Notes under the pieces: model-generated
Databases searched by the model: none
What the model saw: only the letters and a program-made list of their open reading frames with translations
What the model was told of the DNA's origin: nothing
Source: Arcobacter nitrofigilis DSM 7299
Lineage (GTDB): Bacteria > Campylobacterota > Campylobacteria > Campylobacterales > Arcobacteraceae
Length of the DNA: 64,000 nt
Assembly: GCF_000092245.1 (NCBI RefSeq)
Contig: NC_014166.1
Span: 1,612,001-1,676,000 of the forward strand
Direction: 5' to 3'
Shown here: positions 1 through 64,000 of the stretch, one piece after another
How positions within the stretch are numbered: position 1 is the first letter of the stretch
Layout of the letters: the number at the start of each line of letters is the position of its first letter
Position numbers and translations under genes: made by a program

Positions 1-355
1 CATTAACTGCTACCATTGTAAAATAACATACATTTGTATTTTTTATTGTATGGTCTTTTATATCTTCAGAAATGACTTTTATACCAATTTCCATAGACGT
101 TCTTCCCACATAATTTACAGATGCATGAAATGTAACTAATGAACCTATTTTGATAGGATCTTTAAATAAAACCATATCAACAGACAAAGTTACTGCATAT
201 CCCCCTGAATATCTTGCTGCACATGCATATGCGACATGGTCTAACATTTTTAAAATTTCACCACCATGTACATTCTTCCCACTAAAGTTAGCTTTATCAG
301 GTGTCATTAACATAGTCATTGTAAGAGATTTTTCCCCTTTTACTGTATTACTCAT
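1..355 (-). CDS. Acyl-CoA thioesterase, hotdog fold (C-terminus outside window)
   Basis: This gene reads leftward from an ATG at 353-355 and runs off the start of the window, so only about 118 N-terminal residues are seen. The translation has the YciA/acyl-CoA hydrolase pattern: an early NVHGGEILKMLD segment that begins the hotdog helix, then AYACAARYSGGYAVTLSVD and a segment reading FKDPIKIGSLVTFHASVNYVG. Proteins of this family cleave acyl-CoA thioesters to free acid and CoA in the cytoplasm. An AAAGG ribosome site lies six bases before the ATG. Family assignment is fairly secure; the substrate cannot be told. Confidence 0.82.
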   Translation of the reverse strand, partial: MSNTVKGEKSLTMTMLMTPDKANFSGKNVHGGEILKMLDHVAYACAARYSGGYAVTLSVDMVLFKDPIKIGSLVTFHASVNYVGRTSMEIGIKVISEDIKDHTIKNTNVCYFTMVAVN

Positions 356-476
356 ATATAACCTTTGTAAAATATCTTTTAATTATAGACTAAATATATA
401 TAAATTTATAATAAAAACTTATATTAAGAGAGTCTAAAATTTGAAATTTATAAAAAAGTAACACTTGATAAATATT

Positions 477-3138
<2,662 letters not shown>

Positions 3139-3143
3139 AAGAA

Positions 3144-3149
3144 ATTATA
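3144..3149 (-). promoter_or_regulatory. -10 box of a putative leaderless promoter (methyltransferase)
   Basis: TATAAT on the minus strand is followed by five bases (TTCTT) and then the ATG of the methyltransferase. Transcription initiating at the usual distance would begin at or next to the start codon. No ribosome-binding sequence is seen. Confidence 0.5.
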
Positions 3150-3175
3150 TCATTTTAAACTAATATTTTTTTTGA

Positions 3176-3181
3176 TATAAT
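3176..3181 (+). promoter_or_regulatory. -10 box upstream of small membrane protein gene
   Basis: The sequence TTTGATATAAT contains a perfect TATAAT 19 bases upstream of the ATG at 3201, leaving a very short leader that still includes the GGAG ribosome site. It faces away from the minus-strand promoter of the methyltransferase, so the 62-base gap holds two divergent promoters. Confidence 0.5.
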
Positions 3182-3200
3182 TTGTGACTATGGAGAAAAT

Positions 3201-3542
3201 ATGAGTTATTTAGATATTTGTATATTAGGTTGGAACTTAAATGCTTTAATGTTTGTCATTAATTTATTTCTTGCTATAAAAGTAATAAAAGCAACAGACA
3301 TTGATATAATACATGAACAAACTAAATTATTAGAAGAGTTAAAATTTGAATTTGATAAGTATTATCCAAATAGAAAAATTGAAGTAAGTATTTCATATTT
3401 CGTTCCTTTTACTGCATTTTTTAGAATGACATTAAGAATTCTAGAAATGCTTTTCTTCTTTAGTAAAAACAAAAATACCACAATGTATGATTTTATGGTT
3501 TATAAATATTCATACGATATCCAAAAAGCTAAATCAAAATAA
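3201..3542 (+). CDS. Small predicted membrane protein, unknown function
   Basis: I do not recognise this 113-residue protein. Its first 30 residues contain a hydrophobic stretch (ALMFVINLFLAIKVI), followed by a charged, probably helical segment (HEQTKLLEELKFEFDKYY) and a second hydrophobic patch around FVPFTAFFRMTLRILEMLFFF. The C-terminus is basic and polar. GGAGAAAAT before the ATG is a good ribosome site and TATAAT stands at 3176-3181, so it is likely a real, expressed gene. It lies alone between the divergent methyltransferase and tRNA-Val. Confidence 0.65.
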   Translation: MSYLDICILGWNLNALMFVINLFLAIKVIKATDIDIIHEQTKLLEELKFEFDKYYPNRKIEVSISYFVPFTAFFRMTLRILEMLFFFSKNKNTTMYDFMVYKYSYDIQKAKSK

Positions 3543-3571
3543 TATTTAGCTAATATCTCATTCTTTTAAAT

Positions 3572-3647
3572 GGTCGCATAGCTCAGTTGGTAGAGCACCA
3601 CCTTGACATGGTGGTGGTCGTAGGTTCAAGTCCTATTGTGGCCACCA
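3572..3647 (+). tRNA. tRNA-Val (anticodon GAC)
   Basis: The 76-base sequence folds as a cloverleaf. The acceptor stem is GGTCGCA (3572-3578) paired with TGTGGCC (3637-3643), with two or three G-U pairs, then discriminator A and an encoded CCA. The D arm contains AGCTCAGTTGGTAGAGC, the anticodon stem is CCACC/GGTGG around the loop TTGACAT with anticodon GAC at 3605-3607, and the T arm carries GGTTCAAGTCC. GAC reads the valine codons GUC and GUU. Confidence 0.96.
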
Positions 3648-3685
3648 ACAAAATAATCATAATAATTTTATAAAAAGTACTTTTT

Positions 3686-3718
3686 TGCAAGTTTTATGAC
3701 AGCCTTTAATGGTATAAT
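3686..3718 (+). promoter_or_regulatory. Putative TctD-type operator and promoter of uspA-tctDE
   Basis: The 22-base element starts with the core TGCAAGTTTTATGACAGC, which reads as two direct 11-base repeats sharing TGNNAGNNTT (3686-3696 and 3697-3707). A perfect TATAAT lies at 3713-3718, nine bases after GACAGC. The same core and the same nine-base spacing occur before both tctC genes on the opposite strand. Direct 11-base repeats over a -35 region are typical of OmpR-family regulators, so the nearby TctD-like regulator is the natural ligand. This is inference from the shared sequence. Confidence 0.65.
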
Positions 3719-3746
3719 TATAATATATTTTCTTAAAGGATTTTTT

Positions 3747-4595
3747 ATGATTTACAAAAAAATGTTTTTTCCTATTGGTGGTGGTGAAGAGTTAAAAGAG
3801 AGATTATTTGCAGCTTTATTAATTGCAAAATATTTTGATGCAAATTTAGAAATTTTAAAATGTTTACATGATAGCGGTAAAAAAATGTATAAAAATTTAG
3901 GTATTTCTAGTCATATTATGAAAGAAATTGATGATGTAATTGCGCTAAAAGCGAAAGAAGAATCAATAGAATTTGAAAAAGCTCTTATGGAAATTGGGAA
4001 AATTGTTGGAATGGATGTATCAACAACTCCAATCCCAAATAAAGTCCATGCACTTTTGACTGTAAAAGAGGGGAATAGAAGTCTTTTAGTTGAAGAAGAG
4101 TCTAAATTTTGTGATATTGTAATTGCGGCTGCTCCTCCATCTGGAATTGCAACTGCTACTTTTGAAACATCAGTGTTAAAAAGTGGGAAACCTGTTCTTA
4201 TGTTTCCAAGAACAATGAAAACTTTTAATACAAAATCAATACTTATTGGATGGAATAATACAGTTGAGTCATCACGAGCTATAACTGCCTCTATTGAACT
4301 TTTAAAACAAGCCCAAAGAGTAGAAATAGTCTCTTCTGATGAATATAGTGGTGATATGATAAAAATTAACCAATTAATTGATTATCTTAAATTTCACGAT
4401 ATTGAGGCTAGTTATAAAATTGTAGAAACTACTAGAATACCTGGACAAGCATTATTAAACGCTGCACTTGATGGAAACTTTGACTTAATAGTTGCAGGTG
4501 CTTATGGTCATAAAGGTTTAAGAGAACTTATGTTTGGTGGTGCTACTAGATATTTATTAGAACATTCTACTTTGCCAGTATTTATGTCTCACTAG
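3747..4595 (+). CDS. Universal stress protein, UspA family, tandem-domain size
   Basis: The 282-residue product is the size of two Usp domains in tandem. The second half keeps the ATP-binding signature of the family, GAYGHKGLRELMFGGATRYLLEH, that is GxxG-x9-GxxT, near the C-terminus. The first half is more degenerate. The start ATGATTTAC at 3747 is preceded by AAAGGA at a spacing of six; an earlier in-frame ATG at 3696 lies inside the operator-like box and has no ribosome site. It heads an apparent operon with the TctDE-type pair (gap 19 bases). Usp proteins bind nucleotides and modulate stress or transport states; a role in tricarboxylate uptake is inferred from position and the shared promoter box. 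Confidence 0.87.
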   Translation: MIYKKMFFPIGGGEELKERLFAALLIAKYFDANLEILKCLHDSGKKMYKNLGISSHIMKEIDDVIALKAKEESIEFEKALMEIGKIVGMDVSTTPIPNKVHALLTVKEGNRSLLVEEESKFCDIVIAAAPPSGIATATFETSVLKSGKPVLMFPRTMKTFNTKSILIGWNNTVESSRAITASIELLKQAQRVEIVSSDEYSGDMIKINQLIDYLKFHDIEASYKIVETTRIPGQALLNAALDGNFDLIVAGAYGHKGLRELMFGGATRYLLEHSTLPVFMSH

Positions 4596-4614
4596 ATTAA
4601 TATAAAAGATTGCT

Positions 4615-5274
4615 ATGAAAATATTATTACTTGAAGATAATAAAACATTAGCAAAGGGAATATTTAATAAATTAGAGCAACATGGCTATATAATAGACCT
4701 CTTCTATGATGGAGAAGAGGGTCTATACTCTTTAAAAACTTCTAATTATGATCTTCTAATTTTAGACTTGGGCTTACCAAGTTTAGATGGGATTGATATT
4801 ATAAAAGATTTGAGAAATTCTCAAAAAGATATTCCCATCTTAATCATTTCTGCTAGGGATAAGCTTGATCAAAGAATTTTAGGATTGGATAGTGGAGCAG
4901 ATGATTATTTATGTAAGCCTTTTGACCTTGATGAAGTAATAGCTAGAGTTCAAGCTCTATTAAGAAGAAGTAAAAATCAACTTTCTAAGTTAATTAAGTA
5001 TAAAGATTTAGAATATAATTCTTTGTCTAAAACAGTAACTAAAGATGATGTAGTTATAGAATTAAGTAAAAGAGAGATAAATATCTTTGAACATATGTTA
5101 TTAAATCTAAATAATGTAGTTAGCAAAGAAAATATTGTGGATCATATTACTTCTTTTGATGATGAATTTAACCCAACTGCCGTTGAAACTTATGTTTCGA
5201 GGCTAAGAAAAAAACTAGGGGATTCTATCAATTTAAAAACAGTTAGAGGCTTAGGGTATATACTTAATTCATAA
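4615..5274 (+). CDS. tctD: OmpR-family response regulator, TctD-like
   Basis: The 219-residue protein has a receiver domain with acidic pocket E7/D8, phosphoacceptor D51 (LLILDLGLPSLDG), S79 and K101 (LCKPFD), then a winged-helix DNA-binding domain ending in the typical ETYVSRLRKKLGD...VRGLGY wing. It is followed by its kinase with a TAATG stop-start overlap and faces a TTT transporter operon, the usual context of TctD regulators that control citrate or other carboxylate uptake. It is probably autoregulated through the box at 3686-3707. The name rests on context as much as on sequence. Confidence 0.9.
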   Translation: MKILLLEDNKTLAKGIFNKLEQHGYIIDLFYDGEEGLYSLKTSNYDLLILDLGLPSLDGIDIIKDLRNSQKDIPILIISARDKLDQRILGLDSGADDYLCKPFDLDEVIARVQALLRRSKNQLSKLIKYKDLEYNSLSKTVTKDDVVIELSKREINIFEHMLLNLNNVVSKENIVDHITSFDDEFNPTAVETYVSRLRKKLGDSINLKTVRGLGYILNS

Positions 5275-6641
5275 TGGAAAAAAATAATACACAATCTATT
5301 AGTTCCCGTTTAGTCATTTGGCTAACTATCCCTTTAATAATCTTTTCTATTCTTCTATTTTCTGTTATCTATTTTTTCGTAAACGAAAAAGTAAATAAAT
5401 TTTATGATAATAATTTATATGCTACTGGTAAAAGTATGGAAGATAGTATTGGTATTAGAGATGGACATTTGTTAGTTGATTTACCTTACTTTGCAATTGA
5501 TTTATTATCTTCTAATAATGAAGGCTCAGTTTTTTATTCTATTATTGATGAAAGAAATAAATTACTTGTGGGATATAAAGGTTTAGTCAATAAGAAGATT
5601 CTAGGTAATAAAAAGAAAGTTTTTTATAATACATCCTTTGCTGCTGCCCAATTAAGAGCTGTATCTTTTCAAGTAACTATTGTAAATTTTGGGAAAAAAC
5701 ATAAAGCAATAATAACTGTTGCAGAAACTTTAGAGGGAAGGATATCTGCAATCAATGATATTTTAATTGTATTACTTATTTTAATAGGTGTAGTTATTAC
5801 TTCAACATTAGTTATATCCTTTATTGCAGTTAGAAAAGGGCTTAGACCTTTATATAATTTACAAAATATAATAAAAAAACGAGATTTAAAAGATTTATCT
5901 CCCATAAAATTTGATGCACCAAAAGAGATTGAAGAGGTATTAAATAGTATTAATATTCTTTTAGAAAGAAGTAGAGATAATATTAAGTATATAGAACATT
6001 TTAATTCAGATGTTTCCCACCAATTAAGAACTCCTTTAGCAGAATTAAGGGTTAAAGTAGAATTACTCTATAAAAAAGACGAAAAAGAGTATATCTCTTT
6101 TATGAAACTTCTTGATTCTATGAGTCATATTACTGAACAGCTTTTACTCTATGCTAAAACAAATCCAAATTCAATTAATATCAATAGATTCAAAAAAATA
6201 AATTTAACACAAATGTGTAAAGAGTACTCTCTTAAAACAGCTCCTAGAGTTTATGCAAGAGGTTTTGAGTTTGCATATGAAAATTTTGATGAAGATATTT
6301 TTATCAATGCTGATTCTATTTTATTAGAAAGTATGTTAGACAATATTATCAATAATGCTTTATATTATGCAGTTGATGAAAAAAATAATCCAATGGGAAC
6401 TATAAGTATAAATATAAAAAGACATAATAATACTATTTGGTTAAATGTAAAAGATGAAGGTTATGGTTTAAATACTAAAGATTTAAATCATATTTTTGAT
6501 AGATTTTATAGAGTAGACTCAAATAAAAAAGGCAATGGATTGGGATTGAGCATTGTTAAGCAAATTGCACAGTTACATAACGCAACTGTGCAAGCTTCAA
6601 ATGAGGAAGGATTGGTTATTTCTATAATTTTCCCTCTATAA
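5274..6641 (+). CDS. tctE: Sensor histidine kinase, TctE-like
   Basis: This 455-residue membrane kinase partners the preceding regulator; its ATG overlaps the regulator stop (TAATG). It has an N-terminal transmembrane helix (about residues 14-36), a periplasmic domain of about 125 residues of the type found in TctE proteins, a second helix (about 162-184), a HAMP linker, a dimerisation domain with phosphoacceptor His249 in SHQLRTPL, and an ATPase domain with N box (NIINNALYYA), DEGYGLN and GNGLGLSIVKQ. It would sense an external carboxylate and phosphorylate TctD. The last codons contain a perfect 10-base inverted repeat (6565-6593) discussed in the findings. Confidence 0.92.
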   Translation: MEKNNTQSISSRLVIWLTIPLIIFSILLFSVIYFFVNEKVNKFYDNNLYATGKSMEDSIGIRDGHLLVDLPYFAIDLLSSNNEGSVFYSIIDERNKLLVGYKGLVNKKILGNKKKVFYNTSFAAAQLRAVSFQVTIVNFGKKHKAIITVAETLEGRISAINDILIVLLILIGVVITSTLVISFIAVRKGLRPLYNLQNIIKKRDLKDLSPIKFDAPKEIEEVLNSINILLERSRDNIKYIEHFNSDVSHQLRTPLAELRVKVELLYKKDEKEYISFMKLLDSMSHITEQLLLYAKTNPNSININRFKKINLTQMCKEYSLKTAPRVYARGFEFAYENFDEDIFINADSILLESMLDNIINNALYYAVDEKNNPMGTISINIKRHNNTIWLNVKDEGYGLNTKDLNHIFDRFYRVDSNKKGNGLGLSIVKQIAQLHNATVQASNEEGLVISIIFPL

Positions 6642-6665
6642 TTTATGTATAAAGTGTGATATTAG

Positions 6666-7664
6666 TTATTCTTTTACTAAATACGAATAAGACTTAAAAA
6701 TATCATATGATTCTTGAATTAAATGATTTGATTCTTCAGGACCTGTCCAAGTATAACCAATGTCATTTGATTTTAAAAATTTTTGAACATCTTTTCTAGC
6801 TAAAGTTCTTTTTATTGCAGTAGTTAATTTTTCATATCTCTTTGGATATTTTTCTTTAAACTCTTTTCTTACTGCAAATCCTCTTGTAGAACCATTGAAT
6901 ACTGGAACTTGAAACCCTAAAGGTTCAATTGCTTCATTCAGTGTTGGAGCATCCCATTGTTTTACCCTTTTATTTTTTACAATAGCCAAAGGCTTTATAA
7001 ATTCTTTAATGGTTTCACTTCCTTGTGCAGAAATTGCTATTAAATCAACTTGTCCACCTGCAATTGCTGTTCTTGCTTTTCCTCCACTATTATATACAAC
7101 AAGATTCAAGTTTTCTTGAGGTATATTGTATTTATCTAACATAAGTTTTAAAAGTAATTGTCCTACAGAACCTTGAAAAACAGCAGCCTTTACCGTTTTT
7201 GGGTGATTTTTAATTGCATTTAAAACTTCTACCATACTATTATATTTTGAGTTTTTATTCACAGCAAATAATTCAAAATCAAGCCATTGCACATTTATAA
7301 AATCAAAATCACTTATTTTATATTTAGCACCACCTGTTAAAATTGTATTAGCTAAAAATGGTGAGAAAGTTGAAGCAAATACTGTATATCCATCAGCAGG
7401 TTTTTTTAGTACATAATTAGCTGCAATTTGTGTACTTGCTCCTTTTTTATTAATAACTTTTATTGGAGTATTTAACTCATCTGATAAAAAAGTAGACATT
7501 GATCTTGTCATTCTATCAGCACTTCCCCCAATACCGAATCCTACAACAAAATTAATTGGTTTATTAGGGTATTCATCTGCTTGTAAACTTGTAGCAAATA
7601 AATTTAATCCCAATATTAAAATTACAGCAGATTTAATTGCTGATTTGAACATGCTTATATACAT
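6666..7664 (-). CDS. tctC: TctC-type substrate-binding protein, copy 1
   Basis: This 332-residue periplasmic protein belongs to the Bug/TctC family, extracytoplasmic receptors of tripartite tricarboxylate transporters. It begins with a signal peptide cleaved near ATSLQA-DEYP, followed by the family landmarks YPNKPINFVVGFGIGGSADRMTR, KPADGYTVFASTFSPFLANT and AIAGGQVDLIAISAQGS. It is a close paralogue of the protein at 9769-10767, differing mainly by conservative changes. AAAGGAG stands four bases before the ATG. It has its own promoter box (7703-7724), so it can be expressed apart from tctA. Confidence 0.93.
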   Translation of the reverse strand: MYISMFKSAIKSAVILILGLNLFATSLQADEYPNKPINFVVGFGIGGSADRMTRSMSTFLSDELNTPIKVINKKGASTQIAANYVLKKPADGYTVFASTFSPFLANTILTGGAKYKISDFDFINVQWLDFELFAVNKNSKYNSMVEVLNAIKNHPKTVKAAVFQGSVGQLLLKLMLDKYNIPQENLNLVVYNSGGKARTAIAGGQVDLIAISAQGSETIKEFIKPLAIVKNKRVKQWDAPTLNEAIEPLGFQVPVFNGSTRGFAVRKEFKEKYPKRYEKLTTAIKRTLARKDVQKFLKSNDIGYTWTGPEESNHLIQESYDIFKSYSYLVKE

Positions 7665-7691
7665 GTAACTCCTTTATTATTAGTATAAGAA

Positions 7692-7724
7692 ATTTTAACT
7701 AAGAAAGCTGTCATGAAACTTGCA
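7692..7724 (-). promoter_or_regulatory. Putative TctD-type operator and promoter of tctC copy 1
   Basis: On the minus strand the core TGCAAGTTTCATGACAGC is followed after nine bases by TAAAAT (7692-7697). The core is identical to the one before tctC copy 2 and differs in one base from the one before the uspA gene. The 11-base direct repeats are TGCAAGTTTCA (7714-7724) and TGACAGCTTTC (7703-7713). A second possible -10 box, TATACT, is about one helical turn further downstream. Confidence 0.62.
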
Positions 7725-7764
7725 TATAAAATTAGTATAAAGAAAAGAAAGAAGTAGGGGAGTT

Positions 7765-7795
7765 TGCACAGTTACATGAAGTAACTGTACAAAAT
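7765..7795. repeat. Imperfect inverted repeat, possible remnant of kinase 3' end
   Basis: TTTGCACAGTTAC (7765-7777) and GTAACTGTACAAA (7783-7795) form a 13-base stem with one mismatch around the loop ATGAA. The left part shares TTGCACAGTTACAT with the 3' end of the tctE gene at 6565-6578, and the plus strand reads FAQLHEVTVQ against IAQLHNATVQ in TctE. It lies between tctA and tctC copy 1. There is no T-tract, so it is not a standard intrinsic terminator. Confidence 0.6.
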
Positions 7796-7807
7796 AAAAG
7801 TTTATAT

Positions 7808-9310
7808 TTATTTAGCTTTTTTAGTTAATTTTTCAATTAATTTAGAACCAAATAAAGAGAAAATTAATAAAACTAATATAGCAATAGTAATTGGTCTTTG
7901 AAGAATATATGAAAATTCTCCACCTGATATTTGTAATGTTTGCACAAGTGAACCTTCAGCCATTTTACCTAATAACATACCAATAACTGCCGCTGGTACG
8001 GAGAAGTTATATCTTCTAAAAACCCAACCAACTAATGCAAATACTAAAACTGTACCAGGACCTGACATATTTCCAGTTAACCCAAATGAACCAGCTGTTG
8101 CTAAAACTAAAACTGACGGTACTAAATAAGTCATTTTAACTTTAATAATTGAAGCTAATACAGGTATTAATAAAAGTCCTAATATTATTAATAAAAATGC
8201 TTGTGCAAAGTTTGCAAATATAATTGCATAAACAACATCCATTTGTTCTCTAATAAATTGTGGACCACCTGTAATATTATGCATAGCAAAGGCAGCTAAC
8301 ATAACAGCAGTTGCACCACCACCTGGGATTCCAAGAGCTAAAAGTGTAGCCATAGAACCAGCTTCTGATGTACTATTTGCAGATTCTGAAGCAATAACAC
8401 CTTTGGGATTTCCTTTTCCATAACTATCAGGATCTTTATCTCTTCTTTTTGTTTCTATATAAGATAAAAGATTTGATACAGATGAACCAACACCTGGAAC
8501 TGCACCAATAATTACACCAATTAAACTTCCTCTTATCAAAATAACAGGATAAGAAAAAGCTTTTCTAAAACCTTTTAATATATATGAAATTCTTACTTTT
8601 CTTTGACTCTCATCTTCTACTAAGAATTCAGATTTTACAAGTTTAAATAACTCAGAAGCTGCAAACATACCCATCATCGCTGGAATTACAGGAATACCAT
8701 CTGCTAAGATATCTAAGCCCATTGTTCCTCTTAAAATACCATTATCACTAAATCCTATAGTACCAACTAATAAACCTACAAGTCCTGCAATAAGACCTTT
8801 TACAACATGTTTCCCTGTTAAACTAGCAATCAAAGTAAGACCCCATAAAATAACAATAAACATTTCAGAAGGACCCAATTTTAAAACAAAAAGTGACATT
8901 GGTTTAATTAAAAAGAAAAGTAAAATATATCCAAGTAATACACCAAAAGTAGAAGAACCAAGTGCTAGACCTAAGGCTTCGTTATGTTCTCCTTTTCTTG
9001 CCATTGGATAACCATCAAAGGCTGTAGCAATAGCAGAGGAAGTTCCTGGTATATTCATAAGTATGGCAGGAACACCAGCCCCAAATCCACTACCAGTGAA
9101 TATTGCAGTCAAAAACAACATTGCTTGTAAAAAGTCCATATACATAGTCATTGGTAAAAATATCGCCATTGCCATTGATGTTTGTAATCCAGGAGTTGCT
9201 CCAAAAAACAATCCAATAATAATACCAGGTATTACAACTAACCAGTATTGAGGTTCCGAAAAGAGTAAGGCAACTGCTTGTTGCGCCGAGGCTAAATTTA
9301 CTATATCCAT
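7808..9310 (-). CDS. tctA: TTT transporter large membrane subunit TctA
   Basis: The 500-residue polytopic protein is the large permease subunit of a tripartite tricarboxylate transporter. The family motif GATPGLQTSMAMAIFLPMT appears near residue 38, with a repeat-like GAVPGVGSSVSNLLSYIETKR in the second half and GIPGGGATAVMLAAF. About ten to twelve hydrophobic helices are evident. The length is normal for TctA. It follows tctB by eight bases on the same strand and uses an ATG after GGAAAA. It imports carboxylates across the inner membrane together with TctB and a TctC receptor, powered by an ion gradient. Confidence 0.96.
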   Translation of the reverse strand: MDIVNLASAQQAVALLFSEPQYWLVVIPGIIIGLFFGATPGLQTSMAMAIFLPMTMYMDFLQAMLFLTAIFTGSGFGAGVPAILMNIPGTSSAIATAFDGYPMARKGEHNEALGLALGSSTFGVLLGYILLFFLIKPMSLFVLKLGPSEMFIVILWGLTLIASLTGKHVVKGLIAGLVGLLVGTIGFSDNGILRGTMGLDILADGIPVIPAMMGMFAASELFKLVKSEFLVEDESQRKVRISYILKGFRKAFSYPVILIRGSLIGVIIGAVPGVGSSVSNLLSYIETKRRDKDPDSYGKGNPKGVIASESANSTSEAGSMATLLALGIPGGGATAVMLAAFAMHNITGGPQFIREQMDVVYAIIFANFAQAFLLIILGLLLIPVLASIIKVKMTYLVPSVLVLATAGSFGLTGNMSGPGTVLVFALVGWVFRRYNFSVPAAVIGMLLGKMAEGSLVQTLQISGGEFSYILQRPITIAILVLLIFSLFGSKLIEKLTKKAK

Positions 9311-9318
9311 TTTTTTTC

Positions 9319-9759
9319 CTAATAATCAGTTGGTAAAAATGTCATAGGCATTGGATATGGAAGCATCATTGAAAAAAAGTATGCAATAATAAAACCATAA
9401 ACTAAACTATAACCTATTACCCATGGTAATCTTTTTTCACCATGTATATATAAAGATGCAGCTAAAAATAGAACTGTTCCAAGGTCAAATCCTAAATACT
9501 CTAATGAAAAAACATACGCAGCAAATAGAATCATTACTGGAAGTACAGTAAGAAAATCATCTTTTTTTTCTAAATCTTCTTTTTGAGTAAAAAATTCATA
9601 AATGCATAAGCAAAGTGTAATAGAAGCAATTGGAAGAATAAGAATCATATTTTCCAAACTACTAGAAGCATTATGTGCATTTAATGCATACCATAGTACA
9701 AAAGTAGCCAAGCATAGAATTACTATGCTATTAGCTATTTTTTCTTTTGATAAAGTCAT
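9319..9759 (-). CDS. tctB: TTT transporter small membrane subunit TctB
   Basis: The 146-residue protein has four predicted membrane helices (around residues 11-28, 37-54, 70-88 and 110-135) with a polar loop QKEDLEKKDD between the second and third, which is the arrangement of the TctB small permease subunit. Sequence conservation in this family is low, so position carries much of the weight: it sits between tctC (nine-base gap) and tctA (eight-base gap) on the same strand. AGGACT precedes the ATG. Confidence 0.9.
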   Translation of the reverse strand: MTLSKEKIANSIVILCLATFVLWYALNAHNASSSLENMILILPIASITLCLCIYEFFTQKEDLEKKDDFLTVLPVMILFAAYVFSLEYLGFDLGTVLFLAASLYIHGEKRLPWVIGYSLVYGFIIAYFFSMMLPYPMPMTFLPTDY

Positions 9760-9768
9760 CTTTTAGTC

Positions 9769-10767
9769 CTAATCGTTTAACAAGTAACCGTATTTTTTAA
9801 AGAATTGATACGATTCATCTATTAATTTGTTTGATTCTTCAGGACCAGTCCAAACATAACCGATTTGATTTGATTTTAAGAATTTTTGTACATCTTTGCT
9901 GGCTAGAGTTCTTTTTATAGCACCAAGTAATTTTTCATATCTTTTTGGATATTTCTCTTTAAACTCTTTTCTTACAGCAAATCCTCTCATTGAACCACTA
10001 AATACTGGAACTTTAAATCCTAAAGATTTAATTGCTTCATTTAATGGTGGTGCATCCCATTGTTGTACTCTATCATTTTTTAATATTGCAAGTGGTTTGA
10101 TAAACTCTTTAATATTTTCACTTCCTTGTGCAGAAATTGCTATTAAGTCAACTTGTCCACCAGCGATTGCTGTTCTTGCTTTTCCTCCACTATTATATGT
10201 AACAAGATTTAAGTTTTCTTGTGGAATATTATATTTTTCTAATAATAGTTTTAAAATTAAATGTCCCCCTGAACCTTGAACAACAGCTGCTTTTACAGAT
10301 TTTGGATGATTTTTAATTGCATTTAAAACTTCTACCATACTATTATATTTTGAGTTTTTATTAACAGCAAATAATTCATAATCAAACCATTGAATATTGA
10401 TAAAATCAAAATCAGTCATTTTATACTTAGCTCCACCTGTTAAAATTGTAGTAGCTAGATATGGAGAAAATGTTGAAGAAAATACTGTATAACCATCTGC
10501 TGGTCTTTTTAATATATAATTAGCCGCTATTTGTGTTCCTGCACCTTTTTTGTTAATTACTTTAACAATACCACCTAATTCATCTGATAAAAATGTTGAC
10601 ATTGATCTTGCCATTCTATCAGCACTTCCCCCAATACCAAATCCAACTACTAAATTTACTGGTTTAGTAGGATAGTCTTTTGCTTGAGAACTTGTAGTTA
10701 AAAGACCAAGCCCCAATACTGAAATTGCAACAACTTTTATTGTTGACTTCATAATACCTGTGTACAT
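9769..10767 (-). CDS. tctC: TctC-type substrate-binding protein, copy 2
   Basis: This is the first gene of the tctC-tctB-tctA operon and a close paralogue of the protein at 6666-7664, of identical length (332 residues). A signal peptide ends near TTSSQA-KDYP, followed by the Bug-family landmarks VNLVVGFGIGGSADRMAR and RPADGYTVFSSTFSPYLATT. It captures the carboxylate in the periplasm and delivers it to TctAB. AAGGAG stands five bases before the ATG. Two receptors served by one permease may widen or tune substrate range; the ligand is not deducible by eye. Confidence 0.93.
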   Translation of the reverse strand: MYTGIMKSTIKVVAISVLGLGLLTTSSQAKDYPTKPVNLVVGFGIGGSADRMARSMSTFLSDELGGIVKVINKKGAGTQIAANYILKRPADGYTVFSSTFSPYLATTILTGGAKYKMTDFDFINIQWFDYELFAVNKNSKYNSMVEVLNAIKNHPKSVKAAVVQGSGGHLILKLLLEKYNIPQENLNLVTYNSGGKARTAIAGGQVDLIAISAQGSENIKEFIKPLAILKNDRVQQWDAPPLNEAIKSLGFKVPVFSGSMRGFAVRKEFKEKYPKRYEKLLGAIKRTLASKDVQKFLKSNQIGYVWTGPEESNKLIDESYQFFKKYGYLLND

Positions 10768-10794
10768 GATTACTCCTTGTTAATTTATTTTAGA

Positions 10795-10827
10795 ACTTTA
10801 ACATACAAAGCTGTCATGAAACTTGCA
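10795..10827 (-). promoter_or_regulatory. Putative TctD-type operator and promoter of tctCBA
   Basis: The minus strand reads TGCAAGTTTCATGACAGC, then nine bases, then TAAAGT (10795-10800). The repeat halves are TGCAAGTTTCA (10817-10827) and TGACAGCTTTG (10806-10816). This is the third copy of the shared box and lies 39 bases before the ATG of tctC copy 2. Confidence 0.62.
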
Positions 10828-10988
10828 AGAATACTAACTTGGATTTAGCATAAAAGAATAGTCGCATTATTGATAAAAATTTGAACCTTGTTCTATAACT
10901 AAACATAGAAATATTGGAATTAAGGTTGGGTCATATAGGTTAGTTAAATTGTAAGTTAAATATTTAAAAGGAATTATTGAGGTTAAAA

Positions 10989-11048
10989 ATGTTAATTTTA
11001 CACACAAAATATAGAATTAACTGGGGAACTATTCAAACAGATAATTAA
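10989..11048 (+). CDS. Possible 19-residue leader peptide or spurious ORF
   Basis: The frame MLILHTKYRINWGTIQTDN starts with ATG at 10989, has GAGG six bases upstream and ends with TAA 14 bases before the next ATG. I do not recognise the peptide. The ribosome site and position before the DUF302 gene are the only support; chance is quite possible in this A+T-rich sequence. Confidence 0.2.
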   Translation: MLILHTKYRINWGTIQTDN

Positions 11049-11062
11049 AAAAAGGATTAATA

Positions 11063-11440
11063 ATGGTATATATTGAAAAAAGTGAAAAAAGTGTACAAGA
11101 AGTTGTAGATAAAATACAAGAAATAATTCCAAATTATAAATTTGGAGTTCAGCATATTCATAATATAAAAGAGACTTTGATTTCAAAGGGAATTGATTTT
11201 AAAAATGAGTGTCAAGTATTAGACGTGTGTAATCCTAAGGTTGCAAATGAATTTTTAACTACAGATATGAGTCTAAGCTCTATTATGCCATGTAAAATTT
11301 CTATTTATGAAGAAGACGGAGAAACTTTAATAGCTATGAACTCTCTAGCTCAATTAGTTGATGATATAAATCCAGATTTGACAGATATAGCTCAAACTAC
11401 TCAGAAAACTATTTTAGAGATTATAAAAGAGGCTATTTAG
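11063..11440 (+). CDS. DUF302-family protein
   Basis: The 125-residue protein matches the DUF302 fold by its pattern: an N-terminal segment in which a helix (SVQEVVDKIQEII) is followed by FGVQHIHNIKETLISKGIDF, then CQVLDVCNPKVANEFLTTDMSLSSIMPCKISIYEEDGET, which is the typical conserved core. Function of DUF302 proteins is unsettled; some bind metals or act in sulfur metabolism gene sets. Two Cys and two His residues in the core could bind a metal. AAGGA before the ATG is a clear ribosome site. The stop codon lies inside a bidirectional terminator. Confidence 0.8.
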   Translation: MVYIEKSEKSVQEVVDKIQEIIPNYKFGVQHIHNIKETLISKGIDFKNECQVLDVCNPKVANEFLTTDMSLSSIMPCKISIYEEDGETLIAMNSLAQLVDDINPDLTDIAQTTQKTILEIIKEAI

Positions 11441-11447
11441 CCTCTTT
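11426..11447. terminator. Bidirectional intrinsic terminator (DUF302 gene / pepD)
   Basis: AAAGAGGCTA (11426-11435) and TAGCCTCTTT (11438-11447) form a perfect ten-base stem with a nominal TT loop. T-rich sequence follows on the plus strand and A-rich sequence precedes it, so it can serve both converging genes. The DUF302 stop codon is part of the stem. Confidence 0.75.
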
Positions 11448-11453
11448 ATATAT

Positions 11454-12734
11454 TTAAGAAATAATTTCTTGAACTATTTTAAATAAATTATTAATAGAAT
11501 TTATACTTACTCTTTCATCATAAGAGTGAGGATTATATATATTTGGACCTATTGAAGCTACTTTTAAGTGAGGAAATTTTTCTTTAAAAATTGCACATTC
11601 TAATCCTGCATGAATAGCTCTAAACTCAGCTTTTGCATTGTTTTTTTTATATATTTCATATACTGTTTGTGTAAATTCGTTTTTATCTGGTTTCCAAGCG
11701 GGATATTTACCCTTTGTTTCAACTGTAAAATTATACTTTTCAAGGCTTTTTTTTGTCTGTTTTTTAATATCAATTAATTTTTCATTATCCATAGATCTTG
11801 CACTTAATTTTACTACGATTTCATTAATTTGAGTTTTTACAATCGCTAAATTTATTGAGGTTTCTACTACATTTAATTCATTATTAAATTCTAGTACACC
11901 ATTTTTAAAATTATAAATAAAGTCAATAATTTCATCACTATATACATTAAAGTGTTCAGGTATGTCTTTAACTTCAGTTATACTCATATTTTCATGGGTA
12001 CTCTTTGGTGGATTTTTTGAAGCAATAATCGCTTTTGCATTTGATGGAATTGAATTAATTCTTTCTCCTCCATTTAAATCTAACAGTTTGCCTTCACACT
12101 CTTTTATTGATTTAGCAATTAGTTTTAGGGCATTTGGTATATTTTCATGAATATTTACACCACTGTGTCCACCTCTTAGTTTTGAAATAGTTATTTCATA
12201 GAGTTTTAATTTATCTTTATTTGAAATCAATTCATGTTTAGAGTGTTTAGATATTATATCAACACCTCCTGCACAACCAATACAAATCTCTCCTTCTTCT
12301 TCTGAATCAAGGTTTAACATAAAAGGAGATTTAATCTCAAGATTTATATCATTTGCTCCAATTAAACCAATTTCTTCATCAGAAGTAAAAAGAAACTCTA
12401 AGTCCTTATTATCAGCCATTAGTGCTAACATATAAGAACATCCAATTCCATTATCTGCACCTAAAGTTGAATTTTCTGCTTTAAAAAAGCCATTATCTTC
12501 TATTATTTTAGGAATTGTATTATCTATTAGACAAACAATATCATAGTGAGATTGTAAACAAATTTTTGAGTTTGAATCTTTCTTTTTACAAAGGATATTA
12601 TTTACTTCATCAATAAAACACTCATAATTATATTTTAAAGCATAATTTTTTACATAATTTATAAATTCATTGTGTGTACCACTACATCTTGGTATGCTTG
12701 TGATTTCTTTAAATATTTCTAATACTAAATTCAA
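11454..12734 (-). CDS. pepD: Aminoacyl-histidine dipeptidase PepD, M20 family
   Basis: This 426-residue cytosolic metallopeptidase resembles PepD, which splits Xaa-His and other dipeptides. Zinc-site motifs of family M20 are visible: SHYDIV near residue 60, LGADNGIG near 93, TSDEEIGL with the catalytic Glu near 117, MLNLDSEEEG, and a C-terminal HAGLECAIF plus SYDERVS. E. coli PepD is near 485 residues, so this one is somewhat shorter, mainly in the lid region. The start is a TTG after AAAGGA. It converges on the DUF302 gene with a shared terminator. Confidence 0.9.
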   Translation of the reverse strand: MNLVLEIFKEITSIPRCSGTHNEFINYVKNYALKYNYECFIDEVNNILCKKKDSNSKICLQSHYDIVCLIDNTIPKIIEDNGFFKAENSTLGADNGIGCSYMLALMADNKDLEFLFTSDEEIGLIGANDINLEIKSPFMLNLDSEEEGEICIGCAGGVDIISKHSKHELISNKDKLKLYEITISKLRGGHSGVNIHENIPNALKLIAKSIKECEGKLLDLNGGERINSIPSNAKAIIASKNPPKSTHENMSITEVKDIPEHFNVYSDEIIDFIYNFKNGVLEFNNELNVVETSINLAIVKTQINEIVVKLSARSMDNEKLIDIKKQTKKSLEKYNFTVETKGKYPAWKPDKNEFTQTVYEIYKKNNAKAEFRAIHAGLECAIFKEKFPHLKVASIGPNIYNPHSYDERVSINSINNLFKIVQEIIS

Positions 12735-12834
12735 ATTTTTCCTTTATTTTTCGATAATTATATCAAAAAGAGTTAAATAGACAGTTTTTTTTAAGATATA
12801 ATAAATGTAAGCATATAATTTTTTAGGAATGACT

Positions 12835-14643
12835 ATGAAACTATCATTAAAAACACTTCTAATAATTTCTTTTTCTTTAGTTATTGTAATATCAATAAGT
12901 ATTATATCAATGATGACATATTATTCAATGAAAGCTAACATGTCAGCGCAATCATATAAAATAATGCAAAATATATCAGACTTTGCAATTGATAAATCTA
13001 AAACTTATATGAATGTGGCAACAGATGCTTCTCATTTAACTAGAAACTTAGAAAATAAAAATGTGATTAGTATAACTAATCAAAAAGAATTAGTTAATTA
13101 TTTTTATGAACAAATGGCAATCAATCAGTATTTTTCTGGACTTTATTATGCTTCTACTGATGGAAGTTTTTTAATGCTTTTAAAAGATGCTACTGGTTAT
13201 TTGAAAAAAGATATATCTTTTAATGATAATGGAAAAAGGGAAGTAAAAATTTCATATAATGATAAAAATATGAAATTAATAAATGAACAAACACTTGATA
13301 AGGATAAATTTGACCCAAGAATTAGAGCTTGGTATGTAAATGCAGTTCAACATAAAAAATCAACTTGGACAGAACCTTATATATTTTATACTTCAAAAAA
13401 AACAGGAATAACAATATCAACACCAATTTATAGTGAAAATAATGTACTTTTAGGAGTAATTGGAATTGATATAGAAACAGAAAGCTTATCTTCTTTTATT
13501 AATAATTTAAAAATAGGAGATAATGGGAGAGTTTTTTTAGTTAATAAGGCATTAAAAATTTTATCATTGCCCGTTGAAAAAAATAAAATTAGAACAATGG
13601 ATAGTTTAAGAGAAAATAGTATTATAAAACTTGCATATAATGAACTTAAAAAACAAACAGATGTAAAATCAATCAAAAAAGAGTATTTTCTTACATTTAA
13701 AAATGGAAATAAGAATTATCAAGCTATGTTCTTACCTTTTAAAATTGGAGAATTAGAGTGGACAGTTGGTATGTATGTCTTAGAAGATGATTTTTTAGGA
13801 ATATTAAAGGATAATAATATTTTCAATATTTTATTAATTATAATAGTTGGATTAATATCTTTATTTATTAGTATTAAAATATCAAATTATATTTCAAATC
13901 CAATTCTAAAATTGAGAGATATGACTAAAAAAATCGAGTTATTAAATTTAAACGAATCAGATGTAAATCCTAATCCAATAAAAGAGATAAATGAGTTAAT
14001 TACTTCTTTTAATAAAATGAAAATAAATTTAAAAGAATCATATTTAGATACTCTATATAGATTAGCAGTTGCATCTGAATATAAAGATAATGATACAGCA
14101 GAACATATTAGTAGAATAGGACTATATTCAGAAGCGATAGCTAGAAAAGTTGGATTATCTGAAGATGAAATATATATTTTAAAACATGCAAGTGCTATGC
14201 ATGATATTGGTAAACTTGGTATTCCAGATAGAGTATTATTAAAACCAGGTAAGTTAAATGAAGAAGAAAGAAAGATAATTGAAACACATCCTGCAATAGG
14301 TGCTTCAATATTAAAAAATCCTACATCAAATATTATGCAAATGGGAAGAGATATTTCCTTATATCATCATGAAAAATGGGATGGAACAGGTTATCCAAAA
14401 GGCTTAAAAGGTGAAGAAATACCATTGTTTGCGAGAATAGTATCTATTGTAGATGTTTTTGATGCACTGATGTCTAAACGATGTTATAAAGAGGCCTTTG
14501 ATGAAAATAAATCTAGAAAAATTATAGAAGAAGGAAAAGGTACTTTTTTTGATCCAAAAGTTGTAGATGCTTTTGAAGAGTGCTTTGAAGAGTTAGTTAA
14601 TATCTCAAAAACTAACTCATTAAAACCTAAGTATAAAACTTAG
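12835..14643 (+). CDS. Membrane sensor with Cache-type domain, HAMP and HD-GYP
   Basis: The 602-residue protein is a probable c-di-GMP phosphodiesterase. A first membrane helix (about residues 6-27) precedes a periplasmic dCache-like domain with the recognisable DPRIRAWYVNAV and EPYIFYTSKKTGITISTPIY segments. A second helix lies around 322-345, followed by HAMP and a C-terminal HD-GYP domain with HASAMHDIGKLGIPD and HHEKWDGTGYPKGLKGEEIP, all catalytic residues present. AGGA lies six bases before the ATG at 12835; the ATG six bases earlier is too close to it. Its stop overlaps the stop of ccsBA on the other strand by four bases. Confidence 0.92.
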   Translation: MKLSLKTLLIISFSLVIVISISIISMMTYYSMKANMSAQSYKIMQNISDFAIDKSKTYMNVATDASHLTRNLENKNVISITNQKELVNYFYEQMAINQYFSGLYYASTDGSFLMLLKDATGYLKKDISFNDNGKREVKISYNDKNMKLINEQTLDKDKFDPRIRAWYVNAVQHKKSTWTEPYIFYTSKKTGITISTPIYSENNVLLGVIGIDIETESLSSFINNLKIGDNGRVFLVNKALKILSLPVEKNKIRTMDSLRENSIIKLAYNELKKQTDVKSIKKEYFLTFKNGNKNYQAMFLPFKIGELEWTVGMYVLEDDFLGILKDNNIFNILLIIIVGLISLFISIKISNYISNPILKLRDMTKKIELLNLNESDVNPNPIKEINELITSFNKMKINLKESYLDTLYRLAVASEYKDNDTAEHISRIGLYSEAIARKVGLSEDEIYILKHASAMHDIGKLGIPDRVLLKPGKLNEEERKIIETHPAIGASILKNPTSNIMQMGRDISLYHHEKWDGTGYPKGLKGEEIPLFARIVSIVDVFDALMSKRCYKEAFDENKSRKIIEEGKGTFFDPKVVDAFEECFEELVNISKTNSLKPKYKT

Positions 14644-14649
14644 GCTTTT
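14626..14649. terminator. Bidirectional terminator spanning two stop codons
   Basis: CCTAAGT (14626-14632) and ACTTAGG (14638-14644) form a seven-base stem with the five-base loop ATAAA, followed by CTTTT on the plus strand and AAAA-flanked (TTTT on the minus strand) at the other side. Both converging stop codons, TAG of the HD-GYP gene and TAA of ccsBA, lie inside it. Confidence 0.6.
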
Positions 14650-17456
14650 AGATCTCTATTTTTATATGCAGCTGCAATTGTAATAAATACAAAAGTTGTT
14701 ACAACATAAACCCACATAGGAATTGGTACAGGATCTCCTGTAGCATATGAGTGCATTCCAGATAAGTAGAAATTTACACCAAAGTATGTCATTAAAATCG
14801 TACTAAATGCTAAAACAGAAGCAGTTGTTAGTACAAATGGGTTATTTAATGATTTAACAAATCTTAAGTGAATAACTATGGCATAAACAACTATTGATAC
14901 ATAGGCCCAAGTCTCTTTTGGATCCCATCCCCAATATCTTCCCCATGATTCATTAGCCCAAATTCCACCTAAGAAATTTCCAATTGTAATTGCACTTAAT
15001 CCGATGATTAAAGACATTTCATTTATATAAGTTATATGTTTAATCGTCTCATCTAAGTGTGGTCTATTTTTTCTAAATATAAATAATATAAGTGTCATAA
15101 ATCCAATAATAGCACTTAATCCAAAGAAACCATAAGAAGCTGTTAAAACAGAGACATGGATTGTTAACCAATATGATTTAAGAACTGGAACTAAGTTTGT
15201 AATTTGTGGATCTATGCTTGTTAAGTGAGCTGTAAACATAAATATAGCAGCTACGATAACAGCAGCACTTAAAGCAAGTAATGATTTTCTAAAGAAAACA
15301 ACACCAGCAAATACAGCAGACCATGATATATAAAGTAGGGACTCATAAGTATTTGTCCAAGGTGCATGCCCTGAAATTACCCATCTAAATCCCATTCCAA
15401 AAGTATGTGCTGCAAATAATATTGCTAAAACAACAAATGCTACTAAAGTAGTTTTTTTAGGTTGGATTTTAGGATTAAATACAACAACAAATGATGTAAC
15501 TAACAAAATAAACCCAACAAGTAAATAAGCTAATGTTAATTTAGGAAAGATATCAATTTTATTAAATAATATTTCATTAGAGATTTGTCTTTCACTTGGA
15601 ATAATATTCCCACCAACTTTTCTTTGATAAGAGTAAATAAAATCTAAATATTTTCCTGCATTTTCCCAATCTTCAATAATGATAGTATTAATAAATCCTC
15701 TAATCATTGTTTCAACAGCTTGTTGTGCTCTTCCTTGCAAGTTTTGCATTGCATCTACAGGATTTAGCCACTTTGATGATTTTGTATCATTTGGATTAGG
15801 AAATATATTAAGTAAGTTTGCATTGTATGTCATATATGCGATATTTAATCTTTCATCAACCCTGATAACATCTTTTTCATATGTCCCTCTATCAGAAGGT
15901 TTTGTTGTAATTGCTTTATTGATTTCATTTGCTAAAATATATTTTCCATCTTTAAAAACTTCTGAAAATGCAATATATTTTCTTGAACTATCAACTCCTA
16001 AGAATTTTTTTAATCTTGGAGTAGTGATTTTTATCATTTTCACATCTCTCCAGATTTCTGGTCTAGAGATCATTCCAAGAACTATTTGATCTGCACTTAA
16101 ATCAAACATGCTAGTTTTACCTGATAGTTTTAAAAGAATCTCTCTATCCAAGGTATCAACAGGTTTCATTCTTCCTGCATTGCTTTGAACAGTTAGCGTT
16201 CCAAATTTATTTGCTACAGCAGAAGAGTCTTTTTTCAGCATATCCATATATTCTTTTGGATTTTTATACTCTTTAACTACAACTTGATGTTGAGTTTGCG
16301 GTGTTTGTGTTGTTGTTTGTTGTTCTTCTGCATGTAAGTTAGAAGCTGCAAAAGATAAACTTAATGCAAGAAGTAAAGAAGCAAAGTTTTTGTTTTTTAA
16401 TTTATTTGCTAGTATCCAAAATCTAGATTGTTTGCTAAATAGGTTTAAAATAAGACCTAAAGTTAGGAAAAAATATCCTGCATAAGTTGGCCATTTCCCT
16501 GGGTCGTTATTTACTGACAAAACTGTTCCTTTTTCATCTGGATCATATGAACTTTGGAAGAATAAAAAATTACCTTGGTGAAGTGTTCTATTCATAAAAA
16601 TTCTATAATCATATGATTTTCCATTTTCTTCATTAACTGTAACTTCAGAAGCATAAGAAGATGGAGACATACTTCCTGGATATCTATCAAGTTGGAAATC
16701 ATTTAGTTTAATTGAAAAAGGTAATTTTAGTAATTTAGAACCATATTCTAAAGTTACAATTGTATCCCCAAAGTCTTCAATTTTTGGAAAACCTTTTTGT
16801 CCTCTTTTCCCTGGTAATCTAACTGTTTTAGTTACTCCATTTAGAGTCAAATCAACAGATAAAATACCCATCTCTGCTTTTCCTTTTTTACTTACTGTAT
16901 AATCAATATATTTTAAGTTTAAATTTTTATTGTTAAACTTTAAGTCATAGTCAAAGTTATTCAACTTTTGAGCGAAATACTCAACTAAACCTGTATTATA
17001 ACCATCATCCATACCTTTTCGTAAAGTTGAAGCTGCAAATTCTAATGGATACTCTTTATAAAAAGAACTTCCATCTTTTTGTTTAATTTGTATTTGTAAA
17101 TATGGATTTAATGAATACATTAAATCTTGAGTTTGACCTTCTCTTATTTGCATAATACCTTCATATCCTGCAAATCTTGTAACTGCTGCCCCAATTAAAA
17201 TTAAAACAAAAGATGAATGAAACAAAAATTTTGCTTTTTGTCTCCACATTTTTCTTTTGTAAATAATTCCCATTAAATTAACTGATGTAAGAACTAAAAC
17301 AGCTTCGTACCACAAGTTATCATAAACTAAAACTCTAGCAGTTGAAGTTCCATAGTCATTTTCAATAAAAGTAGCTACACCAGCACCAACTGCAAGTAAA
17401 GCAAGTAGAGTAAGTGTAGTTTTAAATGAAAATAATATATCTAATATCTTATTCAA
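14640..17456 (-). CDS. ccsBA: Fused cytochrome c maturation protein CcsB-CcsA (System II)
   Basis: The 938-residue polytopic protein delivers heme to the periplasm and ligates it to apocytochromes c. The N-terminal half is ResB/CcsB-like with four helices and a long periplasmic domain (about residues 70-340). A second periplasmic region from about 370 to 680 follows a helix ending in LHAEEQQ. The C-terminal CcsA half carries the WWD-type heme motif WANESWGRYWGWDPKETWAYVS and conserved His residues in flanking helices. Fusion of CcsB to CcsA is characteristic of Campylobacterota. The start is TTG after AAGGA. Confidence 0.95.
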   Translation of the reverse strand: MNKILDILFSFKTTLTLLALLAVGAGVATFIENDYGTSTARVLVYDNLWYEAVLVLTSVNLMGIIYKRKMWRQKAKFLFHSSFVLILIGAAVTRFAGYEGIMQIREGQTQDLMYSLNPYLQIQIKQKDGSSFYKEYPLEFAASTLRKGMDDGYNTGLVEYFAQKLNNFDYDLKFNNKNLNLKYIDYTVSKKGKAEMGILSVDLTLNGVTKTVRLPGKRGQKGFPKIEDFGDTIVTLEYGSKLLKLPFSIKLNDFQLDRYPGSMSPSSYASEVTVNEENGKSYDYRIFMNRTLHQGNFLFFQSSYDPDEKGTVLSVNNDPGKWPTYAGYFFLTLGLILNLFSKQSRFWILANKLKNKNFASLLLALSLSFAASNLHAEEQQTTTQTPQTQHQVVVKEYKNPKEYMDMLKKDSSAVANKFGTLTVQSNAGRMKPVDTLDREILLKLSGKTSMFDLSADQIVLGMISRPEIWRDVKMIKITTPRLKKFLGVDSSRKYIAFSEVFKDGKYILANEINKAITTKPSDRGTYEKDVIRVDERLNIAYMTYNANLLNIFPNPNDTKSSKWLNPVDAMQNLQGRAQQAVETMIRGFINTIIIEDWENAGKYLDFIYSYQRKVGGNIIPSERQISNEILFNKIDIFPKLTLAYLLVGFILLVTSFVVVFNPKIQPKKTTLVAFVVLAILFAAHTFGMGFRWVISGHAPWTNTYESLLYISWSAVFAGVVFFRKSLLALSAAVIVAAIFMFTAHLTSIDPQITNLVPVLKSYWLTIHVSVLTASYGFFGLSAIIGFMTLILFIFRKNRPHLDETIKHITYINEMSLIIGLSAITIGNFLGGIWANESWGRYWGWDPKETWAYVSIVVYAIVIHLRFVKSLNNPFVLTTASVLAFSTILMTYFGVNFYLSGMHSYATGDPVPIPMWVYVVTTFVFITIAAAYKNRDLKA

Positions 17457-17581
17457 AATATAAGTCCTTTATGTATCTTTTTTCTGTTTCATTATAATGA
17501 TGCTTTATTAATAAAATATTAACTATTTCAACTATAATAAAAATTTGCAATTATATCAAAAGATATTTAAGAAATAATGAT

Positions 17582-17587
17582 TATAAT
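17582..17587 (+). promoter_or_regulatory. -10 box of a putative leaderless promoter (cmoB)
   Basis: TATAAT ends six bases before the ATG of cmoB at 17594, with TGCATT between. There is no room for a ribosome site, so the transcript should start at or near the ATG. Confidence 0.55.
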
Positions 17588-17593
17588 TGCATT

Positions 17594-18514
17594 ATGAATG
17601 AAGAATTAGAACAATTACAAAAAAAGAAAATAGAGTGCCTTTCTTGGAAAAATATTAAGCCATGGCATGAACAACTTTTAAAAGCGCAAGAAATCCAAAA
17701 AATACCTTGTGAAGTTAAACTTGAAGATTGGCTTACTATTGGAAAAGAATCAGACTTAAGTGATAAAGAAAAAGAAATAGTTTTACAAACAGCAAAAACA
17801 TTAATACCTTGGAGAAAAGGGCCTTTTAATTTATTTGGATTGGAAATTGATAGTGAATGGCAAAGTAATATTAAATATAATCTTATTCGACCACATTTTA
17901 ATTTAAAAGATAAAGTTGTAGCTGATATTGGTTGTAACAATGGTTATTATATGTTTAGAATGCTTGAAGACAAGCCTAAAAAACTAATAGGCTTTGATCC
18001 AAGTCCACTTACGATGCTTCAATTTGAGTTTATAAATCATTTTGTAAAAAGTGATTTAGTTTATGAAAAACTTGGCGTGGAGCATTTAGAAATATATAAT
18101 CACAGTTTTGATTTTATTTTTATGTTGGGTGTTTTATATCATAGAGCTGATCCTGTTGGTACATTAAAGCTTTTAAGAAACTCATTAAATAAAGATGGGG
18201 AAGTTTTAATTGATACTTTTATGATAGATGGAGAGGAAGAAGTTGCTTTAACCCCAAATGGACGATATTCAAAAATCCCTAATATCTATTTTGTACCGAC
18301 AATTCCAGCACTTAAAAATTGGTTAAATAGAGCAGGGTTTTGTGATATTGAAGTTCTTGCGGTGACAACTACTTCAAGTGAAGAGCAAAGAAAAACAAAA
18401 TGGTCTTTTGATCAAAGTTTAGAAGATTTTTTAGATCCAAATGACAAAACTAAAACAGTGGAAGGTTATCCCGCACCTAAAAGAGTCTATATAAAGGCCA
18501 GAAGAAAAAATTAG
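17594..18514 (+). CDS. cmoB: tRNA U34 carboxymethyltransferase CmoB
   Basis: CmoB transfers a carboxymethyl group from carboxy-SAM to 5-hydroxyuridine at tRNA position 34, giving cmo5U in wobble-reading tRNAs. The 306-residue protein has the diagnostic N-terminus with LSWKNIKPWHEQLLKAQ, the WRKGPFNLFGLEIDSEWQSNIKYNLIRP segment, the SAM motif VADIGCNNGYYMFRM near residue 115, and the C-terminal TKWSFDQSLEDFLDPND...EGYPAPKR. The -10 box sits six bases before the ATG. The 3' end overlaps the convergent GGDEF gene by four bases. The partner CmoA is not in this window. Confidence 0.96.
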   Translation: MNEELEQLQKKKIECLSWKNIKPWHEQLLKAQEIQKIPCEVKLEDWLTIGKESDLSDKEKEIVLQTAKTLIPWRKGPFNLFGLEIDSEWQSNIKYNLIRPHFNLKDKVVADIGCNNGYYMFRMLEDKPKKLIGFDPSPLTMLQFEFINHFVKSDLVYEKLGVEHLEIYNHSFDFIFMLGVLYHRADPVGTLKLLRNSLNKDGEVLIDTFMIDGEEEVALTPNGRYSKIPNIYFVPTIPALKNWLNRAGFCDIEVLAVTTTSSEEQRKTKWSFDQSLEDFLDPNDKTKTVEGYPAPKRVYIKARRKN

Positions 18515-19479
18515 AATAAATCTATATTATCTTCTTCTTTTATATCACTAAAGGCTAAAAATGAACTTCTTCCTTTATTTTTAGCTTCATAAAGTGCTGT
18601 ATCAGTATTTTTTATAATCTGATCTAATGATGAATCTTTTGTATTAAACTTATCATAACCAATACAAATTGTTTTTTTAAGAGTTGCTTCTTCATTTATT
18701 TGAATTTCAGCATTTGCAAAATCTTGAATAATATTTTCACATATAACTCGTACCTCAGATTCATTGTCACTACTTAAAATAGAGACTAAAAATTCATCCC
18801 CTGAAAGTCTTGCTACTAAATCAAATTCTGAAATATTAGTGTGAATTATTTTTGCAAGTTCAATTAATACTTTATCACCAATATCATAATCAAATTCATC
18901 AATTACTGCTTTAAATCTATCTATTCCTATCATTAAAAAGAATATATCATTTGTTTCAGTATGTGATAGATTAATCAATTTATTAACATGTTCTGTTAAG
19001 TATTGTCTATTATAAACATTTGTAACAGAATCAATTGAGTTTGCTTGAACATAGTTTTTCTTTAAAATACCACTTTGAATAATAGGTGATATTTGAAAAA
19101 AAGCTGATTCAATTGCATTATATTCAGCTTCTAAAACTATAAAATGTGTCTTGGAAGTAGAAGAGAAAGATACAATTGCATTTTGTGAAGTATGAGTATT
19201 AATAATAAAGAAAAAAGATTTATCATCATCTAAATAGAACTCTTCCCCTTTTACATAAATATTCTCTTTTCTATTGTTTTTCATATCAAATAAAGAAAAA
19301 GTTACATTATCAACATTATAATTTCTATTTAACCATAGATAAATATCTTCTGCCATTTGCTTTAGGTTTGAAGAGTATTGTAGCTGCTCATATAATTCAT
19401 AGATTTTTTCTAAAGAGGCAAAATCTTTTTCATGATTGCATGATGATTTAATCAAATTTAGTATTGAATTTTTTAACAT
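18511..19479 (-). CDS. GGDEF-domain protein, probable diguanylate cyclase
   Basis: The 322-residue protein has an N-terminal soluble region of about 150 residues without an obvious family, then a GGDEF domain starting at DSVTNVYNRQYL. The active-site loop reads RLSGDEFLVSI, that is SGDEF, a substitution still found in active enzymes. The Mg-binding Asp in IGIDRFKAVIDEFDYDIGD is present and the C-terminal half closes with DTALYEAKNKGRSSF. No signal peptide or membrane helix is seen. It would make c-di-GMP in response to an unknown cue. Its stop overlaps that of cmoB. Confidence 0.88.
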   Translation of the reverse strand: MLKNSILNLIKSSCNHEKDFASLEKIYELYEQLQYSSNLKQMAEDIYLWLNRNYNVDNVTFSLFDMKNNRKENIYVKGEEFYLDDDKSFFFIINTHTSQNAIVSFSSTSKTHFIVLEAEYNAIESAFFQISPIIQSGILKKNYVQANSIDSVTNVYNRQYLTEHVNKLINLSHTETNDIFFLMIGIDRFKAVIDEFDYDIGDKVLIELAKIIHTNISEFDLVARLSGDEFLVSILSSDNESEVRVICENIIQDFANAEIQINEEATLKKTICIGYDKFNTKDSSLDQIIKNTDTALYEAKNKGRSSFLAFSDIKEEDNIDLF

Positions 19480-19527
19480 GACTCTTCTTTCTCTAATTTT
19501 ATATATATTATAAGTAGTTTAAATTAA

Positions 19528-19560
19528 AAATAGGATTAAAACTTAATTTTAATCCTATTT
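19528..19560 (-). terminator. Intrinsic terminator after the MBL-fold hydrolase gene
   Basis: AAATAGGATTAAAA (19528-19541) and TTTTAATCCTATTT (19547-19560) form a perfect 14-base stem with the five-base loop CTTAA. On the minus strand it is followed by TTTTTAATTT. It includes the stop of the MBL gene and insulates it from the GGDEF gene. Confidence 0.85.
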
Positions 19561-20152
19561 ACAAATAATTTAACCAACCCTTTAATGAATGATTTTCATC
19601 TCTTAAAGTTGTGCTTTCACCATGTCCAGGATGAATTTTAATATCTTTTTCCCACGATAAGACTTTTTTAATACTATTTTTCATATTTTGTGGACTTGAA
19701 AAAGGAAAGTCTACTCTTCCAATTGTACCTTTGAAGATAAAATCACCACTAAAAAGATTTCCATTTATCTCTATAGCAGAACAACCTGGCGTATGTCCTG
19801 GAAAAAAATGATACTTTACAATTGTACCATCAAAATCAAATTCTTCATCTTCATTTACTAAAATATCTGGATGACTTGGTGTCATTCCAAATCCATAAGG
19901 ATCTTTTTCAAGCATAAAAGCATCATCTTTTGGACAATAAATTTTTAGTCCAAACTCTTGACTTACTTCATAATTTGACCATACATGGTCAAAGTGCCCA
20001 TGTGTATTTAATATAACAACTGGATTTGTTACATTCTGTTTTATCCACTCAATTGCGTTTACACCGGGATCTATAATAAAATCTTTATTATCAATGCTTG
20101 CTATATAACAATTTGTTTGATATTCCCCCATTGGTTTTCTTTTTATATCCAT
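19559..20152 (-). CDS. Metallo-beta-lactamase-fold hydrolase (glyoxalase II-like)
   Basis: The 197-residue enzyme keeps the binuclear metal motif LNTHGHFDHVWSN near residue 52, the downstream ligands in FFPGHTPGCSAIEI and LFSGDFIF, and a final HPGHGESTTL. This set is typical of the small hydroxyacylglutathione hydrolase-like members, which lack the C-terminal glutathione-binding domain of true GloB. It probably hydrolyses a thioester or similar small molecule in the cytosol. AAGGTT precedes the ATG, and a strong terminator follows the stop. Confidence 0.9.
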   Translation of the reverse strand: MDIKRKPMGEYQTNCYIASIDNKDFIIDPGVNAIEWIKQNVTNPVVILNTHGHFDHVWSNYEVSQEFGLKIYCPKDDAFMLEKDPYGFGMTPSHPDILVNEDEEFDFDGTIVKYHFFPGHTPGCSAIEINGNLFSGDFIFKGTIGRVDFPFSSPQNMKNSIKKVLSWEKDIKIHPGHGESTTLRDENHSLKGWLNYL

Positions 20153-20210
20153 TTTAAACCTTACTTAGATAAAATCTATTTTTATAATTATATCAATTTA
20201 GAGGTAATAA

Positions 20211-21032
20211 GTGAATTATTTTAGGGATTTAGAAGAGATTTTATTAACAATTAACCCAAAAGAAAAGTTTAGAAAATTTGATTGTTTTTATAAAGAATTT
20301 TTGAATGAAAATATAGATTTTAATGATAATTATAAAATTATTCCATTAAGTGAACCTTCATATAAAGATTTTATGAAAATTGTTCTTCCCAAAAATGTAA
20401 AAATTAGAAAATATTTTGATACAAAAGAGGGAAAAGGAAGTCTACTTCATACAATAGCACATATAGAGTACAGTGCTATTGATTTGGCTCTTGATGCAGC
20501 TTTGCGCTTTAAAAACTTACCAAAAGAGTATTATAAAGATTGGTTAGAAGTGGCAAGTGATGAAATCAGACATTTTTTGATGATAGAAGAAATTATGGAA
20601 AAGATAGGATATAAATATGGAGATTTTGAAGTACATACAAATCTTTTTGAAGCAATGAAAAAAACTACTACTTTAGTAGAGAGAATGGCTATTGTTCCTA
20701 GATATCTAGAAGCAAATGGACTTGACCAAAATCCAAAAATTATGAAGAAACTAGAATCAAATCCCGATGAAATAAATAATGAAATTCTAAAAGCATTAAA
20801 TATTATTTTAGAAGAAGAGGTTGACCATGTCTATAAAGGAGACAAGTGGTTTAAATATGCTTGTGAAAAAGAGAACTTAGAGGTAGAAAATACTTATTTA
20901 GAACTTCTTGAAAAATATTATCCTGGTAGTACTCAGGGTAAAAAGCTGGATATGAATTTTGAAGCTAGGAAAAAAGCTGGATTTTCTTGTAATGAATTAA
21001 AAAGATTAGCAAATAAAGAAGAGTGTTTATAA
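20211..21032 (+). CDS. DUF455 ferritin-like protein
   Basis: The 273-residue protein matches the DUF455 ferritin-like family. Helices with conserved carboxylates and histidines are recognisable: HTIAHIEYSAIDLALDAALRF near residue 80, DWLEVASDEIRHFLMIEEIM near 115, then RMAIVPRYLEANGLDQNP and ILEEEVDHVYKG near 205. The repeated E...EIRH and EEEVDH pattern suggests a di-iron site, so an oxidase or hydroxylase role is plausible but unproven. The start is GTG with GAGG upstream. It stands alone between divergent and convergent neighbours. Confidence 0.85.
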   Translation: MNYFRDLEEILLTINPKEKFRKFDCFYKEFLNENIDFNDNYKIIPLSEPSYKDFMKIVLPKNVKIRKYFDTKEGKGSLLHTIAHIEYSAIDLALDAALRFKNLPKEYYKDWLEVASDEIRHFLMIEEIMEKIGYKYGDFEVHTNLFEAMKKTTTLVERMAIVPRYLEANGLDQNPKIMKKLESNPDEINNEILKALNIILEEEVDHVYKGDKWFKYACEKENLEVENTYLELLEKYYPGSTQGKKLDMNFEARKKAGFSCNELKRLANKEECL

Positions 21033-21116
21033 TTAATCAATTTTAACTTTGAAGTTATTTGATAAGATATTTATTTTATGTTATTATTTATTAGTAATAC
21101 TAATATAAGAGAAAAT

Positions 21117-21308
21117 ATGAAAAAAATTAAAATCTCAATACATTGGGCTATATTATTTGTTTGTGCAATTACATCACTTACAATATTTATTTTTACTTTT
21201 AATTATAGTACTAATTTAATTGAAAATAGTAATAAAGACAAAATAGATGTTGAATATAATTATTTAACAAATAATATTAATAGTTTTAATAATGAAAGAA
21301 AAGCCTAA
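21117..21308 (+). pseudogene. Truncated membrane-sensor N-terminus
   Basis: The 63-residue frame starts MKKIKISIHWAILFVC and contains one membrane helix (about residues 8-30) followed by a polar stretch NLIENSNKDKIDVEYNYLTNN. That is how many Arcobacter sensor or chemoreceptor proteins begin, but here the frame stops at once and abuts the end of the EAL gene two bases later. AAGAGAAAAT precedes the ATG. I infer a fragment left by a deletion; a genuine one-helix small protein is the alternative. Confidence 0.45.
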
Positions 21309-21310
21309 AT

Positions 21311-22375
21311 TTATATTTTTAACTTTCTAACTGGTTCAACTAAAGGTTTTGAATAATAGAAACCTTGAACATAATCAACTCCAATCTCTCTTACTATATT
21401 TAACTCTTCAACTGTTTCAACACCTTCTGCTAGAAGTTTGATATCATTTTCATGTGATATTTGTCTAAGGGCTTTATAAATGGATTGTTTCATATTATCA
21501 TTTTGTATATTATCTATTATATTTCTATCTACTTTGATAATATCTGGTTTGATATCTATAATCATATTTAAAGAAGAATATCCTTCCCCCACATCATCTA
21601 AAGCTATTAAAAAACCTTTTTTTCTATAAAAATTAAGAATATCTTTTAAGTGAGTTTTATCTTCTACTTTTTCTGTTTCTACCACTTCAAATATTATATT
21701 TTTAGGGTCATAATCTAATTGTTTTGCCCATTTTACAGTGGCTTGAAGACAAAATTCAGGATCATATATTGAAGTTGGTAAAAAGTTGATAAATATTTTT
21801 TTATTTACTCTTTTAGTTGCCGCAGTTTTAAGGGCCGTTTCTCTACATATTTGATCAAGTTTAAAATTTGTATTATTTCTAGTAGATTTTTTAAAAATCT
21901 CATCTGGATACATTAGTGTTCCATCTGGATAAACACCTCTTATTAAAGCTTCATATCCAAAAATTGAATTACTTTTCATGTCAATAATTGCTTGAAAATG
22001 TGAGGTGAAACTTTTACTGTATAAAATATCAAAAAAAGAACTATCTTTTATAAAGTTTAGATATATAAAAAGTGGTTTTGATTTTAATACACTATTAATT
22101 GTAAGGGGATGTCTATGATTCTCTATAAAGACTCTTATCTCTTTTTGTTCTTCTTCTGAAAACTTTTCGATTAAAAAATCAGCATTTTCTTCAAAAAAAA
22201 GATTTGGATTTAAAGAGACAAAAGAGCAGATATTTTCATTTATATTTGTTTCTAATCCTAACTCATTTACATAAAGTTCTGACTTTTTTAGTAACTCATC
22301 TACATTTGAAATAAAATGAATAGTTGATTCACTTCCACAAATATTAAACTCTTCTTTACATGTACATTGAATCAT
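21311..22375 (-). CDS. EAL-domain protein, probable c-di-GMP phosphodiesterase
   Basis: The 354-residue protein has about 110 N-terminal residues of unknown type (three Cys within the first 13 residues) and an EAL domain. Landmarks are GYEALIRG, KIFINFLPTSIY, IFEVVETEKV, ALDDVGEGYSSLNMI, IIKVDRNIID and AEGVETVEEL, followed by QGFYYSKP. All metal and catalytic residues expected for c-di-GMP hydrolysis appear present. It lies ten bases after pdxH and is the last gene of the lipid-type cluster transcript. AAAGGAG precedes the ATG. Confidence 0.9.
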   Translation of the reverse strand: MIQCTCKEEFNICGSESTIHFISNVDELLKKSELYVNELGLETNINENICSFVSLNPNLFFEENADFLIEKFSEEEQKEIRVFIENHRHPLTINSVLKSKPLFIYLNFIKDSSFFDILYSKSFTSHFQAIIDMKSNSIFGYEALIRGVYPDGTLMYPDEIFKKSTRNNTNFKLDQICRETALKTAATKRVNKKIFINFLPTSIYDPEFCLQATVKWAKQLDYDPKNIIFEVVETEKVEDKTHLKDILNFYRKKGFLIALDDVGEGYSSLNMIIDIKPDIIKVDRNIIDNIQNDNMKQSIYKALRQISHENDIKLLAEGVETVEELNIVREIGVDYVQGFYYSKPLVEPVRKLKI

Positions 22376-22385
22376 ATTATCTCCT

Positions 22386-23027
22386 TTATGGTGCTAATCT
22401 ATTTATCTCCCAATCGTTCTTCTCATTTAAACTATACTCAAATCTATCATGTAACCTATCTTTTCCACCTTGCCAAAACTCAACAACTTCTGGTTTTATT
22501 AAATATCCACCCCAAAAAGAAGGAAAAGGTATTTCACCTTTTACAAACTTGCTTTTTATCTCATCAAATTTAGCTTCAAGTAGGCTTCTTGAACTAATAA
22601 TTTCACTTTGGTGGGAAACCCAAGCTCCTATTTGACTACCTTTTGGACGAGAAAGGAAATACTTCAAAGAATCAGTTTTACTAATTTTTTTAATAGTTCC
22701 TTCAATTTTAACCTGTCTTTCCAATCCTAACCAAGCAAAATGAATTGCAGCATAAGGATTTTCTTCTATTTGCCAAGCCTTTTTACTTTTGTAATTTGAA
22801 AAAAACACAAAACCATTTTCATCATACAGTTTTAATAAAACTGTTCTAATAGAGGGTTTCATATCCTTTCCAACTGTTGCTAAACTCATAGCATTTGGTT
22901 CTAAAATATCTGCACTTAGTGCTTGTTCAAACCATAGTTCAAACTGTTTGATAGGAGAGTCTAATAACTCATCTCTTATCAAACCTTTTGTTGTATACTC
23001 TTGTCTTAATCTAGAAAGGTCTTTCAT
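22386..23027 (-). CDS. pdxH: Pyridoxamine 5'-phosphate oxidase PdxH
   Basis: PdxH is an FMN enzyme that oxidises pyridoxamine or pyridoxine 5'-phosphate to pyridoxal phosphate with O2. The 213-residue protein shows the family landmarks: N-terminal LSRLRQEYTTKGL, EPNAMSLATVGKDMKPSIRTVLLK for FMN binding, SNYKSKKAWQIEENPYAAIHFAW, and C-terminal PEVVEFWQGGKDRLHDRFEYSL...INRLAP. The length is standard. It is placed nine bases after the DUF3833 gene, inside a run otherwise devoted to lipid-type enzymes. Confidence 0.96.
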   Translation of the reverse strand: MKDLSRLRQEYTTKGLIRDELLDSPIKQFELWFEQALSADILEPNAMSLATVGKDMKPSIRTVLLKLYDENGFVFFSNYKSKKAWQIEENPYAAIHFAWLGLERQVKIEGTIKKISKTDSLKYFLSRPKGSQIGAWVSHQSEIISSRSLLEAKFDEIKSKFVKGEIPFPSFWGGYLIKPEVVEFWQGGKDRLHDRFEYSLNEKNDWEINRLAP

Positions 23028-23036
23028 TATAATTCT

Positions 23037-23570
23037 TTACTGTTTTATGATTGTAATAACTAACTCTCCAACCGTAAAACCAAACTTTTTCATTTTTGAA
23101 TGATTTATTATTATACCATCTTCTTGCAAATGTAGCCAATCTTTTACATTTATATCAATAGTTCCACTTCCATAAGGAACTCTCATAGTGTAATCCATCA
23201 TAACAGTATTTCCTAAACTTCTTAGAACAGCATCACCAACTATATCAGAAGCAGTTCCTATGTATGTACCATCTTTTTGGGGAGTTAATGTCCAAATTCT
23301 TGTTTGTTTTGTACCATCACTATAAACAAATCTTTCATCTAAAGTTCCTACACCATTTTTATCCCAAGAACCATGCATATCAGCTTTGAAGCTTTTTATG
23401 ATTTTTCCACCCATATCTTTTACTATTCCATAAGCTTTTAAATCTCCATTAAAATAATCTTTTGGAATAAACACTGGTTTTGTATCTTTAAAGTCACTCA
23501 TTTTCATAGAAGTACATCCTGTAATTAATAAAGTTAAAACGATAAGTAAAGTATATTTTATAAATTTCAT
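23037..23570 (-). CDS. DUF3833 lipoprotein
   Basis: The 177-residue protein begins with a lipoprotein signal peptide and lipobox LITGC (Cys at residue 19). The rest matches DUF3833 in pattern: KDYFNGDLKAYGIVKD, GSWDKNGVGTLDERFVYSDG, RIWTLTPQKDGTYIGTA and NVKDWLHLQEDGIIINHSKMKKFG. It is predicted to be membrane anchored on the periplasmic side; function is unknown. The ATG overlaps the stop of the Cfa-like gene (ATGA), a link seen elsewhere between DUF3833 and these methyltransferases. Confidence 0.9.
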   Translation of the reverse strand: MKFIKYTLLIVLTLLITGCTSMKMSDFKDTKPVFIPKDYFNGDLKAYGIVKDMGGKIIKSFKADMHGSWDKNGVGTLDERFVYSDGTKQTRIWTLTPQKDGTYIGTASDIVGDAVLRSLGNTVMMDYTMRVPYGSGTIDINVKDWLHLQEDGIIINHSKMKKFGFTVGELVITIIKQ

Positions 23571-24793
23571 GCTACTAGTCCTTTATTTAAATTTATATTT
23601 TGATCCCTTGTCAATGTAACTTGTACTAAATTTACATTTCTAGTTATAAATGCAGCTTCACAATAATTAAGATACATTTCCCACATTCTTAAAAAATACT
23701 CATCAAAACCTAGTTTTTTTATCTCTTCTTTTTTATTTAAGAAGTTTTGGTACCAGATATTTAAAGTCTTTGCATAATCTTCTGTAAACTCTTCCATATG
23801 TAATAAATTTAGGTTTGTATGTTTTGTAGTTGTTTCTAATATTTTAGAAACACTTGGCAAATGTCCACCAGGAAATATATATTTTTGAATAAAGTCTGTA
23901 CTATTACTATAGTGTTTATATCTTTGGTCTGGCATTGTTATTATTTGTAAAACAACAACACCACTTGGTTTTAGTAATGATTCACATTTTTTAAAGAAGA
24001 TATCAAAGTACTCTTTTCCTACTGCTTCAAACATCTCTACAGCAATAATTGCATCAAATTTACCTTCTAAATCCCTATAATCTTTTAGTAAAATATCTAT
24101 GCTTTCTTCCACTTTATGTTCTTTAAACTTCTCTTCACAAAGTCTTTTTTGTTCAGTGCTTAAAGTTACTGTTGTCACTTTGCATTGCTTTTCTTTTGCC
24201 AAGTGTAAAGCCATAGAACCCCAACCAGAACCAATTTCTAGTACATTGTCACCTTTTTTGATGTTTAGTTTGTTTGCAAGGTGTTCTATTTTTCTTTTTT
24301 GAGCTGTATATAAATCTTCATCTTTATCTTTAAATATTGCAGCTGAATACATCATTGTATCATCTAAAAAAAGTTTATAAAATTCATTTGACAAATCATA
24401 GTGTTCTGAAATATTTTTTCTTGAATTCTTTTTTGAATTCTTTCTTAATAGATGTTTTACTTTATTAAAATGAGGAAGAAGATTTATAAGGAAATTTTTT
24501 GTATTATCTTCGCTTTTTATTCCTATATGTTTTGAGTTTAATAAAGCAAGTTTAATAAGATTTGTTAGATTATTTACAGAAAATTCTTTATTCATATAAC
24601 TCTCTGCAAAGCCTATATCTCCATAAAAAAGAAGATTCTTAAAAAAACTATAATCATATATTTCTAAAGAAATTTCTTCATCTAGTTTGTTTCCATAATA
24701 TTTTATTTGATGATTTGGGTAGGTTACTTTTAAATTACCAATTTGAATTTTAGATAATAAATTTTCACCAAACTTATGCCATAATTTTTTCAC
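23567..24793 (-). CDS. cfa: Cfa-like fatty-acyl-phospholipid methyltransferase
   Basis: The 408-residue protein belongs to the cyclopropane fatty acyl phospholipid synthase family, which adds a SAM-derived carbon to the double bond of membrane acyl chains. An N-terminal lipid-binding region precedes SEHYDLSNEFYKLFLDDTMMYSAA and the SAM motif VLEIGSGWGSMA. Two positions differ from E. coli Cfa: FEHVG is FEAVG, and the LHTIG segment reads LQIIT. The start is taken as GTG at 24793, sharing bases with the DUF1365 stop (TAGTG) behind AAGGAG. The relaxed motif and neighbours suggest the branch associated with FAD oxidoreductase and DUF1365. Confidence 0.9.
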   Translation of the reverse strand: MKKLWHKFGENLLSKIQIGNLKVTYPNHQIKYYGNKLDEEISLEIYDYSFFKNLLFYGDIGFAESYMNKEFSVNNLTNLIKLALLNSKHIGIKSEDNTKNFLINLLPHFNKVKHLLRKNSKKNSRKNISEHYDLSNEFYKLFLDDTMMYSAAIFKDKDEDLYTAQKRKIEHLANKLNIKKGDNVLEIGSGWGSMALHLAKEKQCKVTTVTLSTEQKRLCEEKFKEHKVEESIDILLKDYRDLEGKFDAIIAVEMFEAVGKEYFDIFFKKCESLLKPSGVVVLQIITMPDQRYKHYSNSTDFIQKYIFPGGHLPSVSKILETTTKHTNLNLLHMEEFTEDYAKTLNIWYQNFLNKKEEIKKLGFDEYFLRMWEMYLNYCEAAFITRNVNLVQVTLTRDQNINLNKGLVA

Positions 24794-25536
24794 TAGTATC
24801 TCCTTATTTGATCTTCTTTTGTAGGCTTTTTCCAAACTAGTCCCAATCTTTTTAGTTTTAGTGATTGCCAGATTGTTCTTGTTACTACAAAAAAAGTTAA
24901 AAATGTATGTTTAAAAAATAGTTTTAAAACATTTTTTGATGAAAACTCCAATGAGTTTCCATTAAAATATGCACAAAGTACTCTATTTTTATTTTCATAC
25001 AAATCAATTTTTATTAGCATCGAGTTTTCTGTGTACTTAAAAGTAAATTCATAATCTCCAACTCTATTAAAAAAAGGAGAAACATACATGTCTTTTTTCA
25101 CTATTCCTTTATATTTATTTCCTTTCATCTCTTCTAAGTCAAGACTATAAATAACTCTACCACCATTGTAATTGTGTACTTCTGCTAAAAGTTTACTTGG
25201 TTTATTATTTTCATCATTGATAATTAAAAGACTTATTGGATTGAAGACAAAATTTATAATTCTAGGAAGTGTTACAAAGTGCATTCTTGAAGATTTTTCT
25301 ACATTATGAGCTTTTAATAGATATTCGACATTGTCTAAAAAACTTTTCTTTTGCCCAAAATGATCTTTTGATAAAAAAGAGAATAGATTAAATTTATTAG
25401 TCGAAAATAAGGTGTTTTTTAATGAATTAATATCACTTAAATCAATATCTAACATAAAAAATTTATACTTAAAACTATGTTCAACTGGGAAAAACCTCTT
25501 ATGGTATATTCTTCCATCAAAAAATTTATGACTCAT
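24793..25536 (-). CDS. DUF1365 protein
   Basis: The 247-residue protein carries the DUF1365 pattern: HKFFDGRIYHKRFFPVEHSFKYKFFMLDIDL at the N-terminus, RIINFVFNPISLLIIND with the FNP motif near residue 95, AEVHNYNGGRVIYSLD, and KDMYVSPFFNRVGDYEF. The ATG at 25536 overlaps the stop of the oxidoreductase gene (ATGA); an ATG nine bases earlier is possible. DUF1365 genes recur between an FAD oxidoreductase and a Cfa-like gene in many proteobacteria. Their biochemical role is not established, though a part in fatty-acyl modification is generally supposed. Confidence 0.9.
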   Translation of the reverse strand: MSHKFFDGRIYHKRFFPVEHSFKYKFFMLDIDLSDINSLKNTLFSTNKFNLFSFLSKDHFGQKKSFLDNVEYLLKAHNVEKSSRMHFVTLPRIINFVFNPISLLIINDENNKPSKLLAEVHNYNGGRVIYSLDLEEMKGNKYKGIVKKDMYVSPFFNRVGDYEFTFKYTENSMLIKIDLYENKNRVLCAYFNGNSLEFSSKNVLKLFFKHTFLTFFVVTRTIWQSLKLKRLGLVWKKPTKEDQIRRY

Positions 25537-26768
25537 AATCCACATCCTAACTCTTGTGCAATAGTATTAGCACTCCACAAACCATCTTCATGGAAACCAT
25601 ATCTCCAATATGCACCAGCAAAATATGTATTATTTACTCCATTTATTTCATCTCTTCTTTTTTGTATATTTATTGCTTTTATATCAAATTGAGGATGAGC
25701 ATATTCAATTTTTTCAATAATATTTTCTACATGATCTATCTCATTTAAAGATACAAAATAGTCTTTTTTACTCTTTAAATTTTGCAATCTATTTATCCAA
25801 TATGACAAAGTGGCATTTTTACTATTTTCATAACTTTTATAATTCCAAGCCGCATAGATTTTTTTATTTGGATATAAAACATTATTATCATTGTGAAGGA
25901 GGGCACTATTACTTTTATATTTAAAAGCACTTAAAATCTCTTCTTCATTAGAAGTTGAATCTTTTAGTAACTCTAAAGCTTCTGGAGCATGCATAGCAAA
26001 AATTACTTTGTCATAGCTTGATTTTGAGTTATTTGCATGATATAAAACCACTTTATTATTTTCTCTAGTAACAGAGATAACATCAGAGTTTAAGATAGTC
26101 TTTCCTGAAATTTTATCAATAATTTTATTTACATAATTTATACTTCCATTTGATACAGTTAACCATTGATGGTGACTATTAACTCCCAATAATCCATGAT
26201 TTTTGAAAAAGTTTATAAATGTATAAGCTGGAAAGTCATACATCTTATCACTAGGTGTTGACCAAATAGCTGCACCCATTGGAATCAAATATCTATTTTT
26301 AAATGCTTCTGAGTAGTTTTTTATATATTCCCCTAAAGATTTGTTTAATTGGGGTGAATTTGTTTCTAAATCTAAATTTGCTCTTTCATTAAAATTTAAT
26401 ATATCTTTTATCATTTTGTAATGAGTTGGAGAAAAAAGGTTTTTCTTTTGGAAGAACATTCCTTTTAATGATTCTCCATTATAAGCTATATTTGATTTTG
26501 TATCCCAAAAACCGAAACTCATATCTGAGTTTTCTATTTTTACATCAAGTTTTTCAAATAGTTTTGTCAAAAGAGGGTAGGTTGCATGATTAAATACTAA
26601 AAAGCCAGTATCAACTCCAAATTTTTTACCATCTTCTTCCACTTGTGTGGTTCTAGCATGTCCACCAAATCGATTATCTTTTTCATATAAATCAACTTCG
26701 TGTTTTGAACTCAATAAATAGGCGCTTCCAAGCCCACTTATACCACCACCTAATACAGCAATTTTCAT
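25533..26768 (-). CDS. FAD-dependent oxidoreductase, flavin amine oxidase type
   Basis: The 411-residue protein begins with the dinucleotide-binding motif AVLGGGISGLGSAYLL and the second FAD contact LYEKDNRFGGHARTT, giving the NAD(P)-binding Rossmann-like fold of amine oxidases and desaturases. Internal landmarks include DTGFLVFNHATYPLL and MGAAIWSTP, and the C-terminus FAGAYWRYGFHEDGLWSANTIA closes the FAD site. This is the COG2907-type protein regularly linked with DUF1365 and Cfa homologues. It may oxidise or desaturate acyl chains; this is inferred from neighbours. AAGGG lies before the ATG. Confidence 0.9.
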   Translation of the reverse strand: MKIAVLGGGISGLGSAYLLSSKHEVDLYEKDNRFGGHARTTQVEEDGKKFGVDTGFLVFNHATYPLLTKLFEKLDVKIENSDMSFGFWDTKSNIAYNGESLKGMFFQKKNLFSPTHYKMIKDILNFNERANLDLETNSPQLNKSLGEYIKNYSEAFKNRYLIPMGAAIWSTPSDKMYDFPAYTFINFFKNHGLLGVNSHHQWLTVSNGSINYVNKIIDKISGKTILNSDVISVTRENNKVVLYHANNSKSSYDKVIFAMHAPEALELLKDSTSNEEEILSAFKYKSNSALLHNDNNVLYPNKKIYAAWNYKSYENSKNATLSYWINRLQNLKSKKDYFVSLNEIDHVENIIEKIEYAHPQFDIKAINIQKRRDEINGVNNTYFAGAYWRYGFHEDGLWSANTIAQELGCGL

Positions 26769-26777
26769 ATTTAACCC

Positions 26778-27275
26778 TTATGAATGATTTGAATAAATAA
26801 GTTTTGATGTATCCATAAAACTATCTAAGAATTTTAAAATCTTATTTAACTCATCTTTTTTTATATTTTTTGTTTTACTCATAATCCAAATATTCTCAAA
26901 ATCACTACTTGCCATTACAGCAGTTTGATAATTGTTTAAATAAAGGATTCTATATTCACTTGTAAATATGTAAAAATATGTCATATCTATCTTTGACATA
27001 GAGTCTTTTTCTTTTGGAACGGCTTTTCCTTCATACTGAATGATATTATTAGTATCATTTTTATCATAACACCTATTGAGTACTTTAAACTCATTGCTAT
27101 CAACTAGTTTATACTCAACAGTAGGTGCTAAACAATTTTTTTCAAAATAGTTATATGTACGTGCAATCTCAAACCAAGTTCCACTAAAAAGCTTAGGATC
27201 AACATAATTGACACTTTGGGGAGTCTTTGCATACAAAGAGAAGAAAAAAAATAGTAACAAAAATATTACACGCAT
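26778..27275 (-). CDS. Lipocalin family protein (Blc-like)
   Basis: The 165-residue protein has a signal peptide (MRVIFLLLFFFFSLYA) and the lipocalin signature: the GxW motif in FSGTWFEIARTYNYFEKNC near residue 33, then CLAPTVEYKLVDSNEFKVLNRCY and YFYIFTSEYRILYLNNYQTAVMASSD. There is no lipobox Cys, unlike E. coli Blc, so it is probably a soluble periplasmic or secreted protein. Lipocalins of this group bind fatty acids or lysophospholipids, which suits a lipid-modification cluster. It has its own -10 box at 27304-27309 and lies nine bases before the oxidoreductase gene. Confidence 0.9.
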   Translation of the reverse strand: MRVIFLLLFFFFSLYAKTPQSVNYVDPKLFSGTWFEIARTYNYFEKNCLAPTVEYKLVDSNEFKVLNRCYDKNDTNNIIQYEGKAVPKEKDSMSKIDMTYFYIFTSEYRILYLNNYQTAVMASSDFENIWIMSKTKNIKKDELNKILKFLDSFMDTSKLIYSNHS

Positions 27276-27303
27276 ATTAAACCCCTAAACTTTTATTAAT
27301 CCA

Positions 27304-27309
27304 ATTATA
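27304..27309 (-). promoter_or_regulatory. -10 box of an internal promoter before the lipocalin gene
   Basis: TATAAT on the minus strand lies 28 bases upstream of the lipocalin ATG within the 80-base gap that separates it from the MFS gene. It could split the cluster into two transcripts. No -35 box is convincing. Confidence 0.4.
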
Positions 27310-27355
27310 TAAATAGAGTAAATAGTTTAATAGCTAGTTTTTGTCATTTCATAAA

Positions 27356-28600
27356 TTAATATTGCTGGTTATACTTTTTTATAAAGAAAACTGCTAAAAG
27401 TTTAAGAAGAATAGGAAGTATAGAATAAAGTACAATTAGAGTATTTAAAGCTAAATTTGAGATATTATTAACATCAAAACCAACAAGTTCTAATACAATA
27501 AAAGTGATAAATACAGCCAAAGCTAGAGATAGTTTTGTAATCATATTCCAAAACCCAAACAGTACTCCAGATATTTGATTTCCTAAGGTTTTTGATTTTT
27601 GAGCAATATCTGATTGAATAGAGGCTGGTATTGCCATATCAGCACTTAAACTTATTCCTGTACAAAAAGATATAATTCCAAATAAAATATAATTTTGCTC
27701 TCCTAAAAATGGAACAAAAGAGAAAGATACAACTGCAAAAAGAATTGAACTTATCCAGACTTTTTGTTTATTTATTTTTTTAGATAAATATATCCAAAAA
27801 GGCAAAGCAATTACAGCTGATAAAAAATAAACTAATAAAAGAGCTCCTGTGTATTCAGGTGTTTTAAGTACTAATTGCACATAAAATAAAAACAAAGTTG
27901 CTGGAATGGCATTTGCTAGGTTGTTTAGTATAAAAGCTATAAAAATATTATTTGCTTTTGAAAAATCTTTTTTAAACTTCTTTAAACTTTCAATAAAAGC
28001 TAAAGTTTCAACCTTAGACTTATCTTCTTTAATAAATAAAATAAAAATCAATATAACTATCGGAAAGACTATCAAGGAGGTTTTAAAAAGTAAATTCAAA
28101 CTCTCTTTTGCGTCTTCAGATATATTATAAATATAAGGCAAAAGAAGTGCTATAACTACGCCAACTATTGTAAAAACTTCCCTTGAAAATGATAGTTTTG
28201 TATTATCATGATAATCTTTTCCAAGTTCAGCATTTAAAGCAAGATATGGAATATTTACAAAACTCCAAGATATATAAGTAAGAGCAGAAAAGATAAATAA
28301 CCACCAAAATGAGTTTGAACTTGTAGGATGAATAAGAAAATAAAAACTAAAAAGCAAAATAATACTCCCTAGACCTATTAAATAACTTTTTTTTATTTTT
28401 TTATCACTAATAAGTCCAATAAAAGGGTCACTAACCATATCAAGTAGTCTTGATAAAAAAAGTGCAATACCAACAAGAGCAATATTTAATCCTACTTCAT
28501 TTACATAAAAATTTGGCAAATAAATATATATAGGAAGTCCTAAGAAAGCTACTGGAATAGCAAGTAATCCATAAGCAATTTTTTCGAATATTTTATTCAT
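27356..28600 (-). CDS. MFS transporter, GPH/MelB-like
   Basis: The 414-residue protein has about twelve hydrophobic helices. The segment LSRLLDMVSDPFIGLISDKK near residue 48 is the conserved loop of the glycoside-pentoside-hexuronide cation symporter branch, and SADMAIPASIQSDIAQK is its second-half counterpart. Members move sugars or other solutes with Na+ or H+. In this type of cluster the substrate may be a lipid-related compound, but nothing in the sequence settles that. The ATG overlaps the preceding stop (ATGA). Confidence 0.85.
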   Translation of the reverse strand: MNKIFEKIAYGLLAIPVAFLGLPIYIYLPNFYVNEVGLNIALVGIALFLSRLLDMVSDPFIGLISDKKIKKSYLIGLGSIILLFSFYFLIHPTSSNSFWWLFIFSALTYISWSFVNIPYLALNAELGKDYHDNTKLSFSREVFTIVGVVIALLLPYIYNISEDAKESLNLLFKTSLIVFPIVILIFILFIKEDKSKVETLAFIESLKKFKKDFSKANNIFIAFILNNLANAIPATLFLFYVQLVLKTPEYTGALLLVYFLSAVIALPFWIYLSKKINKQKVWISSILFAVVSFSFVPFLGEQNYILFGIISFCTGISLSADMAIPASIQSDIAQKSKTLGNQISGVLFGFWNMITKLSLALAVFITFIVLELVGFDVNNISNLALNTLIVLYSILPILLKLLAVFFIKKYNQQY

Positions 28601-29031
28601 GCTTTTAGTTTATTTTTTATATATTTTATAATATATTTTAAAACAGGTACTTTTTCGTAAATGTTTACACCACTATCCCAATAATCAATGTGTGAGACAA
28701 CTTTACCTTTGGAAGAGAATTCAACCCTACTTACACCCATAAATAATTCATACTCTTTACTTATCTTTGAAGTTTTATATTTAAAAATCCATCTAAGATA
28801 TGAAATATTCTCTTTTGTAATTATTTCAGTGACGTTAAAACTTGGTTCTTCTAGGGTTTCATACATGTGATTAAAGATTTTTATTAAAGAGCTTAAATCA
28901 TTTATTTTTTGAAAGGGATCCTCAAAATAGATATCTTCACTAAATATAATTCTATAATCATTTATATCTAAGTCTCTATTTAGGTTTTCAAAAAATAAAG
29001 CATAGTTTTGGGCATGTTGTTTGAAATTCAT
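28597..29031 (-). CDS. NTF2-like / SnoaL-like small protein
   Basis: The 144-residue protein looks like a cone-shaped NTF2-type fold: an N-terminal helix with YALFFENLNRDLDINDYRIIFSEDIYFEDPFQKINDLSSLIKIFNHMYETL, then strands SFNVTEIITKENISYLRWIFKYKT and VEFSSKGKVVSHIDYWDSGVNIYEKVPVLKYIIKYI. Proteins with this YFEDPF...HxDYWD pattern occur beside SDR and Cfa-like genes in other proteobacteria. They may be enzymes or ligand carriers. It overlaps both flanking genes by ATGA, so translation is coupled. Confidence 0.82.
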   Translation of the reverse strand: MNFKQHAQNYALFFENLNRDLDINDYRIIFSEDIYFEDPFQKINDLSSLIKIFNHMYETLEEPSFNVTEIITKENISYLRWIFKYKTSKISKEYELFMGVSRVEFSSKGKVVSHIDYWDSGVNIYEKVPVLKYIIKYIKNKLKA

Positions 29032-29780
29032 TTTAATAACTTTTTATTTATTGCAAGTGATATTCTATAAGGTAACATTGCCATTAATCTTAAAAAAAGC
29101 GATATTTTAAAAGGAAATCTTATCTCAAAAGAGTATTTTTTATTTATTCCTTCATAAATATTTTTTGCAGCAACTTCACTGGTAATTAAATCTGGCATTT
29201 CAAAATCATTTTTTTGGGTTAATCTAGTCTTTACAAAACCATGATTTATGATTTGAATTTCAATATTTTTTACAATAAGTTCTGCTTGGATAGATTGGGC
29301 AAAGTTTACAAGGGCAGCCTTACTTGCACTATATCCTCCACCATAAAGAAGACCAAAATAACTTGATAAACTTGCGTTAAAAACCAATCGTCCAAATCCT
29401 TGTTTCTCATAAAATGGTACAAGAGTAGTAGTTAGCCTTAAAGCTCCTAGGTAATTGATATTTGTCATATTTTCATAATGTTTAATATTCCATTTTTCCA
29501 TAGACATGACTTCATAAACTGCTGCATTAAAAATAGTTATATCTATCTTATCAAATATGTTAAAAGTCTTTTTTACAGCTTCTTCTACACTTTGAATATT
29601 AGATACATCAATATCAAGTAGATTTAGTTTAGTAGGATATTTTTTTTGTAAAGCTAGTAATTCTTTTGATGTTTCAATAGTTCGAGCAGAGGCTATTATT
29701 TTATAATCTTGTTTTAAATAAATACTTAAAAGTTCTAATCCAATACCACTACTAGAACCTATTATCCAAATATTTTTCAT
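29028..29780 (-). CDS. Short-chain dehydrogenase/reductase (SDR)
   Basis: The 250-residue protein is a classical SDR: cofactor motif GSSSGIGLELL near residue 8, NAAVYE near 88, catalytic Ser in NASLSSYFG and YxxxK as YSASKAALVN near 151. It should reduce or oxidise a carbonyl or hydroxyl with NAD(P)H. It is the first gene of the minus-strand cluster that runs through the NTF2, MFS, lipocalin, oxidoreductase and methyltransferase genes. The ATG is preceded by AAAGG and lies at the end of a perfect inverted repeat that could form a hairpin over the start (29778-29812). Confidence 0.92.
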   Translation of the reverse strand: MKNIWIIGSSSGIGLELLSIYLKQDYKIIASARTIETSKELLALQKKYPTKLNLLDIDVSNIQSVEEAVKKTFNIFDKIDITIFNAAVYEVMSMEKWNIKHYENMTNINYLGALRLTTTLVPFYEKQGFGRLVFNASLSSYFGLLYGGGYSASKAALVNFAQSIQAELIVKNIEIQIINHGFVKTRLTQKNDFEMPDLITSEVAAKNIYEGINKKYSFEIRFPFKISLFLRLMAMLPYRISLAINKKLLK

Positions 29781-29812
29781 AGTTAAACCTTTATTTGAGA
29801 AGTTTAACTATG
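29778..29812 (-). promoter_or_regulatory. Perfect 11-base inverted repeat over the cluster's first start codon
   Basis: CATAGTTAAAC and GTTTAACTATG form an 11-base perfect inverted repeat with a 13-base spacer. On the transcript the right arm ends in the AUG of the SDR gene, and the AAAGG ribosome site straddles the loop and the stem base. It may be a translational switch or a dimeric repressor site. Confidence 0.6.
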
Positions 29813-29852
29813 TTTTATATTTTTTTGTATGCTTTATATGTTAGTTTATAAA

Positions 29853-31067
29853 TTATTGAAAATCAGAAAGAGGGTAGTTCTCAATAACAAAATCTATATC
29901 TTTGTCACCTCTACCACTTAAGTTGACCAATATTGTCTCATCTTTACTTAAACTAGGTGCTAATTTCATAGCATATGCAACTGCATGGGCAGATTCTAAT
30001 GCTGGAATTATTCCTTCAAGTTGAGATAATTTATAAAAAGCATTTACAGCTTCTTTATCATCACATAATCCAACTTTTGTTCTTCCACTATCCATTAAAA
30101 ATGCATGTTCTGGTCCAACTGATGGATAATCAATTCCACTTCCTATAGAATAAACAGGTGCTGGTTCCCCATTTTTATCTTTTAACATAATAGAATTAAA
30201 TCCATGCATAATTCCTTCACTTCCATATGTTAAACTAGCTGCATGTTCTCCTAAATTTTCACCTCTACCTAAAGGTTCAACTCCATATAAATTAACACCT
30301 TCATCATCAATAAAACCAGAGAATATTCCCATGGCATTTGAACCACCACCAACACAGGCAATTACGTAATTAGGAAGTTTATTTTCATGACCCCAGAATT
30401 GTTCTCTAGCTTCAAATCCAATTATGCTTTGGAAATCTCTAACCATCATAGGAAAAGGGTGAGGCCCTACAACTGAGCCTATACAATAAATAGAGTTTTC
30501 TGTATCTGATAAATATGCTTGAAAAGCTGAATCTACTGCTTCTTTTAGAGTTTTTAAGCCATGTGATACCGGTACTACTTTTGCACCAAGTATCTTCATT
30601 CTAAGTACATTTGGGTGTTCTTTTTTTATATCAACTTCACCCATATGAATCTCACACTCTAATCCAAAATATGCAGCTGCTGTTGCAAGGGCAACACCAT
30701 GTTGTCCCGCTCCTGTTTCTGCTATAACTTTTTTCTTACCTAAATGCTTAGCTAATATTACTTCAGCCATACAATGATTTAATTTATGGGCTCCTGTGTG
30801 GTTTAAGTCTTCTCTTTTTAAATATATTTTTGCACCACCACAAAATTGTGTTAAATTTTTAGCATATGAGACAGGAGTAGGTCTTCCTTGATAATGTCTT
30901 CTTACATATTTCAACTCTTTTATAAATTCTTCTGAGTTTTTAATTTCATTATATGCTTTAGTAATTTCTTCAAATGGTTTTATTAGTTGTTCAGGAATAT
31001 AAGAACCACCAAATCTACCAAAATATCCTTTTTCATCAGGATATGAACTTAAATATGAATCTTTCAT
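29853..31067 (-). CDS. trpB: Tryptophan synthase beta chain TrpB
   Basis: TrpB joins indole and serine to give tryptophan with pyridoxal phosphate. The 404-residue protein shows [14 protein letters not shown] at the start, the PLP Lys in HTGAHKLNH near residue 88, the catalytic Glu in AETGAGQHG, the phosphate loop GGGSNAMG, and NLSGRGDKD at the C-terminus. The canonical motif is HTGAHKINN, so LNHC is a variant. It stands alone without trpA, and trpD is 20 kb away, so this is either a dispersed trp gene or a second TrpB copy. GAGG precedes the ATG. Confidence 0.93.
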
Positions 31068-31131
31068 TTCTACCTCATTTTATTAATTACTGTGAGTATT
31101 ATAAGTAAATAGGAGTTAAATAAAGATTATA

Positions 31132-33765
31132 TTATTTAAGGGGTATTTCAATAGTTACTTTAGTAAAAGTACTTTTATAGTTTTCTATATCTATATTACC
31201 TTTTAAGTTTTGTGTTATGATTTTGTGGGTCATATATAATCCAAGTCCAGTCCCTTGTGCTTTATGCTTAGTAGTAAAATATGGTTCAAAAACTTTATCT
31301 ATAATTTTACTGTCTATTCCTCCCCCATTATCTATTATTTCTATAACTGCAAAATTACTATTTTTTATATAAGTGTTGATTTCAATATTTTTATTTTTTA
31401 TATCTTTTTCAATTAAAGCGTCTTTTGCATTATTTAGCACGTAAATTAAAGATTGATTTAATTCATTTTCATTGGCAACAATCTTTATATTGTTGTTTGC
31501 GTTATTGATTATCTTTATATGATTTTCAAGAAAATTATCATTTAAAATATTTAAAACTTGATTTATACAATTAAATAAATCAAATTTTATAATAGTTTTT
31601 TCTCCATTTAAATAATTTTGAAAATCATTAATTATTTTAGATAAATATTGTGTTTTTCCTTCTATCTCATCTATTGTTTTAAAAAATACTTTTTCTTCTA
31701 ATTGATTATACTCTTTTTGTATTTTTAATCCTGTAACTGCAGTAGAAATGAAGCTAAGTGGTTGTCTCCATTGATGTGCAATATTACATAACATCTCACT
31801 TAAACTTGCAATTTTTGATTGTTGTAATAAAAGTCTTTCTCTTTGTCTTATTTCGGTCATATCAATGGTTGATAAGATAATTGTATCATTGTTTTCAAAA
31901 AGTATATTTTTTGATTTAAGCATAATTGGAAAACTTTTATTTTCAGAGTTTATAGCATTTAATTCTATTGAACTTTTTCTTGACTCTTCTATTATTAAAT
32001 CTATATCTTTATCTAAAACAAAAAGTTTCTCTATAGAAGATTCCAATAACTCTTCTTTTGTATATTGAAACATACTAATAGCTTGATTATTTACAAAAAT
32101 AATTTTTTTATCTTTTAAAATAAAAATTCCATCGACTGTAAAATCAAGTAAACTTTTAAAACTTTCCAATGAAAGTTCAAGCTCTGATTTAGTTATATTT
32201 AGTGCTTTTTGATAATTAGTTAATTGTCTATTTTTATATATAATGATAAAAAATATAATTATTATTGGAATTAATATTTTAATCAAAAATTTATAATCAA
32301 AAGATTTAATTAATTCTAAATCAAGCCATTTGTCATATATTTTTTCTTTTTCTTCTAATTTTTGGCTATCTAATGCTTTATCTATTATATTTTTTAAAAT
32401 CACATAATCATCTCTTATCATTACTTGTAGATTATAATCAAGATTGGTATCACCTGATATTTTAAGGTTATGTAAACTATTCTTTTTAATATTGTAAGCA
32501 AGTACGGGTATATTATCTACTGCTGCAAATGCTTTATTAGATGAGACTAGTTCTAGTCCTTGAGTTACATTATCAACAAAAACAAAATTTAAATAAGGGT
32601 AGTTTTCATGAAGTAATTTATAAGCGGTATAATTCCTTCCTACTGCAATTTTTTTACCTCTCAATGATTCAACATTTGGTATATAATTTTGATCTTTTGT
32701 GGTAACGATTCCAATGGGGATTTTAAAATAAACTTTGGAAAAAATTGCATATTTTTCTCTATCTTTTGTTTTTGATGTAGTAACAATAACATCTTGAGTT
32801 TTATTCTTAATTTCATCTAAAGATTTATAAAATTTATCTTCTGTCTTATATTCAACTTTAAGATTTGTTTTTTTTACTATGTTATACCAAAAGTCAAATC
32901 CCAATCCATAAGCTTTTCCATTGTCAATAAAACTAATTGGTGCCCAATTAGTTGTAAAAGATACTCTTATTGTATGATTTTTTATAAATTCTTTTTCCTT
33001 ATGAGTTAAATATATTTGGTCTTTATTTGATTCCCATTTATCATTAAGATATTCAAGTTCATCAGGAGTAATGCTTTTCATTGCTTTATTTAATCTATCA
33101 ACTAAATCTGGTCGGTCTTTTCTTACTCCTAAATAAATATTCTCATCATAACCTTTTATTTTAGGAAGAATAGAAGTTTTTAGTGTATTTATATATTTAG
33201 TATTAATATAGTATTTTGCTGTAAGATTATATTGAACTGTAGCATCAATTTTTTGATTTTTTATATCTTTAAATATCTCATCCAATGAATTATAATATCT
33301 AATCTTTATTTTTGGATAGTTCTTTTCCATAAGATTTGTAATAGCCCAATTTTTGATCATTCCAATTGTTTTATTATCTAATGATTTTATATCTTTTAGT
33401 TCAAAACTATTAGAATTAGTTACAATAGCTAATTTTTGTTTTAAAAATATATCTGTAAATAATAAAAAGTCTTCTCTACTTTTTTTATAGATAACTCCAC
33501 TTAATACATCTAGTTTTTTTAATTTAATTTTTTGAATATTATTTGAAAATTCATCAGGTAAAAAGATAGGTGTAAAATTTCCTTTTTTTGCTATTAATTT
33601 AATATAATCAAGGATATAACCTTTAGGTATTTTGTTATCATAGTAACTATAAGGAATCCAGTTTAAATCAGAAGAAAAATATATATTATCTTTTTTAATA
33701 TCATTATTTATTGAGTTTGCAAAAATATTAAGGAAAAAGAGTGATACTAATAATATATATTTCAT
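31132..33765 (-). CDS. Sensor histidine kinase with two solute-binding domains and PAS
   Basis: The 877-residue protein has a signal peptide (MKYILLVSLFFLNIFA), two consecutive periplasmic binding domains of the SBP_bac_3 type (about residues 25-255 and 265-490), a membrane helix (about 493-512), a cytoplasmic PAS domain (about 545-650), and a histidine kinase core with phosphoacceptor His in IAHQWRQPLSF near 664 and ATPase motifs NNAKDAL, DNGGGI and GTGLGLYM. The layout resembles EvgS/BvgS but lacks receiver and Hpt domains. It would sense amino acids or similar solutes. No response regulator gene is adjacent. Confidence 0.9.
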   Translation of the reverse strand: MKYILLVSLFFLNIFANSINNDIKKDNIYFSSDLNWIPYSYYDNKIPKGYILDYIKLIAKKGNFTPIFLPDEFSNNIQKIKLKKLDVLSGVIYKKSREDFLLFTDIFLKQKLAIVTNSNSFELKDIKSLDNKTIGMIKNWAITNLMEKNYPKIKIRYYNSLDEIFKDIKNQKIDATVQYNLTAKYYINTKYINTLKTSILPKIKGYDENIYLGVRKDRPDLVDRLNKAMKSITPDELEYLNDKWESNKDQIYLTHKEKEFIKNHTIRVSFTTNWAPISFIDNGKAYGLGFDFWYNIVKKTNLKVEYKTEDKFYKSLDEIKNKTQDVIVTTSKTKDREKYAIFSKVYFKIPIGIVTTKDQNYIPNVESLRGKKIAVGRNYTAYKLLHENYPYLNFVFVDNVTQGLELVSSNKAFAAVDNIPVLAYNIKKNSLHNLKISGDTNLDYNLQVMIRDDYVILKNIIDKALDSQKLEEKEKIYDKWLDLELIKSFDYKFLIKILIPIIIIFFIIIYKNRQLTNYQKALNITKSELELSLESFKSLLDFTVDGIFILKDKKIIFVNNQAISMFQYTKEELLESSIEKLFVLDKDIDLIIEESRKSSIELNAINSENKSFPIMLKSKNILFENNDTIILSTIDMTEIRQRERLLLQQSKIASLSEMLCNIAHQWRQPLSFISTAVTGLKIQKEYNQLEEKVFFKTIDEIEGKTQYLSKIINDFQNYLNGEKTIIKFDLFNCINQVLNILNDNFLENHIKIINNANNNIKIVANENELNQSLIYVLNNAKDALIEKDIKNKNIEINTYIKNSNFAVIEIIDNGGGIDSKIIDKVFEPYFTTKHKAQGTGLGLYMTHKIITQNLKGNIDIENYKSTFTKVTIEIPLK

Positions 33766-33853
33766 AATAAAGTCTTTTTATTAGTTTTATTTTTATAATT
33801 GTAACACTAAAATATAAAATAAAACAAAATAACAACTGTTTAGTCAAAATGTT

Positions 33854-33879
33854 AAAGTAAGGAAAAAACTCCTTACTTT
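33854..33879 (-). terminator. Terminator after dnaJ
   Basis: AAAGTAAGGA (33854-33863) and TCCTTACTTT (33870-33879) form a perfect ten-base stem with the loop AAAAAC. The stem includes part of the dnaJ stop codon. The T-tract is short on the minus strand (TTTAACATTTT), so efficiency is uncertain. Confidence 0.65.
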
Positions 33880-35002
33880 ATTTAAACCACTTTTTTACTT
33901 TATCGAACATACTTTCAAAATTTCTTTCGTGAGGTTTACTTTCTATTCCAAAACTCTCTTGAAGTTTTTCTAATAGTTCTTTTTGTTCTTCAGTTATAGT
34001 TTTTGGATATTTAATTTTAATTTGAATTATTAAATCACCTTTTCCATATCCTTGAACAGATTTAATACCTTCACCTTTGAATTTAAATTGTTCTTTATCT
34101 TTAGTACCTATTGGAATATCAAGAGATAGTTTTCCTCTTAATCCAGGAATAGTAATACTATCACCAAGAGCAACTTGAGTAAAGAATAGGGGAACTTCAA
34201 TATAAATATCATCATCATGTCTTATAAAATGAGGATCCTCTTTTACATTTATTTGTAAATATAAATCACCTCTTGTACCATCAGGAGCTATATTTCCTTT
34301 ATTTGATACTCTAATTCTATTTCCATCATTTACACCCTCTGGAATATCAACACTAAATTTTTCTTCTTTTGTTTCATATCCAGTTCCTGAACATTTTTTA
34401 CATTTATTAGTTACTGCTTCACCAGTCCCATTACAAGTAGGACAAGTTTGTGCAAAAGTCATAAAACCTTGTCTTGTATGCACTTGTCCTTGACCAGCAC
34501 AAGTTTTACAAGTAGATAATTTACCATCTTGGGCACCTGTCCCCTTACAAGGTTTACAAGCAGTTTTGTATTTATATACAACTTCTTTTTTAGCACCAAA
34601 AGCTGCTTCATTAAATTCAACTTTTAATTCAACACCAATATCTAAATTATAGCTATATGTTTTCTTTTGTCGTCTACTTTGACCACCGCCAAATCCAGAT
34701 TGTCCAAACATTTCTTCAAAAATTGAACTTAAATCATCAAATCCACCACTAAATCCACCTCTGCTTTGTCCACGACCTTCTAATCCAGCTTTACCATATC
34801 TATCATATAAAGCTCTTTTTTCTTCATCACTTAAAACTTGATAAGCTTCATTTATAGCTTTAAATTTTTCTTCAGCATCTTTATCATCGGGATTTTTATC
34901 AGGATGGTATTTCATCGCCATCTGTCTGTAAGCTTTTTTAATAGTACTTTTATCAGCGCTTTTTGTTACTTCTAATAATTCATAATAATCTATGTCTAAC
35001 AA
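33878..35002 (-). CDS. dnaJ: Chaperone DnaJ
   Basis: DnaJ delivers unfolded protein to DnaK and stimulates its ATPase. The 374-residue protein has a J domain with HPD at residues 33-35, a Gly/Phe-rich region (about 70-110), four CxxCxGxG-type zinc repeats starting [24 protein letters not shown] and CKKCSGTG, and the C-terminal substrate domain. I place the start at TTG 35002, because AGGAG lies seven bases before it; an ATG at 35017 would overlap that ribosome site. It is divergent from recR across a 76-base gap. Confidence 0.96.
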
Positions 35003-35066
35003 AGTATTTCTCCTCAAATTATTTTAAAAACTCCGCGATTTTATCTAATTAATTATAAATCTTTGA

Positions 35067-35072
35067 TATAAT
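35067..35072 (+). promoter_or_regulatory. -10 box of a putative leaderless promoter (recR)
   Basis: TATAAT in the context TTTGATATAAT is followed by six bases (CGCCAA) and the ATG of recR. No ribosome site can fit in the leader. Confidence 0.6.
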
Positions 35073-35078
35073 CGCCAA

Positions 35079-35651
35079 ATGAAACTTGGATTAAATAAAT
35101 TTTACGACTTAGTAGAAGCATTTGAAAACTTGCCAACAATAGGTAAAAAATCAGCACAAAGACTTGCTTATCATATTATTATGAATGATAATTATTGTGG
35201 GATTAAAATTGCACATAGTATTGAAAATGCTTTAAAATCAATAAGAAAATGTTCAAAATGTGGCTGCATGAGTGAACATGAGATTTGTGAAATTTGTTTA
35301 GATGATGAAAGGGAGTCTAGTTTTATTTGTGTTGTTCAATCTGCAAAAGACATTTTTACGATTGAAGAGTCAAAACAGTTTAATGGAAAATATTTTGTAA
35401 TATCTCACTTAGATGAAATAGTATTAGACCAATTTATTACATATATTAAAACAAATAAAGTCAAAGATATTCTTTTTGCAATATCTCCTTCATTATCCAA
35501 TGATGCTTTTATTTTATTTATTGAAGATAAACTAAAAGAATTTGATATAAATTTTACAAAAATAGCGCAAGGTGTCCCAACAGGGGTTAGTTTAGAGAAT
35601 GTTGATATTTTGTCCTTGGCAAAAGCAATTCAAAGTAAAGTGTTGATTTAA
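35079..35651 (+). CDS. recR: Recombination mediator RecR
   Basis: RecR acts with RecF and RecO to load RecA on gapped DNA. The 190-residue protein contains the N-terminal helix-hairpin-helix (NLPTIGKKSAQRLAYHI), a zinc finger with C-SKCG-C and CEIC, and a Toprim domain with ICVVQSAKDIFTIEES and the conserved GxYFVLSH-like segment, here GKYFVISHLDEI. The C-terminal TKIAQGVPTGVSLENVD corresponds to the usual ARGLPVGGELEYAD. A -10 box stands six bases before the ATG. The next gene starts one base after the stop. Confidence 0.95.
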   Translation: MKLGLNKFYDLVEAFENLPTIGKKSAQRLAYHIIMNDNYCGIKIAHSIENALKSIRKCSKCGCMSEHEICEICLDDERESSFICVVQSAKDIFTIEESKQFNGKYFVISHLDEIVLDQFITYIKTNKVKDILFAISPSLSNDAFILFIEDKLKEFDINFTKIAQGVPTGVSLENVDILSLAKAIQSKVLI

Positions 35652-35652
35652 A

Positions 35653-35829
35653 ATGGAAGAACGAATTATTTGTCAAAAATGTGTATACTATTATGTTACA
35701 TGGCAAGGTGGTAGAGCACATGGATGTAAAGCATATGGCTTTAAATCTCAAACTTTGCCAAGTGTAGTTGTGAAAAACTCTAGTAGATTAGATTGTAAGT
35801 TTTATCAGAAAAAACCAAATACAAAATAG
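35653..35829 (+). CDS. Small four-Cys protein, conserved-looking, unknown function
   Basis: The 58-residue product starts MEERIICQKCVYYYVTWQGG and continues with HGCKAYGFKSQTLPS, then SRLDCKFYQKK. The arrangement C-x2-C, a third Cys 15 residues on and a fourth near the C-terminus looks like a zinc site, and the VTW, GCKAYGF and PS motifs look conserved. The ATG at 35653 begins one base after the recR stop and the TAG ends nine bases before the next start codon, so all three genes are probably on one transcript. I cannot assign a function. Confidence 0.75.
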   Translation: MEERIICQKCVYYYVTWQGGRAHGCKAYGFKSQTLPSVVVKNSSRLDCKFYQKKPNTK

Positions 35830-35838
35830 GAACTTTTA

Positions 35839-37287
35839 TTGTCATCTAAAGAACATATCTTACATTTGGAAATTAATAAAATAAAGATTTTTAGATACAT
35901 ACTTGCCAATGAAGAGATTTCAAAGATACTTGATAATTATGAGATTAGTGTTGATGATTTTATAAAAAAACTTTTATCAAAAACCCTTGAAAATATTATT
36001 TTAAATCTTAAAAATGAAAAAAACGCTCTCTCATTTCTTTCAAATTTCAAATTTGCTATAAATGATTACTTTTTGATATTAAGAAGTTTTAAAAACTCTA
36101 TATATCTACATATGAAAAATGAAAAACTTGATGATTATATTTTTAGAAAAAAAATAGATGAAATATTTGATTTATTTTATATATATTTACTCAATGAAGA
36201 TAATACTAATGAAAAAGTAGAAGCAAAGATAGAGGATACAAAAAGAATAAATTATTTATTAACTCTTTTAGATGAAAATTTACCTTTAATTGATATCTCT
36301 TTTGATGGAAAAGTTATAGAGTCAAGTAAAAGTTTTAAGGAACTCTTTTTATACCAAGAGAAAGAAAACTTGGAGCTTAGTATTTTAGATTTAATTATTT
36401 ATAAAAAAAATGCTAAAAAGTTCTTAAAAGATATTTTAGAAAATGATAATTTTAGTGATGAAATAGAAGTTCAAAAGTGTGATAAAACAGTTTTTTGGGT
36501 AAATATAAAATCTGAGAAAAAAGAAGATACCATAACTCTTATTTTTAAGGATATAACTTATAAAAAGAATTTAGAAAAACATAAAAAAGCCTTTTTAGAA
36601 CAATCAAAAACAGCAGCTATAGGTGAACTAATCTCTATGATTGCCCATCAATGGAGACAACCTTTACAAACGATTTCTATATTGGCTCAAAAACTTATTA
36701 TTACAAGAGCAACAGATGGACATGTAAATAATGAAATATTAGAAAAATCAGTTAAAGATATAGATATACAATTAAATTATATGTCAAGAACTATTGATGA
36801 TTTTAGAAACTTTTTTAAACCAGAAAGTAGTAGTGTTCTTTCGAAACCTAGTGTTATTATAGAAAAAGCAATAAAATTCTTACACTATGTATTAACTATT
36901 AATAACATTGATTTTGAATTAGATATAAAAAATGACTATGAAATCAATATAATTGAGAATAATTTAATTCAAGTGATAATTAATATTATTAAAAATTCTA
37001 TTGATGTACTTTTAGAAAGAGATATACAGTCAAAGAAAATAACAATTAGATGTGATTTTAACGAAAATTATGTAATAATTGAAATAGAAGATAATGCAGG
37101 CGGAATACCTAAAGAAAATCTAAAAAAAATTTTTGATTCATATTTTACAACTAAAAATGATGATAAAGGTACCGGTCTTGGATTGTACATGAGTAAAATT
37201 ATCATTGAAGAACATAGCTTAGGAAAACTAAGTGTTAAAAATGGTCTAGATGGAGCATTATTTAAAATTGAATTACCAAAGGAATAG
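35839..37287 (+). CDS. Cytoplasmic PAS sensor histidine kinase
   Basis: This 482-residue kinase has no membrane helix. The first 135 residues are helical and leucine/isoleucine rich without a clear family; a globin-like sensor is conceivable but unproven. A PAS-like domain spans about 140-245, and the kinase core has His near residue 269 in IAHQWRQPLQTISILAQKL, then N box INIIKNSIDVLL, EDNAGGI and GTGLGLYMSK. The start is TTG with AGGA seven bases upstream. It lies between the four-Cys protein and dut, all reading rightward. Confidence 0.88.
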   Translation: MSSKEHILHLEINKIKIFRYILANEEISKILDNYEISVDDFIKKLLSKTLENIILNLKNEKNALSFLSNFKFAINDYFLILRSFKNSIYLHMKNEKLDDYIFRKKIDEIFDLFYIYLLNEDNTNEKVEAKIEDTKRINYLLTLLDENLPLIDISFDGKVIESSKSFKELFLYQEKENLELSILDLIIYKKNAKKFLKDILENDNFSDEIEVQKCDKTVFWVNIKSEKKEDTITLIFKDITYKKNLEKHKKAFLEQSKTAAIGELISMIAHQWRQPLQTISILAQKLIITRATDGHVNNEILEKSVKDIDIQLNYMSRTIDDFRNFFKPESSSVLSKPSVIIEKAIKFLHYVLTINNIDFELDIKNDYEINIIENNLIQVIINIIKNSIDVLLERDIQSKKITIRCDFNENYVIIEIEDNAGGIPKENLKKIFDSYFTTKNDDKGTGLGLYMSKIIIEEHSLGKLSVKNGLDGALFKIELPKE

Positions 37288-37296
37288 GAGTTAATA

Positions 37297-38217
37297 TTGT
37301 TATATGAGGATTTAAAAATTGCTACAAAATCTTTAGGGTTTTATACTATTGAAGATTTTGCAAAATATATAGGTGTTACAACATCAGAAATTTTAAAATG
37401 GGAAGAAAAAGATGAAGTACCTTACACTATCTCTTTTATTGTTCATTTATTAAAAGGTGAAGAAAAATTACCAGAAAGTACTAGTTTAGATACTTTAATA
37501 GAAGAGTGTTTACCACTTGCAACACTATTAGAAGAAGCATCTAGTTTTCCACACAAGTTAGAAGAAATGTTTTTATTACAAAAAGAGTTAAATGACTCTA
37601 CAAATGGTAATAACTGGGAATTGGGAACAAACAAATATGGTAAAGAGATTAATTGGTTGAGATGTATTCATATGGAAGTTTCTGAACTAATTGAATCAAC
37701 TCCTTGGAAACATTGGAAAAATATCAATGCAGCACCTGATATGAATAATATTCATGTAGAGTTAGTGGATATTTGGCACTTTTTGATGTCTTATATCTTA
37801 CAAGAAACAAATATTCCAAAAGCTGTATCATTAGTAAATACACATTGTATTTATGAAGCCAATAGTGAAGTAGATGTAAAACTTATGGTAAAAGAGTCTG
37901 AAAAACTTTCATATATCTCTTTAGCTATTCAAACTGGAAATATGCCATCTTTTTCTGGAATAGAGAGATTTATAGATCAATATTTTAGATGTTGTAAAAT
38001 CTCTGGATTATCATTTACTTGGTTACAAAAACTTTATATTGGTAAAAACTGTTTAAATAAATTTAGACAAGATAATGGTTATAAAGAAGGAACATATATT
38101 AAAGAATGGGATGGAAAAGAAGATAATGTAGTTATGGTATCAATATTAGAAGAGTATGAAAATATTGATTTTAATCTTTTATATACAAAACTAACTGAAG
38201 CTTATTCAAAACTGTAA
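37297..38217 (+). CDS. dut: Dimeric dUTPase with N-terminal helix-turn-helix
   Basis: The enzyme hydrolyses dUTP to dUMP, keeping uracil out of DNA. It is the dimeric all-alpha type used by Campylobacterota: metal-binding helices are EVSELIESTPWKHWK near residue 128 and HVELVDIWHFLMS near 152. At 306 residues it is longer than the roughly 230-residue Campylobacter enzyme. The extra N-terminus contains FYTIEDFAKYIGVTTSEILKWEE, which reads as a helix-turn-helix. The start is TTG behind AGGAG, nine bases after the kinase stop. A hairpin follows the stop. Confidence 0.88.
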   Translation: MLYEDLKIATKSLGFYTIEDFAKYIGVTTSEILKWEEKDEVPYTISFIVHLLKGEEKLPESTSLDTLIEECLPLATLLEEASSFPHKLEEMFLLQKELNDSTNGNNWELGTNKYGKEINWLRCIHMEVSELIESTPWKHWKNINAAPDMNNIHVELVDIWHFLMSYILQETNIPKAVSLVNTHCIYEANSEVDVKLMVKESEKLSYISLAIQTGNMPSFSGIERFIDQYFRCCKISGLSFTWLQKLYIGKNCLNKFRQDNGYKEGTYIKEWDGKEDNVVMVSILEEYENIDFNLLYTKLTEAYSKL

Positions 38218-38240
38218 AGGGGAGAACTTCCTCTTTACAG
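38212..38240 (+). repeat. Hairpin between dut and azlC
   Basis: CTGTAAAGGGGA (38212-38223) and TCCTCTTTACAG (38229-38240) pair over 12 bases with one G-U, loop GAACT. The dut stop codon is inside the left arm. There is no T-tract, so it is either a poor terminator or an mRNA processing or stability element ahead of azlC. Confidence 0.6.
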
Positions 38241-38252
38241 TAAAAGTAAATA

Positions 38253-38942
38253 ATGATAAAATCAAAAGAATTTAAAACAGCCCTTAAAGTATCAATTCCT
38301 GTTATGATGGGATATTGTGTACTTGGTTTTGCCTTTGGCTTATTAATTACTAGTTTAGATTATCCTTGGTATTTTGCACTTTTAATGTCCGTATTTATTT
38401 ATGCGGGAGCATTGCAATTTTTAGCTATTGGGTTTTTTAGTTCAAAACTTGGATTACTTGATATTTTTATTACTTCTATTTTTGTAAATATAAGACAATC
38501 TTTTTATGGCTTATCAATGCTTAAAAAGTTCAAAAAATCTGGAAAACTAAAACCTTATTTAATCTTTGGACTTACTGATGAAACTTACGCTTTACTTACT
38601 AGTATAAAAGATGATGAACAATTAAAGAAAAAATATTATTACTTATATTTATGCGGTCTTAATCAATTTTATTGGGTGATAGGGACACTTTTGGGAGCTG
38701 TTTTTGGAACAAATATATCTTTTGATACAAAAGGTTTAGATTTTTCCTTAACAGCACTATTTGTTATATTAGCTATCGAACAATATAAAACAAATAGAAA
38801 TATTACACCTTTTGTAATTGGAGCGGTTACTTCTATTTTAGCAATTATTCTTGTACCAATAAATAATATGCTTATATTTGCTATTGTTTGTTCTTTATTA
38901 GGAATGTTTATTCTTAGAAAAAGGCTAAATAATGACTCATAA
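38253..38942 (+). CDS. azlC: AzlC-family branched-chain amino acid exporter subunit
   Basis: The 229-residue membrane protein matches AzlC: an N-terminal SIPVMMGYCVLGFAFGLLI helix, the conserved VFIYAGALQFLAIGFF and FVNIRQSFYGLSM segments near residues 48 and 80, and several further helices. With AzlD it forms a two-component permease that exports branched-chain amino acids or analogues. The frame overlaps azlD by 11 bases. The ribosome site is weak (AAAG), and a hairpin stands just upstream. Confidence 0.92.
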   Translation: MIKSKEFKTALKVSIPVMMGYCVLGFAFGLLITSLDYPWYFALLMSVFIYAGALQFLAIGFFSSKLGLLDIFITSIFVNIRQSFYGLSMLKKFKKSGKLKPYLIFGLTDETYALLTSIKDDEQLKKKYYYLYLCGLNQFYWVIGTLLGAVFGTNISFDTKGLDFSLTALFVILAIEQYKTNRNITPFVIGAVTSILAIILVPINNMLIFAIVCSLLGMFILRKRLNNDS

Positions 38943-39258
38943 TGAAATATATTTAGCAATAGCAGTAATGGCAATAGCAAACTATATTACAAGAGTATTC
39001 CCTTTTCTGTTTTTTGTAAAACATGAGCCACCAGCTTGGGTAGTATTTATTGAAAAAAACTTTCCACCAATTATTATGACTATATTAATATTTTATACAC
39101 TAACAAGTATAGATTTTAAAGCTGCTCCCTATGGACTAAAAGAATTTCTAGCTATAGGATTTACAGTATTCTTACACCTAAAATTTAATAACTATTTAGT
39201 ATCAATTATATTAGGAACTCTTTTTTATATGGGACTTGTGCAGTTTCTTACCTTTTAA
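38932..39258 (+). CDS. azlD: AzlD-family branched-chain amino acid transport protein
   Basis: This 108-residue protein has the AzlD pattern of four short helices, with YITRVFPFLFFVKHEPPAWVVFIEKNFPP near residue 18 and a final FYMGLVQFLTF. It is the small partner of AzlC. Translation starts inside the azlC frame and its TAA overlaps the TAA of the convergent DUF711 gene by four bases (TTAA). Confidence 0.9.
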   Translation: MTHNEIYLAIAVMAIANYITRVFPFLFFVKHEPPAWVVFIEKNFPPIIMTILIFYTLTSIDFKAAPYGLKEFLAIGFTVFLHLKFNNYLVSIILGTLFYMGLVQFLTF

Positions 39259-40487
39259 GGGACCAATAAAACTGCACTATTGCACAAATCATCACTCTCA
39301 AAGTTTGTAATATCTCCAGCTTTTAATCCAGGAACTGGGAATAATCTTACTGTTAATGGCTTATTTAATCTAAAAGCCATAGTACCAGTATCCCTACAAA
39401 TATCAGCAATCTTATCTACACTTGTATCACCAACAATCGGAACAGTATCAAGTCCAATTCCACAAACAGAAGAGTATGTAAGAAGTGAACGTATCTCAAA
39501 CTCATTGTTTTTTGTAGCAAGAGCTAACCCTTCATCTTCTACAACTGCTAACATAAGTCCAGAAAAACCTATAAGTTCACAGCCTTTTTGAGATTTGAAT
39601 ACTTTTGTTAAAAGTGCTGATGCTTCAATCGTACCAGAAGCACCAAAATAGGGCACACCAAGAAGTTTATAAACATCTACCATCGAAGAGCAGTTTTTAG
39701 AAGGTGCTGCTGATGTATCAATTCCTGCAAATTTTCTTTTAAACTTGTGTTTAAAACTGTTTACTATATTTAAAACATCATTTATATGGTATTGTAAAGA
39801 GTTACTCATAATCTCATAGGAAGCTTTCCATTTTATATTATGGTCTTTTTCTTTAGGCAGACTTTTTAAAGCCTCCACAAGTAAATCAGGAGTTTCTAAT
39901 CCTAATGCAAAACAATCTTCATCACTACTATTATGATATGAAGCTGGGAAGTAGGGAATTAATGGTTTACAATTATAATTAATAGTAAAGTTAAAATTAC
40001 CCTCACCATTTGGTGTTATTTTAGATATTTCTTTAACTACTTTTGCACACTCTAAAGTTTTAGAGGCATTTGGAACTCCCAATTCATCAACTTCTACATT
40101 AACACATACATTACACAAATCTCCAAATTTTTGTACTAATATTGGTAACATTTCTATTTCTTCTGAAGTTTTTGCTTCACCTATGGCAAATCGTATTCTA
40201 ATATCTGGCATAGAATCACTCTTTAGCAAATCAGATAAATATTGCATATCTTTTATGGCATTTTCTAAAGTTGATGTATCAAGATACTCTCCAAAAGCAT
40301 TGGTAACTATTCTTATACTTTGAACTGTGTATCCATTTTGATTAAACTCTTTAGATAAATCTCCACCAAACAAAGAAGCTTCTTTGATTTTATCTTCCCA
40401 AGTAGATTTATCTTTTGTAAGAGTTAAAAAAGAGGTAATAGTTCTTATTTTACACAAATCTTTGTTTTTTAAATTTTTACTTATCAT
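39255..40487 (-). CDS. DUF711-family protein
   Basis: The 410-residue protein belongs to the DUF711 (UPF0210-like) group. Landmarks are KIRTITSFLTL near the start, SIRIVTNAFGEYLD, KFAGIDTSAAPSKNCSSMVDVYKLLG near residue 255, FGASGTIEASALLTKVFKS, GFSGLMLAVVEDEGLA, and YSSVCGIGLDTVPIVGDTS near 350. Members share distant similarity with pyruvate formate-lyase-like folds but have no established reaction. Its ATG overlaps the stop of the GNAT gene (TAATG), so the two are co-translated. Confidence 0.85.
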   Translation of the reverse strand: MISKNLKNKDLCKIRTITSFLTLTKDKSTWEDKIKEASLFGGDLSKEFNQNGYTVQSIRIVTNAFGEYLDTSTLENAIKDMQYLSDLLKSDSMPDIRIRFAIGEAKTSEEIEMLPILVQKFGDLCNVCVNVEVDELGVPNASKTLECAKVVKEISKITPNGEGNFNFTINYNCKPLIPYFPASYHNSSDEDCFALGLETPDLLVEALKSLPKEKDHNIKWKASYEIMSNSLQYHINDVLNIVNSFKHKFKRKFAGIDTSAAPSKNCSSMVDVYKLLGVPYFGASGTIEASALLTKVFKSQKGCELIGFSGLMLAVVEDEGLALATKNNEFEIRSLLTYSSVCGIGLDTVPIVGDTSVDKIADICRDTGTMAFRLNKPLTVRLFPVPGLKAGDITNFESDDLCNSAVLLVP

Positions 40488-41053
40488 TATTTTTTTAAAA
40501 CTCTTTTTGATGTATCAAAAACCATCTCATAGTATCTGTTATTATTAAATTCAAACTCTTGAATAACATCAAGTCCTAGTTTTCTTTTATGGGCTGCATA
40601 AGAACGCTCATTGATTACATTTACAAAAGTTACTAAAATAGGGTATCTTTTAGACATAGATTCTAAGGCAAAATCAAAAAGTTTTTCTAAGAGTCCACTT
40701 CCCCTAACACTTTTATCAATACAAACAGGTCCATATTGGTAAGAATTATCTTTAGTCAAAGTTTGCCCTAAATAGTTAAGTTTTGGTAAGTCTTTCATCA
40801 TATGAACAAACATTGGCCATTTTGACCAGAACTGCCAAGAAGCCGACATAACATATCCTAAAACTCTATCTTCTTCAAGAGCTATAAAGATTCCTTGTTC
40901 TTCTTCAATAATTGATGTAAGTTCTTCTTCTGAAAATCCTGTAGTCACAAATCCATCTTTTTTATCATCTTGGGCTATTGTTGCTAATTGGTATTTTGCA
41001 TGTAATTTTAATATATTATCTATATCTTTAAGTTCTGCTATTTTTAATTGCAT
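40487..41053 (-). CDS. GNAT-family N-acetyltransferase
   Basis: The 188-residue protein reads as a GNAT fold: IAELKDIDNILKLHAKYQ start, strand GIFIALEEDRVLGYVMSAS, then QYGPVCIDKSVRGSGLLEKLFDFALESM where VRGSGL is the acetyl-CoA pyrophosphate loop, and NVINERSYAAHKRKLGLDVIQEFEF. The substrate is unknown. GGAG precedes the ATG. It heads a two-gene unit with DUF711 and lies downstream of a Crp/Fnr-type regulator, with a palindrome between them. Confidence 0.88.
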   Translation of the reverse strand: MQLKIAELKDIDNILKLHAKYQLATIAQDDKKDGFVTTGFSEEELTSIIEEEQGIFIALEEDRVLGYVMSASWQFWSKWPMFVHMMKDLPKLNYLGQTLTKDNSYQYGPVCIDKSVRGSGLLEKLFDFALESMSKRYPILVTFVNVINERSYAAHKRKLGLDVIQEFEFNNNRYYEMVFDTSKRVLKK

Positions 41054-41107
41054 TTATTTCTCCGTAAAATTAATATTGAAAGTATACAATCAAAAAAAAA
41101 TATTTTC

Positions 41108-41123
41108 ATTAACTTATGTTAAT
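41108..41123. promoter_or_regulatory. Crp/Fnr-like palindrome ATTAACTTATGTTAAT
   Basis: The 16-base palindrome ATTAAC-TTAT-GTTAAT overlaps the end of the Crp/Fnr-type gene and lies about 55 bases before the GNAT gene start. The 5-4-5 geometry is that of Crp/Fnr dimer sites. It could be an operator for the neighbouring regulator or simply A+T-rich chance. Confidence 0.35.
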
Positions 41124-41712
41124 TTTTCATCTCTTTTCTAATTCTTGATAAAGCAACATCTGTAATACCTAAATATGAAGCAATATGATAGTTTGGAACA
41201 GCATCTTCTATCATAGAATAATCTTCCAAAAATTTTTCATAACGTTTTCTTGCACTTAAAAGTAAAAAATCAGCTTCTCTTTTCTCTTTTTTAATCACAA
41301 GATTTTCATAAATTCTTAAAAGTAAATCATTCCATTGTCTATGTTCAAAACCAAGTTCTAAAAGCTTTTTATAGGGAATATGTAGTGTTATAAAGGAACT
41401 AAGTACTTCTACACTAAAAGGAGAACCTGTACCGTGCGATACTGAAGATATACTACTTAATAAATGTCCTTGCTTTTCTGCAAAAGATTTATTAAATTCT
41501 TTTCCATCTTCAGTTAAATAATAATATCTAGCTAATCCATCAATAAGAAAATAAAAATCTTTTACATCATCTTCCATATAAAAAAGATGTTCCCCTTTGC
41601 TTAAGGTTGTTGTCTTAAAATATTTTTTTGCTATTTCCCAGTTATCAGTAGAAAGAGGAGAGATGCCATTAAGTATTGGATATAAAATATCAAATTGCTT
41701 ATCTATAGTCAT
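41119..41712 (-). CDS. Crp/Fnr-type transcriptional regulator
   Basis: The 197-residue protein has an N-terminal cyclic-nucleotide-binding-type barrel (TTTLSKGEHLFYMEDDVKDFYFLIDGLARYYYL) and a C-terminal helix-turn-helix ending HIASYLGITDVALSRIRKEMKN. It has no Cys cluster for an iron-sulfur center, so it is not an oxygen-sensing Fnr; it resembles the group lacking cAMP-contact residues. I chose the ATG at 41712, overlapping the preceding gene by 14 bases; ATGs at 41739 and 41727 are also in frame. It is co-oriented with the gamma-carbonic-anhydrase-like gene and precedes the GNAT-DUF711 pair. Confidence 0.87.
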   Translation of the reverse strand: MTIDKQFDILYPILNGISPLSTDNWEIAKKYFKTTTLSKGEHLFYMEDDVKDFYFLIDGLARYYYLTEDGKEFNKSFAEKQGHLLSSISSVSHGTGSPFSVEVLSSFITLHIPYKKLLELGFEHRQWNDLLLRIYENLVIKKEKREADFLLLSARKRYEKFLEDYSMIEDAVPNYHIASYLGITDVALSRIRKEMKN

Positions 41713-42199
41713 TTTTATACTCAACATAGTGGGCTGCATGTTTGATAAGTTTATCTACATCTTCTTGCGTTAATTCTTTAACGACTTTTGCAGGGCTACC
41801 CATAATTAAACTTCTTGGAGGAAAAACTTTTCCAGAAGTTACAAGAGAATTAGCTCCAACGATACTTCCTTCCCCAATAACAGCATTATCTAAAATGGTT
41901 GCACTCATACCAATTAAACAATTATCTTCTATTTTACAACCATGAAGCATAACCTTATGCCCAACTGTTACATTATCACCAATTATTGTTTTACTATCTG
42001 TATCTGTATGAATACATGACAAATCTTGTATATTTGTATTTTTACCTATTTTTACTTCATTTACATCTGATCTTATAACACATTGAAACCAAACAGATGA
42101 ATTTTCTCCAATTTCAATATTACCAATCAAATCAGCACTAGGAGCAATCCATGCACTAGAGGCAATTTTTGGATAAAATTCTTTAAATTTTAATATCAT
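41699..42199 (-). CDS. Gamma-carbonic-anhydrase-like hexapeptide protein
   Basis: The 166-residue protein is a left-handed beta-helix of hexapeptide repeats (IGNIEIGENSSVWFQCVIRSDVNEVKIGKNTNIQD and following). Three His residues in SCIHTD and VGHKVMLHGC match the zinc ligands of the gamma carbonic anhydrase/YrdA family. C-terminal SLIMGSPAKVVKELTQEDV is typical. Members hydrate CO2 or act as acyl-type transferase relatives; activity often needs testing. AGGA precedes the ATG, and TATAAT lies upstream within a TGTAGATA/TATCTACA inverted repeat. Confidence 0.92.
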   Translation of the reverse strand: MILKFKEFYPKIASSAWIAPSADLIGNIEIGENSSVWFQCVIRSDVNEVKIGKNTNIQDLSCIHTDTDSKTIIGDNVTVGHKVMLHGCKIEDNCLIGMSATILDNAVIGEGSIVGANSLVTSGKVFPPRSLIMGSPAKVVKELTQEDVDKLIKHAAHYVEYKNDYR

Positions 42200-42209
42200 A
42201 TTAATATCC

Positions 42210-42239
42210 TGTAGATAAATTTGAAATATTATATCTACA
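42210..42239 (-). promoter_or_regulatory. Inverted repeat around the promoter of the carbonic-anhydrase-like gene
   Basis: TGTAGATA (42210-42217) and TATCTACA (42232-42239) form a perfect eight-base inverted repeat with centers 22 bases apart. A TATAAT on the minus strand (about 42229-42234) overlaps one arm, so a dimeric regulator bound here would block the promoter. Confidence 0.35.
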
Positions 42240-42245
42240 CAAATT

Positions 42246-42273
42246 AAAAGCTAAATAAATTTTTATTTAGCTT
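42246..42273 (-). terminator. Terminator after the M14 carboxypeptidase gene
   Basis: AAAGCTAAATAAA (42246-42258) and TTTATTTAGCTTT (42261-42273) form a perfect 13-base stem with a TT loop, followed by TTTTAATTT on the minus strand. It ends the four-gene ATP-grasp/peptidase operon and includes the stop codon. Confidence 0.75.
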
Positions 42274-44851
42274 TATATTCTAAAATAACTGGTTCTGAGT
42301 AATTTGGAACATCATCGTAAGTAAATATTGCATAATACTTATCAATATCAGTTGCACCAAAATCATCTAAAGTATACTCATCAATACCAGCATAAAGTTT
42401 TTGCCCATCTTGTGCAGATAAAGGTTTTCTAAAAGGATTTTTAATAACTTTTGCCCCTACAAAACCTGAATCTTTTGGATTATTCCAAGAGACTTTTATC
42501 TTTGCATTTTCCATTACTAATTGTGCATTTGTTACTTTTTCAACAGGGAATCTTCTTTTTGGTATATATTCAAGAATGAGTTTTGGGCATAAAGTACTAT
42601 TATTACTCGCTTCCCATGAAACAGTCTTATCTTTTAATGCTTTAAATGCAGATGTTGGTTTTAATACAAAAGAGATATCTGATTTAGTTTTTAATTTTTC
42701 ATTTAAAGTCATTTCAGAAAAAGAATCAAACATGAAGTATTGGGTTTGATTGTTTTTAAGTTCAGTTGCACTAACGTCATAACCAATATTTTGAATAACT
42801 TCCCTAGATGTAATATCTTTGTAGCTTTTATTTATATTATCATCTACAAACTCTAAATGAAATCTAATATCATCCTTGATATAAATTTTTGTAGAATTTA
42901 ATTCAAAATAAGCTTTAGTAATCATTGTATCATTGTAAGGAGGAAGAGAAGAGAGATTAAATTGAAAAGTAGAATATATTTTATTTCCATTTTTATCAAA
43001 ACCAGGAGTAATAACATCTTCTAATACTTCATTTTTACTTACTGTATAAATAGTTTTTGGAAACAAAGCTATACTTGTAGGTTCAATTGTATAAGTTAAT
43101 TCTAGTCTTGGTCTATATGTTAATCCAAAACCAAACTTTCCATACCCAATGTCCCATTGCATCATCTGTTTACTTCTCCCAACCCTTAACTCTTTGGGAC
43201 CTTCAACTCTTAAAATAATAGTATCATTTTTTATAGATTTTTTTAAATCATCACACTCTAAACCTGATAAATGCCAATTTCTCCAAATTCCTTGTGTCAA
43301 TTGATGAGATTCAGTAGGGCGACCAATATATCTGATTATCTCCATATTATTTACATCTTCAAAATTTGTAATATCACCCATTGTGTCTTGATTAACAAGT
43401 CCTACATTCCACTCACCATACTTTTCAATTGTAGTTGAAACTCTGTTTATAGGATATAGGTTAAATGAAGCTAATTTTATAAGTGCATTTTGAGGAAGTG
43501 ATTTTACATTTATAGAAATAATAGCATATGAAATACCTTTGTTTTCATCTATTCCTACGAATAAAGAATTAACACCAAAATGTTTAGGATTATTGTTTAA
43601 ATTTTCTGCAACATAACCAGTACCTTTTGCATTAGCATAATAAGTTCTACTATATTCATCATACTCAACTAAAGTTCTAATCTTAATTTGAGGATAAAAA
43701 GGTGATTTTTGATTTGTTTTTTTATTTACAGCTCTAATATTGTAATAATAATCTCTATTTGAAGCTAGATTTATATCACTAAACTCTAAAGCTTGAGTTT
43801 TTGCAATTAAATTAGAAGAGTTACAAAACTGTTTATCTTTTTGACTTCTAAATATTTCAAAATAGATATTCTTATTTAATTGATAATCCCATTTTAATGT
43901 TACATGATTTGAACCAATCTCACTAGCTTCAAAACTAGATACTCTTTTCATTAAAGAGATTTTGTCATAATTATCTACTTCTTTTAAGGCATATATTAGT
44001 GCTGGAATATGTTCTCTTATATTTTCATTCATATCTTCCATATAATCACTAATATTTCTAGTTCCTACTTCCACAACTGATGACAGTATTCCTTGTGAAT
44101 AATAAAATTCTCTTCCACTTCCTGATATCAATTTTGCAGGTGGTTTACCTTGATGGATACCATATTCCCGCCCTGATATCTTTCTAATCTCTTCAGCCAT
44201 ATTTGCACATAAAGTATTCATATCAATTGTATCAATTGTATCTTCATGTCTAAAATCATGTGCTGGAAAGAAAACATTACCTTGACTGTGGTAATCTAAG
44301 GCAATAGTAATATTAGGATGAGATAAAACAAATTCTCTTAAACTTTGAGTTTCAGGCTCAGAAAAAGGCTCAGGACCTCCATATACATTTGATGAAGTAG
44401 CAGTTGATTTTACAAATCCAATCGGGAAGTTTCTATTTAAGTCAACTCCATATGTTCCATCTAAATTCTGTCTTCTATTCTTTCTCCAAAAAGAAAAATG
44501 CTTTCTTGAATATTCATAACCATCAGGATTGGCACAAGGTACCATATAAATAGTACTTTCATTTAAATATGTTTGTAAAGTTGGATCAGTTTCTAAGTTT
44601 TTTAACACATAAGTTGCAAATTCTATAGCCAACTCATGTCCTATCCACTCTCTAGCATGGATTGTTCCTGTATAAAATAGGGCAGGTTTATTATTTGCTG
44701 TTTCAATATTTTTTGATATTGTTATTAAGTTAATATCTCTTTTTTCCCAAGTTTGACCAATAGATTCTATTTTGAAATATTCTGGATATTTCGCTTCCAA
44801 TTCTTTAAAAATTGTTGTTGAAGCATCGTATGATCTGTATAATCTTTTCAA
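42263..44851 (-). CDS. M14 zinc carboxypeptidase with C-terminal beta modules
   Basis: The 862-residue protein has an M14 peptidase domain (about 1-290): zinc ligands His65 and Glu68 in HAREWIGHE, substrate loop CANPDGYEYSRK and DLNRNFP, third ligand His in ALDYHSQGN, and catalytic Glu in SSVVEVGTR. A fibronectin-like segment (about 310-390), two DNRLRE-like beta modules with SINVKSLPQNALIKLASFNLYP and QFNLSSLPPYNDTMITKAYFELN (about 395-560 and 570-730), and a final fibronectin-like domain follow. No signal peptide is seen. The start is TTG behind AGGAG, three bases after the ATP-grasp stop. Confidence 0.85.
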   Translation of the reverse strand: MKRLYRSYDASTTIFKELEAKYPEYFKIESIGQTWEKRDINLITISKNIETANNKPALFYTGTIHAREWIGHELAIEFATYVLKNLETDPTLQTYLNESTIYMVPCANPDGYEYSRKHFSFWRKNRRQNLDGTYGVDLNRNFPIGFVKSTATSSNVYGGPEPFSEPETQSLREFVLSHPNITIALDYHSQGNVFFPAHDFRHEDTIDTIDMNTLCANMAEEIRKISGREYGIHQGKPPAKLISGSGREFYYSQGILSSVVEVGTRNISDYMEDMNENIREHIPALIYALKEVDNYDKISLMKRVSSFEASEIGSNHVTLKWDYQLNKNIYFEIFRSQKDKQFCNSSNLIAKTQALEFSDINLASNRDYYYNIRAVNKKTNQKSPFYPQIKIRTLVEYDEYSRTYYANAKGTGYVAENLNNNPKHFGVNSLFVGIDENKGISYAIISINVKSLPQNALIKLASFNLYPINRVSTTIEKYGEWNVGLVNQDTMGDITNFEDVNNMEIIRYIGRPTESHQLTQGIWRNWHLSGLECDDLKKSIKNDTIILRVEGPKELRVGRSKQMMQWDIGYGKFGFGLTYRPRLELTYTIEPTSIALFPKTIYTVSKNEVLEDVITPGFDKNGNKIYSTFQFNLSSLPPYNDTMITKAYFELNSTKIYIKDDIRFHLEFVDDNINKSYKDITSREVIQNIGYDVSATELKNNQTQYFMFDSFSEMTLNEKLKTKSDISFVLKPTSAFKALKDKTVSWEASNNSTLCPKLILEYIPKRRFPVEKVTNAQLVMENAKIKVSWNNPKDSGFVGAKVIKNPFRKPLSAQDGQKLYAGIDEYTLDDFGATDIDKYYAIFTYDDVPNYSEPVILEYKAK

Positions 44852-44854
44852 AAA

Positions 44855-46354
44855 CTATTCTCCTATTTTTAATCTAGACTTCAATTGACTAAATTTATTT
44901 TTCCCAATACCCTCTAGCTCTTTTAACTCATTTATACTTTTAAAAGTTGTCATTTTTTTTCTATAATCAAGAATATTTTTTGCCAATTTTGGACCAATTC
45001 CTTTTATTTTTTTCAGAACTTCTACTGTAGCAGTATTAATATCAATTCTCATATCGTCAATATTTTCATCCCAAGATTTCAACATTTGAGAATCTATTGA
45101 TTCTAACTCAAGTAAATCAGAACTATCAGTGATAATATTATCTTCTAAATACTCTTTTATTTCAATAGCCAAATCCTCTTCCATACCGTACAAAGACATT
45201 AAATCAGTTAGTGTAGCTCCATTTAAATTTATTTTTTTCTTTTCATATTCATCTTCAGTTCTCTTAGTATTTTTAGATTGATTAGCATTTTTATCAGGGG
45301 CAATTGAATCTGGAACATCACCATTATTACTTATTTCAGTCAAAGACATATCAAAATTATCTTTTGTATCATTTAGATAATATTCCCCATCGAAACTAGG
45401 TTTATATTTACTAAATCCAATATTTCTCATAGTTCTTAATAATGAAGAATCAATTTTACCTAGCTCTTCCCATGAAAATAATGGTACATGAGGCTTTTTA
45501 AATCTTCCTTTTGAAAAGTCCCACATCAAATATTGACAAATCCAATCTCTTATATATGGAAAGGCAGCAAAAGCTGTTGCACACTCTAAAATATATGCTT
45601 TTCCTGTTTTTGCACTAATTGCAATATCACAAGCCCAATATTCTGCTTTTGCAGCTTTACTAGCTTTTACAGCAAGCTCTAGAGCATTCATTGGAATATT
45701 TTCATAAGACATTGAACCTCCTTGCGAAGTATTTGTTATCCATTGGTTTTTACCTGAATATCTCCAAAATGCACAAATAGGTTTATGACCAATAAGCATT
45801 ACTCTAATATCTCCTGAATCTTTTAAATCAATAGCATTTTGTGTATAAATTGGATTATATTTTTTTTCATCAAGAAGTTTCTTTGCTTCTTTAAAACTAT
45901 CTGCTTTATGAACAAAATAACCACCATAATTTGATGGACCATAACTTCTTTTTATGATTTGAGGATAAGTTGCTTTATTTTTAAGATATTCATAACCTTT
46001 ATCTTTATCATAAAAAATTTTTGTTTTAGGAATAGAGATTTTAAACTTTTTACAAAATAAAGTTACATTCTCTTTTGATCTATTTGAAAATTGTGTTTCA
46101 ATTGAAGGTACAAATCTTACATCTGGAAGTTCTTTTGAAATTTCAACAAAAGTTTCATAAGCAGTTGCAGGAATATTACCGATTAATATTTTGATTTTTT
46201 TTCTTTTGATTTCCTTTATAAATCTTGCTTTATCATTTTTCCAATGGTAAGTAACAGTTTCAATTTTATCAGGCCAACCTTTGAAATTAGATTTATCAAA
46301 AAATCTCATTACATAATCAAGATACAACAGTCCTATTTTCGGTAGTTTTTTCAT
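44855..46354 (-). CDS. ATP-grasp ligase-like protein fused to ComEA-type HhH repeats
   Basis: The 499-residue protein has a RimK-like ATP-grasp core: QIIKRSYGPSNYGGYFVH for the lysine and glycine-rich loop (about 133-150), GDIRVMLIGHKPICAFWRYSGKN and NTSQGGSMSYENIP (about 178-220). The metal-binding segment reads YILECATAFAAF, so the Asn of the usual ExN is missing. A charged linker (about 325-370) leads to two helix-hairpin-helix repeats of ComEA type, the second reading INTATVEVLKKIKGIGPKLAKNILDYR. It overlaps the previous gene by ATGA. Function is unknown; peptide bond or amide ligation is inferred. Confidence 0.75.
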   Translation of the reverse strand: MKKLPKIGLLYLDYVMRFFDKSNFKGWPDKIETVTYHWKNDKARFIKEIKRKKIKILIGNIPATAYETFVEISKELPDVRFVPSIETQFSNRSKENVTLFCKKFKISIPKTKIFYDKDKGYEYLKNKATYPQIIKRSYGPSNYGGYFVHKADSFKEAKKLLDEKKYNPIYTQNAIDLKDSGDIRVMLIGHKPICAFWRYSGKNQWITNTSQGGSMSYENIPMNALELAVKASKAAKAEYWACDIAISAKTGKAYILECATAFAAFPYIRDWICQYLMWDFSKGRFKKPHVPLFSWEELGKIDSSLLRTMRNIGFSKYKPSFDGEYYLNDTKDNFDMSLTEISNNGDVPDSIAPDKNANQSKNTKRTEDEYEKKKINLNGATLTDLMSLYGMEEDLAIEIKEYLEDNIITDSSDLLELESIDSQMLKSWDENIDDMRIDINTATVEVLKKIKGIGPKLAKNILDYRKKMTTFKSINELKELEGIGKNKFSQLKSRLKIGE

Positions 46355-47265
46355 TTTTTGTCCCCTTTGTTAGTTTTTCTATCAATTAAATCCACAATCA
46401 AGTCTATTTTTTTATCATTGAAGTCTAAACCCATTTTTTCTTGCTCTGGTGTTGCAAAAGCTGGTATTCCATTAACTTCTAAAACAATAAATTCTTCTTT
46501 TTTTCTATCATATATTATATCAACACCTGCTATATCAAGCCCAGTAATTTTAGCTGCTTTTAGTGCTAGATTGATTACATCTTCATTTGGTTCTCTTAAA
46601 AATACACTTCCACCACTAGTAACATTTGTACGCCACTCAGCACCATTTGCTTTTCTTCCATAACATCCTACAAATTGTCCATCAACAATGTCAATTCTAT
46701 AATCAGTATTATCATAATCAATAAATTTTTCAACATAAAAATATCTTAAATCCATTTGATTTAAAAAGGGAATAAGCATATTTAATGCTTCTTCATTTTC
46801 TATTTTTGTAAGACCAACTCCACCCCAACCATCAGTTGGTTTATATACCATTTTAGACCACTTTTTCATAATAGTATTTAGATGAAAAGTATCATCCCTA
46901 TGACAAAGTTTATAATCTGCCGTTTTAACGCCATGTGTTCTTAGCAAAAACGATGTATGAAACTTATCTTCTGTTAGTTCAAATGCCTCATAACTATTAA
47001 TCATAGGAATGACTCTATTTAGAGCTTTGTATAAATACATTTGATATTGAGTTTGTTCCCCTGCATTATATGAAAAAAATAAATCAAGTTTTTCTAACTT
47101 TATTTTATCATACAAAATATGCGAGTTTTTAGCAATTGCATTTCGTAAATTTAAATTAGGAATAGTAATAATATCCCGCTCATTAAGTTTATCTATTATC
47201 TTTTTTTGTATAGCTTCCCCACCACTATTTTGATAAAGCCACATACCAATTTCTCTTTTTACCAT
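46351..47265 (-). CDS. ATP-grasp amide/peptide ligase, RimK-like
   Basis: The 304-residue protein has the complete ATP-grasp pattern: MVYKPTDGWGGVGLTKIENEE (ATP-binding Lys and Gly-rich loop, about residue 137), FYVEKFIDYDNTDYRIDIVDGQFVGCYGRKA, NVTSGGSVFLREPNED, GVDIIYDRKKEEFIVLEVNGIPAF with the metal-binding Glu and Asn. RimK-type enzymes link a carboxylate, activated as acyl phosphate, to an amine, often adding amino acids to a peptide or cofactor. AAGGAG stands before the ATG. It is the intact partner of the fused protein downstream. Confidence 0.85.
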   Translation of the reverse strand: MVKREIGMWLYQNSGGEAIQKKIIDKLNERDIITIPNLNLRNAIAKNSHILYDKIKLEKLDLFFSYNAGEQTQYQMYLYKALNRVIPMINSYEAFELTEDKFHTSFLLRTHGVKTADYKLCHRDDTFHLNTIMKKWSKMVYKPTDGWGGVGLTKIENEEALNMLIPFLNQMDLRYFYVEKFIDYDNTDYRIDIVDGQFVGCYGRKANGAEWRTNVTSGGSVFLREPNEDVINLALKAAKITGLDIAGVDIIYDRKKEEFIVLEVNGIPAFATPEQEKMGLDFNDKKIDLIVDLIDRKTNKGDKK

Positions 47266-47275
47266 TTGATACTCC

Positions 47276-48370
47276 TTAAATATTATTTTGGAAATAAGCT
47301 AAAACATTTGTCATTAAATCAATTCTTTCTTGGAAACTACTTTTTAAAGCTCTCTCTTTAATAGTATGATCTCCATCACCAAATGGCCCAAAACCATCTA
47401 AAGTAGTTACTCCACAACTAGCAACTATATTTGCATCACTAACACCACCTCTTTTTTCACTTAAGATTGTACTATTTGTGATTTTTTCTATTTTTTTAAT
47501 CAATTCTAATTGATTAGCATTTTCTTGCATAACATCTCTTTGTATTGAGCCTGTAAGAATAGATATTGTTCCTGATACATAAGAATTGTTTGTAATTTTT
47601 TCCAATGAGTCTAAAACTCTTTGTTTTTCATCATTTGAGGTATATCTTATTTCTAAAAGAAGTTCACATTTTGGAGATATTGTATTTGCCCCAATTCCAC
47701 CATTTATTTTTCCAACATTTACAGTTGTTTGTAGCTCTAAGTTAGTCAATTTTACTAGCTCTTGTAGTTTATAACTAGCTTCTAAATTAGCGTCAATACC
47801 TTTATCATAATGATTTCCAGCATGACTAGCTTTTCCTTCAATGGTTATTGTGAAAGTTCCTACACCTTTCCTTTGAGTTACAACTTCCATCTTTTCGCCA
47901 GCTGCTTCAAAAACAAAACACAAATCATAATTTTTAGCAATAGAAGAGGTTATAAGTTTTGAATCATCACTTCCTGATTCTTCATCTGAAACTAATAAAA
48001 AGTCTATATTAAAAATCTCTTTATTTGTTTTGAATATATTTCTTAAAGCTTGAAGAGCGACAATATTGCCACCTTTCATATCACAAACTCCAGGTCCATA
48101 AACCCAAAGCTCATCTTCACTAAATTCTTCAAATGTATTTGGAGGAAAGACCGTATCGTTATGTCCTAAAAGAAGTATTTTAGGTCCAGCTTTTTTTGAA
48201 GACTTAAATAATTGATGATTTCCTAAAAGCTCTCTTGTATAAGTCTTTTCTTCAAAGCCTAATTCTTTTAACCAAGAGGACATTATGGCACCAATTTTAT
48301 CGACGCCTGTTTTGTTTTTGGTATAAGAGTTTATATTTATAATTTGTTTTAAGTCAAGTATGTAATTCAT
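47276..48370 (-). CDS. M20-family metallopeptidase, CPG2-like
   Basis: The 364-residue protein is a zinc exopeptidase of the M20 group, closest in pattern to glutamate carboxypeptidase: LLGHNDTVFPP with metal His and Asp near residue 75, YGPGVCDMKGGN, LVSDEESGSDDS with catalytic Glu, and GGVSDANIVASCG plus DGFGPFGDGDHTIKE. The dimerisation lid has HAGNHYDKGIDANLEAS. It starts the operon: the ATG at 48370 has AGGA seven bases before it, better than an in-frame TTG at 48385. The ATP-grasp gene begins ten bases after its stop. Confidence 0.88.
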   Translation of the reverse strand: MNYILDLKQIININSYTKNKTGVDKIGAIMSSWLKELGFEEKTYTRELLGNHQLFKSSKKAGPKILLLGHNDTVFPPNTFEEFSEDELWVYGPGVCDMKGGNIVALQALRNIFKTNKEIFNIDFLLVSDEESGSDDSKLITSSIAKNYDLCFVFEAAGEKMEVVTQRKGVGTFTITIEGKASHAGNHYDKGIDANLEASYKLQELVKLTNLELQTTVNVGKINGGIGANTISPKCELLLEIRYTSNDEKQRVLDSLEKITNNSYVSGTISILTGSIQRDVMQENANQLELIKKIEKITNSTILSEKRGGVSDANIVASCGVTTLDGFGPFGDGDHTIKERALKSSFQERIDLMTNVLAYFQNNI

Positions 48371-48457
48371 TATTATCCTATTCAAATGAATAATTCTATG
48401 TCGTTAGGATTACATTCTAGTGACAATAATGAAATTATTTATTTCTTTATAAATTTT

Positions 48458-48496
48458 TTATAAAAAAAAAGGGAAATAGGTGGCAAATGCCACCTA
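48458..48496 (-). terminator. Strong intrinsic terminator after argG
   Basis: TAGGTGGCA (48477-48485) and TGCCACCTA (48488-48496) form a GC-containing nine-base stem with an AA loop. On the minus strand it is followed by TTTCCC and a run of nine T. It separates argG from the M20/ATP-grasp operon. Confidence 0.88.
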
Positions 48497-48509
48497 AAAA
48501 GCTATTTAA

Positions 48510-49754
48510 TTATTTTTTACTTCTTTTCTTTTGACCAGCAATAATAAATCTAAGAGCATTAAGTCTAATAAAACCTTCTGCATCTTTTTGATTATATACT
48601 TCGTCTTCTTCAAATGTAGAGTGAGCTTCTGAATATAAAGAGTTAACAGATTCTCTTCCTACAACCATTACACTACCTTTGTAAAGTTTTAATTTTACAG
48701 TACCTTCAACATTTACTTGAGTTGCATCAATAGCAGCTTGAAGCATTTCTCTCTCAGGAGAAAACCAGTATCCTTGATAGATAAGTTTAGCATATTTTGG
48801 CATCATTTCATCTTTTAAATGAGCAGCTTCTCTATCTAAACAAATAGATTCGATTGCTCTATGAGCTTTCAGCATAATTGTTCCACCTGGAGTTTCGTAA
48901 CAACCTCTTGCTTTCATACCTACATATCTATTTTCAACAATATCAACTCTTCCAATACCATGTTTATTTCCATAGTCATTTAATTTTTTAAGTAATGTTG
49001 CAGGAGATAATTCTTCCCCATTAATAGATATTGGATCCCCATTTTTATATCCAATAGTGATGTATTCAGCTTGGTCAGGAGCTTTTTCAGGTGATGTTGT
49101 CCATAACCACATTGATTCTTCTGGTTCATTATTTGGATTTTCTAAATGTAAACCTTCATATGAGATATGTAGAAGATTTGCATCCATAGAGTATGGGCTA
49201 ATAGCTGGATTTCCATCTTTGTCAAGATGTTTTTTATCTATTTCAATTCCATTTTTTTTAGCATAAGCTAATAGCTTTTCTCTAGAATTTAAATCCCATT
49301 CTCTCCAAGGAGCAATAACAGTAATTTCAGAATCAAGTCCTAAATAACCTAATTCAAATCTAACTTGGTCATTTCCTTTTCCTGTAGCTCCATGAGAAAC
49401 TGCATCTGCACCCATTTTGTGTGCTATTTCAATTTGTTTTTTAGCAATAAGAGGTCTTGCAATTGAAGTACCTAATAAATATTCTCCTTCATAAATTGCA
49501 TTTGCTCTAAACATTGGGAATACATAATCTTTAACAAACTCTTCTTTGATATCTAGTATAAATATATTTTCAGGTTTAATTCCACAAGCTAAAGCTTTTG
49601 TTCTAGCTGGTTCAACTTCTTCACCTTGACCTAAATCAGCTGTAAATGTAATAACTTCAGCGTTATATTCATCTTGAAGCCATTTTAATATTGTAGATGT
49701 ATCAAGTCCACCACTATAGGCTAATACTACTTTTTTTACTTCTTTTTTACTCAT
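48510..49754 (-). CDS. argG: Argininosuccinate synthase ArgG
   Basis: ArgG joins citrulline and aspartate with ATP in arginine synthesis. The 414-residue protein begins with the PP-loop [20 protein letters not shown], followed by [44 protein letters not shown] and APWREWD, in the standard order, and closes with GFIRLNALR. Length and order are normal. AGGA lies before the ATG, and a strong terminator follows. It is divergent from the S4 protein gene. Confidence 0.97.
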
Positions 49755-49808
49755 TTATTATATCCTATATCATAGTAATTTTAAGGGGTTATTTTATCTT
49801 ATCTTAGC

Positions 49809-49814
49809 TATAAT
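49809..49814 (+). promoter_or_regulatory. -10 box of a putative leaderless promoter (S4 protein operon)
   Basis: TATAAT ends seven bases before the ATG at 49822. There is no ribosome site, so the S4-trpD-tsaE-lptB transcript probably begins at the first codon of the S4 gene. Confidence 0.55.
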
Positions 49815-49821
49815 CTTGTTT

Positions 49822-50085
49822 ATGAGAATAGATAAATTTTTAAACGCAGTTAATATTACAAAAAGAAGAGCAGTTGCTGAAGATATGCTTGAACATAAAG
49901 TAGTTTATATAAATGGCATGCCAGTTAAAAAAGCAAAAGAAGTTAAGGTTGGGGATTTAATTGAAATAAAATACTTAGAGTATACAGAAGAGTATAAGGT
50001 GCTACAAATTCCACAAACAAAATCAACTCCAAAATCAAAACAAGCAGAATATATAGAAAAATTAAAAGGAAAAGATGATGTTTAG
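49822..50085 (+). CDS. S4-domain RNA-binding protein (HslR-like)
   Basis: The 87-residue protein is almost only an S4 RNA-binding domain: MRIDKFLNAVNITKRRAVAEDMLEHKVVYINGMPVKKAKEVKVGDLIEIKYLE, then a basic tail (KSTPKSKQAEYIEKLKGKDD). The closest known type is HslR, which frees stalled 50S subunits carrying nascent chains. An alternative TTG start lies six bases earlier; I prefer the ATG, which begins exactly at the expected transcription start. The trpD frame overlaps the last codons. Confidence 0.88.
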   Translation: MRIDKFLNAVNITKRRAVAEDMLEHKVVYINGMPVKKAKEVKVGDLIEIKYLEYTEEYKVLQIPQTKSTPKSKQAEYIEKLKGKDDV

Positions 50086-51061
50086 TACTGACAAACTAAA
50101 ATTTGATGATATTTTTGAAAATAGACTTCCTGTTGAAGAAGTAAGAAACTATTTAATCAAATTATATGAAGATGGAGAAACAGCTGAACAAATAGCAGCA
50201 GCAGCTGATGCTATGAGAGATCACCTTATTGCTTTACCCGTTGATTATTCTTTAAAAGATGAATTAATTGACAATTGTGGAACAGGTGGAGATAAATCAA
50301 ATAGTTTTAATATCTCAACAACTGTATCATTGCTTTTAGTTGCTTGTGGTTCAAAAGTAGCAAAACATGGAAACAGAAGTATTACAAGTAAATCTGGTAG
50401 TGCTGACATGTTGGAAGAACTGGGTATAAATTTAAATTTGAGTATTGATAATCAAGTTAAAATGCTTGAAAATACTGGTTTTGTATTTATGTTTGCCCAA
50501 AATCATCATCCTTCTATGAAAAATATTATGCCTATACGAAAGTCAATACCACATAGAACAATTTTTAATATTTTAGGACCTTTAAGTAATCCAGCAACAG
50601 TATCAAAACAATTAATTGGTGTTTTTAGTGATGAGTATATCCATAGAATGATTACAGCATTAAGTTTATTGGATACTAAAAGAGCTATGGTAGTTAGTTC
50701 AAAAGATGGGATGGATGAAATTTCAATTAGTGATGTAACTTACGCAACAACATTAATTGATCAAAGAACAAGTGACTTTATAATAGACCCTAGAGATTTT
50801 GGCTTAGGATTATATTCAAAAGATGATATTTTAGGTGGAGATGCAAAAGAAAATGCTCAAATCACAAGAGATATCCTAGAGGGTAAAATAAGTGGTGCAA
50901 AACTTGATATTGTATTACTTAATGCAGGAGCTGCACTATTTATTGATGATAGAGCAAAAGATATAAAAGAAGGTATTGAAATAGCAAGAGAAGCTATTAA
51001 ATCTGGAAAAGCAAAAGAAAAACTTGAACAAATCATTAATTTTTCTAAAAGTATGAAATAG
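50075..51061 (+). CDS. trpD: Anthranilate phosphoribosyltransferase TrpD
   Basis: TrpD attaches anthranilate to phosphoribosyl pyrophosphate in tryptophan synthesis. The 328-residue protein shows the PRPP site DNCGTGGDKSNSFNISTT near residue 67, KHGNRSITSKSGSADMLEELG, FMFAQNHHPSMKNIMPIRKSIPHRTIFNILGPLSNP, and SSKDGMDEISISD, all diagnostic. The start codon is one of two adjacent ATGs after AGGAAAAG, overlapping the S4 gene by 11 bases. No other trp gene is next to it, so the pathway is dispersed. Confidence 0.96.
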   Translation: MMFSTDKLKFDDIFENRLPVEEVRNYLIKLYEDGETAEQIAAAADAMRDHLIALPVDYSLKDELIDNCGTGGDKSNSFNISTTVSLLLVACGSKVAKHGNRSITSKSGSADMLEELGINLNLSIDNQVKMLENTGFVFMFAQNHHPSMKNIMPIRKSIPHRTIFNILGPLSNPATVSKQLIGVFSDEYIHRMITALSLLDTKRAMVVSSKDGMDEISISDVTYATTLIDQRTSDFIIDPRDFGLGLYSKDDILGGDAKENAQITRDILEGKISGAKLDIVLLNAGAALFIDDRAKDIKEGIEIAREAIKSGKAKEKLEQIINFSKSMK

Positions 51062-51068
51062 GGTAGTT

Positions 51069-51488
51069 TTGGAAAAAATAGAATTAGTTTTAGAAGAGAA
51101 TGATTTAATTAAAATAATTAAAAGATTAGATAAAATAATTGATAAAAAAGAGTCAATTGTTTTATTAAGAGGTGACTTAGCAAGTGGTAAGACTACATTA
51201 GTTAAAAACTATGTAAAGTTTTTAAATATCGATGATTTAGTTACTTCACCAACTTTTTCAATTCAAACAATTTATGGTGAGAGCATCTACCATTATGATG
51301 TTTATAATAAGAGTTTAGAAGAGTTTATATCTTTAGGTTTATTAGAAGAGTTTGAAAAAGAAGGTATTCATTTTGTAGAGTGGGGCGATGATAGATTAAA
51401 TGAACTACTTAACTCTTATGGCTTTCATACTATTAAAATAGATATTGAAAAATTAGAAAATAAAAGGCGATATATAATTAATGCATAA
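51069..51488 (+). CDS. tsaE: tRNA threonylcarbamoyladenosine biosynthesis ATPase TsaE
   Basis: TsaE is the small ATPase that cycles the TsaBD complex in t6A37 synthesis. The 139-residue protein has a Walker A motif LRGDLASGKTTLVKN near residue 34, TSPTFSIQTIYGESIYHYDVYN, and FVEWGDDRL near 102, as in the family. The start is a TTG just after the trpD stop (AGGG upstream). Its end overlaps lptB by eight bases. Confidence 0.94.
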   Translation: MEKIELVLEENDLIKIIKRLDKIIDKKESIVLLRGDLASGKTTLVKNYVKFLNIDDLVTSPTFSIQTIYGESIYHYDVYNKSLEEFISLGLLEEFEKEGIHFVEWGDDRLNELLNSYGFHTIKIDIEKLENKRRYIINA

Positions 51489-52203
51489 ATTAAGAATTGA
51501 AAACATAACTAAAAACATTAAAAAAACTCAAATTTTACACGGTATTTCACTAGAAGTTAAATCGGGAGAAATCGTTGGCTTGTTAGGACCCAATGGAGCA
51601 GGTAAAACTACAACTTTTTATACTGTTTGTGGACTTATAAAACCAACTTCTGGTAAAGTTTTTTTAGATGAAACAGATATTACTAGTTTGCCCTTACATA
51701 AAAGAGCCTTAAAGGGTATAGGCTATTTACCGCAAGAATCATCTATCTTCAAAGACTTAAGTGTAGAAGACAATCTAATGCTTGCTGCTCAAATAGTTAC
51801 AAGTGATAAAGCTGAACAATTTAAAAGAGTAGAAGAATTACTTGAAGTTTTTAATATCGAACCAATTAGACAAAGAAAAGGTGTCTCTTTATCAGGTGGA
51901 GAGAGAAGAAGAACAGAAATAGCAAGGGCCTTAGTATCAAGACCAGTTTTTCTATTACTTGATGAACCGTTTGCTGGAGTTGACCCAATTGCGGTTAAAG
52001 ATATTCAAGAAATCATCAATCAATTGACACTTAGAGGGATTGGTGTATTAATTACAGATCATAATGTAAGAGAAACCCTTGAAATATGTGATAGAGCATA
52101 TGTTATGAAAAGTGGTACATTATTGGCTTCTGGAAATAGTGATGAAATTAGAAATGACGTAAGTGTAAGAGAACACTACCTTGGAGAAAGTTTTACTTTT
52201 TAG
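51481..52203 (+). CDS. lptB: LPS export ABC transporter ATPase LptB
   Basis: LptB powers extraction of lipopolysaccharide from the inner membrane with LptFG. The 240-residue ATPase has Walker A GPNGAGKTTTF near residue 38, Q loop GYLPQESSIFKDLSVEDNLM typical of LptB, signature LSGGERRRTEIARAL, Walker B LLLDEPFAGVDPIAV and switch His in LITDHNVRETL. The length and the order are standard. It closes the S4-trpD-tsaE-lptB unit and overlaps the convergent regulator gene by four bases at the stops. Confidence 0.95.
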   Translation: MHKLRIENITKNIKKTQILHGISLEVKSGEIVGLLGPNGAGKTTTFYTVCGLIKPTSGKVFLDETDITSLPLHKRALKGIGYLPQESSIFKDLSVEDNLMLAAQIVTSDKAEQFKRVEELLEVFNIEPIRQRKGVSLSGGERRRTEIARALVSRPVFLLLDEPFAGVDPIAVKDIQEIINQLTLRGIGVLITDHNVRETLEICDRAYVMKSGTLLASGNSDEIRNDVSVREHYLGESFTF

Positions 52204-53450
52204 AAGTAAATAACTCTCTCATCATCACTTTTAAGTGCTTTATTTAAAGCCAAAGTTACTCTTTGTAAAATAAGCTCTTCATTATCATCATTTTTTAATT
52301 CAACTACTCCAAAACAACTATGTTGAGAAAGCTTTTTATTTGCAAGCATAGTATTCAAAATATCTTCAAGTTTGTAAGATACATTTAATGCTCCATCTAA
52401 ATCAGTTTCTGGAAGTAAAACTAAAAAAGATGATTTTTCTGCTTTAAAACAAATATCATGTTCTCTTATATTATTTTTAATCAAGTCACTAATGTCACTT
52501 AAAAAGTCTTCATATGAAATGATTTTTTCATCTATATTTTTTACGCATAATTTTATTAAAGATAAATCTTTTCTATATCTTCTAACTCTTTTTGATTCAA
52601 TTGAAAAGATTTTGTGAAATTTATTTAGATTGTATAATCCTGTTATTAAGTCATGGTTATATTTGTATTCAAATAAATTTGATTTTTCATTTAAATTTGT
52701 AATATCAAATAAGGAAACTAGAAAATAAGCTTTTTCTTTTTCTATTTTTGTAACATTTAATTTAAAGATTCTAGTAACATCGGCTATTTTTATTTTAATT
52801 AATACATTTTCACTATCTAACTTAGAGATAAACTCATACCATGAAGTATTTTTCAAATCTTCTATATTAGAAAAAAACTGTTCTCTATCTAATAATATCT
52901 TTTCTAAATTTATATCAAAAACTTTGAAATTTTTTGAAAAGATATCATTTTTAGCAACTACTTCTCCATCTTTTAAAATGGCTACTAAACTATCTTGTTT
53001 ATTTAATAATTCAAGAGTAGAGTCATTAAAATTAAACTCATCACTATGTAATCTTTTCTTTAAAAACTTATGTTCTAAACATTTTGTGATATTTTTTATC
53101 AATTCATATAAATCTAAAGGTTTTAAACAGTATGAATTAATACCTAATTCAATAGATTTTTTATAAAAACTTGAATCAGTATGTGCTGTTGTTACGATAC
53201 TAGGTATTTTTGAATTAATTTGATTAATTCTTTTTATCATTTCTAAACCATTCATTTTGGGCATATTAATATCAGCAATAATTAAATCTATATTAGAATT
53301 GTTTTTAAAGGCTTCAAGTCCTTCTTCTCCATCATTACAAATAATTAAATTATGTACAATACTACTTAAAATATTAGAAGTAAAATTTCTAATTTCTTCT
53401 TGATCTTCCACATAAAGTATGTTTAGTTGTTTAAAAAAATCTTTATTCAT
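52200..53450 (-). CDS. Response regulator with degenerate GGDEF domain
   Basis: The 416-residue protein begins with a receiver domain (acidic pair E15/D16, phosphoacceptor D60 in LIIADINMPKMNG, Lys in SYCLKPLD). A middle segment of about 120 residues may be PAS-like. The C-terminal third aligns with GGDEF domains (DLITGLYNLNKFHKIFSIESKRVRRYRKDLSLIKLCV), but the active-site loop reads KAEKSSFLVLLPE, so the GG(D/E)EF residues are lost. It is unlikely to make c-di-GMP and may bind a partner instead. GAAGGA precedes the ATG, and the gene follows kdsB by nine bases. Confidence 0.85.
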   Translation of the reverse strand: MNKDFFKQLNILYVEDQEEIRNFTSNILSSIVHNLIICNDGEEGLEAFKNNSNIDLIIADINMPKMNGLEMIKRINQINSKIPSIVTTAHTDSSFYKKSIELGINSYCLKPLDLYELIKNITKCLEHKFLKKRLHSDEFNFNDSTLELLNKQDSLVAILKDGEVVAKNDIFSKNFKVFDINLEKILLDREQFFSNIEDLKNTSWYEFISKLDSENVLIKIKIADVTRIFKLNVTKIEKEKAYFLVSLFDITNLNEKSNLFEYKYNHDLITGLYNLNKFHKIFSIESKRVRRYRKDLSLIKLCVKNIDEKIISYEDFLSDISDLIKNNIREHDICFKAEKSSFLVLLPETDLDGALNVSYKLEDILNTMLANKKLSQHSCFGVVELKNDDNEELILQRVTLALNKALKSDDERVIYF

Positions 53451-53458
53451 AATTCCTT

Positions 53459-54184
53459 CTATTTTGCAAAAATATTAAGTGCATTTTTTAAATCTTCTTC
53501 TGTATCAATACCAAATGATTTAGATTGGACTTCAACCATAGCAATTTTCTTTTCATGATAAATTGCTCTTAATTGCTCAAGTTTTTCTATACTTTCAGTT
53601 TGTGCTGAGGGAAGTTTACAAAACTCATCTAAGCTTTTCACTGTAAAACCATAAATTCCCAAATGTCCATTATAAGTTGCGTTTTCATAATGGTCCCTAT
53701 GATATGGAATTTTGCTTCTAGAGAAATAAGTAGCATTTCCTTTATCATTTAATAATACTTTTACATGATTTGGATCATCTGCCAATTGTGAAGATATCTT
53801 TTTATGACAAGATACAATCATTATATCTTCTTTATTATTTCTAACTTCTTTTACTCTATTTATAACAGCTTCTATAACATCCACTTCAATAAAAGGTTCA
53901 TCTGCTTGAACATTAATAACAATATCATCTTCTTTTAAATTTAGCTTTTTAGCTGCCTCATTTATCCTATCAGTTCCGCTTTGATGTTCACTTGAAGTCA
54001 TAATAGCATTTATTCCATGTTCTTTTGCTAAGGCAATAACATCCCAAGAATCTGTAGCAATTGTCACATCGTCTAAACTACTTACTTGTTTAGCTGTTCT
54101 TATAACCATAGGTAAACCTAGTATATCAACTAAGATTTTATTTTGAAATCTACTAGAATTTAATCTTGCAGGTATAATTATCAT
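53459..54184 (-). CDS. kdsB: CMP-KDO synthetase KdsB
   Basis: KdsB couples KDO to CMP for lipopolysaccharide core synthesis. The 241-residue protein has IIPARLNSSRFQNKILVDILGLPMVIRTA at the N-terminus, TDSWDVIALAKEHG, MTSSEHQSGTDRINEAAKKL, VINVQADEPFIEVDVIE near residue 95 and the metal-binding region, then YNGHLGIYGFTVKSL and ESIEKLEQLRAIYH, all family standards. AAAGGA precedes the ATG. It sits between two signalling genes on the minus strand. Confidence 0.96.
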   Translation of the reverse strand: MIIIPARLNSSRFQNKILVDILGLPMVIRTAKQVSSLDDVTIATDSWDVIALAKEHGINAIMTSSEHQSGTDRINEAAKKLNLKEDDIVINVQADEPFIEVDVIEAVINRVKEVRNNKEDIMIVSCHKKISSQLADDPNHVKVLLNDKGNATYFSRSKIPYHRDHYENATYNGHLGIYGFTVKSLDEFCKLPSAQTESIEKLEQLRAIYHEKKIAMVEVQSKSFGIDTEEDLKNALNIFAK

Positions 54185-54196
54185 ATTTTGTTTCCT

Positions 54197-55600
54197 TTAA
54201 ATTATTATAGGTAATTTTATTTTAATAGTTGTTTCATTTTCAATTGAACTAACTTCAACTGTACCTTTTAAATGCATTTCAATTATACTTTTTACAATAT
54301 ATAAACCTAATCCAACTCCATGTTTTTCCTCTTTTGTTGAAAAATATGGTTCAAAGATTTTTGAAATTTTGTCATTTGCTATTCCTCCAGCATTATCATG
54401 AAAAGATAATTCAACAAAATCATCCATTTTTTTAACTTCGATTATTACTTTTTTATTATCTTCTACCATATTTTTTTGCATTGCTTCAATAGAGTTTTGA
54501 ACAAGGTTATTAAATACTGTTACTAATCTATCTTGATAGGTTTCAAGTATCAAATTATCATCACAAATTATTTGAAAATCTATAACTCGCTTATATGGCT
54601 TGATTAAAGTTTCAAATAATTTTTTCAAGCCCACTATCTCTTTTTGACCTTCAAACTCTATTAGCGATTTAAACTCTTCAATTGTATTTGATAAAGTTTT
54701 TACATTTTCTGTTATCTTTTTTAATCCTTCATAAAAAGGATTAGTAGTATCTATATCAAGGGACAATTTTTGTGCAATTATTGAAATAGTGTTTAAAGGT
54801 TGTCTCCATTCATGGGAAATTGTTCTTATAGTTTCTGCCATAATATTTAGTTTATTGTCTTGAACCAATAATTTTTCAGATTGTTCTAAAGTATGAGTAA
54901 TATCAAACATAAGTGCTGTAAATCCAGTGATATCACCATATTTATTATAAATTGGTTTTATTTTAATATCTACCCAAAAAATGTCATTATTTTTTTTAAC
55001 ATTTTTAATTTTACCTGTCCATTCTTTACCACTTTTTATATTGTCCCACAAGTCTTTAAAAAGTTCTTTAGGAGAGTCTTCATGTTGAATTACAGCATGT
55101 GATCTTCCTAGGAGTTCACTTTTTGAATAACCAGTTAATTTACAAAAAGCATCAGAAACTTCAGTAATAAATCCAAACTTGTCAGTATGACTTGAAATAA
55201 CATATTCATTTAAAATTTGATCATCTGAAATTTGTTTTGTAATATCTTTTGTATTTAAAACAAAAAACTTTTTATTTAACATAAGAGAAACAGTTACTTT
55301 AAGATAAATTGGTTTAGTATCTTTTCTTATACATATCAAATTCATCTCTGCATCATAAGAATTAATCATATTATTTTTTAAAAATTGCATGAAGGATAGT
55401 TTATATGATTCAGTAACTAAATCAACAAAATTTGAAGCCAATAATTCTAAATTTGTATATCCTAAGATTGGGCTTAGTGCATCATTTACATATAAGAATT
55501 TACTCTTAAAATCAATAATGCCAATTCCATCCCATGAATTATTAATTATTTCTTTTAATTCATAGTTTGTATTTTTTAATTTTTCTAAATCTAAACCCAT
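54197..55600 (-). CDS. PAS-PAS sensor histidine kinase
   Basis: The 467-residue soluble kinase has two PAS domains (about 15-120 and 125-245) and a kinase core with His near residue 261 in ISHEWRQPLNTISIIAQKL, N box NNLVQNSIEAM, DNAGGI and GVGLGLYIVK. The second PAS contains SHAVIQHEDSPKELFKDLWDNIKSGKEWTGKIKN, which resembles the FAD-binding PAS of Aer, so redox or energy sensing is plausible. It precedes kdsB on the minus strand. The ribosome site is weak. Confidence 0.9.
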   Translation of the reverse strand: MGLDLEKLKNTNYELKEIINNSWDGIGIIDFKSKFLYVNDALSPILGYTNLELLASNFVDLVTESYKLSFMQFLKNNMINSYDAEMNLICIRKDTKPIYLKVTVSLMLNKKFFVLNTKDITKQISDDQILNEYVISSHTDKFGFITEVSDAFCKLTGYSKSELLGRSHAVIQHEDSPKELFKDLWDNIKSGKEWTGKIKNVKKNNDIFWVDIKIKPIYNKYGDITGFTALMFDITHTLEQSEKLLVQDNKLNIMAETIRTISHEWRQPLNTISIIAQKLSLDIDTTNPFYEGLKKITENVKTLSNTIEEFKSLIEFEGQKEIVGLKKLFETLIKPYKRVIDFQIICDDNLILETYQDRLVTVFNNLVQNSIEAMQKNMVEDNKKVIIEVKKMDDFVELSFHDNAGGIANDKISKIFEPYFSTKEEKHGVGLGLYIVKSIIEMHLKGTVEVSSIENETTIKIKLPIII

Positions 55601-55672
55601 TAAAAACCTAAATAAACTTATTTTTATATCTTTTCATTATAATATAAAAACTTTAAAACTAGGGAAAATTTA

Positions 55673-58375
55673 ATGGATAATGATAAATTAAGTGCTAAAA
55701 AAACCATAACTGTAATAGATACATTTGGCTTTTTGTTTAGAAGTTTTTATGCACTTCCTCCTTTAAAATCAAAAGATGGCTTTCCAACAGGATTACTAAC
55801 AGGGTTTATGAATTTTATATCAAATATTGGAAAAGATTTTCAAACTGATTATATAGTTTTTGCTCTAGACTCAAAGGGCGATACTTTTAGAAATGCAATA
55901 TATGACCAATATAAATCTCATAGACCAGATGTTCCAGAAGACTTATTAAAACAGCTTCCAGTTGCAATCTCATGGATAGAAGAAATGGGCTTTAAAACAG
56001 CCATTAAAAGTGGATTTGAAGCTGATGATCTTATTGCTTCAATTGCTCATGATGCAAGACAAAAAGATTTAGAAGTTCGAATTGTAAGCCATGATAAGGA
56101 TTTATATCAATTAATTGATGATGACACAGTTTATTTATTTGACCCAATTAAAAAAATAATAATAAATGAAGAAAAATGTTATGAAAAATATGGTGTGCAT
56201 CCTAATCAATTTACAGATTATCAATCACTTTTAGGTGATAGTGCTGATAACGTTCCAGGAGTAAAAGGAGTTGGGGCTAAAACAGCGGAAGCCTTGATAA
56301 AAGAGTTTGGAACTTTAGAAAATATTTATGAAAATATTGAAAGTGTGTCAAAACCTAGATGGAAAACACTTCTTTTAGAAAATAAAGAGATGGCATTTAT
56401 CTCAAAAGAGTTAGTGACTTTAAAAAAAGATTGCCATTGTATAGATTTTTTAGATCAATTTGAGTTACCAAAAGAGAATCCAATTTTAAAAATTCAAGAT
56501 ACCTTAGCAAAATATGACTTAACTAAAATAGTTGAAAGAGTTCATCAAAATGGACTTAACTATAAAACACAAATGCCAAAAGCAAAAGAAATAATAAAGT
56601 ATGACTATACTTTATTAGATACAAAAGAAAAATTAGAAAAAGTAATAAATTCTATTCCAAAAAATTCTATTGTAGCTTTTGATACAGAAACAACAAGTTT
56701 GGATACTAAAATAGCAAAAATAGTTGGTTTTTCATTCTGCTTTAATGAAAACAGTGCTTATTATATCCCAATTGCACACTCTTATTTAGGTGCTCCAGAG
56801 CAAGTTTCAATAGAAGATGCTAAAAGTGCAATTAACAAATTAAATAATTTTAAACTTATTGTTCAAAACTTCAAATATGACTTTGATATCATAAAATTTA
56901 ACTTTGATATTGAGTTAAATTTATTTGCTGATACTATTATTTTGGCTTGGTTATTAGATAGTAGTTCAAAAGTAGGGCTTGATGCACTTGCAAAAAACTA
57001 TTTTGACCATACAATGATTGCCTTTAAAGATGTAGTTAAAAAAGGTGATGATTTTTCTACTGTTGATATTTCAAATGCTTGTAACTATGCAGCAGAAGAT
57101 GCTTTAATGACATACAAAATATACTTTAAACTATTAGAAGAGTTTAAAAAACAAAATTGTGAGCACCTTTTAAAAATAGCAAATGATTATGAATTTAAAT
57201 TTATTGATGTGTTAATAAATATGCAAAATAATGGTGTAAAAATAGATACACAAATCTTAAAAAATCTTAAAATTCAAAATCAAGAATATATTCAAGAGCT
57301 TACAAAAAAAATCCATGAACTTGCAGGAACAAAATTTAACATAAACTCACCAAAACAATTAGGTGTAATACTTTTTGAAAACTTAGGATTAACTGCTTCT
57401 AAGAAGGGTAAAACTGGATATAGTACAAATGAAGTTGTATTAAATAAATTAGTTGATTCACATGAAATTATTCCTGTAATATTAGATTATAGAGAAGCTT
57501 ATAAGCTACAATCAACATATATTGAACCACTTTTAGAACTAGCTTCAAATGACAGTGAAAATAAAATATATACTTCTTTTTTACAAACAGGAACAGCAAC
57601 AGGAAGACTTAGCTCAAAAAATCCAAACTTACAAAATATTCCAGTAAAAAGCAGTGCAGGAAGAGAGATAAGAAAAGCCTTTATTGCAAGAGATGGTTAT
57701 AAACTTGTAGGTATTGATTACTCACAAATTGAATTAAGATTATTGGCTCATTTTAGTAAAGATAAAGCATTAGTTGATGCATTTAATAGTGATTTAGATA
57801 TTCATAGCCAAACAGCTGTAAAAATATTTGGTGAAGAAAAAGCAAGCCAAAAAAGAAATATAGCAAAAACAATAAACTTTGGATTACTTTATGGAATGGG
57901 AAGTAAAAAATTAGCTGATACCCTTAAAATAACGCCAAAAGAGGCTAAAGTTTATATTGATTCATATTTTGAAGCCTTTACAAATGTAAAAGAATATATG
58001 AAGTCAATTGAAGATTTTGCTTTAGAAAATGGATATGTTGAAACTTTAATTAAAAGAAGAAGAATATTTGATTTTAATGCAGCAAATACTATGCAAAGAA
58101 TTGGTTATTTAAGAGAAGCAGTTAACACAAAGTTTCAAGGAAGTGCAGCTGATTTGATAAAACTATCTATGATAAAAATCTTTGAAAAATATAAAAATAA
58201 TGAAGATTTAAAGATGATTTTACAAATTCATGATGAACTTATTTTTGAAGTAAAGAATGAAAAACAAGATGAAATAACAAATGATTTGAAAAAAATAATG
58301 GAAAATATATTTACACTAGAAATACCTTTAAAGGTCTCTGTTGCTGTAGGTAATAGCTGGGGTGACTTAAAGTAA
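55673..58375 (+). CDS. polA: DNA polymerase I PolA
   Basis: PolA removes RNA primers and fills gaps. The 900-residue protein has a 5' nuclease domain (about 1-300: DTFGFLFRSFYALPPL, EADDLIASIAHDA, SHDKDLYQL, LGDSADNVPGVKGVGAKTA), a 3'-5' exonuclease domain whose FDTETTSLD and NYAAEDALMTY keep the catalytic acids, and a polymerase domain with DYSQIELRLLAHF (Asp near 682), KRNIAKTINFGLLYG and QIHDELIFEV (about 855). The proofreading site is intact, unlike in some bacteria. AGGG precedes the ATG. Confidence 0.97.
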   Translation: MDNDKLSAKKTITVIDTFGFLFRSFYALPPLKSKDGFPTGLLTGFMNFISNIGKDFQTDYIVFALDSKGDTFRNAIYDQYKSHRPDVPEDLLKQLPVAISWIEEMGFKTAIKSGFEADDLIASIAHDARQKDLEVRIVSHDKDLYQLIDDDTVYLFDPIKKIIINEEKCYEKYGVHPNQFTDYQSLLGDSADNVPGVKGVGAKTAEALIKEFGTLENIYENIESVSKPRWKTLLLENKEMAFISKELVTLKKDCHCIDFLDQFELPKENPILKIQDTLAKYDLTKIVERVHQNGLNYKTQMPKAKEIIKYDYTLLDTKEKLEKVINSIPKNSIVAFDTETTSLDTKIAKIVGFSFCFNENSAYYIPIAHSYLGAPEQVSIEDAKSAINKLNNFKLIVQNFKYDFDIIKFNFDIELNLFADTIILAWLLDSSSKVGLDALAKNYFDHTMIAFKDVVKKGDDFSTVDISNACNYAAEDALMTYKIYFKLLEEFKKQNCEHLLKIANDYEFKFIDVLINMQNNGVKIDTQILKNLKIQNQEYIQELTKKIHELAGTKFNINSPKQLGVILFENLGLTASKKGKTGYSTNEVVLNKLVDSHEIIPVILDYREAYKLQSTYIEPLLELASNDSENKIYTSFLQTGTATGRLSSKNPNLQNIPVKSSAGREIRKAFIARDGYKLVGIDYSQIELRLLAHFSKDKALVDAFNSDLDIHSQTAVKIFGEEKASQKRNIAKTINFGLLYGMGSKKLADTLKITPKEAKVYIDSYFEAFTNVKEYMKSIEDFALENGYVETLIKRRRIFDFNAANTMQRIGYLREAVNTKFQGSAADLIKLSMIKIFEKYKNNEDLKMILQIHDELIFEVKNEKQDEITNDLKKIMENIFTLEIPLKVSVAVGNSWGDLK

Positions 58376-58410
58376 AATAAAAAACTTTTTTATTAAAAAA
58401 TAATTTTCTT

Positions 58411-58439
58411 TTGACAAGAAAAATAAATTTTGCTATAAT
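58411..58439 (+). promoter_or_regulatory. Consensus sigma-70 promoter
   Basis: TTGACA (58411-58416) and TATAAT (58434-58439) are separated by exactly 17 bases, a perfect consensus. It lies 32 bases before the ATG of the atypical response regulator at 58471. It is the only perfect two-box promoter noticed in the window. Confidence 0.8.
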
Positions 58440-58470
58440 AAAAGTAAATAAATTAATTAAAGAGTGATAA

Positions 58471-59181
58471 ATGATTAAAACACTAAAAAATATTAGAAAA
58501 CTAAATAATGCAAAATTATTAGTTGTAAGTAGTGATTTAAATGTTAAAAAATCTTTAGAAGAAGATTTAGATAATTATTTCAAAGAAGTTAGCTTTGTCT
58601 CAAATAACAAAGATGCATTGATTTTGGCTAGCCAAAGTAGTTATGATCTTGTAATTATTGATACACAGTGTGAAGGTATGGTTTTTAAAGACTTTTGTTT
58701 TGAATTAGTTGAGATTGCTCAAACATTACCTAAAATAATAATTTCTAATGAAGATAATAGTGAAGATATAGTTACAGCTATTAATTGTAACTCATATACA
58801 TTTATTTCTAAGCCCTTACGATTACAAGATTTAAAACTAGCAATTATAATGTGCTTAAATCAAACAAAAAGAGGTGATAAAGTTGACTTCCAAAATGGAA
58901 TTTACTTTGATGAATATAGAGATCAATTTTTCAAAGCAGGTGGAGCAGCAATTGATTTCACAAGATTAGAAAAAGGATTTTTAAAACTTCTTATTGCTAG
59001 AAGAGGTGAAATTACTGATTATGATACAATAAAAGATATTGTATGGAAAGGTAAAAATATGTCTATTTATACAATGAGAAATATTGTAAATAAAATAAGA
59101 CAAAAAACTTATTATGAAATAATTATAAATCATTCTAATAAGGGATATGTAATTGACGAAACAGGTATGAAGAGATTCTAA
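58471..59181 (+). CDS. Atypical response regulator with winged-helix domain
   Basis: The 236-residue protein has a receiver-like N-terminus: a candidate phosphoacceptor Asp in LVIIDTQCEG and Lys in FISKPLR are kept, but the acidic pair is reduced to LLVVSSDLN. The C-terminal 100 residues form an OmpR-type winged helix (LEKGFLKLLIARRGEITDYDTIKDIVWKGKNMSIYTMRNIVNKIRQKT...HSNKGYVI). No kinase is adjacent. A perfect consensus promoter suggests strong constitutive expression, as expected of an orphan regulator. Two small genes follow in the same direction. Confidence 0.85.
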   Translation: MIKTLKNIRKLNNAKLLVVSSDLNVKKSLEEDLDNYFKEVSFVSNNKDALILASQSSYDLVIIDTQCEGMVFKDFCFELVEIAQTLPKIIISNEDNSEDIVTAINCNSYTFISKPLRLQDLKLAIIMCLNQTKRGDKVDFQNGIYFDEYRDQFFKAGGAAIDFTRLEKGFLKLLIARRGEITDYDTIKDIVWKGKNMSIYTMRNIVNKIRQKTYYEIIINHSNKGYVIDETGMKRF

Positions 59182-59199
59182 ATAATGAAGGGTGCCTAA

Positions 59200-59391
59200 A
59201 TGGAAGAACTAGTTTTGACAAAAGAAGAATTAGTTGAAATGTTCGAAAATCATGTCCTTGAAGACACCCCAAAAGGTTGGTTATTTGATAAAAAAGTAGT
59301 AGAGATTATTGCTTTACATGAAGTAGAACCGAAATATCTACAAGATATTACAAATGCAAAATATTATAAAATAGTCCCGAAAGGTAATTAA
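59200..59391 (+). CDS. Small acidic protein, unknown function
   Basis: The 63-residue protein (MEELVLTKEELVEMFENHVLEDTPKGWLF...) is not recognised. It is acidic in the first half, with a probable helix and a motif TPKGWLFDKKVV, and has no membrane segment. It starts 18 bases after the regulator stop (AAGGGTG upstream) and its stop overlaps the next ATG (TAATG), so it is very likely a real gene of a four-gene transcript. Confidence 0.7.
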   Translation: MEELVLTKEELVEMFENHVLEDTPKGWLFDKKVVEIIALHEVEPKYLQDITNAKYYKIVPKGN

Positions 59392-59645
59392 TGTCACACT
59401 GTCCGTTCTGTAAAAAAAAGATTGCTATGAGCAAAGCATTTTGTTCAAGAAGTTGTAAAGAAAACTATTTTCAACTAATAGCAATACAAGTTCCAAAACC
59501 ATTCTTAAAAAGAATATTTGTGTTTTGTGATCCTGAACAAAGAGAAGCAGAAATAGAAAACTTCGCTGATAGACATGGTTGGCGATTAGATTTATTGAAA
59601 AATAAAATTGATGAACTAGCAGTAGAACATGGATTCACCAACTGA
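59391..59645 (+). CDS. Small zinc-finger-like protein
   Basis: The 84-residue protein opens with CPFCKKKIAMSKAFCSRSCKENYF, four cysteines in C-x2-C...C-x3-C spacing similar to YacG and other treble-clef ribbons. The remainder, IQVPKPFLKRIFVFCDPEQREAEIENFADRHGW, is helical. The ATG overlaps the previous stop, and its own stop lies inside the next gene. It may bind zinc and a nucleic acid or protein; no function is known to me. Confidence 0.75.
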   Translation: MSHCPFCKKKIAMSKAFCSRSCKENYFQLIAIQVPKPFLKRIFVFCDPEQREAEIENFADRHGWRLDLLKNKIDELAVEHGFTN

Positions 59646-60942
59646 CCAAACGGATCTTAAGCACTCAATAATAAATAAATCAACAATTCTTTATGTAGAA
59701 GATGAAAATATTTTAAGAGAAGAAATCTCTAATCTACTCCAAGGTTTTTTTCAAAAAGTTTTTATTGCATCAAATGGTGAAGAAGCATTAGCGCTTTATG
59801 AAAAAAATAAAATTCAAATTGATATCATACTCACTGATATAAATATGCCAAAAATGAATGGAATAGAATTAATTTCACAAATAAGACAGAAAGATATGAA
59901 TCTTCCTATTCTTATTTGTACTGCGTTTAATGAATCGAAAATATTAATAAAAGCTATCAAACTGGGTGTTAGTGATTATATTATTAAACCCCTACAGATG
60001 ATTACTACATTAAAAATTTGTGCTAAAATCCTTACTATTAGAAAAAATGAGCTACTAGTTGAAAAACAAATGAAAGAGCTTGAAGATTTAAAATCTATTT
60101 TAGAAGATGAAAATTTTATAATAGAAACTAATTTAGAACACATAATCACCCATGTAAATCCTCTTCTATGCAAAGCTTCTGGATATGAAGAGAAAGAGTT
60201 ACTTGGACAACGTAATAGTATTCTAAAACATCCTGATACCTCAAAAACTTTTGCGGATAACTTATGGAAAACAATAAATTCGGGAGAAAAATGGCAAGGT
60301 AAAATAAAAAATCTAGCCAAAGATGGTAGTACTTTTTATACAAAGACTACTATTCTACCTATTTTTAATGAAAATGGAGATATTACAAAGTTTTTATCAA
60401 CAGGTACTTTAATTACATCAGAAGAAGAGGAAAAGCAAAATCTAAAGAGATTGATACTTCAACATAAAGGTGAAAAACTGAAATATGAAAGTAACATTCA
60501 ACAAAAGATTCAAGAAGAGGTAAATAATGCTCTTGCAAACTCTAGTAATCAAAGAAATGAAGAAAATAAAAAGTTAATTCAACTTGTGAATGATTTAGAT
60601 GAAGAGATTAAAAGATTAAGAAATAAAAATATTGATAATAACTCACGAGTTTTTACATCTGAAAAAAAACTTCAAGATACAATGACAAGATTTGATAATA
60701 TGCAAATTGCTTATCAAAAGAAAATTTCAGGGATGAATAGTACAATTCAAACTTTGGCTAAAAAATTTGAAGATTTGATAAAAAAAACTAAATTAACAGT
60801 TAATAAACTAGAGAAATCACAAGACTCAATAAGCATCTTACAAGGTTATATAGATGATTACAGAAAAAAAATATCTGACCTTGAAGATGTTATTGCAAGT
60901 TATGAAAAAGAGTTACAAGAGCTTAAATCTAATAAATATTAA
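59629..60942 (+). CDS. Response regulator with PAS domain and coiled coil
   Basis: The 437-residue protein has a receiver domain (LYVEDENILREEI, phosphoacceptor Asp in IILTDINMPKMNG, Lys in YIIKPLQ), a PAS domain (about 150-265) with the Aer-like pattern RNSILKHPDTSKTFADNLWKTINSGEKWQGKIKN, and a long C-terminal coiled coil (about 275-437) rich in Lys, Glu and Gln. There is no kinase or output enzyme domain. It probably acts by oligomerising or by binding a partner. It overlaps the zinc-finger gene by 17 bases and the lgt stop by four. Confidence 0.88.
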   Translation: MDSPTDQTDLKHSIINKSTILYVEDENILREEISNLLQGFFQKVFIASNGEEALALYEKNKIQIDIILTDINMPKMNGIELISQIRQKDMNLPILICTAFNESKILIKAIKLGVSDYIIKPLQMITTLKICAKILTIRKNELLVEKQMKELEDLKSILEDENFIIETNLEHIITHVNPLLCKASGYEEKELLGQRNSILKHPDTSKTFADNLWKTINSGEKWQGKIKNLAKDGSTFYTKTTILPIFNENGDITKFLSTGTLITSEEEEKQNLKRLILQHKGEKLKYESNIQQKIQEEVNNALANSSNQRNEENKKLIQLVNDLDEEIKRLRNKNIDNNSRVFTSEKKLQDTMTRFDNMQIAYQKKISGMNSTIQTLAKKFEDLIKKTKLTVNKLEKSQDSISILQGYIDDYRKKISDLEDVIASYEKELQELKSNKY

Positions 60943-61751
60943 GTAAGTCTTTTTTTCATAATAAATAAAATTAAAAGTGCCACAATTAAGATAAAAAATG
61001 ATTGCAACATACCCATTGTAAGCCACCCACCATATATAAATCCTAATTGAATATCTGGTTGTCTAAAAAATTCAGCAGTTATTCTAGCAATTGAATAACA
61101 TAGGGCATAAATAATAGCTAGTTGTCCATCAAATTTTTTTCTCTTTCTAAAATATACCAATATTAAAAAGATAACGAATCCCTCAAGGAATGCCTCATAT
61201 ATTTGAGAAGGATGTCTTAAAACACCATTTACATATATTCCCCAAGGTAGGTCTGTAACTCTTCCTACAAGCTCTTGATTAAAGAAGTTTCCAAATCTAC
61301 CAAATATATATCCAAAACTAATTCCTAAAACTGCAATGTCAGTTATAAACCAAAAAGATACTTTATTTTTTTTACAAAATAAAACAGATGCAATTAAAAA
61401 ACCAATAAAAGCGCCATGATAACTCATTCCTGAAATTCCAGTAAATGTCCCATCAACAAAAGGATTAAATATTTGCCAAGGATGAGATAAATAATACTTT
61501 GTATGTGTATCATAAAATAAAATATATCCTATTCTAGCTCCTAAAATAACACCGATTTCAGCCCACCAAATATAAGAATCAAAAATCTCTTGTTTGATAT
61601 TTATTTTGTCATAGTTTATAAACCATTTAGCAACATAAATTGCACTTAATAATGCAAGAGCATACATAATTCCATACCAATGAACAGCAACAGGACCTAA
61701 ATGAAAAGCTATAGGATTAAATTGAGAATAAATATTTTGCCAAAATTCCAT
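60939..61751 (-). CDS. lgt: Prolipoprotein diacylglyceryl transferase Lgt
   Basis: Lgt transfers diacylglycerol from phosphatidylglycerol to the lipobox Cys of prolipoproteins. The 270-residue membrane protein has seven or so helices, the signature GRFGNFFNQELVGRVTD near residue 150, upstream GISGMSYHGAFIGF, and HPSQIYEAFLEG near 188, with SIARITAEFFRQPD near the C-terminus. Length is standard. Its ATG overlaps the stop of the iron-sulfur protein gene (TAATG), so it is co-translated with it. Confidence 0.96.
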   Translation of the reverse strand: MEFWQNIYSQFNPIAFHLGPVAVHWYGIMYALALLSAIYVAKWFINYDKINIKQEIFDSYIWWAEIGVILGARIGYILFYDTHTKYYLSHPWQIFNPFVDGTFTGISGMSYHGAFIGFLIASVLFCKKNKVSFWFITDIAVLGISFGYIFGRFGNFFNQELVGRVTDLPWGIYVNGVLRHPSQIYEAFLEGFVIFLILVYFRKRKKFDGQLAIIYALCYSIARITAEFFRQPDIQLGFIYGGWLTMGMLQSFFILIVALLILFIMKKRLT

Positions 61752-63049
61752 TAATTTAATGCCTCAGCTATCAATTCAATTGGATTTTTAAATACTACAT
61801 CAACATCTGCTTGATATAAAGAGTTTGTAATTTGCATTCTACATGCACTACACTCAGCACTTACAACTTGAGCTTTAGTCTCTTTTATCATTGCAGCTTT
61901 TGGTGCACCTGCTGCTTTGGCAAAGTCATATTTTTCAGTTTGCATAGTAACCCCACCAAAACCACAACATCTATTAGAATCGCTCATTTCTGTTAAAACA
62001 TAGTTTTGTTTTAATAAGTCTCTTGGCTCTTTCCAAACATTTTGCATCTTTTTAGCATGACATGGATCATGATAAGTTACCACATCATCAATTTTTTTAC
62101 CTGAATTAGCCAATACTTCTTTTAATTTAGTATTATTTTCAAGCCATTTTGTAGCCATAAATACTTTTTTAGATAATTTTACAGCCCTTGCTTTCCATTG
62201 GGGTTGATTATGTAAATAATGTTCCCAATCTTGGTTAATCATAGCACTACATGTAGCTTCAGGGATAATTATGGCATCAACATCATCAATCCATGTTTCA
62301 AAATACTCTATATTTTTTTTAACTAAATAATCAACAGTATCAAAATCACCAGTAAAATATGCAGGTGCTCCACAACATAACTGTTTTTTAGGAATAAAAA
62401 TATCTATTTCTAGTTTCTTTAAAATATCAACTAAACTATCGCCAATATTTGTATAACTATAATTACCCATACAACCGATAAAAATAGCAACTCTGTTTTT
62501 TATACTACTATCTTTATTTTTCACATTTGCAGGTATATTTTCTGGATATTTATTTAAAAATGTTCTTTTATCTGCATAAGGTAGGGCTCTATCTTTTTTT
62601 ACAATTGGTAAAGAAAACCTTGGAACTGCCGAACTGCTTTTTTCTTCAATTTTTATTGCACAAGTTTGAAACATCCAACCAAGTTTAGACATAAAATCCA
62701 TTATTTTTCTATGTCTTAATAAAAAGAAAAAAGCTCTTTTATACCAAGCTATTCCATATTTTTTAGCAATATCAGAACGAACTTGCTCAATAATCATATC
62801 CGTAGGTAAGTCATTTGGACAAACTTCAACACAGTTTGTACATAAGAAACAACTCTCAAAAATATCTTTCGCATTTTTATCTAATTCTAATTCATCTCTC
62901 TCATATGCACCTAATAAATCAATAAATCCTCTTGGAGAGGTTGCTTCATCTTGATTTATATTAAATATTGTACATACAGGTTTACATTTTCCACATTTAA
63001 CGCAATCATCGCTGATGCTAGTATAATCAAATTTATTAATTGTATTCAT
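61751..63049 (-). CDS. Iron-sulfur oxidoreductase, GlcF/LutA-like
   Basis: The 432-residue protein has two 4Fe-4S motifs near the N-terminus (CVKCGKCKPVC and CFLCTNCVEVC) and two CCG-type cysteine domains with CCGAPAYF near residue 213 and CCGFGG near 345, plus GCMGNYSY. This is the layout of the GlcF glycolate-oxidase and LutA lactate-utilisation subunits. It transfers electrons from a flavoprotein partner that is not in the window, so the substrate is unknown. It lies between hemN and lgt with overlapping starts and stops. Confidence 0.9.
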   Translation of the reverse strand: MNTINKFDYTSISDDCVKCGKCKPVCTIFNINQDEATSPRGFIDLLGAYERDELELDKNAKDIFESCFLCTNCVEVCPNDLPTDMIIEQVRSDIAKKYGIAWYKRAFFFLLRHRKIMDFMSKLGWMFQTCAIKIEEKSSSAVPRFSLPIVKKDRALPYADKRTFLNKYPENIPANVKNKDSSIKNRVAIFIGCMGNYSYTNIGDSLVDILKKLEIDIFIPKKQLCCGAPAYFTGDFDTVDYLVKKNIEYFETWIDDVDAIIIPEATCSAMINQDWEHYLHNQPQWKARAVKLSKKVFMATKWLENNTKLKEVLANSGKKIDDVVTYHDPCHAKKMQNVWKEPRDLLKQNYVLTEMSDSNRCCGFGGVTMQTEKYDFAKAAGAPKAAMIKETKAQVVSAECSACRMQITNSLYQADVDVVFKNPIELIAEALN

Positions 63050-64000
63050 TATATAGTTTTACTAAACCTTCTTTTATTTTCAGGAATTTTTTTCAAATAA
63101 GCATCAAAAGGCATACAAATATTTCGTATAAGCATTGCACCTGTGGGGTTTACTTTTATAAACTCTTTATCTAATGTCATTAGTTCAGCTTCAATAAACT
63201 CATCTAAAGCATCCACATCTTCTTTGAAGTATTCAAAAAAATCAATATCAAATTTATCTTCAACTCTTTTTATATTTAAAGAAAAATTGCTCATAAGTTC
63301 CATTATTACAAATTGTCTTAATTGATCATCTGCACTTAATTTATAACCTTTAAATGTAGGTAACATACCATTATCTAAAGCTTCTTCATATTGTTTCAAA
63401 TCTTTATAATTTTGTGCATAATAATTAACACCATCACCAATTGATGTAACACCAATACCTATTAAATCGGCTCCACCTTTAGTTGTATAACCTTGAAAGT
63501 TTCTATGTAATTCACTTTTTTCAATTGCTTTAAAAAGTTCGTCACCTTCTTTTGCAAAGTGATCCATTCCAACCATTTTATATCCATTACTTGTGAAAAA
63601 ATCAATAGTATCTTTTAAAATAAGTAATTTTTCACTAGGTGGGGCAAAAGTTGTTTCATCAAATTTTCTCATAGTTTTCATAAGCCAAGGAACATGAGCA
63701 TAATTAAATACTGCAAATCTATCAGCGTCTAGCTCTAATATCTTATGAAGTGTTTCGTTAAATGTTTCTCTATTTTGATGTGGTAAACCATATATCAAAT
63801 CGATATTTATAGATTTAATTCCAGCTTCCCTTGCGATATTCATAACATTTTGAGTTGTTTCATATGGTTGGATTCTATGAATAGTTTTTTGAACCTCTTC
63901 ATCTAAATCTTGAACTCCAAAACTAAGTCTATTGAATCCACCTTTTTTAAGAACATCCATGTGCTCTTTTGTAAAATATCTTGGATCCACTTCACATGAA
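63049..64000 (-). CDS. hemN: Oxygen-independent coproporphyrinogen III oxidase HemN (N-terminus outside window)
   Basis: About 317 C-terminal residues of a radical SAM enzyme are seen; the frame stays open to the window edge, beginning SCEVDPRYF. HemN-type motifs are RLSFGVQDLDEEVQKTIHRIQP, INIDLIYGLPHQNRETFNETL, RFAVFNYAHVPWLMK, MVGMDHFAKEGDEL and FQGYTTKGGADLIGIGVTSIG. It decarboxylates coproporphyrinogen III in anaerobic heme synthesis. The cysteine motif for the 4Fe-4S cluster lies upstream, outside the window. It overlaps the next gene by one base (TAATG). Confidence 0.95.
   Translation of the reverse strand, partial: SCEVDPRYFTKEHMDVLKKGGFNRLSFGVQDLDEEVQKTIHRIQPYETTQNVMNIAREAGIKSINIDLIYGLPHQNRETFNETLHKILELDADRFAVFNYAHVPWLMKTMRKFDETTFAPPSEKLLILKDTIDFFTSNGYKMVGMDHFAKEGDELFKAIEKSELHRNFQGYTTKGGADLIGIGVTSIGDGVNYYAQNYKDLKQYEEALDNGMLPTFKGYKLSADDQLRQFVIMELMSNFSLNIKRVEDKFDIDFFEYFKEDVDALDEFIEAELMTLDKEFIKVNPTGAMLIRNICMPFDAYLKKIPENKRRFSKTI

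Follow-up and report, generated by a model that had tools for sequence, protein, structure and literature searches.

A putatively mobile four-gene unit of ATP-grasp ligases and zinc carboxypeptidases in Arcobacter nitrofigilis and distant bacteria, a candidate cycle of glutamate addition and removal

Eukaryotic tubulin is well known to undergo reversible glutamylation, and the established case of a bacterial protein modified in this way is ribosomal protein S6. The most relevant survey is probably that on amidoligases by Iyer and colleagues (2009). The working principle of RimK with RimB, a writer joined to an eraser (PMC11957791), would be shared by the locus that we describe here, in which two RimK-like ligases are encoded together with two zinc carboxypeptidases. 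In the open literature that we searched, we came across no account of these four genes as a set.

Gene layout, conservation and transfer of the unit

The window (the whole stretch of 64,000 nucleotides that was analysed, from Arcobacter nitrofigilis DSM 7299, NC_014166.1) carries the four tightly packed genes on its minus strand. The first encodes an M20 metallopeptidase similar to carboxypeptidase G2 (47276..48370), followed by two ATP-grasp ligases, namely the RimK/MptN-like AG1 (46351..47265) and the RimK/LysX-like AG2 (44855..46354), and by an M14A zinc carboxypeptidase with additional fn3-like and DNRLRE-like beta domains (42263..44851). The M20 and AG1 genes are separated by 10 bp, AG1 and AG2 overlap by 4 bp, and AG2 and M14 are 3 bp apart; the coordinates, families and spacings of the earlier note were all correct. 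For the M20 gene the ATG at 48370 is the best choice of start, the TTG at 48385 being likewise in frame. The same note had placed a terminator on either side of the operon. The upstream one stands as described, since a terminator scan found a GC-rich intrinsic terminator 3' of argG on the minus strand (48477..48496; 8 bp stem with five GC pairs) that parts argG from the unit. The downstream one proved to be a weaker structure, an AT-rich minus-strand hairpin followed by a T-run past the M14 gene (42249..42272), which was recognised by eye and is absent from the scan because its GC pairs are too few for the scan's GC rule. No signal peptide was detected in any of the four proteins, and the M14 open frame comprises only 863 codons, so that there is no room for one. 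All four proteins look cytosolic.

A search for AG2 relatives, restricted to one genome per species, matched 194 stretches in total, and 80 loci that encode such a relative were returned. The same four-gene set recurs in dozens of loci besides that of A. nitrofigilis, including Arcobacteraceae, Sulfurospirillum, Sulfurimonas, Hydrogenimonas, Nitratifractor, Desulfuromusa, Thiomicrorhabdus and Photobacterium, in differing chromosomal contexts. Rather than being scattered, the genes co-occur and stay linked across apparent inter-phylum transfers. The order M20, AG1, AG2, M14 is kept in most of the 80 loci that lie on long enough contigs; the M20 gene is inverted yet adjacent in one deep branch (L069, L071, L075, L079) and likewise in Photobacterium sp. 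DA100. The unit lies beside argG and a gamma-carbonic anhydrase gene in Arcobacteraceae, beside the rpsP-rplS operon in many Sulfurimonadaceae, and beside other genes elsewhere. Neighbourhood clustering revealed these lineage-specific neighbours only and no fifth constant partner.

Among 104 Arcobacteraceae genomes, all four genes are present in 43, none in 51 and a part of them in 10, a nearly all-or-none pattern. The presence and absence of the four genes are almost perfectly correlated in this set (pairwise Fisher p from 1e-21 to 1e-29, values that are indicative only, as they were calculated from raw counts with genomes treated as independent and without correction for phylogeny). The grouping of the four genes is real and more than chance. 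Sites lacking the unit can be recognised as well: argG directly adjoins the gamma-carbonic anhydrase gene, at a distance of 15-153 bp, in 13 of the 20 fetched genomes without the full unit, while genome G082 has the M14 gene alone between the two. From the empty sites and the near all-or-none presence it follows that the unit is gained or lost as a block. Genomes with M14 alone, or with M14 and AG2, also occur among the 104, and M14 may therefore serve outside the cycle proposed below. Beyond this family, AG2 was found in 52 of 397 Campylobacterota genomes, and a sample of Gammaproteobacteria contained a full-length M14 relative in one already known genome only. As to the ten Arcobacteraceae genomes with partial sets, several are fragmented or small.

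The M14 tree places Thiomicrorhabdus (Gammaproteobacteria) and a Desulfuromonadales metagenome-assembled genome (MAG) within a Sulfurimonas/Helicobacteraceae group, and two Sulfurospirillum within the Arcobacter group; some members carry MAG labels, which makes misbinning possible for these, whereas Thiomicrorhabdus heinhorstiae, Sulfurospirillum arcachonense and Photobacterium are not labelled as MAGs. Supported by the empty sites and by this tree, the unit is, judging from sequence, a self-contained and horizontally mobile module. AG1 splits into two groups in the gene tree. Either type can be present in Sulfurimonas-type units and one locus (L047) has both, a pattern that looks like an in-unit swap of one ligase for another. 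Another locus (L012) has a second AG1 together with a separate HHH-only protein past the M14 gene.

Two further identities were considered and rejected. Anti-phage defence received no match for the four proteins in PADLOC. As to a phage origin, the AG2 ligase domain had no relative in viral contigs or phage records, where only ComEA-type HHH hits were obtained.

Sequence features of the ligases and peptidases

All four proteins score below the cut-offs of the functional (equivalog) models in NCBIfam. AG1 (Pfam RimK, 3.5e-20) has MptN as its best NCBIfam match (139.8 bits), followed by the RimK family alpha-L-glutamate ligase model TIGR00768 (131.7 bits), with both scores below the respective cut-offs; that of TIGR00768 is 143.4 bits and is not reached by AG2 (64.4 bits) either. 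The closest relatives of AG1 are alpha-L-glutamate ligases. Its catalytic residues K142, E179, R190, D249, E263 and N265 are invariant in 85 of 85 sequences, and R190 and N265 align with R189 and N262 of RimK, which contact poly-glutamate (PMC10092738). AG2 keeps the arginine (R184), the lysine, the aspartate and the glutamate, and its EVN motif is replaced by ECAT in 93 of 93 sequences. Without the catalytic asparagine of this motif, AG2 may follow a different chemistry or act as a partner. The structural model of AG2 (pLDDT 74.9) is closest to ArgX/LysX and RimK. Within the ATP-grasp enzymes both ligases appear to fall into the glutamate-ligase branch, although the amino acid that they use could differ from glutamate, both being below every named glutamate-ligase cut-off in NCBIfam. 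Members of the YheC/D family of ATP-grasp enzymes were not found in the genome.

The earlier note had stressed the helix-hairpin-helix repeats of AG2, which we rejected as a core feature of the system. Pfam RimK was detected in 47 of 47 AG2 homologues and HHH_3, which covers two stretches of AG2, in 27 of the 47; the C-terminal tail that carries the repeats (~44861-45232) is variable. Since HHH_3 is found in only these 27 homologues, a DNA-binding function is not common to all AG2 proteins.

The M14 protein (Pfam Peptidase_M14, 2.9e-60), called modular in the same note, consists of an M14A peptidase domain (approximately residues 1-300) followed by about 560 residues of fn3-like and DNRLRE-like beta region, with DNRLRE found in 39 of 40 homologues and a DNRLRE-type domain also recognised in M14 by NCBIfam. 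A full-length structural model (pLDDT 84.8, falling below 50 in the loops at ~122-159 and 236-244) matches M14A structures, the closest being CPT, CPA, CPB and CPO, including CPO 5mrv. The zinc ligands H65, E68 and H188 and the catalytic E261 are kept in 61 of 61 homologues. Residue R247 (codon 44111..44113, minus strand) occupies the S1' specificity site equivalent to residue 255 of CPA and aligns with an isoleucine of CPA4; its equivalent is arginine in 60 homologues and lysine in the remaining one. By contrast, the alignable M14A enzymes from outside the unit, fetched from Gammaproteobacteria, have D, T or I at this position, a comparison limited to this subset, as column 255 is not reliably alignable in the more distant M14 families of the set. 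The residue at CPA position 255 is known to set the specificity of the subfamily, and Arg255 confers acidic specificity in carboxypeptidase O (PMC9925722). M14 combines the zinc ligands, the catalytic glutamate and the basic residue 255 of CPO-like M14A enzymes, and it is predicted to be an acidic-specific carboxypeptidase of this type.

The M20 protein (Pfam M20/M20_dimer) has as its best solved relative the glutamate carboxypeptidase CPG2 (1cg2, E 4e-24), and its predicted activity is the release of glutamate that is C-terminal or N-acylated. In 67 of 67 homologues the metal ligands and the residues matching H229, N275, R288 and R324 of CPG2 are invariant, while the position of Lys208 is variable. 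Both R324 and K208 are substrate residues of CPG2.

Proposed cycle and competing explanations

On balance we consider it somewhat more likely than not that the unit is a cytosolic module, mobile between bacteria, whose ligases attach acidic amino acids, with L-glutamate as the best candidate, to a carboxylate of an acceptor and whose peptidases remove them again. The simplest reading would be a glutamate cycle, as independent lines of evidence assign the two peptidases to acidic residues at C-termini and the two ligases to those ATP-grasp enzymes that add glutamate. The carboxylate of the acceptor would be turned into an acyl phosphate by AG1 and AG2 and then linked to the amino group of glutamate, with AG1 as the predicted first writer. 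M14 would trim C-terminal Glu or Asp from the resulting chain by means of its Arg247 pocket, and M20 would remove the last, N-acyl-linked glutamate or recycle the small glutamyl compounds released. We infer glutamate as the amino acid, as well as the direction of each enzyme and the division of labour among them. As for the acceptor, only four genes travel together to distant bacteria, and it must therefore either occur widely, as some common protein or metabolite would, or be found among the four proteins themselves. The write-and-erase idea of the earlier note has gained substance from the arginine or lysine in the specificity site of M14, the CPG2-like M20 and the glutamate-ligase relatives, although the synthesis and recycling of a small peptide or metabolite, which the note had named as its other option, still competes with it.

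M14, with its long beta region, and AG2, whose tail looks like a binder of macromolecules, speak for a large acceptor, although the acceptor may also be a small metabolite. A more specific version of the proposal, a mobile bacterial cycle of protein glutamylation with ATP-grasp writers, M14 and M20 erasers and a widespread protein target, parallel to the tubulin code, is put forward only tentatively. If true, it would mean that further bacterial glutamylation cycles exist, here in the form of a separate, transferable set in which two writers are matched by two erasers of the zinc-carboxypeptidase class. Gain and loss of the unit among close relatives, together with a prediction that concerns the single residue R247 of M14, make the hypothesis directly testable.

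In a small-molecule pathway, the ligases would build a short acidic peptide or an N-acyl-glutamate metabolite (an osmolyte, a cofactor tail or a compound resembling N-acetylaspartylglutamate) that is recycled by the peptidases, which we regard as a possible though rather unlikely alternative. Most of the hosts that bear a taxon name come from marine or saline habitats, peptidases are among the genes of known peptide-osmolyte clusters, and MptN, the best named relative of AG1, adds glutamate to a cofactor. CPG2-type M20 enzymes, moreover, act on small N-acyl-glutamates (PMC5919439). Against such a pathway, the beta region of M14 exceeds the needs of a small-molecule enzyme, and the neighbourhood clustering shows no constant linkage of the unit to an acyltransferase, a transporter or a regulator. 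Two models of described systems gave scores below their cut-offs: AG1 has 21.8 bits with the NAGGN osmolyte model TIGR03103 (a fused GNAT/ATP-grasp synthetase; cut-off 569), and the two ligases have 57.9 and 41.6 bits with the GAK model TIGR04356 (cut-off 300).

It is improbable that the product is a storage polymer of glutamate or other amino acids, polymerised by the ligases and mobilised by M14 and M20 in a cyanophycin-like manner. RimK can make free poly-alpha-glutamate (PMC11957791), and the M14 beta domains could grip a polymer; however, AG1 scores 43 bits with the cyanophycin synthetase model, whose cut-off is 850, and the unit has no Mur-type amidoligase.

An alternative system for the modification of S6 (RpsF), replacing RimABK, is suggested by the likeness of RimK-like ligases with peptidases to RimK with RimB and by the frequent position of the unit downstream of the rplS operon in Sulfurimonadaceae. 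We nevertheless rejected S6 as the target, and give such a system very little credence. Elsewhere in the A. nitrofigilis genome a rimB-like gene lies directly before a canonical rimK (L234), and because of this separate, ordinary pair S6 is probably not the substrate of the unit. Strong RimK matches are also found in genomes without the four genes, and the C-terminus of S6 (of the ...EEAAKKAN type, not acidic) is alike in genomes with and without them. The unit, with no RimB-like gene and no co-variation with the S6 tail, does not fit the RimABK type.

A graspetide-like pathway, in which ATP-grasp enzymes introduce cross-links into an unseen ribosomal precursor and the peptidases mature the product, is just as improbable: microviridins are indeed made by pairs of ATP-grasp enzymes, but the relatives of AG1 and AG2 are amino-acid ligases and not macrocyclases, there is no transporter, and the absence of a precursor gene from the operon, pointed out previously, agrees with our finding that the same four genes alone recur, with no small ORF of 60 aa or more recurring beside the unit and with the spacers of the present copy measuring 3-10 bp.

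Comparison with known systems

Carboxypeptidase G2 (glucarpidase) has an active site that is conserved in M20 except for Lys208, whose equivalent is not kept; M20 in addition lacks a signal peptide and is encoded in an operon with ligases. Carboxypeptidase O shares with M14 the arginine at the CPA 255 equivalent and the lack of a pro-domain; M14, in contrast, is bacterial, has no signal peptide, carries the long C-terminal fn3/DNRLRE-like region and is only ~25% identical. The LysW carrier system combines a RimK-like ligase (ArgX/LysX, the closest match of the AG2 model) with an M20 hydrolase (LysK), whereas the unit has an additional M14 enzyme and a second ligase, and no gene for a LysW-like carrier is part of it or recurs with it.

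With respect to whole cycles, the poly-glutamylation of S6 by RimABK/RimBK has in common with the unit a cytosolic RimK-family writer and a co-encoded remover. The remover, however, is the retropepsin-like RimB in the former and, by prediction, a pair of M14 and M20 zinc carboxypeptidases in the latter, which also has two diverged ligases and lies apart from the rimB-rimK pair of its own genome. The eukaryotic tubulin cycle of TTLL ligases and CCPs is similar in pairing an ATP-grasp writer with an M14 eraser (of predicted acidic specificity in our case), both of them cytosolic. The ligases of the unit are RimK-like and not TTLL, and its M14 enzyme is of the CPA/CPO and not the CCP type; the resemblance between the two cycles is likely convergent.

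Variation in the two ligases

In the locus L012, the M14 carboxypeptidase gene is followed, at 14232-15598, by an extra ligase of the AG1 (RimK/MptN-like) type and by a stand-alone protein consisting only of the HHH tail, which is 44% identical to the tail of AG2, the second, RimK/LysX-like ligase. This arrangement suggests that the tail is able to work as a free-standing partner. The unit in L047 contains two adjacent AG1 ligases (8576-10480), each from a different AG1 clade, and is possibly an intermediate of ligase replacement.

Reduced and interrupted units

At L192 (G082:C7:92000-102300), an intact M14 gene is the sole survivor between argG and the gamma-carbonic anhydrase gene, and M20, AG1 and AG2 are absent from this site. 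AG2 lacks an adjoining M14 in L072 and L073; the L072 genome has an M14 relative at a separate location (G108:C17). At G001:C1:1455405-1457766, an insertion roughly 1.25 kb long splits the M20 gene. In L065 (5210-13922), M20 and M14 are both split, AG1 is a short fragment, and unrelated genes are interspersed. This unit looks decayed; the locus is from a MAG, and an assembly error may explain its appearance.

Ordinary rimB-rimK genes

The genome of A. nitrofigilis also has a rimB-like and a rimK gene of the ordinary kind, and a gene for an AstE/M14-like deacylase comes after them (L234:307-2670).
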